A stretch of 64,000 bases of DNA from positions 1,612,001 through 1,676,000 of the forward strand of contig NZ_CP051151.1 in NCBI RefSeq assembly GCF_013745115.1, read 5' to 3'. The notes under the pieces were generated by a model. That model had not been told where the DNA came from. It saw only the letters and a program-made list of their open reading frames with translations, and ran no database searches. Source of the stretch: Hujiaoplasma nucleasis. Its GTDB lineage: Bacteria > Bacillota_I > Bacilli_A > Izemoplasmatales > Hujiaoplasmataceae. This document shows, one piece after another, positions 1 through 64,000 of this stretch. Within the stretch, counting starts at the first letter, position 1. Every line of letters begins with the position of its first letter. The position numbers were made by a program, and so were the translations under genes.

Positions 1-83
1 TGTAAGCAGCTGCAATTTATAAGCATCTTGTTTTGCATATTCATAAACATTTATACATTTATTTTATCAAATAATAAGTATTC

Positions 84-106
84 AAAAAAGAGGCTTTCGC
101 CTCTTT
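84..106 (-). terminator. Intrinsic terminator of the nup operon
   Basis: An 8-bp stem (87-94 pairing with 99-106, core GAGGC/GCCTC) has a 4-base loop. Read on the minus strand it is followed by a run of T. It lies 45 bases beyond the stop of the last nucleoside-transporter gene, so it most likely ends that operon. Positions 1-83 hold no feature I can support. Confidence 0.85.
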
Positions 107-150
107 AGTTGAAAAACTTGTTTTTTCTTTTTTTTATTATTTTATAGATA

Positions 151-1137
151 TTAATTTCCTTTAAAATTAAATGGAATACCAGAAGCTTTCGGAGCTTTGG
201 ATTTTTTTGATGATATAGCAAGAACTACCATGGTTGCTAAGTAAGGTAAAATTCTAAAGATTGTTCCAAATGGTATAACTGATTCATATTGTTCAATTAA
301 ATTACTAATCCAATCGAAAGAGAAGAATGTTACAGATAAAGCCTTAAACATTCCAAAGAATATTGCTGCAAGCAAGATTCTCATAGGTTTCCATTGACCA
401 AAGATTAAAACCGCTAAAGCTAAGAAACCATATCCAGCAACTGTACCTTCAAAACTTACAGAGATTGGTAAGGCGTATACTAAACCACCCAAGCCTCCTA
501 AGAAACCAGAGATAATAACACCAGTCCATCGATATCTATAAACATTTATACCAACGGATTGTGCTGCTTCAGGATGTTCACCACAAGCAGATAATCTTAA
601 TCCGAATTTAGTCTTATAAATAACAATGGTAGAGATAATTAAAATAATAATACCTATATATAGTGTTATATAAGCCTGATCAAAGAAAATATAATTTATA
701 TTAGGAAAGATATCCTCAAGAAAACCAGATTTTAATCTAAAGACTTCTTTGTTATAAGAAATTTGAACAGCGTTATTTTCTTGTAATTGTCTAGCAAGGA
801 AAATTGCAAGTGCTCCAGCAAGTAAATTAAGCGCTGTACCACCAATAACTTGATTGGCTCGCATATTAATGGCTAAGAAACCTAATAATGCTGAGAATAC
901 TGCCCCACCAATACCAGCTAATAATAGTGATATGATTAGTAGGAATTGTGGTGCACCGTCAAGGAAACCAATAGCTTGCATTCTATTTACAAAGAAAGTA
1001 CCAACGAAGGCTCCAATAACCATTAAGCCTTCTAAGGCGATATTGACAGTTCCTGATTTTTCAGAAAACATACCAGCCAGTGCTACAATTAATAATGGGA
1101 TGATAAAGAACATTGCTTGTGAAATAAAAAATGCCAT
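151..1137 (-). CDS. nupQ: Nucleoside ABC transporter permease (NupQ/YufQ type)
   Basis: Integral membrane permease of a BMP-type nucleoside importer, in the branched-chain amino acid/ribose permease superfamily (328 aa). It is very hydrophobic, with roughly eight to ten membrane segments. It carries the family's conserved cytoplasmic loop (CGEHPEAAQSVGIN, about residues 185-198) before a Gly-rich helix (FLGGLGGLVYALP), where this family contacts the ATPase. It is the last gene of nupN-nupO-nupP-nupQ and shares one base with the end of nupP's frame, so it is probably translationally coupled. Family knowledge: paired permeases of this type import purine and pyrimidine nucleosides in Bacillus and streptococci. 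The exact substrate range here is inference. A terminator follows directly. Confidence 0.9.
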   Translation of the reverse strand: MAFFISQAMFFIIPLLIVALAGMFSEKSGTVNIALEGLMVIGAFVGTFFVNRMQAIGFLDGAPQFLLIISLLLAGIGGAVFSALLGFLAINMRANQVIGGTALNLLAGALAIFLARQLQENNAVQISYNKEVFRLKSGFLEDIFPNINYIFFDQAYITLYIGIIILIISTIVIYKTKFGLRLSACGEHPEAAQSVGINVYRYRWTGVIISGFLGGLGGLVYALPISVSFEGTVAGYGFLALAVLIFGQWKPMRILLAAIFFGMFKALSVTFFSFDWISNLIEQYESVIPFGTIFRILPYLATMVVLAISSKKSKAPKASGIPFNFKGN

Positions 1138-2372
1138 TAGTTTTCACCCGCCTTTGTTTCAAGATGATTAATATCATCTTTTTTCTTTTTCTTGAATTTA
1201 ACTTTTTTAAAGATGGTACCAATCTTATCAAGATTTTGTGTCATGATTAAAGCGAAGGCACTGAAATATAAGATTACAGCAATGATTATATCTACGATTT
1301 CTTTGACAAAACCAACACTTTGCATTGGTCCACCAGCAATTTCAATATAAGCAACAAACATGGTTGAGAAGATAACACCAATTGGATTAGATGAAGCCAA
1401 TAAAGCAACAGGAATACCATCAAATCCGGCACCAGCAATGACATTTTCTACAGCGTAAACATTACCTAAATTATAAACGCTTGGTCCAAGGATAAACAAA
1501 GCGCCACCTAAACCAGCCAACATACCTGAAATAGCCATAGATAAGATTATACTTTTTTTCTCGTTAACACCAGCGTATTTTGCAGCATCACGATTTAAAC
1601 CAACACTTTTAAGTTCACGACCAAAAACAGTTTTGTTTAAGATAAAGTAAATTAAAATAGCAGTACCTAAAGCGATAAAAATAGAAATATCAAGACCACT
1701 ATTAGGGAACATAGTATCAAAAAAACCATATGATGTTCTAGCGTTTTGATCAACAGCGATTGTTCTATTGGTGGTTCCATTAATGACTTTTGTTTTCAAA
1801 TAGTCAGAGTTTAATAAACCATTAACAACATACATGGCAACGTAATTAAACATAATTGAAGTAATAACTTCGTGAACATTATATTTGGCTTTAAAAATAC
1901 CCGGGATAGCACCCCAAATAAATCCTGAAGCCATACCTGCTAAAACAGCAACAATCCATTGGAAAGAATTTAATTTATCACCAAGGATTCCTACCAAAGC
2001 TGCAGCGAATAAACCTACAGTATATTGGCCGCTAGCACCGATATTAAATAAACCGGTTTTAAAAGCAAAGGCAACAGCTAAACCAGTAAAAATAATCGGA
2101 GTAGCACTAGTAAGCATTTTAGCAAAACCAATAGACCCACCTCTTGGGTCATTTAAATAACCTTTAAAAAGCCTAGAAATTCCTTCTCTAGCATTATCTG
2201 GATTGATAATCACCATAAGGATAACACCGAATAGTAAACCAATGAAGATAGCTAATATAGCTCCTGTAATAGCATTAAAACTATCATTACTTCTTAATTT
2301 TTTATAATATACCTTAGTTTTATCTTTAGCTTTTTTAAGAAAAGAGACAAGATTTTCATATGTTTTATTCAT
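1137..2372 (-). CDS. nupP: Nucleoside ABC transporter permease (NupP/YufP type)
   Basis: First permease of the nucleoside importer (411 aa). About 35 polar N-terminal residues precede the first membrane helix. The loop GLNRDAAKYAGVNEKKSIILS matches the ATPase-contact loop of the partner permease (GEHPEAAQSVGIN), and a Gly-rich helix (GMLAGLGGALFILGP) follows. The C-terminus is strongly basic (KFKKKKKDD), as expected for a cytoplasmic tail. It sits 2 bases after nupO and touches nupQ, so the three genes are co-translated. NupP-type permeases are usually longer than NupQ-type ones, as seen here. It forms the heteromeric pore with NupQ. Confidence 0.9.
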   Translation of the reverse strand: MNKTYENLVSFLKKAKDKTKVYYKKLRSNDSFNAITGAILAIFIGLLFGVILMVIINPDNAREGISRLFKGYLNDPRGGSIGFAKMLTSATPIIFTGLAVAFAFKTGLFNIGASGQYTVGLFAAALVGILGDKLNSFQWIVAVLAGMASGFIWGAIPGIFKAKYNVHEVITSIMFNYVAMYVVNGLLNSDYLKTKVINGTTNRTIAVDQNARTSYGFFDTMFPNSGLDISIFIALGTAILIYFILNKTVFGRELKSVGLNRDAAKYAGVNEKKSIILSMAISGMLAGLGGALFILGPSVYNLGNVYAVENVIAGAGFDGIPVALLASSNPIGVIFSTMFVAYIEIAGGPMQSVGFVKEIVDIIIAVILYFSAFALIMTQNLDKIGTIFKKVKFKKKKKDDINHLETKAGEN

Positions 2373-2374
2373 TA

Positions 2375-3949
2375 CTATGCCTCCTTCTTATCTTTCTTAC
2401 TTTGTGGCGTAGATAATTTATCAGGGTAGACGATATCTTTTTTTGACCCAGCCATATAAAGACCAAGTTCTTCAATATCAATGTCTTTTGCCATCACGTT
2501 TTTTACGATTTGACCATCATGCATAACTAAGATACGATCACTGACATTCATAACTTCATCTAACTCAAAAGAGATTAATAATACAGCTTTTCCTTTATCT
2601 CTTTCTTCAATAATTTTATTATGAGAGAACTCTACAGCTCCTACATCTAAACCTCTTACTGTTTGAATAGAGAGGAGAAGAGATGAATCCTTATTTATCT
2701 CTCTAGCAATGATGGCTTTTTGTTGGTTACCACCAGATAAAGTAGCCATTCTTGATTTATAACCTTCACCACTTCTTACATCAAAATTTTCTATGAGTTG
2801 TTTTGCTAAATCAATGATAGGTTTCTTTTGAATAAAGCCGTGTTTTTGGAAAGGCTCTAGATGATATTTTTTTAAAGCTAGATTATTAGCTAGTGAGTCA
2901 GCCAATACCAGACCATGCTTATGTCTGTCTTCAGGAATATGACTCATACCATTGTCGTTTCTAAAGCGAATAGATTTATGTGTAATATCAGTCTTGTTGA
3001 GGATGATTTGTCCTGAATCAGCTTTGATTAAGCCTGATAAAACTTGACCTAATTCAGATTGTCCATTACCGTCAACACCGGCAATACAAACAATCTCTCC
3101 TTCTCTAACCCTAAAAGAAACATTATCAACAACATTTTTCTTAGTTCTAGGTGATACAACTGTTAAATCATTAACTTCAAGAACTATATCGCCAACTTTT
3201 TTTGCTTTTTTCTCGATGTTGAAAATAACATCGCGTCCAACCATCATTTTAGATAAGTCTTCTTTGCTAGTGTCTTTTGTATCCACTGTTCCAATGACTT
3301 TACCACGTCTAAGAACTGTAACTCTATCACAAACTTCCATAATCTCATCTAATTTATGGGTGATAAAAATAATAGATTTGCCTTCTTTTCTAAGATTTTT
3401 CATCGTTTGCATGAGTTGAGTAATTTCTTGAGGAGTAAGGACAGCAGTTGGTTCATCAAAAATTAAAATTTCATTGTGTCGATACAACATTTTAAGAATT
3501 TCAGTTCTTTGTTGCATATTCACTGAAACATCTTGAATTTTTGAGTCTAGATCAACCCATAAGTCATATTGTTTACAGATTTTTTCTATTTCTTCTCTAG
3601 CTAGATCTCTTTTTAAAAATCCAGCTTTGTTGGGTTCAACACCCATAATGATGTTATCGAGAATCGAAAATACTTCAACAAGTTTAAAATGTTGATGAAC
3701 CATACCGATTCCTAAATCATTAGCATCATTAGGATTTTTAATAGCGATAGCCTCACCATTCTTAAATATTTGACCACTTGTTGGTAAATAAATTCCAAAC
3801 AAAATACTCATCAGTGTCGATTTACCAGCACCGTTTTCACCTAATAAAGCATGAATTTCTCCCTTTTTCAGATTGAAGTTAACATGGTCATTGGCTAATA
3901 TTCCCGGAAACTGTTTACTTATATCACGCATTTCAAGTATATTTTGCAT
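2375..3949 (-). CDS. nupO: Nucleoside ABC transporter ATP-binding protein with two ABC domains
   Basis: Energises the nucleoside importer. It has two fused ABC domains of about 250 residues each, the arrangement of NupO/RbsA-type sugar and nucleoside ATPases. The first domain has a good Walker A (GENGAGKST) and Walker B (ILIFDEPTA) but a degraded signature (SVNMQQR). The second has a weak Walker A (GVDGNGQSE), an intact LSGGNQQ signature and a Walker B lacking the catalytic carboxylates (LLLSIQTVRGLDVGA), so probably one composite site is fully active, as known for this family. I start at the ATG at 3949 (MQNILEMRD) because GGAGA lies at the right distance upstream. A longer reading from 3964 would put that site inside the gene and has no ribosome site of its own. 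Confidence 0.92.
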   Translation of the reverse strand: MQNILEMRDISKQFPGILANDHVNFNLKKGEIHALLGENGAGKSTLMSILFGIYLPTSGQIFKNGEAIAIKNPNDANDLGIGMVHQHFKLVEVFSILDNIIMGVEPNKAGFLKRDLAREEIEKICKQYDLWVDLDSKIQDVSVNMQQRTEILKMLYRHNEILIFDEPTAVLTPQEITQLMQTMKNLRKEGKSIIFITHKLDEIMEVCDRVTVLRRGKVIGTVDTKDTSKEDLSKMMVGRDVIFNIEKKAKKVGDIVLEVNDLTVVSPRTKKNVVDNVSFRVREGEIVCIAGVDGNGQSELGQVLSGLIKADSGQIILNKTDITHKSIRFRNDNGMSHIPEDRHKHGLVLADSLANNLALKKYHLEPFQKHGFIQKKPIIDLAKQLIENFDVRSGEGYKSRMATLSGGNQQKAIIAREINKDSSLLLSIQTVRGLDVGAVEFSHNKIIEERDKGKAVLLISFELDEVMNVSDRILVMHDGQIVKNVMAKDIDIEELGLYMAGSKKDIVYPDKLSTPQSKKDKKEA

Positions 3950-3982
3950 AATAATTGTCTCCATTTCTATTTATCTTTTATT

Positions 3983-4018
3983 AAAAAGAGAGGACAAGAA
4001 AAACTTTTCCTTATCCTC
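3983..4018 (-). terminator. Hairpin between nupN and nupO, probable partial terminator
   Basis: On the minus strand GAGGATAAGGAAAA pairs with TTTTCTTGTCCTC (3990-4018), followed by TCTTTTT. It sits between the binding-protein gene and the ATPase gene of one transporter. Such hairpins usually let the binding protein be made in excess. Partial read-through is inference. Confidence 0.7.
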
Positions 4019-4041
4019 AATTCTTTATTTGAACTTAATTT

Positions 4042-5199
4042 TTATCCTTCGAAAGCAATAACGTTAACAAGAACGATTGAAGTAGCAAATTGTTCAGCAG
4101 CTGAACCATCATCACCAAAAGCACCGATAACATCACTTACTACGAATGTTCCATCAACTAATTTTGCATATAATGCATCATAATCAGCTTGTGTAAATAT
4201 ATCAAATTTACTAAAGTCATTAGGTAAACCAACACCTAATTCATCAACTGTAAGTGTTGTAGAAACGCCACCATAATTTGCATCCCATTCACCAGTTTCG
4301 AAAATAGCTTCTAAAGCTAATTCTACTGATAATGTTAAACTCTTCATAGCAGAAGTAATAACTGTTTCAGAATCAGCACTTTGATCAACGTCTACACCGA
4401 TAACTTTACCACTATGACTTTCAGCAGCAGCCATAACTGATTGACCAACAGCTCCACCACAAGCGAAGATGACTTCAGCACCGCTTTGGAACATTGCAGC
4501 AGCAGCAGCTTGAACTTCTGGAGTAGCAGCAAAGTCACCTGTATATAAGTAATCTACAGTGATTGCGCCATCAGCTAATTCTAAATCAGCAGCAGCTTGA
4601 GCAATACCTTGAACGTATCCATGTCCAAATCTTTGAACAGCAGGAACAGCTAAACCACCCATGAAACCTAAATGACGGTATCCATCCATAACTGCAGCGT
4701 AACCAGCTAAGAAACCAGCTTCGTGTTCAGCATAGAAAATTGAATGAACATTATCTTCAATAGTTCCGATAGGATTGAAATTTTCATCAGTCACATTTGC
4801 AGGATTAGCATCAAGAATGATGAATTTTACATTAGGATAATCATGTTGCATTAAGTTAACAGCTGGTTCAAATAAATAACCAGGTGTAACAATGACAGTA
4901 GCACCATCAGCAATTGCTTGTTGAATAGCAGCAATATATAATGCGTCTGTAGCTTCTGCAGGTTTTAAATATGCATAATCAATACCCATTTCAGTTGCGT
5001 AATTTTGAACGCCTTCATATGCACCTTGGTTGAAAGATTTGTCAGTAATATCACCTTTATCAGTGATTAATACGATTTTTTCTCCTTCAAATTCATTAGT
5101 TGTTGCTTCTGGATCAACTGTTGTTTCATCAGTTCCACCACAACTTACTAAAGCAGTAATTGTAAATAAAGCTAAAAATAAAACTAAAAACTTCTTCAT
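4042..5199 (-). CDS. nupN: BMP-family nucleoside-binding lipoprotein
   Basis: Extracellular substrate-binding lipoprotein of the nucleoside importer (385 aa, BMP/PnrA family). A signal peptide with lipobox LVSC places the lipidated Cys at residue 20. A Thr/Glu-rich tether (DETTVDPEATTNEFEGE) follows, then the periplasmic-binding fold with the family's DKGDITDKSFNQGAYEG segment and the GGLAVPAVQRFGHGYVQG region. The ribosome site is strong (GGGAGG). It is the first gene of the operon, with its own promoter at 5247-5275. PnrA homologues bind purine and pyrimidine nucleosides; binding here is inferred from family and neighbours. Confidence 0.92.
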   Translation of the reverse strand: MKKFLVLFLALFTITALVSCGGTDETTVDPEATTNEFEGEKIVLITDKGDITDKSFNQGAYEGVQNYATEMGIDYAYLKPAEATDALYIAAIQQAIADGATVIVTPGYLFEPAVNLMQHDYPNVKFIILDANPANVTDENFNPIGTIEDNVHSIFYAEHEAGFLAGYAAVMDGYRHLGFMGGLAVPAVQRFGHGYVQGIAQAAADLELADGAITVDYLYTGDFAATPEVQAAAAAMFQSGAEVIFACGGAVGQSVMAAAESHSGKVIGVDVDQSADSETVITSAMKSLTLSVELALEAIFETGEWDANYGGVSTTLTVDELGVGLPNDFSKFDIFTQADYDALYAKLVDGTFVVSDVIGAFGDDGSAAEQFATSIVLVNVIAFEG

Positions 5200-5246
5200 T
5201 TCTTTGTTTCCTCCCTTTTATTTATATAAGCTTGTAACCTTTTTTT

Positions 5247-5275
5247 ATTTTATCACTCAATGGCATTTATAACAA
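5247..5275 (-). promoter_or_regulatory. Sigma-A-like promoter of the nup operon
   Basis: On the minus strand TTGTTA, a 17-base spacer and TAAAAT lie about 50 bases upstream of the nupN start. The match to consensus and the spacing are good. No operator is obvious beside it. Confidence 0.6.
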
Positions 5276-5371
5276 GACAAAATTAATAAAATGCATCTAA
5301 TAATATATATATAGTAAACACATGTAAACTAATAGATATATATAGTATTTATTTAATTTATTGAAATTATA

Positions 5372-6013
5372 CTAGTTTAAATCTAATGTTTGTTGTTGGT
5401 GTTTAGATTGATGATACTTATCTTCAATTTTGGCAACTAAATCGTTAAAATGAAGTTGATTAAACATATTATCAACTCTCAAATATAATATTTTTTCTTT
5501 AGGAACATTATATTTACTGAATACTTGGTCAAGAACCCTACCATAATGTTTGTAATGAAATTTTAAATAATCATATTGATCTTTCTCTAAAGACCTAGAT
5601 CTTTTTCTTACATTATCAAACAAACTGTCTTCGTCTCGAACCAAAACAATATGGATATCTAATTCTGGTAAGAGCTTCATATGTGCATCCGCAATTTTAT
5701 AAGTAAGTTCAACCTCACCATCAGTCATCATGTTTTCTTTTTTCAATAATTCAACAAAAACTAAATTAGAAAACATGGTAGAATCACATATTAAAAACTG
5801 CTCATCTTTTGTATGCCACATGGATAAAAATAATTCACCATAAAAAGCAGCCTGACTTACCAATGCAAATTTCTTTTTATCAGCATAAAACAAAGGCAAG
5901 AAGGGACTGCTTTCCACGGGTTCTTTAACCATAGGCACATTGTAATATGAAGATAATAAATGGGATAAAGTGGACTTGCCACTACCAATAGGCCCTATAA
6001 TTCCAATTCTCAT
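5372..6013 (-). CDS. Deoxynucleoside kinase
   Basis: Phosphorylates deoxynucleosides to monophosphates with ATP (dNK/dGK-dAK family, 213 aa). P-loop GPIGSGKST lies at the N-terminus, the CDSTMFSN segment corresponds to the family's DRS-like substrate/catalytic region, and an Arg-rich lid (VRKRSRSLEKDQ) lies near residue 150. I chose ATG 6013 because AGAGG lies 8 bases upstream; the GTG at 6022 overlaps that site. It is transcribed in the same direction as the nucleoside importer just downstream, from its own promoter, so imported deoxynucleosides can be trapped by phosphorylation. Exact base preference cannot be read from the sequence. Confidence 0.88.
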   Translation of the reverse strand: MRIGIIGPIGSGKSTLSHLLSSYYNVPMVKEPVESSPFLPLFYADKKKFALVSQAAFYGELFLSMWHTKDEQFLICDSTMFSNLVFVELLKKENMMTDGEVELTYKIADAHMKLLPELDIHIVLVRDEDSLFDNVRKRSRSLEKDQYDYLKFHYKHYGRVLDQVFSKYNVPKEKILYLRVDNMFNQLHFNDLVAKIEDKYHQSKHQQQTLDLN

Positions 6014-6041
6014 TATTTCCACCTCTTAATTGTATGTATAA

Positions 6042-6070
6042 ATTATACATTCAAAAACATACTAAGTCAA
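6042..6070 (-). promoter_or_regulatory. Promoter of the deoxynucleoside kinase gene
   Basis: Minus strand: TTGACT, exactly 17 bases, TATAAT. It ends about 29 bases before the kinase start. This is one of the best consensus matches in the window. Confidence 0.75.
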
Positions 6071-6141
6071 AATTAATAAAGATTTTATATTAGGTTTATG
6101 GAAATAAATATTTGATGTATAATAGTCTTTAAGGAGACTTT

Positions 6142-6423
6142 ATGAATGATCCCTTATTTCAAATAACGTTTATAGGCTTCTTAGTAATCTTGCCTATAAT
6201 AAATTACCAATTAAGTAAGATTAAACTAAAATACATATTCTACATACCGCTAATATCACTCATCATAGCTTTACCCATATTTATATTTGTGATAATAGTA
6301 GGGATTAATTCAATAACAAAATTTTTGTTTTTTCTTTCTATGATCCTATGGAACTCAGGTTTCTGTTCTATATTTATCTCATGGATTATCTATAAGAAAA
6401 AGAAGAAAATTACGACAAATTAA
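6142..6423 (+). CDS. Small membrane protein of unknown function
   Basis: A 93-residue protein not recognised as a known family. It is almost wholly hydrophobic, with three or so membrane helices and a basic C-terminal tail (YKKKKKITTN). A good ribosome site (AAGGAG) precedes the ATG, and a TATAAT box lies about 20 bases upstream, with only a poor -35. It is 10 bases from the DUF1361 gene downstream and probably shares its transcript. Low complexity limits what can be said about function. Confidence 0.6.
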   Translation: MNDPLFQITFIGFLVILPIINYQLSKIKLKYIFYIPLISLIIALPIFIFVIIVGINSITKFLFFLSMILWNSGFCSIFISWIIYKKKKKITTN

Positions 6424-6433
6424 AGGAGTATTT

Positions 6434-7090
6434 ATGAGTAAAAAACAGTTGATGTTTCATGGAATTATATACCTAGTATTTTTAATCATTTCTGTTCTTG
6501 TTTTTCTTGTTGTAGAAGAGGGAATTCACTTAATGTTAGGTTGGAATGCCTTTTTAGCTTTTATCCCCATAAGCTTAGTATATGCTTTCGATAATAAGCA
6601 AAATCAAAAAAATATGAATGTATTAATTTTCTTGTTGTGGATATTTTTCTTCCCTAATAGTATTTACTTAGTTACCGATTTAATTTATATAAACAAAGAC
6701 GCTTTTATTGAAGAAGTTTCATATCTAGAATCATTAATTTATTTACGTGATTTTTCCTCATATTTAGGCTTCTTCCATCTTTTAATCGCATGTCTTTATG
6801 GAATCCTTACAAGTCTTATTTCTTTTAAATATTTTAGTAATTTTATCAATGAAAAATTTCCGAAATATCATTTACCTTTCTTTATCATTTTACCGGTATT
6901 AGTTTCTATTGGAATTTATTTAGGAAGATTTTTAAGGTTTAACACTTGGGATATATTTAATTTTCTTGAACTAATAAAAGAAGTGTATCGTTCTTTGGAT
7001 TGGTTTGCAGTTTCTTTTATACTAATCTTTTCATTATTACAATATTTAATCTATGGTTTTTATTTGCTTTTTCAGAGAAAAATTATTTAA
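6434..7090 (+). CDS. DUF1361 family membrane protein
   Basis: Membrane protein of 218 residues with about six helices. The segments LGWNAFLAFIPISLVYAFD and FLLWIFFFPNSIYLVTDLIYI match the family signature, in which a W-N-x-F-L-A-x-I-P stretch is followed by F-F-P-N-S/A-x-Y-x-x-T-D-L. Biochemical function is unknown for the family. AGGAG lies 6-7 bases before the ATG. It is probably co-transcribed with the small membrane gene upstream. The DUF2079 gene downstream has its own promoter. Confidence 0.75.
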   Translation: MSKKQLMFHGIIYLVFLIISVLVFLVVEEGIHLMLGWNAFLAFIPISLVYAFDNKQNQKNMNVLIFLLWIFFFPNSIYLVTDLIYINKDAFIEEVSYLESLIYLRDFSSYLGFFHLLIACLYGILTSLISFKYFSNFINEKFPKYHLPFFIILPVLVSIGIYLGRFLRFNTWDIFNFLELIKEVYRSLDWFAVSFILIFSLLQYLIYGFYLLFQRKII

Positions 7091-7096
7091 AGTCGA

Positions 7097-7125
7097 TTGT
7101 ATGTTTAAATACTTAGTGATAAAAT
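7097..7125 (+). promoter_or_regulatory. Promoter of the DUF2079 membrane protein gene
   Basis: TTGTAT, 17 bases, TAAAAT; the -10 ends 20 bases before the ATG at 7146. Spacing and -10 are good and the -35 is moderate. Confidence 0.6.
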
Positions 7126-7145
7126 AAATTGATTGTGAGGTAAAT

Positions 7146-9218
7146 ATGGCTAAGGATTCTAGATGGCACATTACAAACTTAATGACATATGCACTGATTG
7201 CTTTTATTTCTATGTCTATTGTTTTTTTGTTTGTTAATGATAGTGAACTACTTTTTTATAATATTAAACTTGTTGAAATCAAATATTTTTGGGTTCAATT
7301 GGCTTTGGTTTTGCTTGTACTTATTTTATTTATTGTTTTACATAATAAGATTAAGCATTATCCTATAAAAGCTTTTCTTGCATTGATTTATTTGCTTTAT
7401 ATTTTTATATTTGTTCAAAAAGCACCTGCTTTGTCTTTGATTTTTGGAGGTTTTTTCCTAACTTTGCCACCCATATTTTATGGTTTTCAGAAGGTAAAAG
7501 AAAAAGAAATTAAGCTAGTTGAACTAATCTTTTATATAGGACAGTTGATTATATTTTTGGCTATTTTATTTACTTTGCTTATGGCCTTGAATAAATCATT
7601 TGATAGTCATCAAGGAATTAATTTGTCACAAATATCTAATGATAAAATATTTGTTGAGTCTCAGTTAAATTTTATTATCGTTGGTTTGTTTTTTACATTT
7701 TCAATATTATTTGTTTCAATAAAAAAATCTATTAAGTTACCGAAATCACTTATTATAGTTTTTATAGTATTGGGTGTTGGCTTAGTTTTGCTAGAAGTTA
7801 TAACTTTATCAATCTATATGGTTTATAAGACGAAAACATTATCATCTCCGGCATTTGATTTTGGTATTTTTACTCAGATGTTTTACAATATGAAGAACTT
7901 CAATGGCATGGTCACTACTTTAGAGAGAGGCTATGTCTTATCTCATAATGCTGTTCACGTATCACCTATATATTATTTGATGTTACCTATATTTATGATT
8001 TTTCCTTATCCTGAAACTCTACAGATTTTACAGGCTGTGGTTGTAGGTTTGGGTGTCATCCCCCTATATTTAATTACTAAACATTTTAAATTGCCATTAA
8101 TGGTCACGCTCATTGTTTTAGTAATGTACATTTATCATCCTGCAATTATTGCTAGTTCATTCTATGATTTGCATGAAAATTGTTTTCTACCTATATTCTT
8201 GTTATTTACTATTTATTTTGGCTTAAAACAAAAGAAAATTGCTTTTACAATATCGGCCATTCTTACTTTATTCGTTAAAGAAGATGCCTTTATATATTTG
8301 GTGTTTATAGGTCTTTTCTTAATGTTCTCGAATTTTAAAGAAATGAATAAAAAAGAATTAAGGACCAAATATTTGATGTCAGGTTCCTTGATCATTATAT
8401 CCACAATCTATTTCTTTCTTGTGACTGGATATATTAATGAATCTGGAGATGGCGCTATGTTTTGGCGGTATGACAACTTAAATGGCTATGAAGATTTAGG
8501 ATTAATAGGCATTGCCTTAAGTTTGTTTCAATCTCCAAGTTATTGGCTTAGCACTATGTTCTCACCCAATAAAATATTGAATATTATTATTATTTTTATA
8601 GTCTTAGGTTTTATACCCTTAAGGTTAAAGAAGTTAAGTTATTACTGGTTATTGGTTCCCTTGTTGTTGATGAACTTCTCTTCAACCTATCAGTATCAAC
8701 ATCAAATAGGATTTCAATACTATTATGGGTCAATTACCTTATTAATTATGATGGTTATTTTATGGTTTCATGAAAAAGAAGAAATCAAAGATGAAACTTT
8801 AAATAAAGCAAGTCAAACAAATATTCCTCAATTATTTATTGTCGCTATCATATTAATTTCATCGATTTCTGTAGGTTTTATTACTTTAGACCAAAAATCA
8901 CATTATCAAGAGTATTATCACAATAATCCGGAAAAGTATGAAGACATCAAAGAAACTTTACTGAGTATTCCATCGGATAAAAAAGTACTCGCAACAACTT
9001 GGCTGACTCCGTATTTATCAGACCGTTATCATTTGTACCATTATAAATATTATGATATTGATGAAGGTAACATTATTTTTGATTATATCTTGATTGATAA
9101 CCGATATTTATCTGATGAAGATCGCATTAAGCATATATTGGAGTTTGCTGATTACGGATATGAGTTAAGTGACCAAACAACGGATTATATATTGATTTTT
9201 GAGCCAATTATTGAATAA
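7146..9218 (+). CDS. DUF2079 family polytopic membrane protein
   Basis: A 690-residue protein with roughly fourteen or more membrane helices and a short C-terminal soluble domain (about residues 590-690). The DUF2079 core is visible: SPAFDFGIFTQMFYNM, then LSHNAVHVSPIYYLMLPIF, the region ASSFYDLHENCFLPIFLLF, and VKEDAFIYLVFIGLF. The layout of acidic residues on the first outer loop and the Asp/His/Glu motifs resembles GT-C glycosyltransferases, so a lipid-linked sugar transferase is possible, but this is inference. It ends at a terminator shared with the convergent nqrF gene. Confidence 0.8.
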   Translation: MAKDSRWHITNLMTYALIAFISMSIVFLFVNDSELLFYNIKLVEIKYFWVQLALVLLVLILFIVLHNKIKHYPIKAFLALIYLLYIFIFVQKAPALSLIFGGFFLTLPPIFYGFQKVKEKEIKLVELIFYIGQLIIFLAILFTLLMALNKSFDSHQGINLSQISNDKIFVESQLNFIIVGLFFTFSILFVSIKKSIKLPKSLIIVFIVLGVGLVLLEVITLSIYMVYKTKTLSSPAFDFGIFTQMFYNMKNFNGMVTTLERGYVLSHNAVHVSPIYYLMLPIFMIFPYPETLQILQAVVVGLGVIPLYLITKHFKLPLMVTLIVLVMYIYHPAIIASSFYDLHENCFLPIFLLFTIYFGLKQKKIAFTISAILTLFVKEDAFIYLVFIGLFLMFSNFKEMNKKELRTKYLMSGSLIIISTIYFFLVTGYINESGDGAMFWRYDNLNGYEDLGLIGIALSLFQSPSYWLSTMFSPNKILNIIIIFIVLGFIPLRLKKLSYYWLLVPLLLMNFSSTYQYQHQIGFQYYYGSITLLIMMVILWFHEKEEIKDETLNKASQTNIPQLFIVAIILISSISVGFITLDQKSHYQEYYHNNPEKYEDIKETLLSIPSDKKVLATTWLTPYLSDRYHLYHYKYYDIDEGNIIFDYILIDNRYLSDEDRIKHILEFADYGYELSDQTTDYILIFEPIIE

Positions 9219-9221
9219 GAA

Positions 9222-9252
9222 AAAAGGACGAATTTTTATTTTTCGTCCTTTT
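9222..9252. terminator. Bidirectional terminator between DUF2079 gene and nqrF
   Basis: An 11-bp perfect stem (AAAAGGACGAA with TTCGTCCTTTT) around a T-rich loop, with A runs before and T runs after. It lies between two convergent genes, so it can serve both strands. Confidence 0.85.
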
Positions 9253-9264
9253 ATATTTATTTAA

Positions 9265-10365
9265 TTAAGAGAACTTATCATAGAAGACATTGCTAGGATC
9301 AATTTTATGTTCATTAAGAACATTGATACAAGCATTGATCATCCCTGGCGAACCACATAAATAAGCTTCTGAATCGCTTAAATCGCCACAATATTTATCA
9401 ACAACTTCAGTAATTAAGCCTACATCACCTTCCCATTGATCCTCAGGTAATGGGTCTGATAGGGCAGGAATGTATTCGAAATTTGGAAACTCTTTAGCAA
9501 GTTCAACAAACTCTTCCGTATAATATAAGTCTTTTTTTGAACGTGCACCGAAGAAATATTTTACTTTTCTTGGCATTCCTTGGTCTTTAAGGAAATGCAA
9601 GATTGATCGAATAGGTGCTTTACCAGAGCCCCCTGCGATACAAACCATATCCTTGTTAGAATCTTCTTGTAAATAGAAGTCCCCATAAGGTCCTGTTACT
9701 ATTACTTTATCACCTAGTTCTAAGGCCCTGTGAACAAAGGTTGTTGCTTTCCCTTTTGGAACCATTCTAATGATTAACTCTATTTTATGAGTTATCTTAG
9801 GGTTAGATGCAATTGAATAAGCACGAATAACATCAATTCCAGGAACTTTTAATTGAGCATATTGTCCAGGTTTAAATGACATTGAAGTTGGATTAATGAA
9901 TTTAAATTGAACCAACTTAATATCATAAGTTAAATCTTCAATATTGATGACTTCACAGCTATATTCTTGAGCAAATAGCATTGATTCAGGAATCTCTATT
10001 TTAATATCATCTTGAACCTTAACTTGACATGAAAGTCTGACATTATCTTTCTTTTCTTGAGGTGAAAGGAAAGGTTCTTCCATAGGTTTAACATCTCCGC
10101 CACCTTCAACAACTTTAACTTTACAAAAACCACAAGTTGCTTTACCACCACAAGCAGAAGGAATAAAGATCTTATTGTTTGAAAGGATATTTAATAAGGT
10201 ATCTTCTCCCTTGACAGGAATTTCTGTTTTTCCATTAATAGTAATGACTTTTTCTTTATTACCCCCCAATGCGATATTGGCAAGAATTAATAAACCAGTA
10301 ATAACCATTAATATGCCGATTAATATAATTGGTATATAAAAATTAATTGCTAAAATAATATTCAT
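9265..10365 (-). CDS. nqrF: NqrF-like NADH dehydrogenase subunit (2Fe-2S ferredoxin plus FAD/NAD domain)
   Basis: Electron-input subunit of an ion-pumping NADH dehydrogenase (366 aa). An N-terminal membrane helix (about residues 9-34) is followed by a 2Fe-2S ferredoxin domain with cysteines 72, 78, 81 and 113. Then comes a ferredoxin-NADP reductase-like domain: FAD motif RAYSIASN from 181, NAD site IAGGSGKAPI from 243 and CGSPGM from 337. This architecture is diagnostic for NqrF, not for RnfB or RnfC. It is somewhat shorter than typical NqrF (about 400 aa). It is the last gene of a cluster whose other members have Rnf lengths. No nqrA or rnfC/rnfB accompanies it. Confidence 0.92.
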   Translation of the reverse strand: MNIILAINFYIPIILIGILMVITGLLILANIALGGNKEKVITINGKTEIPVKGEDTLLNILSNNKIFIPSACGGKATCGFCKVKVVEGGGDVKPMEEPFLSPQEKKDNVRLSCQVKVQDDIKIEIPESMLFAQEYSCEVINIEDLTYDIKLVQFKFINPTSMSFKPGQYAQLKVPGIDVIRAYSIASNPKITHKIELIIRMVPKGKATTFVHRALELGDKVIVTGPYGDFYLQEDSNKDMVCIAGGSGKAPIRSILHFLKDQGMPRKVKYFFGARSKKDLYYTEEFVELAKEFPNFEYIPALSDPLPEDQWEGDVGLITEVVDKYCGDLSDSEAYLCGSPGMINACINVLNEHKIDPSNVFYDKFS

Positions 10366-10374
10366 TTTGACCTC

Positions 10375-10956
10375 CTAGAATATTGATAAGCCAGTAAAGC
10401 CTATAAACGCTAGGGATAAAATGCCTAAAATAATGAAGGCAATTGCTTTACCAGATAATCCTTTGGGTAGGTATGAATTTTTGGATATTTTTTGTCTGAT
10501 ACCTGCTAATAAGACTATTGCGAGCATCCAGCCAACTGAAGATCCAAATGAAAAAGCAGCAGTTTCAATAAAATTGTAATCTCTATTAACAAAGAAGATA
10601 GAGACAGCTAATACAACACAGTTCACAGTAATTAATGGTAAATAAATACCGAAACTATTGTATAATTTTGGTGAAAATTTAGCTAAGAACATTTCTAAGA
10701 ATTGCACTGTAGCTGCAATAGTAATAATGAAAACCAATAGAGATAAGTTGGTTGTTCCAGTTGTTTTTAAAAGTTCATAGATTGGCCAATTAATTATCCC
10801 AGTAAGTGTTACGACAAAGACTACAGCTATACCCATGCCTTTTGCATTTTTTACATTAGTTGAGATGGCGATTAAAGGACACATCCCTAAAATATAAACC
10901 AAAGCGATGTTTTGACTTGTCATTGTTGAAATAATGATTTCTATAATGTTTTTCAT
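10375..10956 (-). CDS. rnfA: RnfA/NqrE-type membrane subunit
   Basis: Six-helix membrane subunit (193 aa) of an Rnf/NQR redox pump. The two conserved membrane cysteines are at 26 (LGMCPLIA) and 113 (TVNCVVL); in NQR structures the equivalent residues of NqrD and NqrE together bind an FeS centre inside the membrane. Length fits RnfA and NqrE alike. It sits 9 bases before nqrF and 34 bases after the rnfE-type gene, in the order expected for this family. Its job is to pass electrons from the NqrF cluster across the membrane towards the FMN of the G/C subunit. Confidence 0.9.
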   Translation of the reverse strand: MKNIIEIIISTMTSQNIALVYILGMCPLIAISTNVKNAKGMGIAVVFVVTLTGIINWPIYELLKTTGTTNLSLLVFIITIAATVQFLEMFLAKFSPKLYNSFGIYLPLITVNCVVLAVSIFFVNRDYNFIETAAFSFGSSVGWMLAIVLLAGIRQKISKNSYLPKGLSGKAIAFIILGILSLAFIGFTGLSIF

Positions 10957-10990
10957 AAGATCATTCCTTTCATAACTGATATTGAACTAA

Positions 10991-11626
10991 TCATGATGTT
11001 TGTTCCTGACCTTCATAATATTTGATTAATTCTCTCATGCCCCAAATAAGTAATCCCAAAACAAAGAAACCACCAGGTGCCATCGCCATAACGACCCAAC
11101 GTTCCCATGTCACAGACATGATTTGAACATTTAATAATGTACCAAAAGCTAATATTTCTCTAATGGCAGCAACCACGACTAAAACAAAAGTGTAACCCAT
11201 ACCAGAAGCAAAACCATCTACAATTGAGTATTTAACAGGGTTTTTAACAGCATAAGCTTCTTGTCTACCCATAACAATACAGTTGGTAATAATTAAACCT
11301 ACATATGCCCCTAAAGCATCAGCTATTGGCATAAAGAAGGCTTGAAGAACTGCTTGTACAGAAATTACATAAGTAGAAATAATAACCATATAAGTTACCA
11401 TTCTAACTTTTTGTGGAATAATATTTCTAATTAAAGAAATGGTTAATGATGAAGCCATAATAACAAAGGTAACCCCTAATCCCATGGCAATTGCATTTTC
11501 AACTTTGTTTGTTACAGCCAAGGCTGAACAAATACCTAAAACAGCAACGACAATAGGATTGTTTCTAGAAATACCATCTTTTAAGATGTTGTACCATTTA
11601 GTATATTTAACACGAATAAGTCTCAT
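10991..11626 (-). CDS. rnfE: RnfE/NqrD-type membrane subunit
   Basis: Second homologous six-helix subunit (211 aa). Key cysteines are at 33 (LGICSALAV) and 116 (ITNCIVMGRQEAYA); the GRQEAYA segment is typical of RnfE/NqrD. Starts at the ATG at 11626 with AGGGGGA just upstream. It follows rnfG by 11 bases. With the RnfA-type subunit it would form the intramembrane iron-sulfur site. The short C-terminal tail is polar, as usual for RnfE. Confidence 0.9.
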   Translation of the reverse strand: MRLIRVKYTKWYNILKDGISRNNPIVVAVLGICSALAVTNKVENAIAMGLGVTFVIMASSLTISLIRNIIPQKVRMVTYMVIISTYVISVQAVLQAFFMPIADALGAYVGLIITNCIVMGRQEAYAVKNPVKYSIVDGFASGMGYTFVLVVVAAIREILAFGTLLNVQIMSVTWERWVVMAMAPGGFFVLGLLIWGMRELIKYYEGQEQTS

Positions 11627-11637
11627 CTTAATCCCCC

Positions 11638-12222
11638 TTACTCATTCCGACTATTCCAAACAGCTTTAGCTGCTAAATAGTCTTCATTGATTAAAGTTTC
11701 AAACCTTTTGGAAGTATTGGTAGCGCCTGTAATGGAGTCAATCTCGTAGATAGCATTTTCAGAAGTGTCTTTATTAATCTCAAATCTAGGAACCATCACT
11801 TTTCCAACAAAGGTAGCTAAGTATTGAGATTCAGCAATGACACCACCTAAACCAGGAGTTTCTTCTTGTTGTAGAATAGTGACATTCAATATCGTCTCAA
11901 AATCACTTTCTAAAGTTAATATACCTTCAATAGGGCCCCAAACTCCACCGCCTTCAATATTAAAACTTACTGCGCCAGTATCAGGATTAAGATAAAATAC
12001 CCAATCTTCTAGCTCGATGATTTCGATTTCAGCATCAAAAGTTTCATTAATGTTTGTAATAGAATAAGCTATTCCATTGGCATCTAAAACAGCAGACTTT
12101 ACTTTAGCATCTTGGTTTGCTTGAATACGATCAGCTGTTAAAGCCTCAACACCAAGTAAGACTGATGAAGTAATGAGTGCCATAATCAAAACAAAAAGCG
12201 TCATTTTTAAATATTGATTCAT
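11638..12222 (-). CDS. rnfG: RnfG/NqrC-type FMN-binding subunit
   Basis: Extracytoplasmic flavoprotein anchored by one N-terminal helix (194 aa). The covalent FMN attachment motif is SITGAT, with acceptor Thr at residue 168, and the conserved ETPGLGG stretch is at about 121-127. The length matches RnfG (about 200) rather than NqrC (about 255). Its start codon overlaps the rnfD stop (ATGA), which points to coupled translation. FMN attachment requires an ApbE transferase; I see no apbE gene in this window. Confidence 0.92.
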   Translation of the reverse strand: MNQYLKMTLFVLIMALITSSVLLGVEALTADRIQANQDAKVKSAVLDANGIAYSITNINETFDAEIEIIELEDWVFYLNPDTGAVSFNIEGGGVWGPIEGILTLESDFETILNVTILQQEETPGLGGVIAESQYLATFVGKVMVPRFEINKDTSENAIYEIDSITGATNTSKRFETLINEDYLAAKAVWNSRNE

Positions 12223-13160
12223 TGTTCAGTCACCTCGCTTAACTTGCTTTCTTCAACTTCTTTATTAAATAAGTCATCAATGAGAGGTGCAATTGCATTC
12301 ATTAAAATAATAGCGAAAATAACACCTTCTTGGAAAGTTGCAAAATTACGAATTAAGACTGTAAAGAAAGCCAAACCTAAACCAAATACAATCTTACCCA
12401 TAGGTTTTATTGGTGCAGTCACAGGGTCAGTTGCTAAAAAGAAGGCCGCAAATAACAAGGTGCCCACAAACATTGATAATATTGGATCAGGGAATATATC
12501 AGGTGCTGCTAAATGACCAATAGCTGTTAGAATAAAACTTCCACCTAAGTAAGCAAGAGGAATACGCCAATCAGCTACTTTTAAGACCAATAAGCCAATA
12601 CCTAAGACAATGATTCCGATTCTAAAAGTTTCACCAATATGTCCTGGTACATTACCAAAGAGTAAGTCTTTAAATAAATAAGTAAACTCTCCATCACCAT
12701 TTAACATGACAAGCGGTGTTGAACCTGTAAAGTTTTCTACTGAAGGATGAATCCATTCAGCTGCAGTAATGATTGATGGAAAAGATATAGTAACAAATAA
12801 TACACCTACAACTGCAGGATTGAAAATATTTCTTCCTAAACCACCAAAAATAGCTTTACCGAAGAAAATACCAAAGGCTGTAGCCACGGCGACAATCCAT
12901 AAATTAACTCTAGGTGGCATTAATAATGTTAAAACCAAAGGAGAAACCATCCATGAAATATCAAACTCAAGTTTCCTTACTTTGGCAAACACCCATTCAA
13001 CCAAGGCTCCTGATACTAAAGCTACAGCTGCAATAGCGAAGACATAGAGTCCGTAAAGAAAAGCTGAAGCAATCAGTAGGACGAGCAAAGAACCGGTAAA
13101 TATAATAAGATTTTTTTTGCTTGGTACTTGCTGCAAATCTAATTGCATTTCTTGTGTCAT
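12219..13160 (-). CDS. rnfD: RnfD/NqrB-type membrane FMN subunit
   Basis: Large membrane subunit (313 aa, about nine or ten helices) holding a covalently bound FMN: motif FTGSTPL with the likely acceptor Thr at 148. Also present are the family segments GRNIFNPAVVGVLF (about 109-122) and FLATDPVTAPI. RnfD is usually 320-350 aa and NqrB over 400, so the length indicates RnfD. It is the first gene of the cluster, preceded by AGGGA. In canonical Rnf, rnfC lies directly upstream and in NQR nqrA does; here the next gene upstream diverges. Confidence 0.92.
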   Translation of the reverse strand: MTQEMQLDLQQVPSKKNLIIFTGSLLVLLIASAFLYGLYVFAIAAVALVSGALVEWVFAKVRKLEFDISWMVSPLVLTLLMPPRVNLWIVAVATAFGIFFGKAIFGGLGRNIFNPAVVGVLFVTISFPSIITAAEWIHPSVENFTGSTPLVMLNGDGEFTYLFKDLLFGNVPGHIGETFRIGIIVLGIGLLVLKVADWRIPLAYLGGSFILTAIGHLAAPDIFPDPILSMFVGTLLFAAFFLATDPVTAPIKPMGKIVFGLGLAFFTVLIRNFATFQEGVIFAIILMNAIAPLIDDLFNKEVEESKLSEVTEQ

Positions 13161-13200
13161 AAAATCCCTACTTTCTATCTTGTATTTTTATATATTCTTA

Positions 13201-13216
13201 CATGATATCAATCATG
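13201..13216. repeat. 16-bp palindrome upstream of rnfD
   Basis: CATGAT, ATCA, ATCATG: perfect 6-bp arms around four bases, centred about 50 bases before the rnfD start. It could be an operator for a dimeric regulator of the redox cluster or a small RNA hairpin in the leader. The role is inference. Confidence 0.4.
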
Positions 13217-13472
13217 ATGATGCCTATATATATTTTTAATTTTGAATTATTTTAAGTGATTCGTTTAATTCTTTAATCTTTAATTAAGGATGTATTTTTA
13301 TTTATTATAGCATTATTCTTTTTATATGTTTATGGTAAATTTGAAAATTATGTTTTTTTTGTGAACTTAAAGATAAAATACCATAAATCAAATTTTAAAA
13401 ATACAATTCTTGATAATTTTATTTGATTATTAGGTCTTTTCTTGATATCAGTAAAAATACTTCTTATGAAAT

Positions 13473-13497
13473 TTATCAATTATGGTGAAATTGATAA
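13473..13497. repeat. Inverted repeat upstream of the Old Yellow Enzyme gene
   Basis: Perfect 9-bp arms TTATCAATT and AATTGATAA around 7 bases, about 60-85 bases before the OYE start. The size and AT-rich palindromic character fit a MarR- or TetR-type operator. No regulator gene is adjacent. Confidence 0.4.
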
Positions 13498-13557
13498 TTA
13501 AATGATATTAAAGCTAGGGGATTCAAATATATGTTAAAATAATAAAGAGGTGAACAC

Positions 13558-14661
13558 ATGAATAACTTTAAAAACTATAAATTTAAAGAAAATATCATTA
13601 TTAAAAATCGATTTGTATTAGCTCCTATGACAACCTATTCAGGAAATCCTGATTTAACATTAAGCGATGAAGAGGAAAAATATTATCAAGCAAGAGGAAA
13701 AGAATTTGGAATGGTTATTACAGCCGCAACAGCTGTAAGTAAACAAGCCCAAGCATTTGAAAATCAAATTTCTATTATGAATGATGATTACATACCATCA
13801 ATGGCAAGACTCGCAAAATCAATCAAATTAGGCGGCGCATTAGCGATCCTTCAATTGCATCATGGAGGAAGAATGAATTATCCGGGTTTGTTTGAAGGCC
13901 AAGACATTGTTAGTGCATCAGCTATTAAAGCTGAAAGAGATTACTTATTAGAACCTAGAGCCCTAACAAATGATGAAGTCTATGGAATTATAGATGATTT
14001 TAGACAAGCCATGATACGAGCAATTAAAGCAGGCTTTGATGGCATTGAATTACATGGTGCTAATACTTATTTAATCCAACAGTTTTTTAGTCCACATTCA
14101 AATCGAAGAACAGATGAATTTGGAGGTTCTTTAGAAAAAAGAATGACCTTCCCATTGGCATTAGTGGATATGGCCATTCAAACAAGAAAAGACTATGCCA
14201 ATGATGATTTTATAATTGGTTATCGTTTGAGTCCTGAAGAATATGAAAATCCAGGAATAAACTTGGATGATACTAAAGTACTTGTAAGAAATTTATCTAT
14301 GAAAAACATAGATTATATTCATTTTTCATTGGGTAATTATAAACAAAGTTCAATTAGAGATGAAATAAATAAAAAACCAATCATAGAAATATTAAAAAAA
14401 GAAAATCTTGGCCATAAGAAACTAATAGGTGTAGGAGAAATAGATAATTTAGATAAGGCTAATCATGCTATCAATTTAGGTTTTGATTTATTAGCCATTG
14501 GCTTACAAGCCCTAGCAGATGAAAATGTGGTTAGTCATATCATAAATAATCATCCAGTAAAAAAAGTCTTTGATAAAAACTCTATACTTCCATCAAATTT
14601 ATATGAAAGAGTAAAAAGATGGCGTAATTTATCTGATAGGGGATTTAGTTTTGACCAATAA
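13558..14661 (+). CDS. Old Yellow Enzyme family NAD(P)H:flavin oxidoreductase
   Basis: FMN-dependent ene-reductase-like TIM barrel (367 aa). N-terminal KNRFVLAPMTTYSG is the strand-1 FMN region; a Thr stands where YqjM-type enzymes have the redox-tuning Cys. LQLHHGGR (about residue 100) and the substrate/catalytic segment ELHGANTYLIQQFFSPHSNRR give a His/Asn pair. The C-terminal VGEIDNLDKANHAI and FDLLAIGLQALAD hold the phosphate-binding region. Substrate unknown; family members reduce activated C=C bonds or nitro compounds. AGAGGTG precedes the ATG. The serine hydrolase gene follows by 15 bases, probably in one transcript. Confidence 0.88.
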   Translation: MNNFKNYKFKENIIIKNRFVLAPMTTYSGNPDLTLSDEEEKYYQARGKEFGMVITAATAVSKQAQAFENQISIMNDDYIPSMARLAKSIKLGGALAILQLHHGGRMNYPGLFEGQDIVSASAIKAERDYLLEPRALTNDEVYGIIDDFRQAMIRAIKAGFDGIELHGANTYLIQQFFSPHSNRRTDEFGGSLEKRMTFPLALVDMAIQTRKDYANDDFIIGYRLSPEEYENPGINLDDTKVLVRNLSMKNIDYIHFSLGNYKQSSIRDEINKKPIIEILKKENLGHKKLIGVGEIDNLDKANHAINLGFDLLAIGLQALADENVVSHIINNHPVKKVFDKNSILPSNLYERVKRWRNLSDRGFSFDQ

Positions 14662-14676
14662 AAAAAGGAGACTCTT

Positions 14677-15651
14677 ATGGAAAAATATTTAAAAGATTTT
14701 AATGGCGGTTTAATACATCTAAAAATGAAAGATAAAGACCAAATTGTATATAAGGGCTATAGAGATCATTACAATCAACTACCTATAAACAAAGACACAA
14801 AATTTCCAACAGCTTCTGGTGGAAAAATATTTATTGCCCTTGCCATCATGAAACTAATTGAAGAAAAATTATTGAGTTTAGACTCAACGCTTGGTCAAAT
14901 ATTAACTTTTAATTTAAACTCAATTGATCAATTAATTTCAATTAAAGATTTATTGACACATACATCAGGTATACCAAATTACTTTGACTTGTCTGAAGTT
15001 AATGACTATAGTGAAATTTGGAATGATTATCCTAATTATAAAATCAGATCTTCAAAAGATCTATTACCCCTATTTATTAAAAAGCCAATGGAATATACTA
15101 GAGGGGACCATTTTTCTTACAATGATTCTGGATTTGTTATCTTAGGTATTGTTATTGAAGAAATTACTAAAATGCCCTTTGATAAATACCTAAATCAAAT
15201 TATATTTGAACCTTTGAATATGAAAGACACAGGATATTATGAATTAGATCGTTTACCTATGAATTGTGCAAACGCCTATATCTTTGATCCTATTAAAAAG
15301 AACTACTATTCAAACATTTATAGTATCGATGCAAAAGGAAGCGGTGCAGGTGGCGCTTATTTTTCCACCTTCGATTTATCTAAATTTTGGATTGGATTTA
15401 TCCAAGGCAAAATCATAAAAAAAGAAAACATAGATTTAATGTTAAAGAAACATGTATCATTAGAAAAGGGATTCTACGGATTAGGAGTTTGGCTTGATGA
15501 ACAAGGACAACCTTATATTACCGGCATGGATCCTGGAGTTAGTTTTATTAGTGGCTACAATATAAGTAAAGATAGAATCATATCTATTTTTTCTAATTAC
15601 CAAGATAATGTCTTTAAATTGTATGATCAAATCAAAGAAGAACTATCATAA
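14677..15651 (+). CDS. Beta-lactamase/class C penicillin-binding-fold serine hydrolase
   Basis: Serine hydrolase (324 aa) with the SxxK nucleophile motif S47-G-G-K50. The second motif is Y148-N149-D150 instead of Y-x-N, and the usual LLTHTSGIP segment lies at 92-100. No signal peptide is visible, so it probably acts in the cytoplasm, unlike true penicillin-binding proteins. Members of this family cleave esters, amides or D-amino acid peptides; beta-lactamase activity should not be assumed. It probably shares a transcript with the OYE-family gene. Confidence 0.82.
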   Translation: MEKYLKDFNGGLIHLKMKDKDQIVYKGYRDHYNQLPINKDTKFPTASGGKIFIALAIMKLIEEKLLSLDSTLGQILTFNLNSIDQLISIKDLLTHTSGIPNYFDLSEVNDYSEIWNDYPNYKIRSSKDLLPLFIKKPMEYTRGDHFSYNDSGFVILGIVIEEITKMPFDKYLNQIIFEPLNMKDTGYYELDRLPMNCANAYIFDPIKKNYYSNIYSIDAKGSGAGGAYFSTFDLSKFWIGFIQGKIIKKENIDLMLKKHVSLEKGFYGLGVWLDEQGQPYITGMDPGVSFISGYNISKDRIISIFSNYQDNVFKLYDQIKEELS

Positions 15652-15726
15652 TTATATTTTTTCATAAAAAACTGTATTAAGAAAGTAATATAAGGTATGA
15701 TAAACTTAAACTGAAGAGGTGTTGCG

Positions 15727-17814
15727 ATGAAAAAAATAATCTTACTCATAAGTTTTTCTTTTGTCATGTTCTTATTAGGGTGTGATGGTTTTGTAGTCAA
15801 TACAAGCATGATAGATTCTTCAATTGAATCAAGCACAAATGACAACGAAACTATAGAAAACACATATGAGAAATCAACTGAAATTCCTACAATAGAAGAT
15901 GATACAGAGTTGACTACGAGTTTTCCAATAACAAGCAAAGAAGAACTAACAAGTACTGAAGAAGAAACTAGTACAGAAGAACCTACAAGTACTGATGAAG
16001 AAACTTTTACAGAAGTTCAAACTACAATAGAGATAACAGAAGATCAAACAGAGACTCCAACTTCTCACCAAGAAACGATAAATGAAGATGAAGCCTATAT
16101 TCAAGAAGTCTACTTAATGATTAGCGAATATTTTCCTGAACAAATAAGTGAAGATACTGTTTTGCCTATGCTCTTAAAAGAAGGATTAAGTATTCGTTAT
16201 TATTTAAATAATCAAAGACTAGAAAACTATAAAATAATCTATGAAGCATTAAGTTATTCTAAGACTCTTGATATTAGAGTAATCATTGATTATCAAAGTT
16301 CTAGCCAAATTTTTGATTTTACTATCCTTCAGTTAAGAGATGAAGATATGTACCAAGAGTCTTTAGTAAATGAAATATTTTTGGATGCTATAGAAGAAAT
16401 CCAAGCTGCTATACCAACTTATGTTCAATCGGATATTTCCCTACCAAAGCATGATGTGGTTCAAGTATCATATAGTGTGGATCACTCATATATTCTAAAT
16501 AATCGCTTGATATTCATATTTCATGATCAAGATAAGACCGTGAATATGAATATAGAGTTAACTTATCAAAATCAGATAAGAACCCACCAGTTAATTTTAA
16601 CATTTTTAGCAATGACTAAGATTCATAAAATACCTGAGATTCATATCACTACTGAAGCTAATCAAAGTATTGATTCAAAGGAAACCTATGTTTATGGGCA
16701 TTTAACACTTTATAATTTTAATGAATATAATCAAGAAGAAATTCTCTTAAATCAAGTAGGTATGAATATTAGACTAAGAGGAAACTCTACCTTATATATG
16801 CCAAAATTGCCATATAAAATTAAGTTCGATGATAAGCAGTCAATGTTCACTGATTATTTTGAAAAAGACTGGGTTTTATTAGCAAATTTCTCTGATCAAA
16901 CATTAATTAGAAATGCTCTCGCTTTTCAGCTGTCTAGAGATTTAAACATGGAATTTTCACCAAGTTTTCAATTTGTTGACCTATATGTTAATGGAGTTTA
17001 TCAAGGAAATTATCTGTTAACTGATCAAGTTGAAGTGACCAATGACAGAATTAACATTGAAGAAAACACATCTAATATAGACACTGGCTATTTGCTAGAG
17101 TATGATATGAGAATTTATGATGAAGGTTTGGACACAACCAAGGAAAATTATTTCTTAATTGACGGGATACCTTTTGTGATAAAATCACCTGATTATTATG
17201 ATCAACATTATTTGCCTGGACAAAAAGAATACATAGAAACATATATGAATGATTTATTTAATGTCTTAAAGAATAAGGAAGATTATCACCATTTAATTGA
17301 TGAAAGTACTTTTATCGACTGGTTTATTGTCAATGAAATTTTTAAAAATGTTGATTCGGGTTATTCTTCTGTATATTATTATAAAGATCAAGGTGGCTTG
17401 TTGAAAATGGGTCCAGTATGGGACTTTGATTTATCAAGTGGAAATTATGGACATTTACAAGAAGATTTAAGAGGTCCTGAAGGATTTTATACTTCAAGAA
17501 GCGAAAAAAATCGAATTTTCTATTACCTGATGGAATATGATGAATTTAAATCAGCCTTAAAATTAAGGTGGAATCAGGTTTATGAAGAAGTCATTCTGAA
17601 CATAATTGATGAAGTATACAGGCTTACAGACCAAATCAATCTTTCAAGATATCATAACTTTCAAAGTTGGGATATTATAGGTTCTTATCAAGATTGGTTT
17701 GTTTCACCTGAATTATTAGCCATTCAAACTTACGAAGGTCAAGTTGAGTTTTTAAGGGATTTCTTAATAATAAGAATTGATTGGTTAAATCAAGAAATCA
17801 ATAAATTTAATTAG
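15727..17814 (+). CDS. CotH-kinase domain lipoprotein with Thr/Glu-rich stalk
   Basis: Surface-anchored lipoprotein (695 aa). Lipobox LLGC puts the lipidated Cys at 19. A long low-complexity Thr/Ser/Glu stalk follows (about 35-120, including repeated S-T-E-E motifs), then a spacer and a CotH kinase domain of roughly 300-690. Conserved CotH features are visible: IRLRGNST, a Lys-rich P-Y-K-I-K-F-D, VDLYVNGVYQGNYLLTDQVE, GYLLEYDMR, and the metal-site motif WDFD with Asp 566 and 568. CotH proteins are atypical secreted protein kinases. Here there is no spore context, so the target is probably a surface protein. AGAGGTG precedes the ATG. Confidence 0.88.
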   Translation: MKKIILLISFSFVMFLLGCDGFVVNTSMIDSSIESSTNDNETIENTYEKSTEIPTIEDDTELTTSFPITSKEELTSTEEETSTEEPTSTDEETFTEVQTTIEITEDQTETPTSHQETINEDEAYIQEVYLMISEYFPEQISEDTVLPMLLKEGLSIRYYLNNQRLENYKIIYEALSYSKTLDIRVIIDYQSSSQIFDFTILQLRDEDMYQESLVNEIFLDAIEEIQAAIPTYVQSDISLPKHDVVQVSYSVDHSYILNNRLIFIFHDQDKTVNMNIELTYQNQIRTHQLILTFLAMTKIHKIPEIHITTEANQSIDSKETYVYGHLTLYNFNEYNQEEILLNQVGMNIRLRGNSTLYMPKLPYKIKFDDKQSMFTDYFEKDWVLLANFSDQTLIRNALAFQLSRDLNMEFSPSFQFVDLYVNGVYQGNYLLTDQVEVTNDRINIEENTSNIDTGYLLEYDMRIYDEGLDTTKENYFLIDGIPFVIKSPDYYDQHYLPGQKEYIETYMNDLFNVLKNKEDYHHLIDESTFIDWFIVNEIFKNVDSGYSSVYYYKDQGGLLKMGPVWDFDLSSGNYGHLQEDLRGPEGFYTSRSEKNRIFYYLMEYDEFKSALKLRWNQVYEEVILNIIDEVYRLTDQINLSRYHNFQSWDIIGSYQDWFVSPELLAIQTYEGQVEFLRDFLIIRIDWLNQEINKFN

Positions 17815-17821
17815 GAGGTTT

Positions 17822-18661
17822 ATGAAGAATATAAAATTTATTAAAGATAATAATTTTATCTACAATGATAAAATTATTAGTGAAATTAAAAATTATAATC
17901 AAAGCCAAACTGGTTATAGAGAAAAAGATAAACAAAATTTTTATATTTTTGAAGATCAAGATTTAGTCGCTATAGCACACACAAAAATGGTTTCTGATTG
18001 GTGTCATATAATGCAAATTTATTACAAGAACTTTGATAGCCTTAAGGCACTTATAAACAATATAAAGGAATTCTATAAAGATAAAGTAGAAGGCATTCAA
18101 TACCAATCAATCTTAGCAAATAGAATTAGTGATTTAAAAAAACTAAAATTTATACAAAAGGGTCAGTTAAAGGATATGGTCGATGGGAAAGATTATGTGT
18201 TTTTATTGACAACAGATTTTACTATTGATCATGAAATGGATAATTATCAAAAGCATACTAGTGACAAACAATTAAGTAAATATGATAGAATAATGAAGAA
18301 AGCCAATCAAAAAATAAAAAAATCACTTCATTATTCTTCTGAAGATATCGACGTTCAATTTGTAGCCTTAGATGGAGACCAATTTGTTGGTGGTATCTAT
18401 GGTAATTATCAATACCAATACCTTTTTATCAATATTCTTTTCGTTGATAAAGATTATAGGGGCAATAATATCGCCAGTAAACTTATGGATTTAATTGAAG
18501 AAGATGCCTATAATCGAGGTGTATATAATTTATATTTAACCACCTTTGAATTTCAAGCATTAGGTTTTTATCAAAAAAGAAATTATAAAAAAATTATGGA
18601 AATATATGATTACCCCATTGGTTTTAAAGAATATACAGTATATAAAAAATTAAAAGAATAG
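17822..18661 (+). CDS. GNAT family acetyltransferase
   Basis: A 279-residue protein with a clear C-terminal GNAT domain (about 175-279). The acetyl-CoA-binding stretch FVDKDYRGNNIASKLMDLIEE is followed by the usual NLYLTTFEFQALGFYQKRNY. The N-terminal half looks like a second, degenerate GNAT fold (residues 1-140), which is common in two-domain members. The acceptor is unknown. It lies 7 bases after the CotH lipoprotein gene with a strong AGGAGG site and 10 bases before gnd, so all three may be one transcript. Confidence 0.75.
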   Translation: MKNIKFIKDNNFIYNDKIISEIKNYNQSQTGYREKDKQNFYIFEDQDLVAIAHTKMVSDWCHIMQIYYKNFDSLKALINNIKEFYKDKVEGIQYQSILANRISDLKKLKFIQKGQLKDMVDGKDYVFLLTTDFTIDHEMDNYQKHTSDKQLSKYDRIMKKANQKIKKSLHYSSEDIDVQFVALDGDQFVGGIYGNYQYQYLFINILFVDKDYRGNNIASKLMDLIEEDAYNRGVYNLYLTTFEFQALGFYQKRNYKKIMEIYDYPIGFKEYTVYKKLKE

Positions 18662-18671
18662 GAGAATTAAG

Positions 18672-20126
18672 ATGGAAAAATTATATGATGTTGGATTGAT
18701 AGGTATCGCTGTAATGGGCGAAAATTTAGCTTTAAATATGTCATCTAAAGGTTTCTCCGTGGTTGTGTCTTCTAGAAAACAAGATACCATTGATACTTTT
18801 TTAAATGGTCGAGCTAAGGGTAAAAATTTTGCCGGTACGACGAATATGGAAGAACTAGTTTCTATGTTGAAAAAACCTAGAAAAATCATGTTAATGATAA
18901 AAGCAGGAAACCCAGTAGATCAAGTCATTGAACAATTAATCCCTTTGTTAGATGAGGGAGATGTGATTATTGATGGTGGCAATTCAAACTACGAAGATAC
19001 GACAAGAAGAACTCAATATTTAAAAAGTAAAAACATTCTTTATGTAGGCAGTGGTGTATCAGGTGGTGAAGAGGGTGCTCTAATAGGGCCATCCATAATG
19101 CCTGGTGGTAATAAAGAAGCATGGCCAATTGTTAAACCTTTGTTACAGTCAATAGCTGCTAAAGTCAATGATGGACAGGTTTGTTGCGATTGGGTTGGAG
19201 AAGATGGTGCAGGCCATTTTGTTAAAATGGTTCATAATGGGATTGAATACGGAGATATTCAATTAATTACTGAAATTTATCATATTATGAAAAGCTTAAT
19301 TGCTTTAAATAACGATGAAATGTCAACTATTTTTTCTAAGTGGAACCAATCAGAGTTAGATTCTTACTTAATAGAGATTACAGCTGATATATTAGCTTAC
19401 AAGGATGAACGTGGACAACATCTCATAGATAAAATATTAGACACAGCTGGTCAAAAAGGTACTGGTAAGTGGACAGTTTCTTCAGCCTTAGAAGAAGGCA
19501 TTCCTTTAACCCTAATTGGAGAATCTGTTTTCTCAAGGTTTTTATCAGCTCTCAAAGAAGAAAGAGTGCTTGCCTCTAAATTGTATCCAAAATCAAATAA
19601 ACCCTTAAATGGAAATAAGAATGTCTTCATTGAGGATTTAAGAAAAGCGCTTTATGGTGCGAAAATTCTTTCATATACTCAAGGTTATCAACTAATGAAA
19701 GCCGCTGCTGAATCCCACGAATGGAATCTAAATTATGGTGGGATTGCCCTTATGTGGAGAGGTGGTTGTATCATTAGATCAGTATTCTTAGATAAAATTA
19801 AAAACGCTTTTGATAAAAATCCTAATTTAAGCAATTTACTATTAGATGATTATTTTATAAATACTATGGAACAAGTGATTCCTAGCTTAAGAAAGATAGT
19901 ATCCACTGCAGTTTTATCTGGTATTCCTGTGCCAGCCTTAAGTTCAGCACTTGCTTATTTTGATGGATATACGAGTCATAGATTACCAGCCAACCTTTTA
20001 CAAGCACAAAGAGATTACTTTGGTGCCCATACTTACGAAAGAGTTGATCAAGATAGAGGAATATTCTTCCATACCAATTGGACAGGTAAAGGCGGAAAAA
20101 CTTCTTCTACAACTTATAATGTATAA
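18672..20126 (+). CDS. gnd: 6-phosphogluconate dehydrogenase, decarboxylating
   Basis: Oxidises 6-phosphogluconate to ribulose 5-phosphate with NADP(+) (pentose phosphate pathway, cytoplasm). At 484 aa it is full length. N-terminal Rossmann motif GLIGIAVMGENLALNM, the substrate segment GSGVSGGEEGALIGPSIMPGG, the catalytic GHFVKMVHNGIEYGDIQL with its Lys, and the C-terminal FHTNWTG signature are all intact. It lies directly after the GNAT gene and ends at a strong terminator. The pathway partner (zwf, pgl) is not in this window. Confidence 0.95.
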   Translation: MEKLYDVGLIGIAVMGENLALNMSSKGFSVVVSSRKQDTIDTFLNGRAKGKNFAGTTNMEELVSMLKKPRKIMLMIKAGNPVDQVIEQLIPLLDEGDVIIDGGNSNYEDTTRRTQYLKSKNILYVGSGVSGGEEGALIGPSIMPGGNKEAWPIVKPLLQSIAAKVNDGQVCCDWVGEDGAGHFVKMVHNGIEYGDIQLITEIYHIMKSLIALNNDEMSTIFSKWNQSELDSYLIEITADILAYKDERGQHLIDKILDTAGQKGTGKWTVSSALEEGIPLTLIGESVFSRFLSALKEERVLASKLYPKSNKPLNGNKNVFIEDLRKALYGAKILSYTQGYQLMKAAAESHEWNLNYGGIALMWRGGCIIRSVFLDKIKNAFDKNPNLSNLLLDDYFINTMEQVIPSLRKIVSTAVLSGIPVPALSSALAYFDGYTSHRLPANLLQAQRDYFGAHTYERVDQDRGIFFHTNWTGKGGKTSSTTYNV

Positions 20127-20131
20127 TTGAT

Positions 20132-20165
20132 AATCGCCTCATTTTGAGGCGATTTATTTTTTATC
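20132..20165 (+). terminator. Terminator after gnd
   Basis: A 9-bp GC-rich stem (AATCGCCTC with GAGGCGATT, 20132-20140 and 20146-20154) followed by TTATTTTTTA. It lies 5 bases past the gnd stop. Confidence 0.9.
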
Positions 20166-20201
20166 TAAGTATGATATAATAAGTGTGGAGAGATAAATAT
20201 T

Positions 20202-21098
20202 ATGATTGAATACCTTAAATCATTGAATATATATGACATTAAAAGTTTAAAGGGTTTCCATAATCAGATCTTATCTGGTTTATATCAAGGAAAAGAGATT
20301 GTGATTAGGCTTATTCAAAGAAGAAGTTTTGAAGAAACAATGGCAGAAATTTCTTATTTAAATCAGCTTAGTAAAATTATGAATGTTGTTAAAGCAATTC
20401 AAATTGAAGGTTCATATGTTATTGAGCATCAGGATTATCTTCTTTCTTTTTATGAAAAGTTGCATATGAAGCATTGGTATGAACTATCTTTGACAATGAA
20501 ACATCACTTTAATGCAGGTAAAGCATTAGGTCAAATTCATCTATTTTCTATGAATCAAAATCAATATTCTAGAAAAGACTATAAAAAACACCCAGATATT
20601 CAACTGATCAACGAACTTGATCCTATGATAAAAACAGAATTAAAAAAGACACTAAAAACCATAGATTCAATGAAAAAAGAACCTAATTATTATGGATTAA
20701 TACATGGAGATTATTTATATTCTAATCTAATGTATGATAAAGACAAAGTTTGTGTGATTGATTTTGATGATTTAGAATACAACTATTATCTATACGATAT
20801 TGCAGTATATATATTTTATTTGTTACTTGGTGGTGACCCTATGGATATAGATTTGCTAGCTAACCTAGAAGTTTTTAATCATTTCATGAGAGGTTATCGA
20901 TCTGTAAATCAAGAGACCCAATTTGACTTTAAAGACATCAATATATTTTTTAGATTAAGACAATTAAAACTTTTGGCTACCATCAATCAATTACCAATAA
21001 TTTCTTTGGGAACTTGGCAAAAGAAGTATATTGATTTATCTATTAAGCAAATCAAGAATCATGAAAAATTTGTTCCAATTGATTTTAATTACGAGTGA
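20202..21098 (+). CDS. Aminoglycoside phosphotransferase (APH)-fold small-molecule kinase
   Basis: Cytoplasmic kinase-fold protein (298 aa). The catalytic loop IHGDYLYSNLM (about residues 168-178) and the metal-binding IDFDDLEYN (about 186-194) match the HGD and DxD motifs of APH/choline kinase/homoserine kinase II. The substrate cannot be deduced; family members phosphorylate sugars, choline, homoserine or proteins. It follows the gnd terminator. A TATAAT box is about 30 bases upstream of the ATG and GGAGAG serves as ribosome site, so it is probably a single-gene unit. Confidence 0.78.
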   Translation: MIEYLKSLNIYDIKSLKGFHNQILSGLYQGKEIVIRLIQRRSFEETMAEISYLNQLSKIMNVVKAIQIEGSYVIEHQDYLLSFYEKLHMKHWYELSLTMKHHFNAGKALGQIHLFSMNQNQYSRKDYKKHPDIQLINELDPMIKTELKKTLKTIDSMKKEPNYYGLIHGDYLYSNLMYDKDKVCVIDFDDLEYNYYLYDIAVYIFYLLLGGDPMDIDLLANLEVFNHFMRGYRSVNQETQFDFKDINIFFRLRQLKLLATINQLPIISLGTWQKKYIDLSIKQIKNHEKFVPIDFNYE

Positions 21099-21276
21099 TT
21101 AAATTGAATGTGTTTTAATCATTAATCTAATAAAAAACATATATTTATTGCTAAAAATATCAAATTAACAGTAAATATAGGCTTTTTTTTCAATTATTAT
21201 TGTTTTTTTTAATTATTTATTTTAAAATATATCAAAACTATCTTTATAAACATCACAAAGACTGTGAGGTAAATAT

Positions 21277-23403
21277 ATGCCTGAAACAAGTGATTTTCTT
21301 CAAAACAATTTGGATGCTGTTGAGAAACTTCTAGAAAAAGCAAAGGATGCAGAACATAAGGATACTTCTGAAGCCTTAAAACTTTCTTTAGAGGCTCTTT
21401 CTATTGCAAAAAAACATCACTATATAAAACAAGAAGCTAAGGCTGATATGAGAATAGGCAGGTGTCATTGGATTAATGGTAATTTTAAAGAAGCCATTGA
21501 TTTTTTATCTAAGTCTTTAAAAATTTCTGATAAGATTAATGATGCTTACACTAAGGTTGATGCTTTGATAGGTTTAGGAAATGTTTATGTGACCATTGAG
21601 ATTCTTGACCAAGCCATTAGTCAATATATGAAGGCTTTAACCATTTCAAAAGATAATGGTTTTGGTGAGTTAGAATCTAAAATATTAAATAATATAGGTA
21701 CCATGCATGAAGATCTAAAGAATTATCCTGTGGCTTTGGATTACTATCAAAAATCTTTAGATAAAACTTTAGAAATAGAAGATACTTATGGGCAAGCCAT
21801 TGCTTATTTAAATATTGGTAATGTATATTTTTCTTTAAATGATATGGATAAGTCTGAAGAGAACTTTCATTTAGCCCTTAATTATGGTAGAGAAAATGAT
21901 AAAAGTTTACTTCTTGCTCATTGTTATTATTCTTTGGGTAGGCTTCATCATAAACGTGGAGATGTTCCTCTTAGTAAAAAGTATTTAGAATTAGGTATTG
22001 AAAAGGCTAACGAAAGTAAAGACCTCTATATTCTATTTAGAATTTTAAGTGAATATGCTGATATTTATGATCAACTAAAAGATTATAATCAAGCACATAG
22101 TTTTTATCAAAAGGCTTTAGATGTCGCTAAACAAATCGGCATGGATGAGTTAATGCCAAGATTTTATGAACAAGTGGCTCATTTCTACGAGAAAAACAAT
22201 AAGCTTGATTTAGCCTATGAATCTTATAAACTCTATAATCAAGCTTATAAAATAGTAGAAGAGAATAGAAGATTAGAAAGAATTAATAGTCTTGAATATC
22301 AAGAAAAATTAAAAGCTTCTTTGGAAGAAACAAGAATTTACCGCCAATTATCAAATGAATTAAGAAAAAGTTACCAACAAATGCATGTCCTTAGTAATAT
22401 TGGACAGGCCATGACCTCAACACATCAATTAGACTTAATATTCGAACAATTATATGAAAATGTAAACCTTTTGATGAATGCTGAAAGTTTGGGTGTAGGC
22501 TTATTTGATGAAGAAAGTAAGGCTTTACGCTTTGATTTATTTATTGAAAGAGGAAAATTATTAGATCCATTTTCATTATCATTGGAAAATAAGAAAAGTT
22601 GGTCAGTGTGGAGCTTTTTAAACAAAGAAGTTGTTAAAATAAATGATATTGAAAAAGAATATAAACGGTATATAGCTGCTTTTGCTTCAACAAGAGGAGA
22701 TTTAATGCATTCTGCTATGTATGCACCTTTAATGGTTGAAGGAGAAGTTATTGGTGTTTTTTCTATCCAAGCAAAAGAGAAAAATGCTTACACTGATACA
22801 CATCAAGATTTATTAACCACTTTATCTTCTTATCTAGCCATCGCAATTAAAAACGCTACTAAAACTAAACAGTTGGCTGAATTAAATCAAAAATTAAAAA
22901 TATTGTCAGAAAATGATGGTTTAACCAGTATTCCTAATCGTAGATTATATGATGATGTGTTTTCAAAATTATGGATGAAAGCCATTAATCAATCTGAGCC
23001 CCTATCTATTATGATGGTTGATATTGATAATTTTAAAGATTTTAACGATCATTATGGTCACCTTATTGGTGATGAAGTTATAAAGAAAGTAGCCCATTTA
23101 TTGAATGAACACCGTCGGAATGAAAATGATTTTGTCGCAAGATATGGTGGAGACGAATTCGTGATTATATTACCAAATTGTGATATAGATGAAGCAGAGG
23201 TATATGCAAAAGAATTACAAGTTAAGTTGGCTGAAATTTCTGATAATCTAGAAGTAACTGAACCGGTCACTATTTCTATAGGTCTATGTACAACCCAACC
23301 AAATTCAAAGAAGTCTAAAGATATTTTTGTTAGTATAGCTGACAATCAGTTGTATATTAGTAAAGAAAATGGTAAGAACTGTGTTTCATCTTCTACTTAT
23401 TAA
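21277..23403 (+). CDS. TPR-GAF-GGDEF protein, probable diguanylate cyclase
   Basis: Cytoplasmic signalling protein (708 aa) that would make cyclic di-GMP from GTP. Residues about 30-330 are tandem TPR repeats, a coiled-coil linker lies near 330-370, a GAF sensor at about 380-525, and a GGDEF domain at 540-705. The active-site RYGGDEF is intact (GGDEF at 624-628) and DGLTSIPNRR is present. The inhibitory I-site RxxD is not at its usual place: the sequence is RNEND, with Asn where the Arg should be. No membrane helix. The signal is unknown; the TPR array suggests a protein partner. No c-di-GMP phosphodiesterase or PilZ gene is in this window. Confidence 0.92.
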   Translation: MPETSDFLQNNLDAVEKLLEKAKDAEHKDTSEALKLSLEALSIAKKHHYIKQEAKADMRIGRCHWINGNFKEAIDFLSKSLKISDKINDAYTKVDALIGLGNVYVTIEILDQAISQYMKALTISKDNGFGELESKILNNIGTMHEDLKNYPVALDYYQKSLDKTLEIEDTYGQAIAYLNIGNVYFSLNDMDKSEENFHLALNYGRENDKSLLLAHCYYSLGRLHHKRGDVPLSKKYLELGIEKANESKDLYILFRILSEYADIYDQLKDYNQAHSFYQKALDVAKQIGMDELMPRFYEQVAHFYEKNNKLDLAYESYKLYNQAYKIVEENRRLERINSLEYQEKLKASLEETRIYRQLSNELRKSYQQMHVLSNIGQAMTSTHQLDLIFEQLYENVNLLMNAESLGVGLFDEESKALRFDLFIERGKLLDPFSLSLENKKSWSVWSFLNKEVVKINDIEKEYKRYIAAFASTRGDLMHSAMYAPLMVEGEVIGVFSIQAKEKNAYTDTHQDLLTTLSSYLAIAIKNATKTKQLAELNQKLKILSENDGLTSIPNRRLYDDVFSKLWMKAINQSEPLSIMMVDIDNFKDFNDHYGHLIGDEVIKKVAHLLNEHRRNENDFVARYGGDEFVIILPNCDIDEAEVYAKELQVKLAEISDNLEVTEPVTISIGLCTTQPNSKKSKDIFVSIADNQLYISKENGKNCVSSSTY

Positions 23404-23411
23404 AAACAAAT

Positions 23412-23446
23412 AAGAAATAACTTTATTATGGTTATTTCTTTTTTTC
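23412..23446 (+). terminator. Terminator after the GGDEF gene
   Basis: GAAATAAC pairs with GTTATTTC (23414-23421 and 23431-23438) around a 9-base loop and is followed by seven Ts. Confidence 0.85.
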
Positions 23447-23519
23447 TATCTTCTATAAAATTATGATAAACTATACTTAGTTGCTAGAACATTAATAATA
23501 TTATGAAAGAGGTAGATTT

Positions 23520-24515
23520 ATGAAGATTTTGATTATAGGTGGTAGTGGTACAATAAGTACTTATGTTGTTAGGAAATGTGTTGAAATGAAGATGGATGTG
23601 ACTATTTTAAATCGAGGAATACACCATGTAGATTTACCTAAATCAGTAAAAATTATTATTGGTGATATTAAAGATAAGCAAGCAATGATGACATTAATGA
23701 AAGATAATTTCTATGATTCTGTCATTGAGTTTGTTGCTTTCACCAAGGAAGATGTTCAAAGAGATATAGAAGTCTTTAAAGGCAAGACTCGCCAGTATAT
23801 TTTCATTTCATCAGCCAGTGCTTATCATAAACCTGTTGAAGATTATCCTATGACTGAAGAAACACCTTTAAAAAATCCTTATTGGTCTTATTCACAAGAT
23901 AAAATAGAATGTGAAGAATATTTAAAAACAGTTATAGATATGAATATCACGATAGTTCGACCATCACATACTTATGATAATAAAATGATTATGGCTGTTA
24001 TGACAAGATGGGGTTATGAGTATGCTCATATACAAAGACTTAAAGATGGATTGCCAATTATCATTCCTGGTGATGGTACTAGTGTGTGGACGATTACACA
24101 TGCCAAGGATTTTGCCAATTCTTTTGTCTATCTTATTGGAAATGAAGCAGCCTATAATGATGTATTCCATATAACTGGTGAAAAACTATATACTTGGGAT
24201 CAATTAACTCAAATGATGGCCCAAGCTTTAGGTGTTAAGGCTCATATTATTCATATTCCTACTGATTTTATTATCCAAATGATGCCTGAAATGGAAGGAC
24301 CTTTATTTGGTGATAAATCATGGTCAGTTATTTTTGATAACTCGAAAATCAAAAAAATCAGCCAAGAATATACTTCAAACATTGGCTATGAAGATGTGGT
24401 TATGGATGTAATCAAGTACTATGAATCACAGCCTGAAAAACAAAAAATAAGTGAAGAATATGAAGAACTCTATGATTTAACAATTGAACTATATCAAAAG
24501 AATTTAAGGAGTTAA
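23520..24515 (+). CDS. NAD-dependent epimerase/dehydratase family protein (SDR fold)
   Basis: Extended short-chain dehydrogenase fold (331 aa). Dinucleotide motif GGSGTIST (residues 7-14, the GGxGxxS type), acidic/adenine stretch IIGDIKDKQ, and the strand FISSASAYHK containing the catalytic Ser. A Y-x-x-x-K pair is present in WSYSQDKIECEEYL. The sequence resembles NAD-dependent epimerases and chloroplast RNA-binding-like (CSP41) reductases; the substrate is unknown. It is followed after only 2 bases by the AI-2E-type permease gene, so the two share a transcript. Confidence 0.8.
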   Translation: MKILIIGGSGTISTYVVRKCVEMKMDVTILNRGIHHVDLPKSVKIIIGDIKDKQAMMTLMKDNFYDSVIEFVAFTKEDVQRDIEVFKGKTRQYIFISSASAYHKPVEDYPMTEETPLKNPYWSYSQDKIECEEYLKTVIDMNITIVRPSHTYDNKMIMAVMTRWGYEYAHIQRLKDGLPIIIPGDGTSVWTITHAKDFANSFVYLIGNEAAYNDVFHITGEKLYTWDQLTQMMAQALGVKAHIIHIPTDFIIQMMPEMEGPLFGDKSWSVIFDNSKIKKISQEYTSNIGYEDVVMDVIKYYESQPEKQKISEEYEELYDLTIELYQKNLRS

Positions 24516-24517
24516 AA

Positions 24518-25765
24518 ATGAAGAAATATTTTACTAAAGAAAGACTTATATACTTATTGCTTATTGTTTCTATTCTAAGCATTTCATTTTTTGGTATCAA
24601 CCAACTTGTTAGAATTTTACCTGGTTTTTTCTCTAGTTTAGGAAATGCCGCAAAGAGCGTTATTATACCCTTTTCTATTGCTTTTTTGTTTACATTTATT
24701 ATTAATCCATTAAGTTTTTGGATAGAGAAAAAAACTAAATTAAGCCGGTCCGTTTCAATCATATTATCAATGGTGATTGGTCTTGTATTTATCTTAGGAG
24801 TTTTATCTATCACTTTAACTTTTATTATCTCCCAATTAGTGACAGTTTCATTAAGATTGATTGAATACTTAGATAATGAAGCTTTTAAAGGATTTATAGA
24901 AAATCTTGTTCAAATCATTCAAAATAGATTAGATACATCAAATATACAATCATTAATAGATAATTTTGAATCCTACGGATTAACACCGAGTTTAGTATCT
25001 GATTGGTTAGGTTCTATTTTTACAGGCTTAAGATCTGTAACTTCAAGCATCGCTCAATTAGGAATGATTTTGATATTAACACCAGTATTTATGTATTATT
25101 TAATGAAGGATAAAGATACTGTTTTTAATGGGATATTACATGTTTTCCCACATAATAGTCAAAAACATATTCATGCATTAGCCCTAGAAACTGACAAAGT
25201 GATCAAAGGTTATTTTACTGGTTATGGAATTGTCATGGTATTTATTACAGTGTTTTTTGCAATTACTTATAGTATTTTGTCTTTCTTTATCCCTGGTTTT
25301 AATTTAGGCCACGCTATTTTATTCGCATTAGTCATGGGTGTCTTTAGTATCATACCTTATATAGGGGTTTGGATTGCGATGTCAATGCCTGTAGTCTTGT
25401 TTTTAAGTCTTCACTTTGAAAGTGCGAATCCAAATTATGTTTATTTAGTTGCGATAGTTATGGTTTTTTTATTAAATATCATTGAAGAAGCTATAGAGAG
25501 TACTTTGGTTCAACCCAAAGTATATTCAAAACAAGTTAGAATTCATCCCTTAGCAGTTCTTTCAAGTTTTATTTTCTTTGGAGCTATCTTTGGCCTTGTT
25601 GGTTTGATTTTAGCAGTGCCTATTGCTGGTACAATTAAAGTCAGTTTTAATTACTTCAAAACACTTAATTCTGAAGAAGAGAACAAAAGAGAAATTAAAG
25701 AAGATAAAGAAGCGAAAGATGAGGAAGTACACATAGAAGAAAAAGAGACTGAAGATAAAAAATAA
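24518..25765 (+). CDS. AI-2E family transporter (PerM/YdiK type)
   Basis: Membrane protein (415 aa) with about eight helices and the family's C-terminal pattern: PFSIAFLFTFIINPL early, then FIPGFNLGHAILFALVMGVFSIIPYIGVWI and VQPKVYSKQVRIHPLAVL. The name comes from E. coli TqsA; many members export or exchange ions or small molecules and have nothing to do with autoinducer-2. The last 35 residues are highly charged (repeated E-K-E-D), a cytoplasmic tail. AAGGAG precedes the ATG. No LuxS or AI-2 receptor is visible here. Confidence 0.85.
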   Translation: MKKYFTKERLIYLLLIVSILSISFFGINQLVRILPGFFSSLGNAAKSVIIPFSIAFLFTFIINPLSFWIEKKTKLSRSVSIILSMVIGLVFILGVLSITLTFIISQLVTVSLRLIEYLDNEAFKGFIENLVQIIQNRLDTSNIQSLIDNFESYGLTPSLVSDWLGSIFTGLRSVTSSIAQLGMILILTPVFMYYLMKDKDTVFNGILHVFPHNSQKHIHALALETDKVIKGYFTGYGIVMVFITVFFAITYSILSFFIPGFNLGHAILFALVMGVFSIIPYIGVWIAMSMPVVLFLSLHFESANPNYVYLVAIVMVFLLNIIEEAIESTLVQPKVYSKQVRIHPLAVLSSFIFFGAIFGLVGLILAVPIAGTIKVSFNYFKTLNSEEENKREIKEDKEAKDEEVHIEEKETEDKK

Positions 25766-25784
25766 AATCTAGGAAGTGATAGTT

Positions 25785-26195
25785 TTGAAAATTAACGATT
25801 TGTTTGATATTATTGATCAATGCCAAACACATAAAACTGAAGATTATGTTTTTTTAAATATTGTTTCAAAAGATATTGTCTATTTCAATGATTCAATATA
25901 TTCTGTAGATGAATTAGATAATATTCTTCAAGAATATGATGATGATACTGATTGGATACCTGTTAAAGTAGAATCTTTTGAAAGAGATATGTATCAAGAG
26001 TTTTTTGATTTACAAGAAGGACATCTTAAAGAAAAATTATATTTAGTTTTCTTTAGTCGAGGTGGTTATAGTAAAGCAAAGACAGTCATGTATGAAGCAG
26101 GTATTATTGATGATTTTTATCGTTTTAGAAATCAATATCAAAGAAGAATCGTTTTTCAATGGTGTGAAGAGCACCAAATATCATTTGAAGATTAG
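25785..26195 (+). CDS. UPF0158-like protein of unknown function
   Basis: Small acidic cytoplasmic protein (136 aa). The C-terminal half (an F-F-D segment, then SRGGYSKAKTVMYEAGIID and FQWCEEHQISFED) resembles the conserved region of UPF0158 (Ile/Val-rich start, F-D-F motif, R-G-x-(F/Y)-x-x-(F/A)-K, final W-C/L). The family has no assigned function. I place the start at TTG 25785 because AGGA at 25771-25774 is then 10 bases away; the in-frame GTG at 25776 overlaps that site. It lies between the permease and the aldo/keto reductase genes, probably in one transcript. Confidence 0.6.
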   Translation: MKINDLFDIIDQCQTHKTEDYVFLNIVSKDIVYFNDSIYSVDELDNILQEYDDDTDWIPVKVESFERDMYQEFFDLQEGHLKEKLYLVFFSRGGYSKAKTVMYEAGIIDDFYRFRNQYQRRIVFQWCEEHQISFED

Positions 26196-26210
26196 AAAGG
26201 AGATTTTTTT

Positions 26211-27140
26211 ATGGAATATTCTAATCCAAAAAAAATTGACTTTAAATTTTCTAAAATATCGTTTGGAGCTTGGCAATTAGGTAATCGCTTTGATTTTGAT
26301 GAAATGAAAGAAGAATCAGCTATTAAACTTGTTCAATCTGCTTTCCAAGAAGGGATTACTTTATTTGATACAGCACCTAATTATGGTAAGGGTCAAAGTG
26401 AAGTTATACTTGGTAAAGCTTTGAAAGGAATTAGAAACAAGGTTTTTATTAATACTAAATTTGGACATGATAGTCATGGACAAACAAATTTTGATGTTGA
26501 AAGACTTGAATTTTCAGTGAAAGAAAGTTTAATAAGACTACAAACTGATTATATAGATTCAGTGATATTACATAATCCTGGTAGAGAAATGTTGTATGGA
26601 GATCATCCTATATACAAAGAATTAAATAGGTTAAAACAATTAGGATTAATAAAGCATTACGGTGTTAGTGTCGATTGGCCAGAGGAACTTGAAATTGTTT
26701 TAAAAGAAAATAATCTAGATGTTATAGAATTAATGTTTAATATTATTCATCAATCACCAAAAATATGGTTTGATGAAATAGAAAAGCAAGGAATTTTATT
26801 AATGATCAAAGTGCCATTAGATTCTGGGTGGCTATCTGGCAAATATACAAAAGAAACTATATTTAAGGGCGTTAGATCTAGATGGACTCAAGATAACATT
26901 AAGACTAGATTGGAAATTGTCGATAGAATTAAAGAAATAGTTGGTGAGGATATCTTACATGCAAGTTTAAAGTATATTTTGAATTATGATGCAGTATCTT
27001 GTGTTATTCCTGGAATAAGAACCGAAGACCATTTAATATCTAACTTGAAAACTTTAGAATATGACTTATCTATAGATATACAAAAAGAGTTAGAGAGTTT
27101 ATATGAGTCTTATATTAAATATCAAAATACACCTTGGTAA
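26211..27140 (+). CDS. Aldo/keto reductase
   Basis: NAD(P)H-dependent carbonyl reductase of the TIM-barrel aldo/keto reductase superfamily (309 aa). The catalytic tetrad is complete: Asp53, Tyr58 (DTAPNYG), Lys83 (INTKFG) and His121 (VILHNPG). C-terminal SCVIPGIRTEDHLISNL is the usual cofactor-phosphate segment. Substrate unknown. AGGAG lies upstream of the ATG, and the gene is 16 bases after the UPF0158-like gene and 16 bases before the SOUL gene. Confidence 0.9.
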   Translation: MEYSNPKKIDFKFSKISFGAWQLGNRFDFDEMKEESAIKLVQSAFQEGITLFDTAPNYGKGQSEVILGKALKGIRNKVFINTKFGHDSHGQTNFDVERLEFSVKESLIRLQTDYIDSVILHNPGREMLYGDHPIYKELNRLKQLGLIKHYGVSVDWPEELEIVLKENNLDVIELMFNIIHQSPKIWFDEIEKQGILLMIKVPLDSGWLSGKYTKETIFKGVRSRWTQDNIKTRLEIVDRIKEIVGEDILHASLKYILNYDAVSCVIPGIRTEDHLISNLKTLEYDLSIDIQKELESLYESYIKYQNTPW

Positions 27141-27156
27141 TTAGAAAAGGAGTCAT

Positions 27157-27666
27157 ATGCCATTATTTGAAACCATTAAATATAAATTAATAAACAAAGA
27201 AAAAAACATAGAAATTAGGCAATATAAAGATGTATTGTTAGCTTCAACGAAAACTCAAATGAATTCTTCGATGGATTCTGGTTTTAATAATGTTTTTAAT
27301 TATATTTCAGGAGAAAATCAAAATAATCAAAAAATTTCTATGACAACACCTGTGGTCACCTATGAAGAAGATAATCAATTGGTTACTGGGTTTTATGTTC
27401 CTTCAAAGTATTCTATGGAATTAGCACCAAAGCCAAAGAGTGAAAAGGTTTTTTTAAACCAATTGAATGAATCAATTTATGCGGTTATTAAGTTTAGAGG
27501 TAAATGGACAAAAGAAAACTTTAATAAATATGATAGAATCTTAATTGAATATATAAATGATAATAATTATCTAATTCAATCTAGTAGATTAATTTTAAGG
27601 TATCAGCCACCTATTGTGCCTGGGATTTTTAGAAGAAATGAAATAGCATACCAAATAAAAAAATAA
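27157..27666 (+). CDS. SOUL/heme-binding family protein
   Basis: A 169-residue protein of the SOUL/HEBP family. Family features seen are the start F-E-T-I-K-Y-K, the segment Y-I-S-G-E-N-Q with the following K-I-S-M-T-T-P-V, then GFYVPSKYSMELAPKPKSEKV, and the C-terminal ILRYQPPIVPGIFRRNEIAY. No signal peptide, so it should be cytoplasmic. SOUL proteins bind heme or porphyrin weakly in animals and archaea; heme binding here is untested. It ends just before a terminator and is the last gene of the run from 23520. Confidence 0.85.
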   Translation: MPLFETIKYKLINKEKNIEIRQYKDVLLASTKTQMNSSMDSGFNNVFNYISGENQNNQKISMTTPVVTYEEDNQLVTGFYVPSKYSMELAPKPKSEKVFLNQLNESIYAVIKFRGKWTKENFNKYDRILIEYINDNNYLIQSSRLILRYQPPIVPGIFRRNEIAYQIKK

Positions 27667-27675
27667 ATAAATGAC

Positions 27676-27709
27676 GATTCATCAAGACTTGTTCTTTGGT
27701 GAATCTTTT
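27676..27709 (+). terminator. Terminator after the SOUL gene
   Basis: GATTCATCAAG pairs with CTTTGGTGAATC (wobble pairs included) around a short loop, then TTTTA. It starts 9 bases past the stop. Confidence 0.75.
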
Positions 27710-27724
27710 AATTAGGGTGGATTA

Positions 27725-27756
27725 TTGACTAATCTTTAGGATGATTATGATATAAT
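27725..27756 (+). promoter_or_regulatory. Putative promoter of the GH81 lipoprotein gene
   Basis: TATAAT at 27751-27756 with TTGACT at 27725-27730. The 20-base spacing is longer than ideal, so the -35 assignment is doubtful. The start codon is 30 bases downstream. Confidence 0.4.
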
Positions 27757-27785
27757 GAGTCATAGACTATATTAAGGGAGTAAAT

Positions 27786-30773
27786 ATGAAAAAAATTCTA
27801 ATTGCAGCGATGTTTATCTTGCTATTTGTTCTTGTATCATGCACGGATGATACAAGAATATCGACTGATTTTCCAACAACAACAAATCAAGTTACTGAAG
27901 AACCAACAACAATAGAAAGCACTTTTGAAGAGACAACGATGCTCCAAACGACAGAAGAAATTACTTCTGAGCAAGCAACTGAGCTGCCAACGACAATTGT
28001 TGATACGACAGATGAAACATCTGAAGTTTCTACAACAATCCCAACAGAGGAACCTACAGAAATTCCAACCGAAGAGCCTACTGAAGTGCCAACAACTGAA
28101 GAACCAACGACAGAAGAACCAACGACAGAAGAACCTACCACTGAAGTTGAAGTGATAGATACAGTCCTTGGTTTAGAAGATACTCAAGTGATTGTTGATC
28201 ATTATTTTAATCCTATGCTTGATGTATCGGCTTATTCATCTTTTGGAAAAGATATTACTTATTTAATTGAAATCACCGGTTTTGTTGACTATGGAACTGT
28301 AGGAGAATATGATTTAACCTACAATATTTCTTATTTAGAAGATTCTTTTTCAGCGACCAGAAGTATTTCTATTGTTGAAGGCACTTACTCTAGTCCAAGT
28401 GGTTCTAGACCTATTGGAGATACAGGAACAGTAAGCCTTGGGCAAGGATCATATGTGACAGGAAGTGACTCAAGCATAGCTCATCCTATAAACGCAACTT
28501 TCTTGAGGAAAAACTTACTCAATGATGCCATTCCATCGAGTGGGTGGTGGACAAGCTTACTTGTTCAAAATTATGGAGGGTCTAATGGTTTGTATTTAAA
28601 TCCATTAAGAGTCGCTTTTGCCAATGAAGGCATGGAAATAACCAATCCTTTAGATGGTTTTGTTCAATACTGGAATCCTGAGGGTTATCAGACCATTGCC
28701 CAATTTCCGATAGCCTTAAAAGACGCTTATTTAAAGTCTTCAGATTTGAATGTTGGTTATGTTACTGAAGTTATCGATTATTCAGATTCAATGGTCAAAG
28801 TTGCAATGAAAAATAATTTACTTTCTGAAGATGAAGTGGTTGTGACTTTAGTCCAAGGATCACCTTATGTTTTTGTAGAGACAGCTAACAAAAATTCGAT
28901 GACACTCACGATGGATTCTAGTGTTACGATTGAATATTATAATCTACAAGGACAAAAAATTACAACACCAACACATCAAGACCAAGCTATTATTGTAAAA
29001 ATGGTTCAAAGACATTCTGGCTATGATACTTCTCCACCTGCAAATGTTGGACAAGCGCAATATACAGACAAATACTATTTGGTTAATGTTCCTAATAATT
29101 CTACTTTCACAATGAATAACAACCAACTATCAATGACATTGGGAGATGGAAACTATCTTTCAATCGCTGCTATAAATGATTTATCTGAAGCTATGTTTTA
29201 TCACAATCATGGCTATTCAATGATTACAGATACATCAATTACTTATGAAATTGATAAAATGAATAGTATGGTTTATACAGATTATCAAATGATAGTTCAA
29301 AATCTTAAAAGTACAAATTTTGAAAGTCCTTTATTGGCTTTAATGCCTCATCAATATAAATATAGTGATGCTCTTTTAAGTGATTATTCTTACAGAACCG
29401 TTAGAGGTACTTTAAAAGTGATGGAAGGATCTTATTTCCAAACCATCTTATCATTTAATGGTTTGTTACCTGGTTATACCTTACCTGAGAACACTGCCTT
29501 TAATCAAAGCGATCAAATTGCTTATTTATATGATCTTGATTCAAGAACTGAAATTAGTGATTTAGACAATTTCTATAATGATGAAGGTCCTTATTGGAAT
29601 TCAAAAGCCATTTATCCTTTGGCACAAGGAATTATTATTGCTGATCAATTAGGAGAAGAATTATTAGAAATTTCGTTTGTAGGTAAGTTAAAATACTTAC
29701 TTGCTGATTGGTACACCTATGATGGAACAAGTGATGATAAGTATTTATTCTACAATAATCCATGGGGAAGTGTATATTACTCAAATGATGATTTTGCTAC
29801 AGCTTCAACATTAAGTGATCACTCTTTCACTCATGGCTACTTAATTTATGGATCTGCAGTATTAGCAATGTACGATTCAACTTTTGTTGAAGAGTATGGG
29901 GACATGGTTGAACTCTTATTGGATGATTACATGTACCCACATAAAGATGATGCTGAGTTTGCATATTTGAGAAATTTTGATCCATGGGCAGGCCATAGCT
30001 GGGCTCATGGTTTTGGGACTTTTGCTGAAGGGAACAACTTAGAATCAACTTCAGAAGCCTTAAATTCATGGAATGCTGGTTATTTATGGGCCTTACAAAC
30101 AGGCGATGAAGCTAGAATGAATGCTGCTATTTATGGCTTTGTTACAGAAATATCTGCAATCAAAGAATACTGGTTTGATTATGATGAAGAAAATTGGGAT
30201 CCAGCCTTTGGTGACTATGTAGATGTTGCCGGAATGGTATGGGGAGGTAAGCATGATTACGCAACTTGGTTTGGGGCAAACCCAACATTTATTTACGGGA
30301 TTCAATGGTTGCCTACTGGAGAATATTTAACAAATTATGCTCTAAATGATAAAGATTACGATAAATTATCATCAATATATCAAACGTATTTACAAGCTAA
30401 GAATGGAGAGATAGACACATGGTATAGTAATATGTGGGCTATTCAAGCTATTATTGATCCTGACATAGCTATTATTGAATTTGACTCATCATTAATTTTA
30501 AATGATGATTATCCAGCTGAGTTATCAGGAACATACTGGATGATTCATGCCCTTGATTCTTTGGGAAGAAGAGATACAAGTGTATGGATGGAAATCACTA
30601 TGGGTGTAACATCTACAGTATACAAAGACGAATCCAATAACCTTTATGCTATGATTTGGAATTCGAGTACAAGTCCTAAGACTATTGATTTTTATAATCA
30701 AGATGGTTTATTTACAAGTGTTTCAGTCAATGCTCGTTCTTTTACCAAGGTTGAATTAATTTCTAATCAATAG
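27786..30773 (+). CDS. GH81 endo-beta-1,3-glucanase lipoprotein with Ig-like domain
   Basis: Secreted, lipid-anchored glycoside hydrolase (995 aa). Lipobox LVSC sets the lipidated Cys at 19. A Thr/Glu/Pro repeat stalk (about 25-120) is followed by a probable Ig-like/DUF5011 domain (about 120-200) and the GH81 catalytic domain (about 230-950). Family signatures include SGWWTSLLVQN, RNFDPWAGHSWAHGFG with Asp732, and NNLESTSEALNSW with Glu753 and Glu757, matching the active-site region of laminarinases. It would cut beta-1,3-glucans such as laminarin. A terminator follows. Confidence 0.88.
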   Translation: MKKILIAAMFILLFVLVSCTDDTRISTDFPTTTNQVTEEPTTIESTFEETTMLQTTEEITSEQATELPTTIVDTTDETSEVSTTIPTEEPTEIPTEEPTEVPTTEEPTTEEPTTEEPTTEVEVIDTVLGLEDTQVIVDHYFNPMLDVSAYSSFGKDITYLIEITGFVDYGTVGEYDLTYNISYLEDSFSATRSISIVEGTYSSPSGSRPIGDTGTVSLGQGSYVTGSDSSIAHPINATFLRKNLLNDAIPSSGWWTSLLVQNYGGSNGLYLNPLRVAFANEGMEITNPLDGFVQYWNPEGYQTIAQFPIALKDAYLKSSDLNVGYVTEVIDYSDSMVKVAMKNNLLSEDEVVVTLVQGSPYVFVETANKNSMTLTMDSSVTIEYYNLQGQKITTPTHQDQAIIVKMVQRHSGYDTSPPANVGQAQYTDKYYLVNVPNNSTFTMNNNQLSMTLGDGNYLSIAAINDLSEAMFYHNHGYSMITDTSITYEIDKMNSMVYTDYQMIVQNLKSTNFESPLLALMPHQYKYSDALLSDYSYRTVRGTLKVMEGSYFQTILSFNGLLPGYTLPENTAFNQSDQIAYLYDLDSRTEISDLDNFYNDEGPYWNSKAIYPLAQGIIIADQLGEELLEISFVGKLKYLLADWYTYDGTSDDKYLFYNNPWGSVYYSNDDFATASTLSDHSFTHGYLIYGSAVLAMYDSTFVEEYGDMVELLLDDYMYPHKDDAEFAYLRNFDPWAGHSWAHGFGTFAEGNNLESTSEALNSWNAGYLWALQTGDEARMNAAIYGFVTEISAIKEYWFDYDEENWDPAFGDYVDVAGMVWGGKHDYATWFGANPTFIYGIQWLPTGEYLTNYALNDKDYDKLSSIYQTYLQAKNGEIDTWYSNMWAIQAIIDPDIAIIEFDSSLILNDDYPAELSGTYWMIHALDSLGRRDTSVWMEITMGVTSTVYKDESNNLYAMIWNSSTSPKTIDFYNQDGLFTSVSVNARSFTKVELISNQ
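28041..28143 (+). repeat. Degenerate tandem repeats coding for E-(E)-P-T stalk
   Basis: Inside the GH81 gene. Three 15-base units, 28098-28112, 28113-28127 (both GAAGAACCAACGACA) and 28128-28142 (diverged), preceded by looser copies. They encode repeats of T-E-E-P-T. Copy number could vary between strains by slippage; this is inference. Confidence 0.7.
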
Positions 30774-30785
30774 GTAATAACATAG

Positions 30786-30816
30786 ATGCACAACTTTTGA
30801 GTTGTGCATTTTATTT
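30786..30816 (+). terminator. Terminator after the GH81 gene
   Basis: Perfect 10-bp stem ATGCACAACT with AGTTGTGCAT (30786-30795, 30800-30809), 4-base loop, then TTTTATTTT. Confidence 0.92.
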
Positions 30817-30858
30817 TAAATTAATAAAAATGATATAATATATTTGAGGAGGACTTAT

Positions 30859-31209
30859 ATGCTAAAAAGAATTTTTTATGGTTTAATCATAGGATCTATA
30901 CTAGGTCTTGTTTGCATTTTAGGGGCATCGTTAAGATCAAAAACAAATTTAGATACTTGGTATTTATTTGCTTTTTGGTTTAATCGGTTTTTAATGGGCT
31001 TTGTTTTTGCTTTATTACCAATCAACATACCTATTAAAGGAAAAATCATAAGAGGAGTTTTAATAGGTTTAGGAGTTTCATTTGCTTTTTATTCAGCTAC
31101 AAATTATCAAGACTTTTTAGGATTTATAGTAGGCGCTTTTTATGGGCTTATATTAGAGTTTTTGTTACATTACATCTTTATAGGAAAAAACGATGTTTCA
31201 AAAACTTAG
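30859..31209 (+). CDS. Small membrane protein of unknown function
   Basis: About 116 residues with four hydrophobic segments and a short polar C-terminus (KNDVSKT). Not recognised as a known family. I start at ATG 30859, 7 bases after a strong GAGGAGG; the TTG at 30844 would put that site inside the gene. It overlaps the start of the tocopherol-cyclase-like gene by 17 bases, so the two are probably co-translated and perhaps functionally linked. Confidence 0.65.
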   Translation: MLKRIFYGLIIGSILGLVCILGASLRSKTNLDTWYLFAFWFNRFLMGFVFALLPINIPIKGKIIRGVLIGLGVSFAFYSATNYQDFLGFIVGAFYGLILEFLLHYIFIGKNDVSKT

Positions 31210-32140
31210 GAACCCTATCATCTTTCAAGGTAGTTTAAAGAAAAACAATTACTTTGAAGGATGGTATTATAAAATGGTTACCCATGATAAGAAGTATACT
31301 TTAGCTTTAATCCCAGGTATTAGTTTAAATAAAATACATTCACACGCCTTTATTCAAGTTTTTTTGACTAATAATAGTCACTTAGTTCATAGCTATTTTG
31401 AATTTGATGTTCATGATTTTAAAGCGCAAAAAAATCCTTTTTTACTGAATATATCAAATCAATATTTTTCTGATACTTACATTGATATTAATTTAAAAAA
31501 TAATGATATATCATTAACTGGTCATCTTCACTTCTCGAATCATGTGAGAATAAACACATCTATATTGTCGCCTTCAATCATGGGATTTTTCTCTTATTTC
31601 AAAATGATGGAATGTTATCATGGTGTTGTGAGTATGACCCATGATGTTGTTGGAAAAATTAACATTAACAATACTGAAGTTGATTTTACAAATGGAAAAT
31701 CTTATATTGAAAAGGATTGGGGAAGATCTTTTCCTCAAGCTTATGTATGGATGCAATCTAATCATTTCAAAGACAACCATACTGCATTAATGTTTTCTTA
31801 TGCAACGATACCTTTCTATGGGCTTCGTTTTAAAGGATTGATTGCAAGTTTAATATTTCAAAAAAAGGAATATCGATTTGCGACTTATAATTTTTCGAAA
31901 ATAATTAAGAAAGAAATATATGACAATCAGGTATATTTTCTAATAAAGAAAGGAAAATATAAGTTGGAAATTAAAGCAAGTAATAAAGATACAATCAGCC
32001 TTGCTTCACCAAGAAATGGTAGAATGATTGAATCAATTAAAGAAGGTTTATCAGGAGAAATTCAAATAAAATTATATAAAAAGAAGCAATTAATTTATGA
32101 AGATTCAACGAGTAATGCAGGATTAGAAATCATGATGTAA
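31193..32140 (+). CDS. Tocopherol cyclase-like family protein
   Basis: A 315-residue protein resembling the tocopherol cyclase-like family (PF14249 type). Characteristic features are the start G-S-L-K-K-N-N-Y-F-E-G-W-Y-Y-K-M and the central segment KSYIEKDWGRSFPQAYVWMQSNHF, with a W-G-x-S-F-P motif. Related bacterial proteins have unknown functions, and no tocopherol pathway is visible here. The protein appears cytosolic with no signal peptide. It overlaps the small membrane gene upstream. The T-box leader of the next gene begins about 50 bases downstream. Confidence 0.8.
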   Translation: MFQKLRNPIIFQGSLKKNNYFEGWYYKMVTHDKKYTLALIPGISLNKIHSHAFIQVFLTNNSHLVHSYFEFDVHDFKAQKNPFLLNISNQYFSDTYIDINLKNNDISLTGHLHFSNHVRINTSILSPSIMGFFSYFKMMECYHGVVSMTHDVVGKININNTEVDFTNGKSYIEKDWGRSFPQAYVWMQSNHFKDNHTALMFSYATIPFYGLRFKGLIASLIFQKKEYRFATYNFSKIIKKEIYDNQVYFLIKKGKYKLEIKASNKDTISLASPRNGRMIESIKEGLSGEIQIKLYKKKQLIYEDSTSNAGLEIMM

Positions 32141-32149
32141 AAGTTTTTC

Positions 32150-32178
32150 TTGACTTTTATCTGTTCTTAGATTATGAT
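32150..32178 (+). promoter_or_regulatory. Promoter of the T-box-controlled lyase gene
   Basis: TTGACT, 17 bases, TATGAT. It would start transcription near 32185, just before the T-box stem I. Sequence and placement agree well. Confidence 0.75.
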
Positions 32179-32194
32179 ATTTACAATATAAAAA

Positions 32195-32456
32195 TGTTGA
32201 TTAAGAACTAGTAAGAAAAATAGAAGCCAAACAGAAAGTAACCGTTTGTTGAGAGGTGCATGGATCTTTTTTCCGAATACATCTTAGGAGTTGTACTTCA
32301 AAAAGCCTATGCTTAGTAGAAGTTTCCGGGTTTGCATCCGTTGTCAATGCAAAGTGTTGTTAGACACTTGTTGAGTTCAATATCGTGAGGTATTGTTAAA
32401 CTTAGGTGGTATCACGGTTATTTCCGTCCTTTGATTTTCAAAGGACGGTTTTTTTT
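32195..32456 (+). promoter_or_regulatory. T-box leader RNA, tyrosine specifier (UAC)
   Basis: A complete T-box. Stem I base AAGA (32203-32206) pairs with UCUU (32282-32285). The loop-E elements AGUA (32210-32213) and GAA (32275-32277) flank specifier UAC (32278-32280), followed by A. AG-rich bulge AGAAAG and UGAGAG lie in the distal arm. Stem III has CCGUUGUC in its loop (TTTGCAT with ATGCAAA). The T-box AGGTGGTATCACGG is at 32404-32417, and the terminator stem 32424-32433/32439-32448 is followed by 8 Ts. Uncharged tRNA(Tyr) would bind and favour read-through. A UGG at 32261-32263 is not in specifier position. Confidence 0.92.
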
Positions 32457-32481
32457 ATATAAATTTAAGGAGGATGTAGAA

Positions 32482-33930
32482 ATGGAACAAATTAAGTTGT
32501 TTAGTGGTCAAGCTTTACCCTTAGAAATGCACAAAGTAAGGATTGTTGAAAAACTCAATCTTATTCCTGTAGAAGAGAGAGCAAAGGCGATGATTGAAGC
32601 AGGATGTAACACATTTTTATTAAGAAATAAAGATGTTTTTATGGATATGTTAACTGATAGTGGGGTTAACGCCATGAGTCAAAACCAACAAGCTGCTATG
32701 TTAGTAGCTGATGATAGTTACGCTGGTAGTGAATCCTTTTATCGATTTGAGAGTAAGATACAAGAGCTTTTTGGCATGAATTTTGTTTTGCCTGCTCACC
32801 AAGGAAGAGCTTGTGAGAATATTTTGTCACAAGTTTATGTTAAGGATGGTCAATTTGTTCCAATGAACTATCACTTCACTACCACAAAAGCGCATATTCA
32901 ATTGAATGGTGGGACGGTTGTTGAACTTATGACTGAAGAAGGTCTTAAGATTAATAGTGACGAAATGTTTAAGGGAAACATGGATACAAATGCCTTAGCA
33001 AAATTTATTAAGGATAAGGGGCCTGAAAATATTGCTTTTGTAAGAATGGAAGCTGGAACGAACCTAATTGGTGGCCAACCTTTTTCATTAAAAAATTTGG
33101 AAGAAGTATCCAATTTATGTCATCATTCGAATATATTATTAGTATTAGATGCATCATTATTAAGTGATAATCTATATTTTATTAAGAAACGAGAAGAAGA
33201 CTTTAAAAACCAATCGATTAGACAAATTACCAAGAAGATTGCAAATCTTTGTGATATCATCTATTTTTCTGCAAGAAAACTAGGTTCTGCAAGAGGTGGT
33301 GCGATTGTGGTTAGAAAACAAGAAGATTACGATCGGATGAAAGGACTTATCACTTTATATGAAGGTTTTTTAACTTATGGTGGTATGTCAGTTAGAGAAA
33401 TAGAAGCCATCACGATAGGTTTAGAAGAAACAATGGATGAGAATATGATAAATCAAGGTCCTCAGTTCATTGAATACATGACCAATGAACTACTCAAGGC
33501 TGGTGTTCCTGTTGTGACACCCGCAGGAGGCTTAGGTTGTCATATAAATGCTAAGGATTTCTTGCCACATATACCACAAGAACAGTATCCTGCAGGAGCT
33601 TTAGCTGCTGCTCTTTATGTTACAGGAGGCATTAGAGGAATGGAACGTGGGACACTATCAGAAGAAAGGCAAAGTGATGGTAGTGAAACTTTAGCAAATA
33701 TGGAGTTGGTGCGTATAGCTTTACCGAGAAGAGTATTCACTTTGTCACAGGTGAAGTATGTTATCGATAGAATTATATGGTTGTTTAATCATCGAGAATT
33801 AGTTCAAGGTTTGGTTTTTGAATTAGAACCTGAAATATTAAGATTCTTCTTTGGAAGACTAACAACTATTAGTCCATGGATTGAAGATTTAGTCAAAAAA
33901 TTTAGAGAAGATTTCGGTGATAGTTTATAG
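32482..33930 (+). CDS. Tyrosine phenol-lyase-like PLP enzyme (tryptophanase/TPL family)
   Basis: PLP-dependent beta-eliminating lyase (482 aa), cytoplasmic. Start chosen at ATG 32482, 8 bases after AAGGAGGA. Compared from memory with Citrobacter TPL, the positions that hold the phenol group in TPL are kept: Phe132-Thr133 (FTTT) and Arg389 (GMERG), where tryptophanase has Asp and Ile. Tyr80, Asp223, PLP-Lys266 and carboxylate-binding Arg416 are also present. Unusual points: Arg217 of TPL is replaced by Leu226, and the SGKKD motif around the lysine reads SARKL. Preceded by a Tyr T-box, which supports tyrosine as substrate or product. A terminator follows. Confidence 0.82.
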   Translation: MEQIKLFSGQALPLEMHKVRIVEKLNLIPVEERAKAMIEAGCNTFLLRNKDVFMDMLTDSGVNAMSQNQQAAMLVADDSYAGSESFYRFESKIQELFGMNFVLPAHQGRACENILSQVYVKDGQFVPMNYHFTTTKAHIQLNGGTVVELMTEEGLKINSDEMFKGNMDTNALAKFIKDKGPENIAFVRMEAGTNLIGGQPFSLKNLEEVSNLCHHSNILLVLDASLLSDNLYFIKKREEDFKNQSIRQITKKIANLCDIIYFSARKLGSARGGAIVVRKQEDYDRMKGLITLYEGFLTYGGMSVREIEAITIGLEETMDENMINQGPQFIEYMTNELLKAGVPVVTPAGGLGCHINAKDFLPHIPQEQYPAGALAAALYVTGGIRGMERGTLSEERQSDGSETLANMELVRIALPRRVFTLSQVKYVIDRIIWLFNHRELVQGLVFELEPEILRFFFGRLTTISPWIEDLVKKFREDFGDSL

Positions 33931-33953
33931 TTGACAGTCATTGTATTACATGC

Positions 33954-33986
33954 AAAAGAGAATCCTCATATTCTCTTTTTTCTTTT
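33954..33986 (+). terminator. Terminator after the lyase gene
   Basis: AAAAGAGAAT pairs with ATTCTCTTTT (33954-33963, 33970-33979) with a 6-base loop, followed by TTCTTTTT. Confidence 0.88.
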
Positions 33987-33997
33987 TAAGGTATTCA

Positions 33998-34027
33998 TTG
34001 ACTTAAAGTTAAAAAGTGTGATAGAAT
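33998..34027 (+). promoter_or_regulatory. Promoter of the FAD dehydrogenase-purA-purB unit
   Basis: TTGACT, 18 bases, TAGAAT, ending 42 bases before the start codon. Good spacing. No T-box or other leader element is visible here. Confidence 0.65.
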
Positions 34028-34069
34028 TCACTCGGTTTGATAATAAAATATATTCTTAAGGAGACATTC

Positions 34070-35491
34070 ATGAACTATGATGTTATCGTGGTAGGCGCAG
34101 GGCCTGCTGGTATCTTTTTTGCCTACGAAATGATGTTAAAATCAAAAGATGCAAAAGTATTATTAATTGACCGAGGAGAAGATATTTATCATAGAAGATG
34201 TCCTATTTTAGATGGCAAACTAGATAAATGTCCACAAAACCCTAAAGGAATAGCAGGATGTTATCCAGCTTGCTCAATAACCTCTGGTTTTGGTGGGGCA
34301 GGAGCTTATTCAGATGGTAAATTTAATATTACAGCTGAATTTGGTGGATGGATGACTGAATATTTATCTAAAGATGAAGTCTATGATTTGATTAGATATG
34401 TTGATGCTATAAATATAAAACATGGAGCGCCAGATACCTTAACAGATCCGACCACTAAAGAAGTTAAGAATATAGAAAAAAAAGGTTTGGCAGTAGGTTT
34501 AAAACTCTTAAGAGCTCAAGTTAGACATTTGGGTACAGAAGTCAATTTATCAATCATGAAATCTATTTATGATACCATGAAGGGTAAGATTGAAATGATG
34601 TTTAAAACTGAAGTCGAGGACATCATCAAGAATGATCAAGGTGTCCAAGGCGTTAAATTAGTCAATGGAAAAGAGATTTATGCACCATATGTATTTATTG
34701 CTGCTGGGAGACAGGGTTCTAAATGGCTTACTGATACTTTGAAAAAACATAAAGTACCCCTATTTAATAATCAAGTAGATATTGGCGTTAGGGTAGAGAC
34801 CAATGATGTTATTATGGAAGAAATTAATGAGCACCTTTATGAAGGAAAGTTTATATACAACACAAGTTTAGGAACCCATGTAAGAACATTTTGTTCTAAC
34901 CCTAGTGGTCATGTTGTTATAGAAAATCATAATGGTACTATGTTAGCGAATGGACACGCTTTTTATGATCCTAACTTAGGGACTGAAAATACTAATTTTG
35001 CTTTATTGGTATCTCATCAATTTGAAGAACCATTCAATCAACCAAATCATTATGCCTATGAAATAGGTGGTTTGGCTAATATTTTATCAAGTGGATCAAT
35101 TATTGTTCAAAAATATGGTGACTTAATTAGAGGGATTAATACAACAAGAAAAAGATTAAATGAAAATTTTGTAAGACCTTCTCTACCTGAAGCCGTTCCT
35201 GGTGATCTAGGTTTAGTTCTTCCTTATAAAACTATGAAATCAATTATTGAAATGATCGAAGCATTAGACCATGTTACACCAGGTATTGCTAATGAACATA
35301 CATTAATATATGGGGTTGAAACTAAATTCTATTCTGCTAAAGCCAAAGTAAACCAATACTTTGAAACCACCATTCCGGGTTTGTATGTTGGTGGCGATGG
35401 AGCTGGAATCACAAGAGGTTTAGCACAAGCTGGAGCCAACGGTGTTTGGGTTGCTCGTAGAATTATGCAATTATTGGAGGAAGCAAGATGA
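34070..35491 (+). CDS. FAD-dependent dehydrogenase (COG2509 type)
   Basis: FAD-binding oxidoreductase (473 aa) of the uncharacterised bacterial group. N-terminal Rossmann VVGAGPAGIFFAYEM binds FAD. A cysteine-rich segment (RRCP, CPQNP, AGCYPACS) of about 20-60 bases further on and the FGGAGAYSDGKFN motif follow, and the C-terminal GDGAGITRGLAQAGANG closes the FAD site. Start is ATG 34070, with AAGGAGA upstream. The last codons overlap the purA start (ATGA), so it is translated with purA. A role in purine synthesis is only suggested by this coupling; the substrate is unknown. Confidence 0.82.
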   Translation: MNYDVIVVGAGPAGIFFAYEMMLKSKDAKVLLIDRGEDIYHRRCPILDGKLDKCPQNPKGIAGCYPACSITSGFGGAGAYSDGKFNITAEFGGWMTEYLSKDEVYDLIRYVDAINIKHGAPDTLTDPTTKEVKNIEKKGLAVGLKLLRAQVRHLGTEVNLSIMKSIYDTMKGKIEMMFKTEVEDIIKNDQGVQGVKLVNGKEIYAPYVFIAAGRQGSKWLTDTLKKHKVPLFNNQVDIGVRVETNDVIMEEINEHLYEGKFIYNTSLGTHVRTFCSNPSGHVVIENHNGTMLANGHAFYDPNLGTENTNFALLVSHQFEEPFNQPNHYAYEIGGLANILSSGSIIVQKYGDLIRGINTTRKRLNENFVRPSLPEAVPGDLGLVLPYKTMKSIIEMIEALDHVTPGIANEHTLIYGVETKFYSAKAKVNQYFETTIPGLYVGGDGAGITRGLAQAGANGVWVARRIMQLLEEAR

Positions 35492-36771
35492 AAAGACTAG
35501 TTATTGTTGGAACCCAATGGGGAGACGAAGGAAAAGGAAAAATCACTGATTTCTTAGCTCAAAATATGGATGTTGTTGTAAGATTCCAAGGTGGAAATAA
35601 TGCTGGTCATACAGTTGTATTTAACCATAAAAAACATAGTTTACATTTACTTCCAAGTGGTATTTTAAATCCGAAAATTATGAATATTATGGCTAATGGC
35701 ATGGTCATAAACCCTAAAGCATTGGTTGATGAACTAAGCAAAATTCAAGAATATCAATTAATAGTATCTGATAGAGCTCATGTAGTCTTACCATTTCATA
35801 TAGAATTAGATAAAGCAAAAGAATCCTCAAAAGGAAATTTAAAAATCGGCACAACCCATAAGGGTATTGGCCCAACTTATACAGATAAAGCTTCAAGAAT
35901 TGGCATGAGAATGAGTACATTTGTATCAGAAAAATTAATGCCCGAAAGATTAAAATCATTAATAGAATTAAAAAACATAGAATTGGTTAATCACCAAATT
36001 AAGCCATTATCATATGAAGAAGTATTAAAAGAGTATAGAGAGTATGCTAATCAAATTAGACCTTTAGTTAAAGATACATCAGTCTACCTAAATCAAGTGA
36101 TTGAAGATGATAAATTAGTTTTATTTGAAGGTGCTCAAGGAGTCTTATTATGTTTAGATCATGGTACATATCCTTATGTTACTTCAAGTTCTCCAACAGC
36201 AGCTTCAGTGCCTTTGAATACAGGAATTGCTCCTTGGTTAATTGACGGGGCAATAGGCGTAACTAAGGCATATACTACAAGAGTTGGGGAAGGTCCACTT
36301 CCAAGTGAAATTCATGGTGAATTAGCAGATCAAATTAGAATCAAAGGTAATGAATTCGGAACGACTACAGGTAGACCAAGAAGAATCGGTTGGTTAGATA
36401 CAGTGGTTTTAAAACATTCAAAAAGAGTGTCTGGTCTATCTTATTTGGCCATTACTTTGTTAGATGTTTTAACTGGTTTAGATACAATTAAAATAGTAAC
36501 TAATTATAATTTTAATGGAACGATTATAGATTCTATTCCTGCTGAAATTTCAGATTTTGATTCTTGTCAGCCAATAACGATTGAAACTCCAGGATGGAAA
36601 GAAGATATTACCCAAGTAAGATCATTTGAAGGACTACCAATAAATGCTAAAAAATACTTAAAACTAATAGAATCTCTAGTAGATGTCCCAATTGCTATTT
36701 TTAGTGTAGGACCTGATAGAAATCAAACCATCGTCATAAAAAACATCATTGGAGATGGAAAAGATGATTGA
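35488..36771 (+). CDS. purA: Adenylosuccinate synthetase
   Basis: Converts IMP and aspartate to adenylosuccinate with GTP, the first step of AMP formation. Full length at 427 aa. N-terminal GTQWGDEGKGKITDFLA is the GTP/phosphate loop with the catalytic Asp, followed by GGNNAGHTV; the GTTTGRPRRIGWLD segment is the IMP/aspartate-binding region. Stop is TGA. Overlaps the dehydrogenase gene by 4 bases and purB by 8, showing a tight operon. GGAGG lies just upstream of the start. Confidence 0.97.
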   Translation: MKRLVIVGTQWGDEGKGKITDFLAQNMDVVVRFQGGNNAGHTVVFNHKKHSLHLLPSGILNPKIMNIMANGMVINPKALVDELSKIQEYQLIVSDRAHVVLPFHIELDKAKESSKGNLKIGTTHKGIGPTYTDKASRIGMRMSTFVSEKLMPERLKSLIELKNIELVNHQIKPLSYEEVLKEYREYANQIRPLVKDTSVYLNQVIEDDKLVLFEGAQGVLLCLDHGTYPYVTSSSPTAASVPLNTGIAPWLIDGAIGVTKAYTTRVGEGPLPSEIHGELADQIRIKGNEFGTTTGRPRRIGWLDTVVLKHSKRVSGLSYLAITLLDVLTGLDTIKIVTNYNFNGTIIDSIPAEISDFDSCQPITIETPGWKEDITQVRSFEGLPINAKKYLKLIESLVDVPIAIFSVGPDRNQTIVIKNIIGDGKDD

Positions 36772-38053
36772 ACGTTATCAAAGAAAAGTCTTGAAAGATT
36801 TGTGGAGTGATCAACATAAACTTGAATGTTTTTTGCAAGTTGAACTTGCAAATTGCTATGCATGGATGAAAGATGGGTTATTTTCTAAGGAAGAGTTTGA
36901 ATTATTAAAGAAAGCTAAAGTAAATCCTATGAGAGTATTAGAGATTGAAGAAGAGACTAAACATGATGTTGTTGCATTTATTAAGGCAGTATCAGAAAAT
37001 CTTGGAGAAGAAAAAAAATGGCTCCACTATGGCTTGACCTCTACAGATGTTGTGGATAGTGCTTATGCTTTAATATTTAAGAAAGTCAATCAAATTATTC
37101 TTCAAGATATTGATGATTTTATGGCTGTTTTAAAAGAAAAAGCTTTCCTATATAAAAAAACACCTATCATGGGTAGAACACATGGAATGCATGCTGAAAT
37201 TACAACATTGGGTATGAAGTTTGCTTTATGGTATGAAGACTTTAAAAGGTTAAAACATAAATTTCAATTAGCTTCTCAAGAAATAGAAGTCATTAAATTA
37301 TCTGGTGCTGTAGGTACTTATAGTACAAGTCATCCTAATATTCAAAAAGTTGCAGCTGAATATTTGGATCTAGAAGAATCTATCATAGCAACCCAAACCT
37401 TACAAAGAGACAGGCACGCTTTTTATTTATCGGTATTAGGACTGATTGGTTCTGAACTAGAAAAAATAGCGACTGAAATTAGGCATCTTTCAAGAAGTGA
37501 GTTAAGAGAAGTATCTGAAGCATTTTCTTCTAAGCAAAAAGGGTCATCTGCTATGCCGCATAAAAAAAATCCTATTTTATCAGAAAATATATGTGGTTTA
37601 GCAAGAGTATTAAGAGGATATATGCATACTGCCTTTGAAAATATTTCTTTATGGCATGAGAGAGATATATCTCACTCATCTACAGAAAGAATAATAATGC
37701 CTGATGCGACCACTTTGTTAGATTTTATGTTAGTGAGATACACTAAGACTATAAGAAGTTTGGTGGTTTATGAAGATAAAATGATTAACAATATTGAATC
37801 CTCATTAGGTTTATATGCTAGTCAAAAAGTAATGAATGCATTAGTAGATAGGGGAATGGATCGCCTGAGTGTCCATGATTATATTCAAAAATTAGCTAGA
37901 AAAGTTGAAGAAGAAAATAGACATCTAAAAGATATTATTTTAGAAGACCAGTATTTGAAAACAATAATTGATGAATCAACTTTAAATAATTTATTTGATT
38001 ATCGTAATGCTTATCAGTACATTGAGCATATATTTAATAAAGTATTTCGTTAA
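36764..38053 (+). CDS. purB: Adenylosuccinate lyase
   Basis: Splits adenylosuccinate to AMP and fumarate, and the equivalent step with SAICAR. 429 aa. The fumarase/aspartase signature SAMPHKKNPILSEN is intact (about residues 258-271), as is TSTDVVDSAY. I start at ATG 36764 (MIERYQRK), 9 bases after GGAG; the TTG at 36749 seen in the longest frame has no ribosome site. Its start overlaps the purA end. It closes the unit at a bidirectional terminator, so only the IMP-to-AMP branch is encoded here; the inosine branch is not in view. Confidence 0.96.
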   Translation: MIERYQRKVLKDLWSDQHKLECFLQVELANCYAWMKDGLFSKEEFELLKKAKVNPMRVLEIEEETKHDVVAFIKAVSENLGEEKKWLHYGLTSTDVVDSAYALIFKKVNQIILQDIDDFMAVLKEKAFLYKKTPIMGRTHGMHAEITTLGMKFALWYEDFKRLKHKFQLASQEIEVIKLSGAVGTYSTSHPNIQKVAAEYLDLEESIIATQTLQRDRHAFYLSVLGLIGSELEKIATEIRHLSRSELREVSEAFSSKQKGSSAMPHKKNPILSENICGLARVLRGYMHTAFENISLWHERDISHSSTERIIMPDATTLLDFMLVRYTKTIRSLVVYEDKMINNIESSLGLYASQKVMNALVDRGMDRLSVHDYIQKLARKVEEENRHLKDIILEDQYLKTIIDESTLNNLFDYRNAYQYIEHIFNKVFR

Positions 38054-38060
38054 AAAAAAT

Positions 38061-38094
38061 AAGCTTTAGAAATTCTTAATGAATTCTAAAGCTT
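38061..38094. terminator. Bidirectional terminator between purB and the rhomboid gene
   Basis: Perfect 11-bp stem AAGCTTTAGAA with TTCTAAAGCTT. A run on one side and T run on the other, so it works on both strands between two convergent genes. Confidence 0.88.
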
Positions 38095-38099
38095 TTATT

Positions 38100-38795
38100 T
38101 TAATGAATGTAGATATCATCATCACTAATATCATCGTGATCAATGATGTTTGGATCTTGGTAGGTTTTCTTTTTATAGAACATAGGGTGATCCATATTTT
38201 TAAAGAGTAATAATCTCATGATTGCAAAACCAGTAATAAAACCACCTAGATGTCCTAAGACAGAAATATTGGGCATAAGCAAAGTGAATATCAAGTTAAT
38301 AAAAACCAAACTTCTAATACTTCTAATTGAATATGGATTAAACCATGAACTTTTGACATAAGTGAGAAGTAACAAGGCACCTAAAACACCAAATAATGCC
38401 CCACTCGCACCTATAGTAACAGTATTTTCTGCACCAAATAACCATACCAACAAGGAACCTCCTAAACCACTTAACAAATATAATATACTGTATTTAAACT
38501 TACCAAGCATTGTTTCCAAAGAACTACCTAATTGATATAGAAAATAAGAATTAGCCAAAAAGTGAATAATACTACCATGTAAGAACATAGAAGTAAATAA
38601 TCTAAAATACTCTTGGTCTTGGTTAATCTTTGAAGGGAGTAAACCACCCCACCTAATTAGATTGATTAAGGAAAAACCTCCAGTAAATATCACAACAAAC
38701 AACATTATCGTATTTAGTATTAATAATATTAAACTTACAGGATATTTTTTATAATATATTTTAAATTTGTCTAATAAAGACGTGTACATAAACAT
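38100..38795 (-). CDS. Rhomboid family intramembrane serine protease
   Basis: Six-helix membrane protease (about 230 aa). The catalytic Ser in GASGALFG and the catalytic His in LGHLGGFI are both present, spaced as in GlpG-type rhomboids. The expected FLHGSIIHFLANSYFLY segment is also there. The first codons contain several in-frame ATGs (38798, 38795, 38789); with AAAGG as ribosome site the 38795 start is my choice but others are possible. It follows fabZ by 61 bases on the same strand and has a TATAAT-like box in between, so it may be separately transcribed. Substrate unknown. Confidence 0.85.
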   Translation of the reverse strand: MFMYTSLLDKFKIYYKKYPVSLILLILNTIMLFVVIFTGGFSLINLIRWGGLLPSKINQDQEYFRLFTSMFLHGSIIHFLANSYFLYQLGSSLETMLGKFKYSILYLLSGLGGSLLVWLFGAENTVTIGASGALFGVLGALLLLTYVKSSWFNPYSIRSIRSLVFINLIFTLLMPNISVLGHLGGFITGFAIMRLLLFKNMDHPMFYKKKTYQDPNIIDHDDISDDDIYIH

Positions 38796-38856
38796 CATCA
38801 ACCTTTCAAATATATATTATACAATAATATTTGTGATGATTAAATGAATATACATT

Positions 38857-39282
38857 TTAACCAATTGCAAATTTTATTATTGCCTTACATACAATTACAT
38901 CATTGACAGTTGCAATACACTCAGCAATACCTAAAGCACCCTTTCTTTTGATCACTCTTGAATCTAATTTAAGTTGATCACCTGGAATCACTTTTTGCTT
39001 AAATTTGCACTGATCTATGCCAGCAAAATAAGCTATTTTATTTTTGTGTTCTTCCATGGATAAAATAGTTACAGCGCCGGTTTGGGCTAAAGCTTCAACG
39101 ATTAATACCCCAGGCATGATATGCTCTTGAGGAAAATGTCCGGTGAATATATGTTCATTCGCAGATACGTTTTTAATACCAACTGCTGATTCACCAGGTT
39201 TTAAATCAATGATTCTGTCAACCAATAGAAATGGATATCTATGGGGTATTATTTCTTGAATTTGATTACTGTTGAGCTCCAT
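38857..39282 (-). CDS. fabZ: 3-hydroxyacyl-ACP dehydratase FabZ
   Basis: Dehydrates 3-hydroxyacyl-ACP in fatty acid elongation. 141 aa from ATG 39282 (strong GAGGAGG upstream); a longer frame exists but ignores that site. Hot-dog fold with PHRYPFLLVDRI and catalytic His49 and Glu63 (GHFPQEHIMPGVLIVEALAQ). It is the last gene of the FASII operon and overlaps fabF by 17 bases. No FabA-type isomerase is visible, so any unsaturated fatty acids would need another route. Confidence 0.95.
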   Translation of the reverse strand: MELNSNQIQEIIPHRYPFLLVDRIIDLKPGESAVGIKNVSANEHIFTGHFPQEHIMPGVLIVEALAQTGAVTILSMEEHKNKIAYFAGIDQCKFKQKVIPGDQLKLDSRVIKRKGALGIAECIATVNDVIVCKAIIKFAIG

Positions 39283-40528
39283 TTGTTTCCTCCTCAAATT
39301 TTTTAAAAATAATTGTTGCATTATGTCCACCAAAGCCCAAACTATTGCTTAAAGCATAGTTTATTTTTTTATTGACGGCTTTAGCTAATGTATAATTTAA
39401 ATCACATAAGGGATCTAGAATTTTAGTATTGATAGTTGGTGGTATGATATCATTTTTACATGCTAATAGTGTAAACAAGGCTTCAACCGCACCAGAAGCT
39501 CCTAATAAATGTCCTGTCATTGACTTAGTGCTAGATATATTTAGTTTGTATGCATGTTCTTTAAAAGCTTCCTTAATAGCTAAAGTTTCAACTTGATCAT
39601 TCAATGGAGTGCTTGTTCCATGGGCGTTAATATAATCAATATCTTCAGTTCCAATAGAAGCATCTTTTAAGGCTAATAACATACTATCTCTAGCCCCTTT
39701 TCCCTCAAGATCAGGACTCGTGATATGACTAGCATCAGAAGTCGTGGCATAACCAATGATTTCACCATATATTTTTGCATTTCTAGCTTTCGCGTGTTCA
39801 TAAGATTCTAAAACAAGAGTTGCTGCACCTTCTCCCATAACGAAACCAGAACGATTAACATCGAAAGGAATACTTGCATAATCCTTGCTTTTTTCCTTGC
39901 TTAAGGCTTGCATAATTGAAAAACCCCAGATTCCAATTGGAATGACAGTTGCTTCACTACCGCCGGTGATAACTGTATCTAAATAACCATCTCTAATAGC
40001 TCTAAATGCTTCTCCTATGGTATTTGTTCCACTGGCACAAGCAGTTACATGTGAAATCGACGGACCGTGTATACCGTGCTTAATAGCTATATGGCCAGCA
40101 GCTAAGTTAATTATAGCTGAAGGAATGAAATAAGGACTCATTCTATTATATCCTCTTTCCAGACCTCTTGTGTTTTGATTAGCAATAGTCTCTAAGCCAC
40201 CTATTCCTGATGCGTAATAGACACCAACTCTATGGGTGTCTTCCTTTGAAAAATCAAGTTTAGAATCTTCAATCGCTTCATCAGAAGCCACAATGGCTAA
40301 TTGAATAAAACGATCCATCTTTTTTAAGTCTTTTATATTGAATTTCTGACTTAAATCATAATTCTTTATTTCACCAGCTAGGGTTACATCATCTTGACTA
40401 GCATCATAGTGTGAAATTATATCTATACCATTTTTACCAGCAATTGCATTTTTCCATGTAGTTTTTGCATCGTTGCCTATTGGCGTTATTGCGCCAATTC
40501 CCGTAATAACAACTCGTCTCTTACTCAT
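39266..40528 (-). CDS. fabF: 3-oxoacyl-ACP synthase II FabF
   Basis: Elongating condensing enzyme (420 aa). The Cys-His-His triad is in place: Cys164 (TACASGTN), His303 (NAHGTSTPLND) and His340 (SMTGHLLGASG). It shares one base with fabG's end (TAATG-like junction) and overlaps fabZ. Only one elongation synthase is present besides FabH. Confidence 0.96.
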   Translation of the reverse strand: MSKRRVVITGIGAITPIGNDAKTTWKNAIAGKNGIDIISHYDASQDDVTLAGEIKNYDLSQKFNIKDLKKMDRFIQLAIVASDEAIEDSKLDFSKEDTHRVGVYYASGIGGLETIANQNTRGLERGYNRMSPYFIPSAIINLAAGHIAIKHGIHGPSISHVTACASGTNTIGEAFRAIRDGYLDTVITGGSEATVIPIGIWGFSIMQALSKEKSKDYASIPFDVNRSGFVMGEGAATLVLESYEHAKARNAKIYGEIIGYATTSDASHITSPDLEGKGARDSMLLALKDASIGTEDIDYINAHGTSTPLNDQVETLAIKEAFKEHAYKLNISSTKSMTGHLLGASGAVEALFTLLACKNDIIPPTINTKILDPLCDLNYTLAKAVNKKINYALSNSLGFGGHNATIIFKKFEEETNGAQQ

Positions 40529-41265
40529 TAAAGCATTCCCCCATTCACCGAGATAGTCTGACCAGTAATATAAGACGCTTTATCACTGGCTAAAAACACA
40601 CATAAATCAGCGATATCCTCAGCTTTTCCTAACCTATTAAGAGGAATTTGCTTTAGATAGTATTCTTTAACTGATTCAGATAATTGATCTGTCATTTCGG
40701 TTTCAATAAAACCGGGAGCGATAGTGTTGACCCTTACATTTCTTGAAGCAAACTCTTTTGCTAAAGATTTGCTAAGGCCAATAATACCAGCCTTAGAAGC
40801 GACATAATTGCTTTGACCAGGATTACCTATTAAAGCAACAACAGAAGAAATATTAATAATAGATCCTTGTCTATTTTTTAATAAGTATTTTGACACATGT
40901 TTACACATATTCCAAGTACCTTTTAAATTAACATTAATGACATCATCAAAATCATTTTCCTTCATTCTTAAAATGAGATTATCTTTTGTTATGCCTGAAT
41001 TGTTAATTAAAACATCTATTTGACCAAATTTTTCAATGGTTTTCTCTATTAAAATTTGTGCCTGATTAAAGTCTGATACATTGGCTTGGACAATTAAGGA
41101 TTCTCCACCTAATGACTGAATTTCATTAGCGAGTAATTTAGCTTTTTCTTCAGAGTGATTGTAATTAATCACCACATTATAATTCTCTTTAGCAAAGGCT
41201 AAAGCAATTGCCTTGCCTATGCCTCGACTAGCTCCAGTGATTAAAACTGTTTTTTTATTTTCCAT
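40528..41265 (-). CDS. fabG: 3-oxoacyl-ACP reductase FabG
   Basis: NADPH-dependent reductase of the SDR family (245 aa). GASRGIG cofactor motif near residue 11, catalytic Ser in INISSVVAL and Tyr/Lys in SNYVASKAG, and the C-terminal GGML. Overlaps fabD by 11 bases; GGAGG lies inside the fabD end. Confidence 0.96.
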   Translation of the reverse strand: MENKKTVLITGASRGIGKAIALAFAKENYNVVINYNHSEEKAKLLANEIQSLGGESLIVQANVSDFNQAQILIEKTIEKFGQIDVLINNSGITKDNLILRMKENDFDDVINVNLKGTWNMCKHVSKYLLKNRQGSIINISSVVALIGNPGQSNYVASKAGIIGLSKSLAKEFASRNVRVNTIAPGFIETEMTDQLSESVKEYYLKQIPLNRLGKAEDIADLCVFLASDKASYITGQTISVNGGML

Positions 41266-42187
41266 GTCTTTCCTCCAATGTTTTTACTAAAGTATTTAAT
41301 GATTCCTTGTTTTCCACAAATAAGGTAGTCATCTGATTGTTAATTTTCTTGACAAATGATGATAGGGTTCTCTTTGGACCAATTTCAATAAATGTGTCTA
41401 TACCTTGATTGACTAGTTCATTTACAATTTGATAAAATTTTACGCTGTGATTTATTTGTTTAGCCATAACATCTTTAATGTTACCATCAAAGAGTTTGCC
41501 AGTTAAATTTACATATAAATGGTAGATAGGATTATTTAAATTAATGGTCTTTAAATAATCACTGAAATTTTTGGCAGCCTTATTCATTAATGGAGAATGA
41601 AAAGCACCACTAGTATTTAACTCAATAATTCTTTTAGCACCATGCTCTTTAGCTAAAACAGAAATCTCATCGACTGCTTGAGATTCACCACTTATCACCA
41701 ATTGACTTGGTGTATTATAATTGGCAATTGTTACTTCTTTTCCTGAATCATCTATTAAATTCTGAAGAATAATTGGATCAAGATTTAATACAGCTGCCAT
41801 TTTTCCCTTAGTATTAATACTTGCTTCTTCCATAAATATAGCTCTATTTTTAACTATATTTAGTCCTTGCTCAAAATCAAAAACTTGATTATGTAAATAA
41901 GCACCATATTCTCCTAAACTTAAACCAAAACTGTATATTGCTTCAACATGATACTCTTTAAGTAATTTTAGGATTGCGTGATACATAGTAAACATACATA
42001 CTTGAGTATATTTCGTTTGGTGAAGTCTAGTATCATCATTAAAGATAATATCTCTTATAGGGTATTGGGTAATACTTTCTGCTTTAATAAAAATTTCTCT
42101 AACAATATCATAAGAATCATATAGATCTCTACCCATGTCTCTATATTCTGAGCCTTGGCCTGAAAACATAAATGCAATTTTATTCAT
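41255..42187 (-). CDS. fabD: Malonyl-CoA:ACP transacylase FabD
   Basis: Loads malonyl groups on ACP (310 aa). FMFSGQGSEY at the N-terminus, nucleophile Ser in FGLSLGEYGA, catalytic His in SGAFHSPLM, and IEIGPKRTLSSF near the C-terminus are all present. It shares one base with the end of fabK (TAATG) and overlaps fabG by 11 bases. Confidence 0.95.
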   Translation of the reverse strand: MNKIAFMFSGQGSEYRDMGRDLYDSYDIVREIFIKAESITQYPIRDIIFNDDTRLHQTKYTQVCMFTMYHAILKLLKEYHVEAIYSFGLSLGEYGAYLHNQVFDFEQGLNIVKNRAIFMEEASINTKGKMAAVLNLDPIILQNLIDDSGKEVTIANYNTPSQLVISGESQAVDEISVLAKEHGAKRIIELNTSGAFHSPLMNKAAKNFSDYLKTINLNNPIYHLYVNLTGKLFDGNIKDVMAKQINHSVKFYQIVNELVNQGIDTFIEIGPKRTLSSFVKKINNQMTTLFVENKESLNTLVKTLEERHGK

Positions 42188-43110
42188 TAGATTATTCCTT
42201 TATATACTAAACTGTTTTCAAATAAGTCTTTAAGAATTGCTTTGACAGGTCTGATTTCTTTCACTAATCCAGCTGACTGACCAGCCATGAAAGATCCTCT
42301 GTCTAAATCGCCATCAAAAACAGCTCTTCTTAAGGATCCTAAAGTTAATTTTTCTAGTTGTTCTAATGAAGCTTGTCCATATTTTGTAAGATCTAAATAC
42401 TCTCTAGACATTTGGTTTTTTAATACTCTTACAGGAGCACCAGTATGTCTACCGGTCACAACCGTAGAAGTATCCTTAGCTTTGATTACCATTTGTTTGT
42501 AGTTTTCATGAATCGGACATTCTTCACTAGCCAGTAAAACAGTGCCTATTTGAACACCTTTCGCTCCTAGAATAAAAGCAGCATCTAATCCTCTATGATC
42601 CGCTATACCTCCAGCTGCTATCACAGGGATACTTACAGCATCGACAACTTGAGGAATGAGAGTCATTGTAGAAGTTTCTCCTATATGCCCGCCTGCTTCA
42701 GTACCTTCAACCACTAAAGCATCAGCTCCTGATTTTTCCAATCTAATTGCAAAAGCAACTGAAGGAACAACAGGAATGACAATGATGCCAGCTTCTTTCC
42801 ATTTTTTCATATAGATACCAGGGCTACCCGCACCAGTAGTGACTATTTTGACGCCTTCTTCAATGACAACATCGCTTATATCTTTTGCGTGTGGGCTCAT
42901 AAGCATGATATTTACACCAAATGGTTTGTCTGTAAGTTCTTTAGTTTTTCTTATTTCTTCTCTAACTCTTTCAGGATCCCATCCTCCACAACCCACAAGA
43001 CCTAATCCACCTGCGTTTGATACTGCAGCCGCAAGTTGATGGGTGGCAATATTTGCCATACCTCCTTGGATAATCGGATATTCTATATTTAATAAATCTC
43101 TTAAGTCCAT
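42187..43110 (-). CDS. fabK: Enoyl-ACP reductase II FabK (FMN-dependent)
   Basis: Reduces enoyl-ACP (307 aa), the last step of each cycle. TIM-barrel of the nitronate monooxygenase/FabK family: PIIQGGMANIA start, VVEGTEAGGHIG (FMN phosphate/His site), PVIAAGGIADHRG, and GAKGVQIGT. It takes the place of FabI, which FASII inhibitors such as triclosan target, so the FabI drug target is absent from this operon. Located between fabH and fabD, the usual place in many Firmicutes. Confidence 0.93.
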   Translation of the reverse strand: MDLRDLLNIEYPIIQGGMANIATHQLAAAVSNAGGLGLVGCGGWDPERVREEIRKTKELTDKPFGVNIMLMSPHAKDISDVVIEEGVKIVTTGAGSPGIYMKKWKEAGIIVIPVVPSVAFAIRLEKSGADALVVEGTEAGGHIGETSTMTLIPQVVDAVSIPVIAAGGIADHRGLDAAFILGAKGVQIGTVLLASEECPIHENYKQMVIKAKDTSTVVTGRHTGAPVRVLKNQMSREYLDLTKYGQASLEQLEKLTLGSLRRAVFDGDLDRGSFMAGQSAGLVKEIRPVKAILKDLFENSLVYKGII

Positions 43111-43122
43111 AATAATTTTCTC

Positions 43123-44091
43123 CTAATATTCTATCAATGCACTTGCCCAGGTTAAGCCTCCACCAAAAGCAACAGTTGCAAATAAATTTCCTTTTTTAAT
43201 ATAACCTTTTTCAATAGCTTCATCGATAGCTATTGGGACACTCGCGGCAGAAGTATTTCCGTATTGGTCGATGTTTATATACATTTTATCCATATCAATA
43301 TTTAAATCTTTAGCTGCTTTTTGAATAATTCTTGAGTTGGCTTGATGAGCAACTATATAATTTAAATCACTAATCTCATGATTATTTCTTTCAAGTAATT
43401 CGTTCAAAGTTTTTGGCATCATTCTTGTTGCGAATTTAAAGACTTCTTTTCCATTCATATGAATATGATCTTGAGGACTTACTAGGTTTTCTTCAATAGA
43501 TTTTAAATCTGGGTTTTTACAATATAAAAGCATTTCTTCATCACCTTTAGAACCTGTAATGATGTCTTTAATATGGTTGTAATTGCTGGTGCCTATAATC
43601 ATAGCTCCAGCACCATCACCAAAGAGAACACAAGTATTTCTGTCCCGCCAATCTGTTAATCTTGATAAAGTTTCTGCACCAACGATTAAAGCCTTATGAT
43701 AAGCTTTGCTTTTAATCATCTTATCAGCAATTTGCATAGCATATAAAAATCCACTACAAGCTGCATTAATATCAAAAGCCATAATATTAGATATACCCAA
43801 TTTAGCTTGTAATAAATTGGCTACACCAGGGAAGGCGTAATCAGATGTTACAGTAGCTACAATAATTATATCTATTTCAGAAGCTTTGATATTGGCTGCT
43901 TTAATGGCTTTTAATGAAGCTTGATATGCTAAATCTAGAGTGGTTTCTCCAGTAGATATATGTCTTTGTTTGATGCCTGTTCTTGTAAAAATCCATTCAT
44001 CATTAGTATCCACAAATTGTTTCAAATCGTTATTACTGATAGTATTTTCAGGTAGATATCTACCTGTTCCTAATATTTTTGTATAAGTCAT
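43123..44091 (-). CDS. fabH: 3-oxoacyl-ACP synthase III FabH
   Basis: Starts fatty acid synthesis by condensing an acyl-CoA with malonyl-ACP (322 aa). Catalytic Cys112 (INAACSGFLYAMQ), His in AHQANSRI and Asn in YGNTSAAS. AGGAGG just upstream of the ATG confirms the start, which overlaps the accA end by 32 bases. It begins the fab segment after the acc genes. Confidence 0.95.
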   Translation of the reverse strand: MTYTKILGTGRYLPENTISNNDLKQFVDTNDEWIFTRTGIKQRHISTGETTLDLAYQASLKAIKAANIKASEIDIIIVATVTSDYAFPGVANLLQAKLGISNIMAFDINAACSGFLYAMQIADKMIKSKAYHKALIVGAETLSRLTDWRDRNTCVLFGDGAGAMIIGTSNYNHIKDIITGSKGDEEMLLYCKNPDLKSIEENLVSPQDHIHMNGKEVFKFATRMMPKTLNELLERNNHEISDLNYIVAHQANSRIIQKAAKDLNIDMDKMYINIDQYGNTSAASVPIAIDEAIEKGYIKKGNLFATVAFGGGLTWASALIEY

Positions 44092-45043
44092 TTTTAAAGC
44101 CTCCTAAATTGTCATAATTAAATCTCTGTAAGAAGCCAAAAGATCTTATTTTTGTATTTCTTTGATAAGATAAATCTGGACCACTCAATTGACTTAATTC
44201 TGTATATGCTTTGATAATGGCTTTTTTAGTTTTTTCAAAAACCGTCATCTTTTCTTGATGTGCACCACCAATAGGTTCCTTAATAATTTCATCAATAATA
44301 TTAAAATCTTTTAAATCTTTAGCTGTTAATTTCATTTCTTCGGCAGCTAAAGGAGCTTTGTTGGAATCTTTCCATAATATAGAAGCATAGCCTTCTGGGC
44401 TTAATATTGAAAATATTGCATTTTCAAGCATAAGCATCTTATTAGCAACCCCTATAGCCAAGGCGCCTCCACTACCACCTTCACCAATGACAATAGTAAT
44501 AATTGGAACATTTAATTGACTCATTTCTAGTAAATTATTGGCTATGGCTTGTCCTTGACCTCTTTCTTCAGCGCCTATACCTGGATATGCTCCTGGAGTA
44601 TCAATAAAAGAAATGATTGGTCTATGAAACTTTTCAGCTTGCTTCATCAGTCTTAATGCTTTACGATATCCTTCAGGATGTGGCATTGCAAAATTTCTAA
44701 TGATATTTTCTTCAGTTGTACTTCCCTTTTGTTGGGCAATAATGGTGAAAGCTATACCATCAAGAGTACCTATACCACCTATAATACTTGGATCATCTCT
44801 AAAGAGTCGATCACCGTGTAATTCTATAAAATCCTTAAATAGATATTCTATAAAATCGCATGCTTTTGGCCTTTGAGGATGTCTAGCCAATAAAACTTTA
44901 TCCCAAGCACTTAATTGACTCATTTCTGTTTCCTTGAATGAAGCAATTTCATTTTTAAGTTTTTCTATGGTTGAAGAATCTCCTAAGTCATTTATTTGTT
45001 TCTCCAAACTTAGTAGTTTCTTTTCTTTTTCTAATATATTCAT
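44060..45043 (-). CDS. accA: Acetyl-CoA carboxylase carboxyltransferase subunit alpha
   Basis: Alpha half of the carboxyltransferase that makes malonyl-CoA (327 aa). Family landmarks include HPQRPKACDFIEYLF, LHGDRLFRDDPSIIGGIG, FIDTPGAYPGIGAEERGQGQAI and GEGGSGGALAI. It follows accD by a 4-base overlap and overlaps the fabH start. Confidence 0.94.
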   Translation of the reverse strand: MNILEKEKKLLSLEKQINDLGDSSTIEKLKNEIASFKETEMSQLSAWDKVLLARHPQRPKACDFIEYLFKDFIELHGDRLFRDDPSIIGGIGTLDGIAFTIIAQQKGSTTEENIIRNFAMPHPEGYRKALRLMKQAEKFHRPIISFIDTPGAYPGIGAEERGQGQAIANNLLEMSQLNVPIITIVIGEGGSGGALAIGVANKMLMLENAIFSILSPEGYASILWKDSNKAPLAAEEMKLTAKDLKDFNIIDEIIKEPIGGAHQEKMTVFEKTKKAIIKAYTELSQLSGPDLSYQRNTKIRSFGFLQRFNYDNLGGFKNDLYKNIRNR

Positions 45044-45927
45044 GATTGATTCCTTTGATGAAAAGATAATAATCTTGATAAAGTATTTTTCATGTCTTTG
45101 CGATGAACAACCTTATCTATAAAACCTTTTTCTAGTAAAAACTCCGACTTTTGGAAACCTTCAGGTAAGGTTTGTTTAATGGTCTGTTCAATAACTCTTG
45201 GGCCAGCAAAACCAATTAAAGCATCTGGTTCAGCAAGAATGATATCCCCTAAAGAAGCAAAACTAGCAGTTACTCCACCTGTCGTTGGATGTGTTAAAAC
45301 CGATATATACAATAAACCCATATTGGCATGCTTTGCCACTGCCGCAGAGGTTTTTGCCATTTGCATTAAACTAAAAATACCCTCTTGCATTCTGGCCCCA
45401 CCAGATGCAGTGAAAATGATTACAGGTAATTTTTTATAAATAGCATATTCAAATGTTTTTGTAACTTTTTCTCCTACAACTGACCCCATGGACCCCATAA
45501 GGAAATAACTATCCATGACGCCAATAACTGCTGGTTGACCATGAATTTCACCATAACCATAGATATAGGCTTCATCTAAATGAGTTGAAGATTTGTATTC
45601 TTGAATCTTTTCTTCATATCCATGAAGAAAAAGAGGATTTAAAGTAATGTAGCCTATCCCCTTTTCTATAAATGAATTTCGATCTACTATATGTTGTATT
45701 CGATCAATTGATCGCATTCTAAAATGATATGAACAGTCACTGCACACATAATCATTTTGGATATTAATTTTTTTGTTAATTGTTTTTCCACAGTTAGGAC
45801 ATTGTTCGTATAAACCTTTAGGAACATCCATTTTTTGAATATCGGAAAAATGTCTATCTTTATGAAAAACATTAAACTTACTTTTTAATTGTTTACGCTC
45901 ATTAATGGCTTTTCTTATTTCATTCAT
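45040..45927 (-). CDS. accD: Acetyl-CoA carboxylase carboxyltransferase subunit beta
   Basis: Beta half of the carboxyltransferase (295 aa). The N-terminal zinc ribbon has Cys43, Cys46, Cys62 and Cys65 (CPNC and CSDC), then FTASGGARMQEGIFSLMQMAK and the crotonase-like GPRVIEQTIKQ segment. I start at ATG 45927 (MNEIRKA), with GGAG 10 bases upstream; two earlier in-frame ATGs lie 6 and 9 bases further up. Overlaps accC and accA. Confidence 0.94.
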   Translation of the reverse strand: MNEIRKAINERKQLKSKFNVFHKDRHFSDIQKMDVPKGLYEQCPNCGKTINKKINIQNDYVCSDCSYHFRMRSIDRIQHIVDRNSFIEKGIGYITLNPLFLHGYEEKIQEYKSSTHLDEAYIYGYGEIHGQPAVIGVMDSYFLMGSMGSVVGEKVTKTFEYAIYKKLPVIIFTASGGARMQEGIFSLMQMAKTSAAVAKHANMGLLYISVLTHPTTGGVTASFASLGDIILAEPDALIGFAGPRVIEQTIKQTLPEGFQKSEFLLEKGFIDKVVHRKDMKNTLSRLLSFHQRNQS

Positions 45928-47281
45928 GCTCATCATACTCCAAGAGAGATTCTAAATGAGATTCAATAAAAGAAGTATCAAAATCACCTTTTAAATAACA
46001 AGGTTCATGAAGTATTAAGTATAAAAATGATTGATTTGTTTGAATACCTTGAACTACAAGTTCTTCTAAGGCAGCCTGCATTTTTTTGATTGCTTCATCT
46101 CGATTTTTACCATGAACAATCATCTTGCCTATCATTGAATCGTAATGTGGCAAAATTTTAGAACCGGAATATATAAATGAATCAAAACGTACACCAGGAC
46201 CTGATGGCATATGAAACAAATGAAGATCCCCCGGGCTCGGTCTAAATTGGTTTTTAGGATTTTCAGCATTGATTCTACATTCAATACTGTGCCCGTGGAA
46301 ATGAATATCATTTTGCTTCATAACCAATTTTTCACCAGCAGCAATTTTTATTTGTTCTGAAATAATATCGATTTGTGTTATCATTTCCGTGACTGGATGT
46401 TCAACTTGAATTCTTGTGTTCATTTCAATAAAATAAAATTCATTATTAGATACTAAAAATTCAATAGTACCTGCGTTTTCATATTGAACATGCTTGCAAG
46501 CTTTTATAGCGACATCTGTCATCTTGTCTCTTAAAGATTTAGAGATTAAAGAAGGGGCTTCTTCAATAACCTTTTGGTTACGTCTTTGAATGCTGCAATC
46601 TCTTTCGCCTAAATGAAGTACATTTCCATATTTATCACATAAAACTTGTACTTCTATATGTTTGGGATTTTCTATATATTTTTCTATATACATCGTTTGA
46701 TCGCCAAAAGCATTTTTAGCTTCTGTTTTTGCGGTTTCAAACGCAGTCGAGAAATCTTCTTTTTTAAATGCAATTCTCATCCCTCTACCACCGCCACCAG
46801 CAGAAGCCTTAATTAAAACAGGGTATGTTATTTTTTCAGCGATAGCTTTGCCTTCATTCAAATCTTTGACACTTCCTTCGCTTCCTGGAACCACAGGAAC
46901 TCCTGCTTGAATCATCATTTCTCTAGCCTTTGATTTATTGCCCATTAAACTTATAGTATGGCTTTTTGGACCGATAAAAACAATTCCACATGTTTCACAA
47001 AGTTCTGCAAAAGCTGGATTCTCACTTAAAAAACCGAAACCAGGATGAATGGCTTCAGAACCAGTGTGAATGGCTGCAGAGATTATATTTTCCATGTTTA
47101 AATAGGATTCGCTAGATTTAGCGCCTCCAATACAAACAGATTCATCAGCCAATTGTACGTGAAGACTATCTTTATCGACTTCGCTATAAACAGCCACTGT
47201 TTTAATACCCATGTACATACATGATCTGATGATTCTAACAGCGATTTCTCCTCGATTAGCGACTAATATTTTTTGAAACAT
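45920..47281 (-). CDS. accC: Biotin carboxylase subunit of acetyl-CoA carboxylase
   Basis: Carboxylates the biotin of AccB with ATP and bicarbonate (453 aa). N-terminal FQKILVANRGEIAVRIIRS, ATP-grasp glycine loop KASAGGGGRGMRI, and the EMNTRIQVEHPVTEMIT active-site stretch are intact. Shares bases with the accB stop and the accD start. The C-terminal residues are slightly extended (HEYDEHE region). Confidence 0.96.
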   Translation of the reverse strand: MFQKILVANRGEIAVRIIRSCMYMGIKTVAVYSEVDKDSLHVQLADESVCIGGAKSSESYLNMENIISAAIHTGSEAIHPGFGFLSENPAFAELCETCGIVFIGPKSHTISLMGNKSKAREMMIQAGVPVVPGSEGSVKDLNEGKAIAEKITYPVLIKASAGGGGRGMRIAFKKEDFSTAFETAKTEAKNAFGDQTMYIEKYIENPKHIEVQVLCDKYGNVLHLGERDCSIQRRNQKVIEEAPSLISKSLRDKMTDVAIKACKHVQYENAGTIEFLVSNNEFYFIEMNTRIQVEHPVTEMITQIDIISEQIKIAAGEKLVMKQNDIHFHGHSIECRINAENPKNQFRPSPGDLHLFHMPSGPGVRFDSFIYSGSKILPHYDSMIGKMIVHGKNRDEAIKKMQAALEELVVQGIQTNQSFLYLILHEPCYLKGDFDTSFIESHLESLLEYDEHE

Positions 47282-47712
47282 TATATGGCCTCAATCTCAA
47301 TCATTACTTGGTTAAATTCAACCATGCTTTCATTGTTTACATGAATAGCTTTGACAATACCATTGATTGGAGACCTAATTTCATTCATCACCTTCATTGC
47401 TTCCACGATACATAAAACATCCCCAGTTTGTACTTCTTGGTTGATTTTTATATAAGGTGGATTATCAGGTGAAGGAGCATTATAAAAAACCCCAACAAGA
47501 GGTGATTTAATCTTGATAAAGTTGTTTTCTATCGGTTTGTTTTCTTCTTTTATTGGGATAGTTTTTACTTGTGGTTCATGAACTTCAGTAATATATTGTT
47601 TATTTTCAGACTTTTCTAGTTTTACATTAAAATCTTTTTCACTAATTTCTAATTTATGAATGGTAGAATTTTCAAATTCTTTTATGATTTTTTTGAGTTC
47701 TTTAATGTCCAT
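47281..47712 (-). CDS. accB: Biotin carboxyl carrier protein of acetyl-CoA carboxylase
   Basis: Carries biotin between AccC and AccD/AccA (143 aa). The biotinyl domain is C-terminal, with the target Lys107 in EAMKVMNEI and the PLVGVFYNAPSPDNPPYI thumb typical of BCCP. The N-terminal 60 residues are a charged linker. It sits 20 bases after acpP, and the stop overlaps accC. Confidence 0.94.
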   Translation of the reverse strand: MDIKELKKIIKEFENSTIHKLEISEKDFNVKLEKSENKQYITEVHEPQVKTIPIKEENKPIENNFIKIKSPLVGVFYNAPSPDNPPYIKINQEVQTGDVLCIVEAMKVMNEIRSPINGIVKAIHVNNESMVEFNQVMIEIEAI

Positions 47713-47732
47713 AATGACCTCTCAAATATTTA

Positions 47733-47960
47733 TTACTGATTATTTTCTATATATTCAACAATAGCTTTTACAGTCGTAAGATTTGTTGCGTCGTTTTCAT
47801 TAATTGTAATTTCAAATTCATCTTCTATCGTCATAATTAATTCAACAGCATCCAAAGAATCTGCCCCTAAATCATTGACTAAATGTGAATCTAAATTTAT
47901 GTTTTCTTCTTTAACACCTAATTCTTTTGCGATTAGTTTTTTTAAGTTTTCAAATATCAT
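47733..47960 (-). CDS. acpP: Acyl carrier protein
   Basis: Small acidic carrier (75 aa) with the phosphopantetheine Ser35 in LGADSLDAVELI. I start at ATG 47960 (MIFENLKK), just after GGAGA; a longer frame upstream is not translated from a ribosome site. It is the first gene of the FASII operon, fed by the promoter at 47995-48023, so its mRNA level should be highest. Confidence 0.95.
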   Translation of the reverse strand: MIFENLKKLIAKELGVKEENINLDSHLVNDLGADSLDAVELIMTIEDEFEITINENDATNLTTVKAIVEYIENNQ

Positions 47961-47994
47961 TTTTAAGTCTCCTTTATTAACAAAAATTTGACTC

Positions 47995-48023
47995 ATTTTA
48001 ACATTTTTAAGTGTGAGTGTCAA
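47995..48023 (-). promoter_or_regulatory. Promoter of the FASII operon
   Basis: Minus strand: TTGACA, exactly 17 bases, TAAAAT, ending 35 bases before acpP. The best consensus promoter in the window. The FabT-like half-sites lie just upstream of its -35. Confidence 0.85.
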
Positions 48024-48028
48024 GATAT

Positions 48029-48050
48029 TTTGATGTTCAAACTATTTGAA
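48029..48050. promoter_or_regulatory. FabT-like operator: three TTTGA/TCAAA half-sites, 3-bp spacers
   Basis: TTTGA, TGT, TCAAA, CTA, TTTGA. The first two form the palindrome TTTGANNNTCAAA, the known FabT box of lactic acid bacteria; the last two form TTCAAANNNTTTGAA. It starts 5 bases upstream of the -35. No fabT gene is in the window, so the regulator is inferred. Confidence 0.6.
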
Positions 48051-48215
48051 ATTAAAAGTAATTATGTGTTCACTATTCGATAAGATAGATATTATCAATA
48101 TAAAAGCATATTTGATTGTTTTTTTCTTAACAAAAGAAGTTTTCATTGAGTTTTTTATCTTCTTATAAAAAAATATGTTAAAATAAATAGATGAATATAT
48201 TATAGGAGATGAATT

Positions 48216-48887
48216 ATGACAGAAATTATAGATTTACTAGCCATAGATAATTTATTAAGATTCTTAGTTTCACTAGCTTTATCTATTGTATTAGGTATTG
48301 CTATTGCTTTTGTATACAAAGTAACCCATAAAGGTTTAAATTATGAAAGCTCTTTTTTATCAACAATTGTGCTTTTAGCGCCAATTGTGACTTTGGTTAT
48401 GTTTTTTATCCAAGGTGATCTTGTATTATCACTAGGTCTCGTAGGCTCATTATCAATTATCCGTTTTAGAACCCCTATTAAAGATACAAGAGACATGATA
48501 TTCTTATTTTGGACCATTGCGACTGGTTTGGGTATTGGAACATTGAACTGGACGCTATCTATGATATCAACCGCTATACTCGCTGTGTTAATGTATTTAC
48601 TATTTATCATTAAGTATGGAAGAAGCAAACATAATGAGTATATTTTAATGATCAGCGGTCAAGGTGAGTTTAATGAATCAATGGTAGATTCTTTAATTGA
48701 AAAGGGAATTAGAAAAGTATATCTTAGAAGCCATGAAATCCATAGCAATCGTTTTGACTTAGTATATGAATTGCTTTTTGATGAAAAAGATTTAGATGTG
48801 ATTCACGGTTTTATTAAAGAAATTAAAGAAAATAAAAATATAGAAAAAATATCACTCTTATCTCCACAACTTAATTTACCTATGTAA
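48216..48887 (+). CDS. DUF4956 family membrane protein
   Basis: A 223-residue protein with four membrane helices in its first 140 residues (including LSLGLVGSLSIIRFRTPIKDTRDMIF, the family's conserved S-I-I-R-F-R-T-x-I-K motif) and a cytoplasmic C-terminal domain. Function unknown. In many bacteria such genes sit next to VTC polyphosphate-polymerase and CotH genes, as they do here. Good AGGAGATG site; 11 bases to the next gene. A membrane component of a polyphosphate or surface system is plausible but is inference. Confidence 0.85.
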   Translation: MTEIIDLLAIDNLLRFLVSLALSIVLGIAIAFVYKVTHKGLNYESSFLSTIVLLAPIVTLVMFFIQGDLVLSLGLVGSLSIIRFRTPIKDTRDMIFLFWTIATGLGIGTLNWTLSMISTAILAVLMYLLFIIKYGRSKHNEYILMISGQGEFNESMVDSLIEKGIRKVYLRSHEIHSNRFDLVYELLFDEKDLDVIHGFIKEIKENKNIEKISLLSPQLNLPM

Positions 48888-48898
48888 TAGGAGTTTTT

Positions 48899-49651
48899 AT
48901 GAGAATAACAAATCGCTTTGAATACAAATATGTTCTTGATTTAAGAACATATTTTGCATTTAAAAACAGATTATCTTTATATATGAAAAAAGGACTCCAT
49001 ACTGATCTTGCTCAAAACAAACAATATTTTGTTAGAAGTTTGTATTATGATACTTATGATTTTAAACATTATTATGAATCAGAAGATGGCCAATTTGGAA
49101 GGATTAAGTGTCGGGTAAGAACCTACCATAAGACTCAAGAAGAAGCTAATATTATATCCATTGAAATCAAAACAAAACATGGAGCCAACGTTAAAAAATA
49201 CAGTCAACTTATTCCTATAGAGGACTACTTATACTTTTTAAAAAATCACTGTTTTCAAAAATCTTCCATGATTCTAGATGAGTTTACCAGACTTATTCAT
49301 CTGCAACAATTGGAAGCAAAAGCAATCGTTGAATATGAACGAGAAGGTTACGTGCCAAAAATCAGTAGTGATTTAAGAATAACCTTTGATCACTCGGTAA
49401 GAAGTGGAGCATCAAAAGAATTATTTCCTGAAGAAGAAATAGCCTTGCACCAACACAATCAAATGATTGTTTGTGAGATTAAGTGTGGAATGAAGAAACC
49501 ACAATGGTTAGAAATGATGATTAAAGAATTTGGACTTAAACTAGTTGGTAATAGCAAATATATTCAAGCTATTTCTCGAATGTATCCTAGCATTATCAGT
49601 CGTTTAGAATGTTCCAACAATCTAAAAGAAATAGAAGGTGACACTCAATGA
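48899..49651 (+). CDS. VTC-domain (polyphosphate polymerase-like) protein
   Basis: A 250-residue single VTC domain, the tunnel fold of the yeast Vtc4 polyphosphate polymerase. Conserved basic and acidic residues are visible in RFEYKYVLD (near the start), YYDTYDF, RIKCRVRTYH, ISIEIKTKHG, IVEYERE and CEIKCGMKKP, matching the charged beta-barrel lining. No signal peptide or membrane helix, so it would act in the cytoplasm beside the DUF4956 protein. The gene overlaps the CotH lipoprotein gene by 4 bases (ATGA). Polyphosphate synthesis is inferred from the fold and has not been tested for most bacterial members. Confidence 0.88.
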   Translation: MRITNRFEYKYVLDLRTYFAFKNRLSLYMKKGLHTDLAQNKQYFVRSLYYDTYDFKHYYESEDGQFGRIKCRVRTYHKTQEEANIISIEIKTKHGANVKKYSQLIPIEDYLYFLKNHCFQKSSMILDEFTRLIHLQQLEAKAIVEYEREGYVPKISSDLRITFDHSVRSGASKELFPEEEIALHQHNQMIVCEIKCGMKKPQWLEMMIKEFGLKLVGNSKYIQAISRMYPSIISRLECSNNLKEIEGDTQ

Positions 49652-52515
49652 GAAAACTGCTGGGATTATTGGTATTAATCTTGTTTACATGGACTGGATT
49701 TGCTTGTACCTACGAAAATCCTGTTATTGAATTTGAAGATCCTAATTTAGAAATTGCATTAAGAGAGTTATTAAATAAATCAGAAGGTGATATTGATGCT
49801 AGAGATGCAAGAAGTATTACCACATTGGATCTATTGGGTAGAAATATTTCAAACCTTAATGGCTTAGAGTATTTTACTAATTTAGAAGTCTTAATTTTAG
49901 AAGATAATTTTGTTAGTGATTTAAGACCTCTTCGTGATTTGAAAAAGTTAGAGTCTTTAAATTTAAGAAACAATGAAATCACTAATCTCAATGACATTTA
50001 TTTTCAGGAAATTATTGATTTACCATTAACTTCTTTATCTCTAAGACATAATGTTGTAAGAGATGAGTTTGATAATCAAACAAGGATTTCTGATATTTCA
50101 TTATTAGCAAATTTTAGTGATTTAGAGTATTTAGATTTACAGGATAACCATATTAAGAATATAGAAGCTTTAAAAAATTTAAGTAAACTGACTTACTTAA
50201 ATATTAGTCAAAATGATTTAGAAGATAAAAGTGTTTTAGACTTGGAAAATTTAATTCACTTACAAAGTTTGAATTTAAGACAAACAGGTGTTACTAATCT
50301 AGATGTCTTAGCAAATTTTACTGATTTAGAGTATTTAAACATTCATTCAAATACTGAACTAACTTCAATTGCTTTCATTTCTTCTTTGACGAAATTAGAA
50401 ACCTTGATCGCTCAAAATGTTCCTATCGGTAATCAAATTGGTTTATTAGAAGACCATAATCAATTGTTAAGACTAAATTTACAAAATACGAATATTAATG
50501 ATTTGTCAGTTATAATTGATTTAATGGAAGCAGGGGCCTTGCAAGATGATCCTTTACTTGGACAATACGCTGAAGTAAATATAGCGGCCAATCCCTTGAC
50601 TGAAAATGATTATGAAAAACTTGTGCCGTTTTGGGATAATATTAATTCAAAAGTACCAGCGGTCTTGCCACTTGGTGAAATCTTTTATCCTTTGATCAAT
50701 GAAATTATGGCTTCGAATGATAACTCTTTAGAAGATTATCAAGGAGAGAATGTCGATTGGATTGAACTATATAATCCTACAGATACACCTATGGATATCA
50801 GTGGATATTATTTAAGCGACAATATAGAAGAACTAAAAAAATGGGCTTTCCCAGAAAACACTATAATCCCTGCAGAAGGTTACCTACTAGTTTACGCTTC
50901 AGGAAAAGATGTATTGACAAATGATCAAATACATACTAACTTCAATATTGCTAGAGATGGGGAAGAATTAGTTTTAACAGCTAAGGATGGCCAACAAATT
51001 TTAGACTATGTTCCTGATTTGATTGTTCCAAGAGACTATTCTTATGGTAGAAAAATAGACGGTGAACAACCTTGGTTATATTTTGATATATATCAAGTAT
51101 CACCTGGTTTATCAAATAATGACTATATCCCTTATAGTATGGATGATTCAATTGTACCTACTGATTTTTCATTTAATACAGAGACTTTTGATAGGTTTTT
51201 TAATGATGATATAGAGAAAAATATCATTATTAAAATATCTGAATATGAATGGAATCGTTATGATGAGCTCATGATAAGATATAGCGAGTTATTTAATGGA
51301 GAATTAAGGAGTGACCATTATGCTAAAGCCGACTTTCTTTATGAAGATGAGTTTGGCCAAATCCTCGTGGGAAATGTAGGTTTTAGAACTAAGGGAAATA
51401 TGTCAAGAGATAGAATTCAAAATGATGATGGTTCTTTAAATATGTCTAACTTTAAAATTTCTTTTCACGAATCTTTTGGTGATGAAAACTTAGATTTAAA
51501 TAGAAAAAGAACTGTTTTTGAAGTTGAAGAATTAGATATGAAATGGAACCGTAATTTTGATCCTACTTATTCAACAGAAAAATTTTCTCTAGACTTAATG
51601 AGAGAATTTGGAGTAAAATCTGCATATGCAACACTCGCAAACTTATATATAGAGATAGATGGGCAAAGATACTTTTATGGTGTATATACAGTATTTGAAC
51701 CTATAGATGAGTTATTCTTAAATAAGAGGTTTGAGGAAGACCATGCCCAAGGTGATTTATTTAAAAGCCTTTGGCAACAATTTGGTCCAGCTTCTTTAAT
51801 GGATGATTATCCATTCAGAGCCATAGGCATTAAAGACGTATCCATGAACTATCGGCCAACTTATGATTTAAAGACGAATAAAGACTTTTTTGATAGAAGT
51901 AAGTTAGAGTTCTTCATTTCGCAAATTAATGATTTAAATGGTATAGATTTTGAAAATTATATAGAAGAAAACTTTGATGTGGATCAGTTTTTAAGGTACA
52001 TGGCTATAGGTGTTTTACTAGGAAATCCAGATGATTATCGAGCTATGGGAAATAATTATTATTTGTATCAAGATCCCGTATCAAATCAATGGTCAATCAT
52101 TCCATATGACTATGACCACGGTCTTGGTCAAGGTTGGGATGGGCAGCCTGTATTTTCAAATTGGACCATCAATAATGATATTTATGAATGGGGAAATTTA
52201 AACGCTTATCAACAAGGAAAAAGTTATGCAAATCCACTATCTCATAAAATATTAAAAATTGAGAAATATCAATTACAATTTGAAGCTTATTTAGAAATTT
52301 TAATTGATCAAAGTAATGATTATTTTAAATTCAGTGAATTTGAAGCTATGGTCAATAATCATCAATCTATTTATGGTGATGGTTTAAATGAGGCAATGAT
52401 GAATTTGGAATTTGGTTTCAGAAATTCTGAATGGTATTTTCAAGAAAAAATAAATTCAATACAAGAACAGTTAGATTATTATAAAAACAACCCAGACCAA
52501 AGACCTAAGTGGTAA
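49648..52515 (+). CDS. LRR-lamin tail-CotH kinase surface lipoprotein
   Basis: A 955-residue lipoprotein; Cys20 follows the lipobox GFAC. Residues about 35-330 are leucine-rich repeats of the internalin type. A lamin-tail-like LTD domain (about 348-475, starting INEIMASN, with WIELYNPTDTPMDISGYYLSD) is followed by a CotH kinase domain (about 510-850) with GFRTKGNMS and metal motif YDYD (Asp821 and 823). The LRR would bind a partner, the kinase might modify it. Start and stop overlaps tie it to the VTC gene. A second, simpler CotH protein is at 15727-17814. A terminator follows. Confidence 0.9.
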   Translation: MRKLLGLLVLILFTWTGFACTYENPVIEFEDPNLEIALRELLNKSEGDIDARDARSITTLDLLGRNISNLNGLEYFTNLEVLILEDNFVSDLRPLRDLKKLESLNLRNNEITNLNDIYFQEIIDLPLTSLSLRHNVVRDEFDNQTRISDISLLANFSDLEYLDLQDNHIKNIEALKNLSKLTYLNISQNDLEDKSVLDLENLIHLQSLNLRQTGVTNLDVLANFTDLEYLNIHSNTELTSIAFISSLTKLETLIAQNVPIGNQIGLLEDHNQLLRLNLQNTNINDLSVIIDLMEAGALQDDPLLGQYAEVNIAANPLTENDYEKLVPFWDNINSKVPAVLPLGEIFYPLINEIMASNDNSLEDYQGENVDWIELYNPTDTPMDISGYYLSDNIEELKKWAFPENTIIPAEGYLLVYASGKDVLTNDQIHTNFNIARDGEELVLTAKDGQQILDYVPDLIVPRDYSYGRKIDGEQPWLYFDIYQVSPGLSNNDYIPYSMDDSIVPTDFSFNTETFDRFFNDDIEKNIIIKISEYEWNRYDELMIRYSELFNGELRSDHYAKADFLYEDEFGQILVGNVGFRTKGNMSRDRIQNDDGSLNMSNFKISFHESFGDENLDLNRKRTVFEVEELDMKWNRNFDPTYSTEKFSLDLMREFGVKSAYATLANLYIEIDGQRYFYGVYTVFEPIDELFLNKRFEEDHAQGDLFKSLWQQFGPASLMDDYPFRAIGIKDVSMNYRPTYDLKTNKDFFDRSKLEFFISQINDLNGIDFENYIEENFDVDQFLRYMAIGVLLGNPDDYRAMGNNYYLYQDPVSNQWSIIPYDYDHGLGQGWDGQPVFSNWTINNDIYEWGNLNAYQQGKSYANPLSHKILKIEKYQLQFEAYLEILIDQSNDYFKFSEFEAMVNNHQSIYGDGLNEAMMNLEFGFRNSEWYFQEKINSIQEQLDYYKNNPDQRPKW

Positions 52516-52520
52516 AATTT

Positions 52521-52555
52521 AAAAAAGATAATATCGAATTATTATCTTTTTTTAA
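52521..52555 (+). terminator. Terminator after the LRR-CotH gene
   Basis: GATAATA pairs with TATTATC (52527-52533, 52540-52546), extended by A/T pairs, followed by seven Ts. Confidence 0.82.
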
Positions 52556-52689
52556 TTTAATTTACATTTTTTTTATAAAATTCTTTGATTCTACATATTT
52601 TTTTATTTTCTTGTCTTATTTATTTATCAACAAAACTTATAAAAAAAGTAATCAGTGATAAAATAAAATAAAAAAGAGGAGAATTCAAA

Positions 52690-53274
52690 ATGAGAAAAAC
52701 ATCAATTATAATAATTTCTATTACTGTCTTGTTGGCATTGATTGTCACGATTTCATTAATTACAGGTTATAATAATATCATCGACAAAGATGAAAGTATT
52801 AAACAAGGATATTCAGAAATCGATCGACGTTTGCAACAACGGTATGATACCCTAATACCCTTAGCAGAAGCTGTTAATGGTTTTCAAGATCAAGAAAGGG
52901 TTATTTATGACATGATTACATCTGCTAGACAAGCTTATGCTGAAGCAAAGGCTAATGATGATATTCAAGCTATGATTGAAGCCGATGCCTTACAATCTAT
53001 TGCCCTAACCAATTTATTAGCATTGATTGAGGATAATCCTAATATAAACTCCCTTCAAGCATATCAAACCTATATGGATGCAGTTTGGGGTATTGAATCT
53101 GCTTTATCTGAAGCAAGAAGACAATATAATAATGCTGTGGCAGAATATAATCGATATGTAAGAAAGTTTCCGGGTTTATTATATAAAAACTTATATGACT
53201 TTACTGACGAGTTTGAATATTGGAGAGTTCAAGAAGGAGCAGATCAAATTCCAGATATCACTTTTGGAGATTGA
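52690..53274 (+). CDS. LemA family protein
   Basis: A 194-residue single-helix-anchored protein: N-terminal membrane segment (about 7-27), then GYNNIIDKDESIKQGYSEIDRRLQQRYDTLIPLAEAV, typical of LemA, a helical bundle and the C-terminal ARRQYNNAVAEYNRYVRKFPG. Function is not settled; the gene often pairs with TPM/YgcG proteins, as here. AGAGGAG precedes the ATG. It is followed by the TPM gene after one base. Confidence 0.9.
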   Translation: MRKTSIIIISITVLLALIVTISLITGYNNIIDKDESIKQGYSEIDRRLQQRYDTLIPLAEAVNGFQDQERVIYDMITSARQAYAEAKANDDIQAMIEADALQSIALTNLLALIEDNPNINSLQAYQTYMDAVWGIESALSEARRQYNNAVAEYNRYVRKFPGLLYKNLYDFTDEFEYWRVQEGADQIPDITFGD

Positions 53275-53275
53275 A

Positions 53276-54055
53276 ATGAAAAAGATAATTGCTTTTGCTT
53301 TCATCATTATTTATGGGGTATTTTTTCTTGTGTCATGTAAAAATGAACCTTACCCAAAGCCAAGCAATGCCTATTATGTAAATGATTATGCTGATAAGTT
53401 TTCACCCTATTTAGAGTCTAAAATTAGACTTGAAGGTGAGAGATTATTTGATGAAGAATTGGATGATGGTGATAGACCAGGGGCCCAAATAGTATTCGCT
53501 ACATTTGCAGTAGAAAACGAAAGTGATATAGAAACCTATAATTTATCTGATATATATAATCAATGGAAGATTGGAAAAGATGATTTAGGAATTTTGGTCG
53601 TCTACTTTTATGTAGGCGATAAGGATAAACCAGAATCTTTAGAACTCAATTTAGTACAAATAGAAATAGGGTATGCTATGGAAGTTTATTTAAGTCCATC
53701 TGAAGCTGGAGCTATTTTAGATAAAACTATTGTAGCTTCGGAAGATGAAGATACTGGTTCAGCTCACTTGTTGTATGAATTACTCACTTTGGTATATGAT
53801 GAAGTCTATGACATTTCTTTTAATTATGACTTAGAAACATATGAGTATTATCGAGAAGACTATGATGAATACTCAGATTATGATGGTCTTTGGGAATGGA
53901 TTTTGTTTGTGATTTTATCACCTTCATCTTCTTGGTTAGAAAAAGGGATTCTTTCTGTTCTAGGTATTATTTTCTTAGGTTCAGGTGGTTTGATTATTAA
54001 AAATGTTGCTGGCGGTGGTGGCTCAGGCGGTATGGGTATAAGGAGAAGGAAATAA
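53276..54055 (+). CDS. TPM-domain (YgcG-like) lipoprotein
   Basis: A 259-residue lipoprotein starting at ATG 53276 (MKKIIAF; the longest frame begins upstream inside lemA). Lipobox LVSC gives Cys21. A TPM domain covers about 30-180 (YYVNDYADKFSP, GKDDLGILVVYFYV, IEIGYAMEVYLSP). A Tyr/Asp-rich linker (residues 185-215) and a membrane helix with a Gly-rich end (GGGGSGGMGIRRRK) follow. Pairing with LemA is known, the function is not. Confidence 0.82.
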   Translation: MKKIIAFAFIIIYGVFFLVSCKNEPYPKPSNAYYVNDYADKFSPYLESKIRLEGERLFDEELDDGDRPGAQIVFATFAVENESDIETYNLSDIYNQWKIGKDDLGILVVYFYVGDKDKPESLELNLVQIEIGYAMEVYLSPSEAGAILDKTIVASEDEDTGSAHLLYELLTLVYDEVYDISFNYDLETYEYYREDYDEYSDYDGLWEWILFVILSPSSSWLEKGILSVLGIIFLGSGGLIIKNVAGGGGSGGMGIRRRK

Positions 54056-54087
54056 AAGTAGATTGTGTATATCTACTTTTTTTTATT
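54054..54087 (+). terminator. Terminator after the TPM gene
   Basis: GTAGAT pairs with ATCTAC, extended by A-T pairs, and is followed by eight Ts. It begins at the stop codon of the TPM gene. Confidence 0.8.
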
Positions 54088-54127
54088 TTTTATGGTATAA
54101 TTCGCTTATATAGTAGAGGTTCAAAAA

Positions 54128-54532
54128 ATGAAAAATAAAGAAAATTTTATTCATATTATTAAATTCACACTTTTTTCAATTTCAGCCGGAATCATCCAAA
54201 TCATATCATTCACTATCATGAATGAAATATTTTCAATGATTTACTGGCCTGCTTATTTAATCGCATTGATATTGTCTATTCTATGGAATTTCACTTTAAA
54301 CAGAAAATATACTTTTAAGTCTGCGGCTAATATACCAAAAGCTATGTTTAAAGTTGCATGTTTTTACCTAGTTTTTACACCTTTATCAACCTGGTGGGGA
54401 CATGGACTTGAAAATATAGGTTGGAATGAATATATTATTCTTGGAGGAACTATGATTATCAATTTTGTGACTGAGTTTCTCTATACAAAATTCTATGTTT
54501 ACCGCCATCAAATTAATACGGCCATATCATAA
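54128..54532 (+). CDS. GtrA-like membrane protein
   Basis: A 134-residue four-helix membrane protein. FIHIIKFTLFSISAGIIQIISFTIMNE at the N-terminus, the loop LSILWNFTLNRKYTFK and the final NFVTEFLYTKFYVYR are GtrA family hallmarks. Family members flip or assist transfer of lipid-linked sugars; a partner glycosyltransferase is not adjacent (though a DUF2079 membrane protein lies far upstream). Single-gene unit, AGAGG before the ATG. Confidence 0.82.
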   Translation: MKNKENFIHIIKFTLFSISAGIIQIISFTIMNEIFSMIYWPAYLIALILSILWNFTLNRKYTFKSAANIPKAMFKVACFYLVFTPLSTWWGHGLENIGWNEYIILGGTMIINFVTEFLYTKFYVYRHQINTAIS

Positions 54533-54537
54533 TATAA

Positions 54538-54568
54538 TTGTATGCTAATTTTAATTTTATGATATAAT
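54538..54568 (+). promoter_or_regulatory. Possible promoter of the pot operon
   Basis: TATAAT at 54563-54568, with TTGTAT 19 bases upstream (a rather long spacer). If used, transcription begins near 54575 and includes the hairpin leader. Confidence 0.45.
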
Positions 54569-54589
54569 AGTTTTGAATTAAATAAAACA

Positions 54590-54638
54590 ACACCTTAAAA
54601 ATGACTGATGAGTTTATTTTTATGGTGTATTTATTTTT
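54590..54638 (+). promoter_or_regulatory. Leader hairpin before potA, possible attenuator
   Basis: ACACCTTAAAAAT pairs with ATTTTTATGGTGT (54590-54602, 54616-54628; one mismatch) around a 13-base loop, followed by ATTTATTTTT. It looks like a weak terminator inside the 5' leader, 20 bases before the potA ribosome site. No known riboswitch motif is recognised in this short leader. Confidence 0.5.
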
Positions 54639-54657
54639 AGACATATAGGAGGTTCAA

Positions 54658-55686
54658 ATGAAAAAACTCATAGAGATAGAAGGATTGTCTAAATCTTTTG
54701 ATGATAATAAGGTTTTAGATTCTATTAACTTATATATTAGAGAAAATGAATTTATTACTTTATTAGGACCTTCAGGATGTGGCAAAACAACCCTTTTAAG
54801 AATATTAGCTGGTTTTGAGACTAAAGATGAAGGAATTGTAAGATTTGATGGTGGAATCATTGATGATATTCCAGCACATGAAAGACCTATTAATACTGTT
54901 TTTCAAAGGTATGCTTTGTTTCCTCATTTAAATGTTTTTGATAATATTGCTTTTGGATTAAAACTAAAAAAAATGTCTAAACAGGATATAGAAGTAGCTG
55001 TTAAAGAGGTTTTAAAACTAGTTAAATTGGAAGGTTTTGAAGAAAGGAATATTAAAACTTTAAGTGGTGGTCAACAACAAAGAGTAGCGATTGCTAGAGC
55101 TGTTGTGAATAAGCCAAAATTATTGTTGCTGGATGAACCCTTAGCTGCATTGGATTTGAAATTAAGACAAGATATGCAGTATGAACTAAAGGAAATGCAA
55201 AGGGCTTTAGGGATTACTTTTGCTTTTGTTACCCATGATCAAGAAGAAGCTTTAACTATGAGTGATACAGTGGCTGTCATGAATGAAGGTAAAATTTTGC
55301 AAATAGGAAGTCCTCAAGATATATACAATGAACCTAAGAATAAGTTTGTTGCTTCTTTTATTGGAGAATCAAATATTATTCCTGGAATAATGATTAAAGA
55401 TTATTTGGTTGAATTTGAAGGCATTAAATTTGAGTGCGTTGACAAGGGTTTCAAAGAAAATGAAGAAATTGAGGTTGTTTTGCGACCTGAAGATATTGAG
55501 TTGAAACCTGAAAACGGAGGGATTTCCGGTATAGTTACTGATATAACTTTTAAGGGTGTTCATTTTGAGATAATTGTGGATGTTTCTGGTAAAGAATATG
55601 TAATCCATTCTACTGATGCTCAAAAAGTTGGAGATAGAGTATCTTTGGTTTTTGATAAAGAAGATATTCATGTGATGCATCGATGA
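54658..55686 (+). CDS. potA: Spermidine/putrescine ABC transporter ATP-binding protein
   Basis: ATPase of the polyamine importer (342 aa). Walker [10 protein letters not shown], signature [14 protein letters not shown], Walker [13 protein letters not shown] and switch His in VTHDQEEAL are intact. The C-terminal 100 residues form a TOBE-type domain (about 265-342; [12 protein letters not shown]) as in PotA. Strong AGGAGG site. The last 4 bases overlap potB. Confidence 0.95.
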
Positions 55687-56495
55687 AATCGGTAAGTCGA
55701 TTAACTTGGCCTTATCTTCTATGGTTATTTATATTAATCCTGATTCCAAGTTTTTTTATTATATTAGCCATTGTTTCAACATTTCATATATTTAATGCAT
55801 ATGAATTTAGGTTTACCTTACAATCTTTAAAGTTTTTAGCGGATCCAATCTTTTTAAACGCTTTTAAAAACAGTCTTAAATTTGCAGGGATATCAACTAT
55901 TATATCTTTATTAATTGGCTACCCTGTCGCTTACTTTTTCGCAAATATGAAAAGCAAAAATAAAACCTTGTATGTGGCTTTATTGATTGTGCCTATTTGG
56001 TCAAATATGATTGTTAGAATTATTGCTTGGGAGAATGTGTTTAAACCAATATCAATTCTAAATCTATTTAATTTATCATTTGATATCATTGGCTATGATT
56101 CAGCAATTATCATAGCCATGGTTTCCATGTATTTACCTTTTATGATTTTTCCTATTTATTCAGTTTTGGAAAAAATAGATCCAGCTTATATAGAAGCCAG
56201 TCATGATTTAGGAGCCAGTTCTAGTCAAACTTTTGTAAAGGTGACTTTACCCTTATCATTGGGCGGGATTGTTAGTGGTGTTATTATGACTTTGTTGCCG
56301 GCAATGACTGCTTTTGCTTTGCCAGAAAGAATTGGTGGAGGTAGGGTCGTATTGTTGGGTAATTTAATTGAAAAAGAAATTTTTAGAGGTTCCTTTACGA
56401 TTGCAGCTACCGTATCTTTTGTAGTAATGATAGTTATGTTAGGTCTCTTCATGATGATTGTGAAATTTGATAAAGAGGGAGAGACTCTATTATGA
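55683..56495 (+). CDS. potB: Spermidine/putrescine ABC transporter permease PotB
   Basis: Membrane permease (270 aa), six helices. The EAA loop [26 protein letters not shown] (about 165-190) is typical of this class and docks with PotA. Overlaps potA and potC by 4 bases each. Confidence 0.94.
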
Positions 56496-57295
56496 AAAAG
56501 AATAAATATGGTTCTCTCTTACAAATATTATTGACTGTTTTCACTTTTTCTATCATTTATCTACCTATTGTGATTATTTTCTTAATCTCTATTCACCACT
56601 CTCAATATAATTATGATGAATTTGGAATTACTTTTAAATGGTATAAAGATATCCTTGGTGATAGCCAGTTGGTGGATGCTATTTTTGTGACCCTACAAAT
56701 TGCTGTTTTATCAACCATTATTTCAACAACTTTAGGGACATTCTTCGCTATTGGTATTCATAATCTTAAAAAGAAATCAAGACTTAGAATGATGGTGTTA
56801 AATAATGTGCCTGTTGTAAATCCAGATATTGTTACTGGGATCATGTTATTTATTATATTTAGATTTGTGAGAATAAGTTTTGGATTTCCGACCATGCTTC
56901 TAGCTCATATTTTCTATTCAATACCATTTGTGGTCTTAAGTGTATTACCTAAATTAAAGCAATTAGACCCAGACTTATTTGATGCAGCTTTAGATTTAGG
57001 AGCTTCTAAATTCAAAGCCATCATTCATGTCATCATACCGAGTATTAAAGTAGGTATTATTGCAGGTGCATTAATTGCCTTTACAATGAGTATTGATGAT
57101 TTTATTATTTCTTATTTTATGAAACAAGGTGAGTTTCATAATGTATCAACACTAATCTATTCTAGGTTAGGAAAAAGACAAATTAGTCCAAATGTATTTG
57201 CTTATAACACTTTGGTGGTCTTTTTAACCATAGGTATTATGGTTTTATTCAATAGACTTAATAGAAATCAAAAAAATCAAAGGAGAATTAGATAA
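56492..57295 (+). CDS. potC: Spermidine/putrescine ABC transporter permease PotC
   Basis: Partner permease (267 aa), six helices. EAA-type loop FDAALDLGASKFKAIIHVIIPSIKVGI and the conserved FTMSIDDFIISYF match PotC. Overlaps potB by 4 bases, and its last base is the first of potD. C-terminus is basic (NRNQKNQRRIR). Confidence 0.94.
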   Translation: MKKNKYGSLLQILLTVFTFSIIYLPIVIIFLISIHHSQYNYDEFGITFKWYKDILGDSQLVDAIFVTLQIAVLSTIISTTLGTFFAIGIHNLKKKSRLRMMVLNNVPVVNPDIVTGIMLFIIFRFVRISFGFPTMLLAHIFYSIPFVVLSVLPKLKQLDPDLFDAALDLGASKFKAIIHVIIPSIKVGIIAGALIAFTMSIDDFIISYFMKQGEFHNVSTLIYSRLGKRQISPNVFAYNTLVVFLTIGIMVLFNRLNRNQKNQRRIR

Positions 57296-58371
57296 TGAAA
57301 AAAATATTAGCATTAAGTGTTTTATTTTTAGTTCTTACCCTTGTGGTGGGTTGTTCACAAAAAGAAAAGTTATATGTATTAAATTGGGGAGAATATATGG
57401 ACCCTGAATTAATTGAAAAATTTGAAGATGAATTTAATGTTGACGTTGTCTATGAAGAAGTAGGGTCAAACGAAGAGATGGAAATAAAGTTAAAACAAGG
57501 GATAACTGATTATGATATCATGATTCCAAGTGAATATATGGTAGATAAATTATCACAAGAAAATTTACTTTTACCGATAGATTATGATTTGTTACCTAAT
57601 CTTGACCTTGTATCATTCTTTGAAGATGCAAGAGTGCTTTATGAGAATGAAGATTTTGGGGATTATATGGTTCCTTACTTTTTTGGAACCATTGGTATCA
57701 TGTATAACACCGAAAGTGCTGGAATTGAACAAGCTATAGAAAATGAAGGTTTCTGCGCATTGTTTGATGAAGATAGTACATATCGTATTGGTTTATATGA
57801 TTCACCTCGAGATACAGTGGGCGCTGCTTTAATGTGCTTAGGTTATTCTGTTAACAGCAATGACGATACCGAGTTAAGTCAAGCTCAAGCATTGATAGAA
57901 TCTGTTTTAAGTCGTTCTCAGCAATTAACAAGTTTTGGACAAGATGGCTTAAAAGGTGATGTAGCAAGAGGAAATTTAGATATGGCTTTGGTCTATTCAG
58001 GGGATTATTTTGAAATGGTTTTCGAGTATGAAGAAGCTGAAGAAAACATTGAATTTAACTATTTTGCTCCAAGTCATACTAATATTTGGATTGATGCTTT
58101 TGTTATTCCGAAAACAAGTCAAAATACCAATCTAGCTCATGAATTCATTAATTTCTTCTTAGGGGAAGATGTTGCAGTTCAAAACGCAGATTGGGTAGGT
58201 TACACACCAGTTATAGAAGAAGTCTATAATATTTTGGTCACAGATTATGAATATGATTATGACCACTATTATCCACAACCTATAGGGTCTACAAGAGAAG
58301 TCTTTCACTATATTAGTGAAGAGCATTCACAAAATCTAAATACATTACTTAATGCTGTAAGATCTGAATAA
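57295..58371 (+). CDS. potD: Spermidine/putrescine-binding lipoprotein
   Basis: Substrate-binding lipoprotein (358 aa); lipobox VVGC gives Cys20. PotD-like opening LYVLNWGEYMDPELIEKFEDEFNVDVVYEE, then EMEIKLKQGITDYDIMIPSEYMVDKL. NIWIDAFVIPKTSQN is the WxDxxxIP-type segment lining the site. Polyamine choice (spermidine or putrescine) cannot be told. In pot operons this gene comes last, as here. A strong terminator follows. Confidence 0.93.
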   Translation: MKKILALSVLFLVLTLVVGCSQKEKLYVLNWGEYMDPELIEKFEDEFNVDVVYEEVGSNEEMEIKLKQGITDYDIMIPSEYMVDKLSQENLLLPIDYDLLPNLDLVSFFEDARVLYENEDFGDYMVPYFFGTIGIMYNTESAGIEQAIENEGFCALFDEDSTYRIGLYDSPRDTVGAALMCLGYSVNSNDDTELSQAQALIESVLSRSQQLTSFGQDGLKGDVARGNLDMALVYSGDYFEMVFEYEEAEENIEFNYFAPSHTNIWIDAFVIPKTSQNTNLAHEFINFFLGEDVAVQNADWVGYTPVIEEVYNILVTDYEYDYDHYYPQPIGSTREVFHYISEEHSQNLNTLLNAVRSE

Positions 58372-58382
58372 TTTAGATAAAA

Positions 58383-58422
58383 AAAAGTCATCGTGGGATT
58401 TGTTTCTACGATGACTTTTTAT
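58383..58422 (+). terminator. Terminator after potD
   Basis: AAAAGTCATCGT pairs perfectly with ACGATGACTTTT (58383-58394, 58408-58419), with a 13-base loop and T run. It lies 12 bases past the stop. Confidence 0.92.
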
Positions 58423-58494
58423 ATACTATTCATGATTTCTTTACATTCTGGAATATTCATTTAATATAATCCCCTTATATATTTCTAAAGATAT

Positions 58495-58533
58495 ATACCA
58501 ATAAATTAGGATTTATTCTCATTTTATTGGTAT
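58495..58533. repeat. 11-bp perfect inverted repeat with 17-base loop
   Basis: ATACCAATAAA (58495-58505) and TTTATTGGTAT (58523-58533), between potD and the cold shock gene. Not T-tailed enough to be a confident terminator. It could be a binding site or the stem of a small RNA. Confidence 0.5.
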
Positions 58534-58593
58534 GATAAAATATATTTATTCGAGATTGATTATAAATATATTGATTATTTTTAACTAAATTAC

Positions 58594-58621
58594 TTGTATT
58601 TATTTTAATTTAGTGTATTAT
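58594..58621 (+). promoter_or_regulatory. Promoter of the cold shock gene
   Basis: TTGTAT, 16 bases, TATTAT. Gives a leader of about 100 bases. Moderate match. Confidence 0.5.
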
Positions 58622-58728
58622 ATAAGAGACGCAATATAAATGTGAAATAAAATTAAGTTAACAAAGTTACCTCAATTATTATAAGCAGTATATTTGAAGT
58701 CGAAATATTTAATAAGGAGGTAACAAAC

Positions 58729-58926
58729 ATGACTGGTAAAGTAAAATGGTTCAATGCTGAAAAAGGATTTGGATTCATCACAACTGAAGATGGAAAAGAT
58801 GTTTTCGCACATTTTTCACAAATTCAAAAAGATGGATTTAAAACTTTAGAAGAAGGAGAAGCAGTAAGTTTTGATATTACTGAAGGCCAAAAAGGTCCTC
58901 AAGCTTCTAACATCGTAAGTTTATAA
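58729..58926 (+). CDS. cspA: Cold shock protein
   Basis: 65-residue single-stranded nucleic-acid-binding OB fold, an RNA chaperone. RNP1 KGFGFIT and RNP2 VFAHFSQI are intact, as is [17 protein letters not shown] at the start. Strong GGAGG site. Its own long leader and terminator make it a single-gene unit. The symbol is generic; cspB or cspD would fit equally. Confidence 0.96.
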
Positions 58927-58940
58927 TTTCAATCAAAATA

Positions 58941-58975
58941 AAAGACATAGACATGTAAATGTTTATGTCTTTTTT
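58941..58975 (+). terminator. Terminator after the cold shock gene
   Basis: AAAGACATA pairs with TATGTCTTT, followed by TTTTT, 14 bases past the stop. Confidence 0.88.
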
Positions 58976-59035
58976 AATTTCATATAAAAAAATCATTATT
59001 TTTGTTATAATTATATTATGAGAGAAGGTGTTTGA

Positions 59036-59398
59036 ATGAGAATTGCTTTAATCGCCCATGATAAAAAGAAAAATGATATGATTGTTTTTTGTAAAAGACA
59101 TAAAGATGTTTTAAAAAATCATAAACTCGTTGCTACGGGAACCACTGGACAACGTGTCATTGATGAAACAGGTTTAGATGTTGAAAGATATAAATCTGGA
59201 CCCCTTGGTGGTGACCAAGAAATTGGCGCACAAATCGCTAATGGGCAAATAGATTTAATATTATTTTTTAGAGATCCTTTAACGCCTCAACCGCATGAAC
59301 CTGATGTATCTGCTTTGTTTAGGCTAAGTGATGTTTATCAAATACCATTGGCTTCAAACATTAAAACTGCAGAATTATTTTTTCAAACGCTTAAATAA
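59036..59398 (+). CDS. mgsA: Methylglyoxal synthase
   Basis: Turns dihydroxyacetone phosphate into methylglyoxal and phosphate, a bypass of lower glycolysis when phosphate is short (120 aa, cytoplasm). Catalytic residues match the family: Asp60 (GPLGGDQ), Asp80 (FFRDPL), His87 and Asp90 (PHEPD), equivalents of E. coli Asp71, Asp91, His98 and Asp101. AGAAGG precedes the ATG. No glyoxalase is visible here, so the product must be handled elsewhere, or by reductases such as that at 26211-27140 (speculation). Confidence 0.95.
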
Positions 59399-59403
59399 AC
59401 TTG

Positions 59404-59426
59404 ACCGATGATTTCATCGGTTTTTT
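59404..59426 (+). terminator. Terminator after mgsA
   Basis: ACCGATG pairs with CATCGGT around a 4-base loop, followed by six Ts. Short and compact. Confidence 0.85.
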
Positions 59427-59440
59427 AAATAGGGGAATGT

Positions 59441-61822
59441 ATGAACGCAAAAGAAATTGTCAATCAGTTGAATATAGATCAATTACTTTCTTTGTTTACA
59501 GGGAAAGATTTTTGGAATGTCTCAGGTATAAATGAATTCAACTTAAAACCTATAACCTTAACCGATGGACCCCATGGATTAAGAAAACAAGCTGGGAATC
59601 ATGACCAGATAGGTTTATCATCATCCATACCTTCCACTTGTTTTCCTACAGCATCATGTCTAGCCAGTTCATGGAACCTGCCACTTATAGAAAAAATGGG
59701 ACAAGCTTTGGGAGAATCTTGTTTAAAAGAAGACGTTTCAGTTATATTAGGTCCTGGCACAAATATTAAAAGACACCCTCTAGGAGGACGTAACTTTGAG
59801 TATTTTTCAGAAGATCCTCTTCTTTCAGGGAAGATATCTGAATCAATGATTCAAGGTATTCAGTCTAGGGGTGTTGGAGCTTGTCTAAAACATTATGCAG
59901 TTAATAATCAAGAATATAGACGGATGACCATTAATGCTATCGTGGATGAACGCACCTTAAGAGAACTATATTTAAAACCTTTTGAAATTGCAATCAAGAA
60001 ATCAAAACCATGGATGCTTATGTCATCATATAACCTTATTAATGGTGAATACGCCAGCGAACACAATGAATTATTAAACAAAATATTAAGGGAAGAATGG
60101 AAGTATGAAGGCGTAGTTGTGACTGATTGGGGAGCCAACAATGATCCAATTAAGGCTTTGAAAAATGGATTAAATTTAGAGATGCCTGCCAATAAAAATA
60201 TAAGTATACCCAGAATAAAAAAGGCATTAAAAAACCATGAAATTAGTGAAGAAATCATTAAGCAAAGAGCTGAAAAAATTGTAGATTTATTAATAAAAGC
60301 TAATCAAATTCGCGATAATTTAAGAAAAGATGTTGATACTTCATATCATCATGATCTGGCAAGAGAAATCGCTTCAGAATCTATAATCCTGTTGAAAAAC
60401 GACCACGATACTTTACCCTTGAATCATCATCAAAAAGTACTCTTAGTAGGGGAATTTGCTAAAAAGCCAAGATATCAAGGTAGTGGAAGTTCTTTAATAC
60501 AACCACTTAAGCTAACAAATCTTTTTGATGAATTTAAAAAGACTTTAAGAGACCAATTAAAATATGCTAGGGGATACGACTTGAATTCAGAATTAATTAA
60601 TCAGGATTTAATTGATGAAGCTTTATTAATGGCTAAGGAAGTTGATATAATATTTTTAATGGTTGGCTTACCAGAAATTTATGAAAGTGAAGGCTTTGAT
60701 AGAGACAACTTAGAACTTCCCCTATCTCATCAAATACTGATTCAAAAGTTATCAACTTTATCCATTCCTTTGGTTTTATGTTTGTCTAATGGTGGACCAG
60801 TTAAAATTCCTGGTTTAGATAAAGTTGACGCTGTTATTGAGCAGTATTTGTCTGGAGAAGCCGGTGCTGAAGCCTTAAGTAATATAGTTTTTGGAAGATT
60901 ATCTCCATCAGGTAAACTTGCGGAAACATTCCCTAATGAGCTTGATGAGTTAATTTCAAATGATTATTTTCCAGGTAATAAGACGCAAGTTGAATATAGG
61001 GAATCCTTTATGATTGGTTATTGTAATTATGATATCAAAGATTTAAAACCAATGTTTCCTTTTGGCTATGGCTTATCCTATACAAAATTCATTTATGAGA
61101 ATTTCTCTTTATACAATGATATAGAAACCAATAAATTAAGAATTAAAGGACAAATAAAAAATATAGGGAAATATGATGGTAAAGAAATTGTCCAAGTATA
61201 CGTGTCAAAAGAAAATTCAAAAGTGCTAAGACCAATTAAAAGCTTAAAAGCGTTTGGAAAATATATGATTTGCAAAGGAGAAAGTATTGATATAGAATTA
61301 GTGATAGATTATGAGGATCTAGCCATATATCAAAATGATTATCTAATAGAATCAGGAGAGTATAAGGTTCTTATTGGATCATCTTCTCAAGAGATACATG
61401 AGACTTTTTCTGCCCATGTTTTTTCTAATGATAAGCTAAAGGATGAGAATTATCATATGATCATAGACTTATATAAACAAGGTCAAAAGATAGATGATTC
61501 TGCCTATCAAGAAATCTATAAAGGAGAAATTCCTACTTCTAGACCCATCAAGCCCTACCATATCAATACGACCTTAGGTGATGTATCTCATTTATGGATT
61601 GGAAGACTGTTATATAAAATGGTTCATAAGCAAATGAAGAAAGTATTTACAGACACTGACTTAAGGATTCAAAAAATGATAGAAAAAAGTATTGAAGACA
61701 TGCCTTTAAGATCTTTAATGAACTATAGTCAAGGTAAGTTATCTTTAAGAAAAACAAAAGCTTTAATAGATTTAATGAACAAGTCTTATTTTTCTGGCTT
61801 GATTAAATTGATTCTAGGCTAA
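59441..61822 (+). CDS. Glycoside hydrolase family 3 beta-glucosidase
   Basis: Cytoplasmic GH3 glycosidase (793 aa), no signal peptide. The nucleophile Asp229 lies in EGVVVTDWG, and the substrate-binding KHYAVNNQEY and GGRNFEYFSEDPLLSG are intact. GH3 C-terminal sandwich domain with SEGFDRDNLELP (candidate acid/base Glu) follows from about 330, then a fibronectin-III-like domain (about 560-670) and a 110-residue basic tail not typical of the family. It probably hydrolyses beta-linked glucosides, such as the oligomers released by the GH81 enzyme. AGGGGAA lies before the ATG. Confidence 0.9.
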   Translation: MNAKEIVNQLNIDQLLSLFTGKDFWNVSGINEFNLKPITLTDGPHGLRKQAGNHDQIGLSSSIPSTCFPTASCLASSWNLPLIEKMGQALGESCLKEDVSVILGPGTNIKRHPLGGRNFEYFSEDPLLSGKISESMIQGIQSRGVGACLKHYAVNNQEYRRMTINAIVDERTLRELYLKPFEIAIKKSKPWMLMSSYNLINGEYASEHNELLNKILREEWKYEGVVVTDWGANNDPIKALKNGLNLEMPANKNISIPRIKKALKNHEISEEIIKQRAEKIVDLLIKANQIRDNLRKDVDTSYHHDLAREIASESIILLKNDHDTLPLNHHQKVLLVGEFAKKPRYQGSGSSLIQPLKLTNLFDEFKKTLRDQLKYARGYDLNSELINQDLIDEALLMAKEVDIIFLMVGLPEIYESEGFDRDNLELPLSHQILIQKLSTLSIPLVLCLSNGGPVKIPGLDKVDAVIEQYLSGEAGAEALSNIVFGRLSPSGKLAETFPNELDELISNDYFPGNKTQVEYRESFMIGYCNYDIKDLKPMFPFGYGLSYTKFIYENFSLYNDIETNKLRIKGQIKNIGKYDGKEIVQVYVSKENSKVLRPIKSLKAFGKYMICKGESIDIELVIDYEDLAIYQNDYLIESGEYKVLIGSSSQEIHETFSAHVFSNDKLKDENYHMIIDLYKQGQKIDDSAYQEIYKGEIPTSRPIKPYHINTTLGDVSHLWIGRLLYKMVHKQMKKVFTDTDLRIQKMIEKSIEDMPLRSLMNYSQGKLSLRKTKALIDLMNKSYFSGLIKLILG

Positions 61823-61834
61823 GGATGGTTAAAA

Positions 61835-62755
61835 ATGATGAAACAATTATTTGTTTTAGGAAGCATGAATATTGACTTAATCTATAAAATGAAAAGATTA
61901 GCTAAGGTTGGGGAATCTATGTTTGCAGATGATTTTTTAACCTTGCCCGGAGGCAAGGGTGCTAATCAAGCCATAGCTGCAAGTAAACAAGGTATTCAAA
62001 CTTGGATGTTAGGAAGTCTTGGTCAAGATGAGTTTGGTTTTTCAGTAAGTGAATCCTTAAAAAAGTTCTCAGTGAAAACACATTACATTGATAAAGTATC
62101 AGATTTTCCAACAGGTACAGCTTGTATCTTAATGGAAGAGTTTGACAATCGTATCTTGGTCTATCCTGGCGCAAACCATGTGCAAGATTTTAATAAAATT
62201 CAAAAATGTATTATAGATAATGGTCATATAAATGATGTTCTATTAATGCAATTAGAAATACCGATGAAGACCATTAAGGATGCTTTAGAACTTGCTAAAG
62301 CACATAAAATGATTACTGTTGTAAATGCTGCGCCATTTGATTCTCAAATTAAACCACTCTTAAATATGGTGGATATACTAATCGTAAATGAAACTGAAGC
62401 TGAAGCTTTACTTGATAGAAAAATTATCTTTGATCAAATTAAAGAGTACTTGGAAGAAATTTTAGATTTAGGACCTTCAGAGGTTATTATGACCCTAGGT
62501 AAACAAGGCAGCTATTATATAAATAAAGACACTATGATATTCACAAAATCATATGAGGTTCCTGTAATAGATACAACTGGAGCTGGAGATGCCTATATCG
62601 GCTGTTTTGTTGCCAATAGAATGCTGGGTTATAAGCTAGAAGAATCTTTGGACAAAGCTTCTATATGTGGGGCTTTAACTTGTAAGAAACTGGGTGTTCA
62701 TAAAGCCATACCAGATAAAAAAGAAATAGAAGAATTTAAAAGGAGAATGATTTAA
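61835..62755 (+). CDS. rbsK: Ribokinase-like sugar kinase (PfkB family)
   Basis: Phosphorylates a sugar, probably ribose, with ATP (306 aa). GSMNIDLIYKMKRLAKVGES and PGGKGANQAIAASKQG at the N-terminus match ribokinase, and the catalytic Asp lies in DTTGAGDAYIGCF. Ribose is favoured because the next gene is a nucleoside hydrolase that releases ribose. An alternative ATG is 3 bases downstream. No ribose permease is near. Confidence 0.85.
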   Translation: MMKQLFVLGSMNIDLIYKMKRLAKVGESMFADDFLTLPGGKGANQAIAASKQGIQTWMLGSLGQDEFGFSVSESLKKFSVKTHYIDKVSDFPTGTACILMEEFDNRILVYPGANHVQDFNKIQKCIIDNGHINDVLLMQLEIPMKTIKDALELAKAHKMITVVNAAPFDSQIKPLLNMVDILIVNETEAEALLDRKIIFDQIKEYLEEILDLGPSEVIMTLGKQGSYYINKDTMIFTKSYEVPVIDTTGAGDAYIGCFVANRMLGYKLEESLDKASICGALTCKKLGVHKAIPDKKEIEEFKRRMI

Positions 62756-63676
62756 ATGAGAAAAATAATTTTAGACTGTGATCCAGGACACGATGATGCA
62801 TTTGCCTTGTTATTGGCTGGAAAGGATCAAGAGATTGATTTGCTAGGTATTACAGTTGTTTCAGGTAACCAAACTTTAGAAAAAACAGGAATTAACACTT
62901 TAAATTTATGTCAATATTTAGACATAAAAACACCTGTATGTTTAGGGGCTTCTAGACCCCTTATTAAGGAGGAAGAAGTATGCGAAGTAATCCATGGTGA
63001 TAGTGGTTTAGACGGATTTGAATTTCCTAATTTAAAAATTGGTTTTGATCCTAGAAATGCTTGCGATTTTATCATACAAACCCTCTTAGAATCAAAAGAT
63101 AAAATTACATTTGTAACAACAGGACCATTAACCAATTTGGCTTTAGCCATGAGAATTCAACCGAAAATTATTGATAAGATTAAAGAAGTTATAGTTATGG
63201 GTGGTTCAATTGCTAATGGTAATGTCACTCCAGCTGCGGAATTTAATATTTATACAGATCCTGAAGCCGCACATATAGTTTTTAAATCTGGAGCGCCCAT
63301 CAAAATGTTTGGACTTGATGTAACAAGAAAACTCATGGTATTACCTGAAATTATCGAAAGAATGAAAAAAATTAATAACTCTTCTTCTAAACTTTTTGTT
63401 GATTTAATGAAGGTTTTTAATGAAAACCAATTTAAAGTGTTTGCTTTACCTGGAGGACCTTTACATGATCCTATTACCATAGCTTACTTAATTGACCCGA
63501 AAATAGCGACTTTAAAGAAAGTGCACTGCACTATAGACTTAAGCCATGGTTCAAGCTACGGAAGAACCAACATTGATGTATTTGATTACCAACATTTACC
63601 AAAGAATATTGAAGTAGCTGTAGATGTTAATGTGGATAGATTTTGGGATTTAATTGAAGACGCTATTAGAAAGTAA
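62756..63676 (+). CDS. Ribonucleoside hydrolase (IunH/Rih type)
   Basis: Cleaves the N-glycosidic bond of nucleosides to base and ribose (306 aa). The Ca-binding DCDPGHDDAFALLLA near the start is diagnostic, FVTTGPLTNLALAM and the downstream GGS(I)ANGNVTPAAEFNIYTDPEAA complete the site, with HDPITIAYLID near 240. It starts on the base after the rbsK stop, and the following gene begins 9 bases later. The base preference is not clear from the sequence. It connects to the nucleoside importer at the left of this window. Confidence 0.92.
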   Translation: MRKIILDCDPGHDDAFALLLAGKDQEIDLLGITVVSGNQTLEKTGINTLNLCQYLDIKTPVCLGASRPLIKEEEVCEVIHGDSGLDGFEFPNLKIGFDPRNACDFIIQTLLESKDKITFVTTGPLTNLALAMRIQPKIIDKIKEVIVMGGSIANGNVTPAAEFNIYTDPEAAHIVFKSGAPIKMFGLDVTRKLMVLPEIIERMKKINNSSSKLFVDLMKVFNENQFKVFALPGGPLHDPITIAYLIDPKIATLKKVHCTIDLSHGSSYGRTNIDVFDYQHLPKNIEVAVDVNVDRFWDLIEDAIRK

Positions 63677-63685
63677 GGTGTTACT

Positions 63686-64000
63686 ATGTTTATATTCAAA
63701 TTGATAAGAAGAATGGTATTGTTTTTTTTGGTCATCATTGTGATAACTTTTGTAGGATTACTTATTTATATGAACTCAGTTAATGTTAATATCACTGATG
63801 AAGACTTGCCAGAAAACGTTTATAATTCATCTAAGAACTTAGAAATTAGAATGATTGATTCTATGATTGAAATCGTAACTTCTGATAATCAGGAAGATGC
63901 TAACCAAGATATAGAAGATTTCTTGAATCTAATGATTTTTAAAACAATTAGGGATGATATTAATGCTGAATATGATCCTATAAAGGGTGAGTCTGATCAA
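63686..64000 (+). CDS. Membrane-anchored protein of unknown function, cut by window end
   Basis: At least 105 residues, still open at the window end. It begins MFIFKLIRRMVLFFLVII, one N-terminal helix (about 10-30), then an acidic soluble part rich in Ile, Asp and Glu (NITDEDLPENVYNSSK, SMIEIVTSDNQEDANQDIED). No family is recognised from this part. It begins 9 bases after the nucleoside hydrolase, perhaps in the same transcript; the upstream GGTG is a weak ribosome site. Confidence 0.6.
   Translation, partial: MFIFKLIRRMVLFFLVIIVITFVGLLIYMNSVNVNITDEDLPENVYNSSKNLEIRMIDSMIEIVTSDNQEDANQDIEDFLNLMIFKTIRDDINAEYDPIKGESDQ

Follow-up and report, generated by a model that had tools for sequence, protein, structure and literature searches.

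A conserved tyrosine T-box leader ahead of a tyrosine phenol-lyase-like gene in Hujiaoplasma nucleasis, with a probable role in tyrosine formation

The T-box leader and its specifier

The window, by which we mean the whole 64-kb stretch of DNA that was analyzed, contains a T-box riboswitch leader followed by a gene for a protein of the tyrosine phenol-lyase (TPL)/tryptophanase superfamily (Table 1). The Rfam family RF00230 matched the leader with 94.3 bits (E 2.3e-19, cut-off 93) over the full length of the model (positions 1-219), and no RNA family besides this T-box was found by Rfam in the whole window. In addition to its score, the leader shows a specifier opposite AGUA, a UGGN bulge, in which UGGU is able to pair with a tRNA ending in ACCA, and a competing intrinsic terminator, which is overlapped by the 3' arm of the antiterminator.

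Table 1. Positions in the window of the leader elements and of the gene that they precede
Feature	Position	Strand	Basis
T-box riboswitch leader, stem I to antiterminator	32188-32434	+	RF00230; 12 orthologous genes with homologous leaders
AGUA, 5' half of the loop-E motif of the specifier loop	32210-32213	+	sequence reading, aligned to the AGUA of the model
GAA (32275-32277), then specifier codon UAC (Tyr, 32278-32280)	32275-32280	+	covariance-model alignment, frame calibration, 13 of 13 leaders
T-box motif AGGUGGUAUCACGG, UGGU at 32407-32410	32404-32417	+	sequence
Intrinsic terminator, 11-bp hairpin (32424-32448) and U8 tract	32424-32456	+	fold, z-score -4.14
Ribosome-binding site	32467-32474
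Gene for a 482-aa beta-lyase of the TPL/tryptophanase superfamily, distinct clade; ATG start at 32482	32482-33930	+	PF01212, PRK13238, active-site comparison, tree

The frame of the specifier was calibrated on the nine other T-boxes of the genome, eight of which have a synthetase gene behind them. Judging from a reading of the downstream sequences, they precede valS, leuS, trpS, ileS, pheS, serS, alaS, thrS, and what is likely an asnS operon; none of the T-boxes of this genome stands in front of tyrS. Wherever the amino acid can be told from the gene downstream, its codon occupies the same place, the closest context being that of pheS (GAA-UUC-AUCUUU versus GAA-UAC-AUCUUA here), and this agreement in codon position identifies the specifier as that of tyrosine. 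The covariance model also placed UAC on the specifier columns, and the two lines of evidence together rule out any other specifier. The full T-box with AGUA and GAA around a UAC specifier, as proposed in the sequence-only reading, was thus borne out by the covariance-model score and the calibrated frame, and the case for a tyrosine T-box that would control this gene in the cell is strong.

Regarding the AAC-specifier T-box of the same genome, a transposase-like gene lies directly downstream of the gene that it precedes (L124:3-1776, G000:C1:1264001-1265776), at a place where the congener G004 has, from sequence reading only, an asparaginyl-tRNA synthetase-like gene; asnS may have been displaced in H. 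nucleasis (G000). On the upstream side of the tyrosine leader, the locus is adjoined by a gene of the tocopherol-cyclase family (PF14249, 31193-32140). The same gene pair is found beside the TPL-like gene in the congener G003, at the opposite side of it, and the locus has therefore been rearranged. Further upstream (27786-30773) lies the gene for a 995-aa protein that begins like a lipoprotein (VSCTDD) and has, close to its N-terminus, a repeat of low complexity (PTTEEPT).

A distinct clade with a TPL-type phenol site

The protein passed the superfamily cut-offs for beta-eliminating lyases (PF01212, 169.7 versus 27; PRK13238, 602.4 versus 285), and scored below the equivalog cut-offs for both TPL (TIGR02618, 443.8 versus 720.7 bits) and tryptophanase (TIGR02617, 357.6 versus 825.8). 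Among proteins of solved structure, TPLs are its closest relatives (E 2e-118, 41-42% identity), whereas its identity to the solved tryptophanases is 33-35%, and an AlphaFold model (mean pLDDT 86) had a TPL as its first structural match, with a TM-score of about 0.92 by target length. The earlier description of a TPL-like gene holds as far as superfamily membership and closest solved relatives are concerned; the protein is not a TPL proper, and the curated cut-offs together with the residues described below exclude a genuine TPL as well as a genuine tryptophanase. Since it lies below the TIGR02618 cut-off, phenol is regarded here as a putative substrate.

In a FastTree tree, the protein belongs to a clade that is sister to true TPL, the sampled members of which are at least 58% identical to it. 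The clade also occurs in Aromatoleum, Rhodocyclus, Rhodovulum, Akkermansia, Bacteroidales, Kiritimatiellae, Savagea, Gallicola, and others, and one member on a plasmid of Rhodobacter sp. CZR27 (L151, WP_096787476.1) is annotated as "tryptophanase" despite the TPL-type pocket residues of the clade. No conserved operon partner was found among the Gram-negative carriers, in which only common ABC-transporter genes recur. In a Gallicola metagenome-assembled genome, an azaaromatic (yjdF) riboswitch (L050:6986-7080) precedes a small gene that immediately follows the TPL-like gene.

H. nucleasis has a second gene of the superfamily (G000:C1:1539257), whose product shares 38% identity with the window protein and whose homologs across the order belong to the tryptophanase type. 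Tryptophanase (TnaA) shares the superfamily and has a paralog in H. nucleasis and throughout the order; it differs in its identity to the window protein (34-37%), in having D, I, V, and H at TPL positions 124, 381, 379, and 448, where the window protein has T, R, M, and F, and in the T-box, none of which was found on the tryptophanase-type paralogs tested in the order.

In the TPL of Citrobacter freundii, the hydroxyl group of the substrate is bonded by Arg-381 and Thr-124, a proton is passed by Tyr-71, and the reaction is reversible (PMC9262865). The comparison with TPL (EC 4.1.99.2; C. freundii 2ez1 and Erwinia herbicola 1c7g) extends from the fold and 41% identity to the PLP lysine, Tyr71, the phenol-binding Thr124 and Arg381, and the lid residues Phe448 and Phe449. 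Among clade members with sequence there, the phenol hydroxyl and ring residues T124, R381, M379, F448, and F449 are invariant, and Y71, K257, D214, and R404 are likewise kept. In the PLP site, K257, D214, N185, Q98, R100, and S254 match TPL, whereas R217, which in TPL contacts O3' of PLP, is Leu throughout the clade. The clade further differs from TPL in the invariant changes R217L, K256R, T216S, M288F, E69D, H343L, F346H, and T406A (TPL positions 217 and 256 corresponding to L226 and R265 of the window protein), in a remodeled second shell, and in a conserved 22-residue C-terminal extension. Because R217 is Leu and K256 is Arg across the clade, its chemistry or substrate may differ from that of TPL.

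These eight changes and the extension are consistent with an enzyme that would supply tyrosine, or an aromatic amino acid related to it, during tyrosine starvation by means of another ring donor or half-reaction than phenol, pyruvate, and ammonia, in a remodeled cofactor pocket, and so is a score far under the TPL equivalog cut-off, which the true TPL of G027, a relative from the same family, passes with 857.3. However, every clade member with sequence there retains all of the residues with which TPL contacts the phenol ring and its hydroxyl group, and we consider another donor to be rather unlikely.

Conservation of the pairing and the pathway around it

A UAC T-box precedes the orthologous gene in at least 13 genomes, which comprise four of the same family (H. 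nucleasis, G003, G008, and G024), Gallicola, Miniphocaeibacter, and seven further genomes of the phylum. The covariance model placed UAC on the specifier columns in 10 of the 12 other leaders, and the remaining two were read directly as GAA-UAC; two of the 13 leaders, with 76.4 bits in G024 and 80.9 bits in G323, do not reach the gathering threshold of Rfam. In a further six Bacillota carriers of the gene (G034, G264, G422, L045, L051, and L116), no T-box was seen by searches or by eye. Since the clade stands behind a UAC T-box in 13 genomes that range from this order as far as Gallicola and Miniphocaeibacter, the pairing is no accident. The combination is real, conserved, and unusual, and our literature search found no relevant paper on a T-box combined with TPL.

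The congener G003 has another T-box (126.4 bits), whose specifier is UGG (Trp); it precedes trpB, and this unit is located directly upstream of the tyrosine T-box and TPL-like gene (L152:3836-5353, G003:C101); the T-box motif of the Trp leader is UGGC and that of the Tyr leaders UGGU. This trpB is lone in the sense that trpA is not beside it at the locus. A gene for TrpB also adjoins the TPL-like gene in G460, which is without chorismate synthase, and where chorismate does not supply TrpB, salvage of indole is implied. The G003 locus is possibly an aromatic-ring salvage island, and by the same logic we infer, as an analogy, that the neighboring gene would serve to salvage phenol to tyrosine.

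TPL and tryptophanase are classically catabolic, which would be in keeping with a beta-lyase of the usual degradative kind, acting on tyrosine or S-conjugates, that gained its T-box by chance or for another purpose. The elimination of S-alkyl-cysteines by TPL (PMC9262865) points the same way. On the other hand, 13 orthologs from lineages scattered across the tree share the specifier, the tryptophanase paralogs tested are without a T-box, a Trp T-box and trpB are linked to the gene in G003, and the induction of a degradative gene by starvation for its own substrate would be futile; a degradative role is, in our judgment, improbable. The earlier proposal of an anabolic rather than degradative role gains from the pairing in 13 genomes, from the Trp T-box and trpB beside it in the congener, and from the absence of tyrA in 10 of the 13 T-box carriers.

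The presence and absence of genes in the genomes were assessed by family searches. Chorismate synthase is present in H. nucleasis, and one operon holds aroA, aroB, aroC, an aroE/aroK fusion, aroQ, and DAHP synthase, names that, except for aroC, derive from sequence reading and synteny. The suggestion of a missing shikimate pathway therefore fails for this organism, in which the operon to chorismate is intact; of the three genes that had been proposed for a search, aroA is present, and tyrA and pheA (prephenate dehydratase, PF00800) were not found, the latter nor elsewhere in the genus. The aro operon of the congener G004 begins with tyrA (L125:9070-9921), immediately ahead of aroA, and tyrA is absent from that place in H. 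nucleasis (L124, G000:C1:1264001-1284000), with the rest of the operon intact, and likewise in G001, G003, G011, G018, and G024. Some relatives with a tyrA-less operon also have no TPL-like gene, as is the case for G001.

Within the family, tyrA was found in none of the four carriers versus 24 of the 30 non-carriers (Fisher p = 0.0045; p = 0.012 among genomes at least 80% complete), a contrast that reflects about three loss events, the losses not being independent. Only at the level of the family does the correlation carry information; across the phylum, about 84 of 392 genomes have tyrA, and a comparison is uninformative because most genomes there are without it. Both aroC and tyrA are present in 3 of the 13 T-box carriers (Gallicola, Miniphocaeibacter, and G443), and the enzyme is therefore not always a replacement; most Gram-negative carriers of the clade also have tyrA. 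Four T-box carriers (G267, G337, G414, and G460; 95-98% complete) have neither tyrA nor chorismate synthase, and thus a tyrosine T-box/enzyme pair without the shikimate pathway exists, though not in H. nucleasis, so that the earlier idea of a tyrosine route without this pathway stands for these related carriers.

H. nucleasis, G003, and G024 retain the route to chorismate with neither tyrA nor pheA, which would suit a cyclic alternative to the prephenate route, in which phenol made in the cell from chorismate via 4-hydroxybenzoate is recombined with pyruvate. Nevertheless, no UbiD-family decarboxylase was found in these three genomes, on which ground a supply of phenol by this enzyme was rejected for H. 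nucleasis, some carriers are without chorismate synthase, and G001 keeps the aro operon without the TPL-like gene; we regard such a cycle as highly improbable.

A probable tyrosine-forming enzyme

Since the pairing is found in at least 13 genomes, most of them without tyrA, the most likely role of the enzyme is to make or salvage tyrosine rather than to degrade it. We consider it probable, by a modest measure, that the enzyme is induced by tyrosine starvation and works in the tyrosine-forming direction, with the ring most likely coming from phenol. When tyrosine is short, uncharged tRNA-Tyr would bind the leader, with its anticodon at UAC and its acceptor end at UGGU, the antiterminator would form, and the gene would be transcribed. 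The PLP enzyme of the TPL fold would then join a phenolic ring, most likely phenol, to a three-carbon unit from pyruvate and ammonium, or from serine, and thereby supply tyrosine where the prephenate-dehydrogenase branch is missing or insufficient. A tyrosine-forming net direction is likely, phenol as the ring donor is plausible, and the catalytic activity is predicted. The synthetic use of TPL in vitro is established (PMC7431475; PMC9262865).

The UAC T-box in 13 genomes, the retained phenol-binding residues, and the loss of tyrA from the aro operon favor this tyrosine-forming role, as do the tested paralogs without a T-box, the neighboring Trp T-box and trpB, and the precedent of phenylalanine hydroxylase. 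The changes R217L and K256R and the lack of a UbiD-type source of phenol in H. nucleasis count against it; the carriers with aroC and tyrA, the Gram-negative carriers with tyrA, and G001, with neither tyrA nor the gene, do so as well.

Regarding the precedent, phenylalanine hydroxylase, another enzyme that makes tyrosine, is T-box regulated in the Bacillus cereus group (Wels et al., 2008, PMC2494555), where a Tyr T-box is located on phenylalanine-4-hydroxylase and on the Tyr operon; that enzyme is an oxygen-dependent hydroxylase that uses phenylalanine, whereas the window enzyme is of the PLP lyase type and, unlike the TPLs of C. freundii and E. herbicola, is placed under a starvation-type Tyr T-box. 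The enzyme may be the tyrosine counterpart of the lone trpB that makes tryptophan from indole and serine. Both combine a T-box with a PLP enzyme able to attach an aromatic ring to an amino-acid unit of three carbons, although TrpB is of fold type II and uses serine, and the window enzyme is of fold type I and TPL-like.

We tentatively propose, as a possibility that falls somewhat short of an even chance, that the clade represents widespread, unrecognized, dedicated tyrosine synthases, annotated as "tryptophanase", which use environmental phenol passed between community members and replace prephenate dehydrogenase and, in some genomes, the whole shikimate route. If so, nature would make tyrosine by a lyase-type reaction run backwards on phenol, and phenol would be not only a waste product but also a resource. 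The annotation of a clade spanning several phyla as tryptophanase would be wrong, and its members would be a source of enzymes on which selection for tyrosine synthesis has already acted. Apparent tyrosine auxotrophs would have a hidden route of supply, and predictions of auxotrophy would change.
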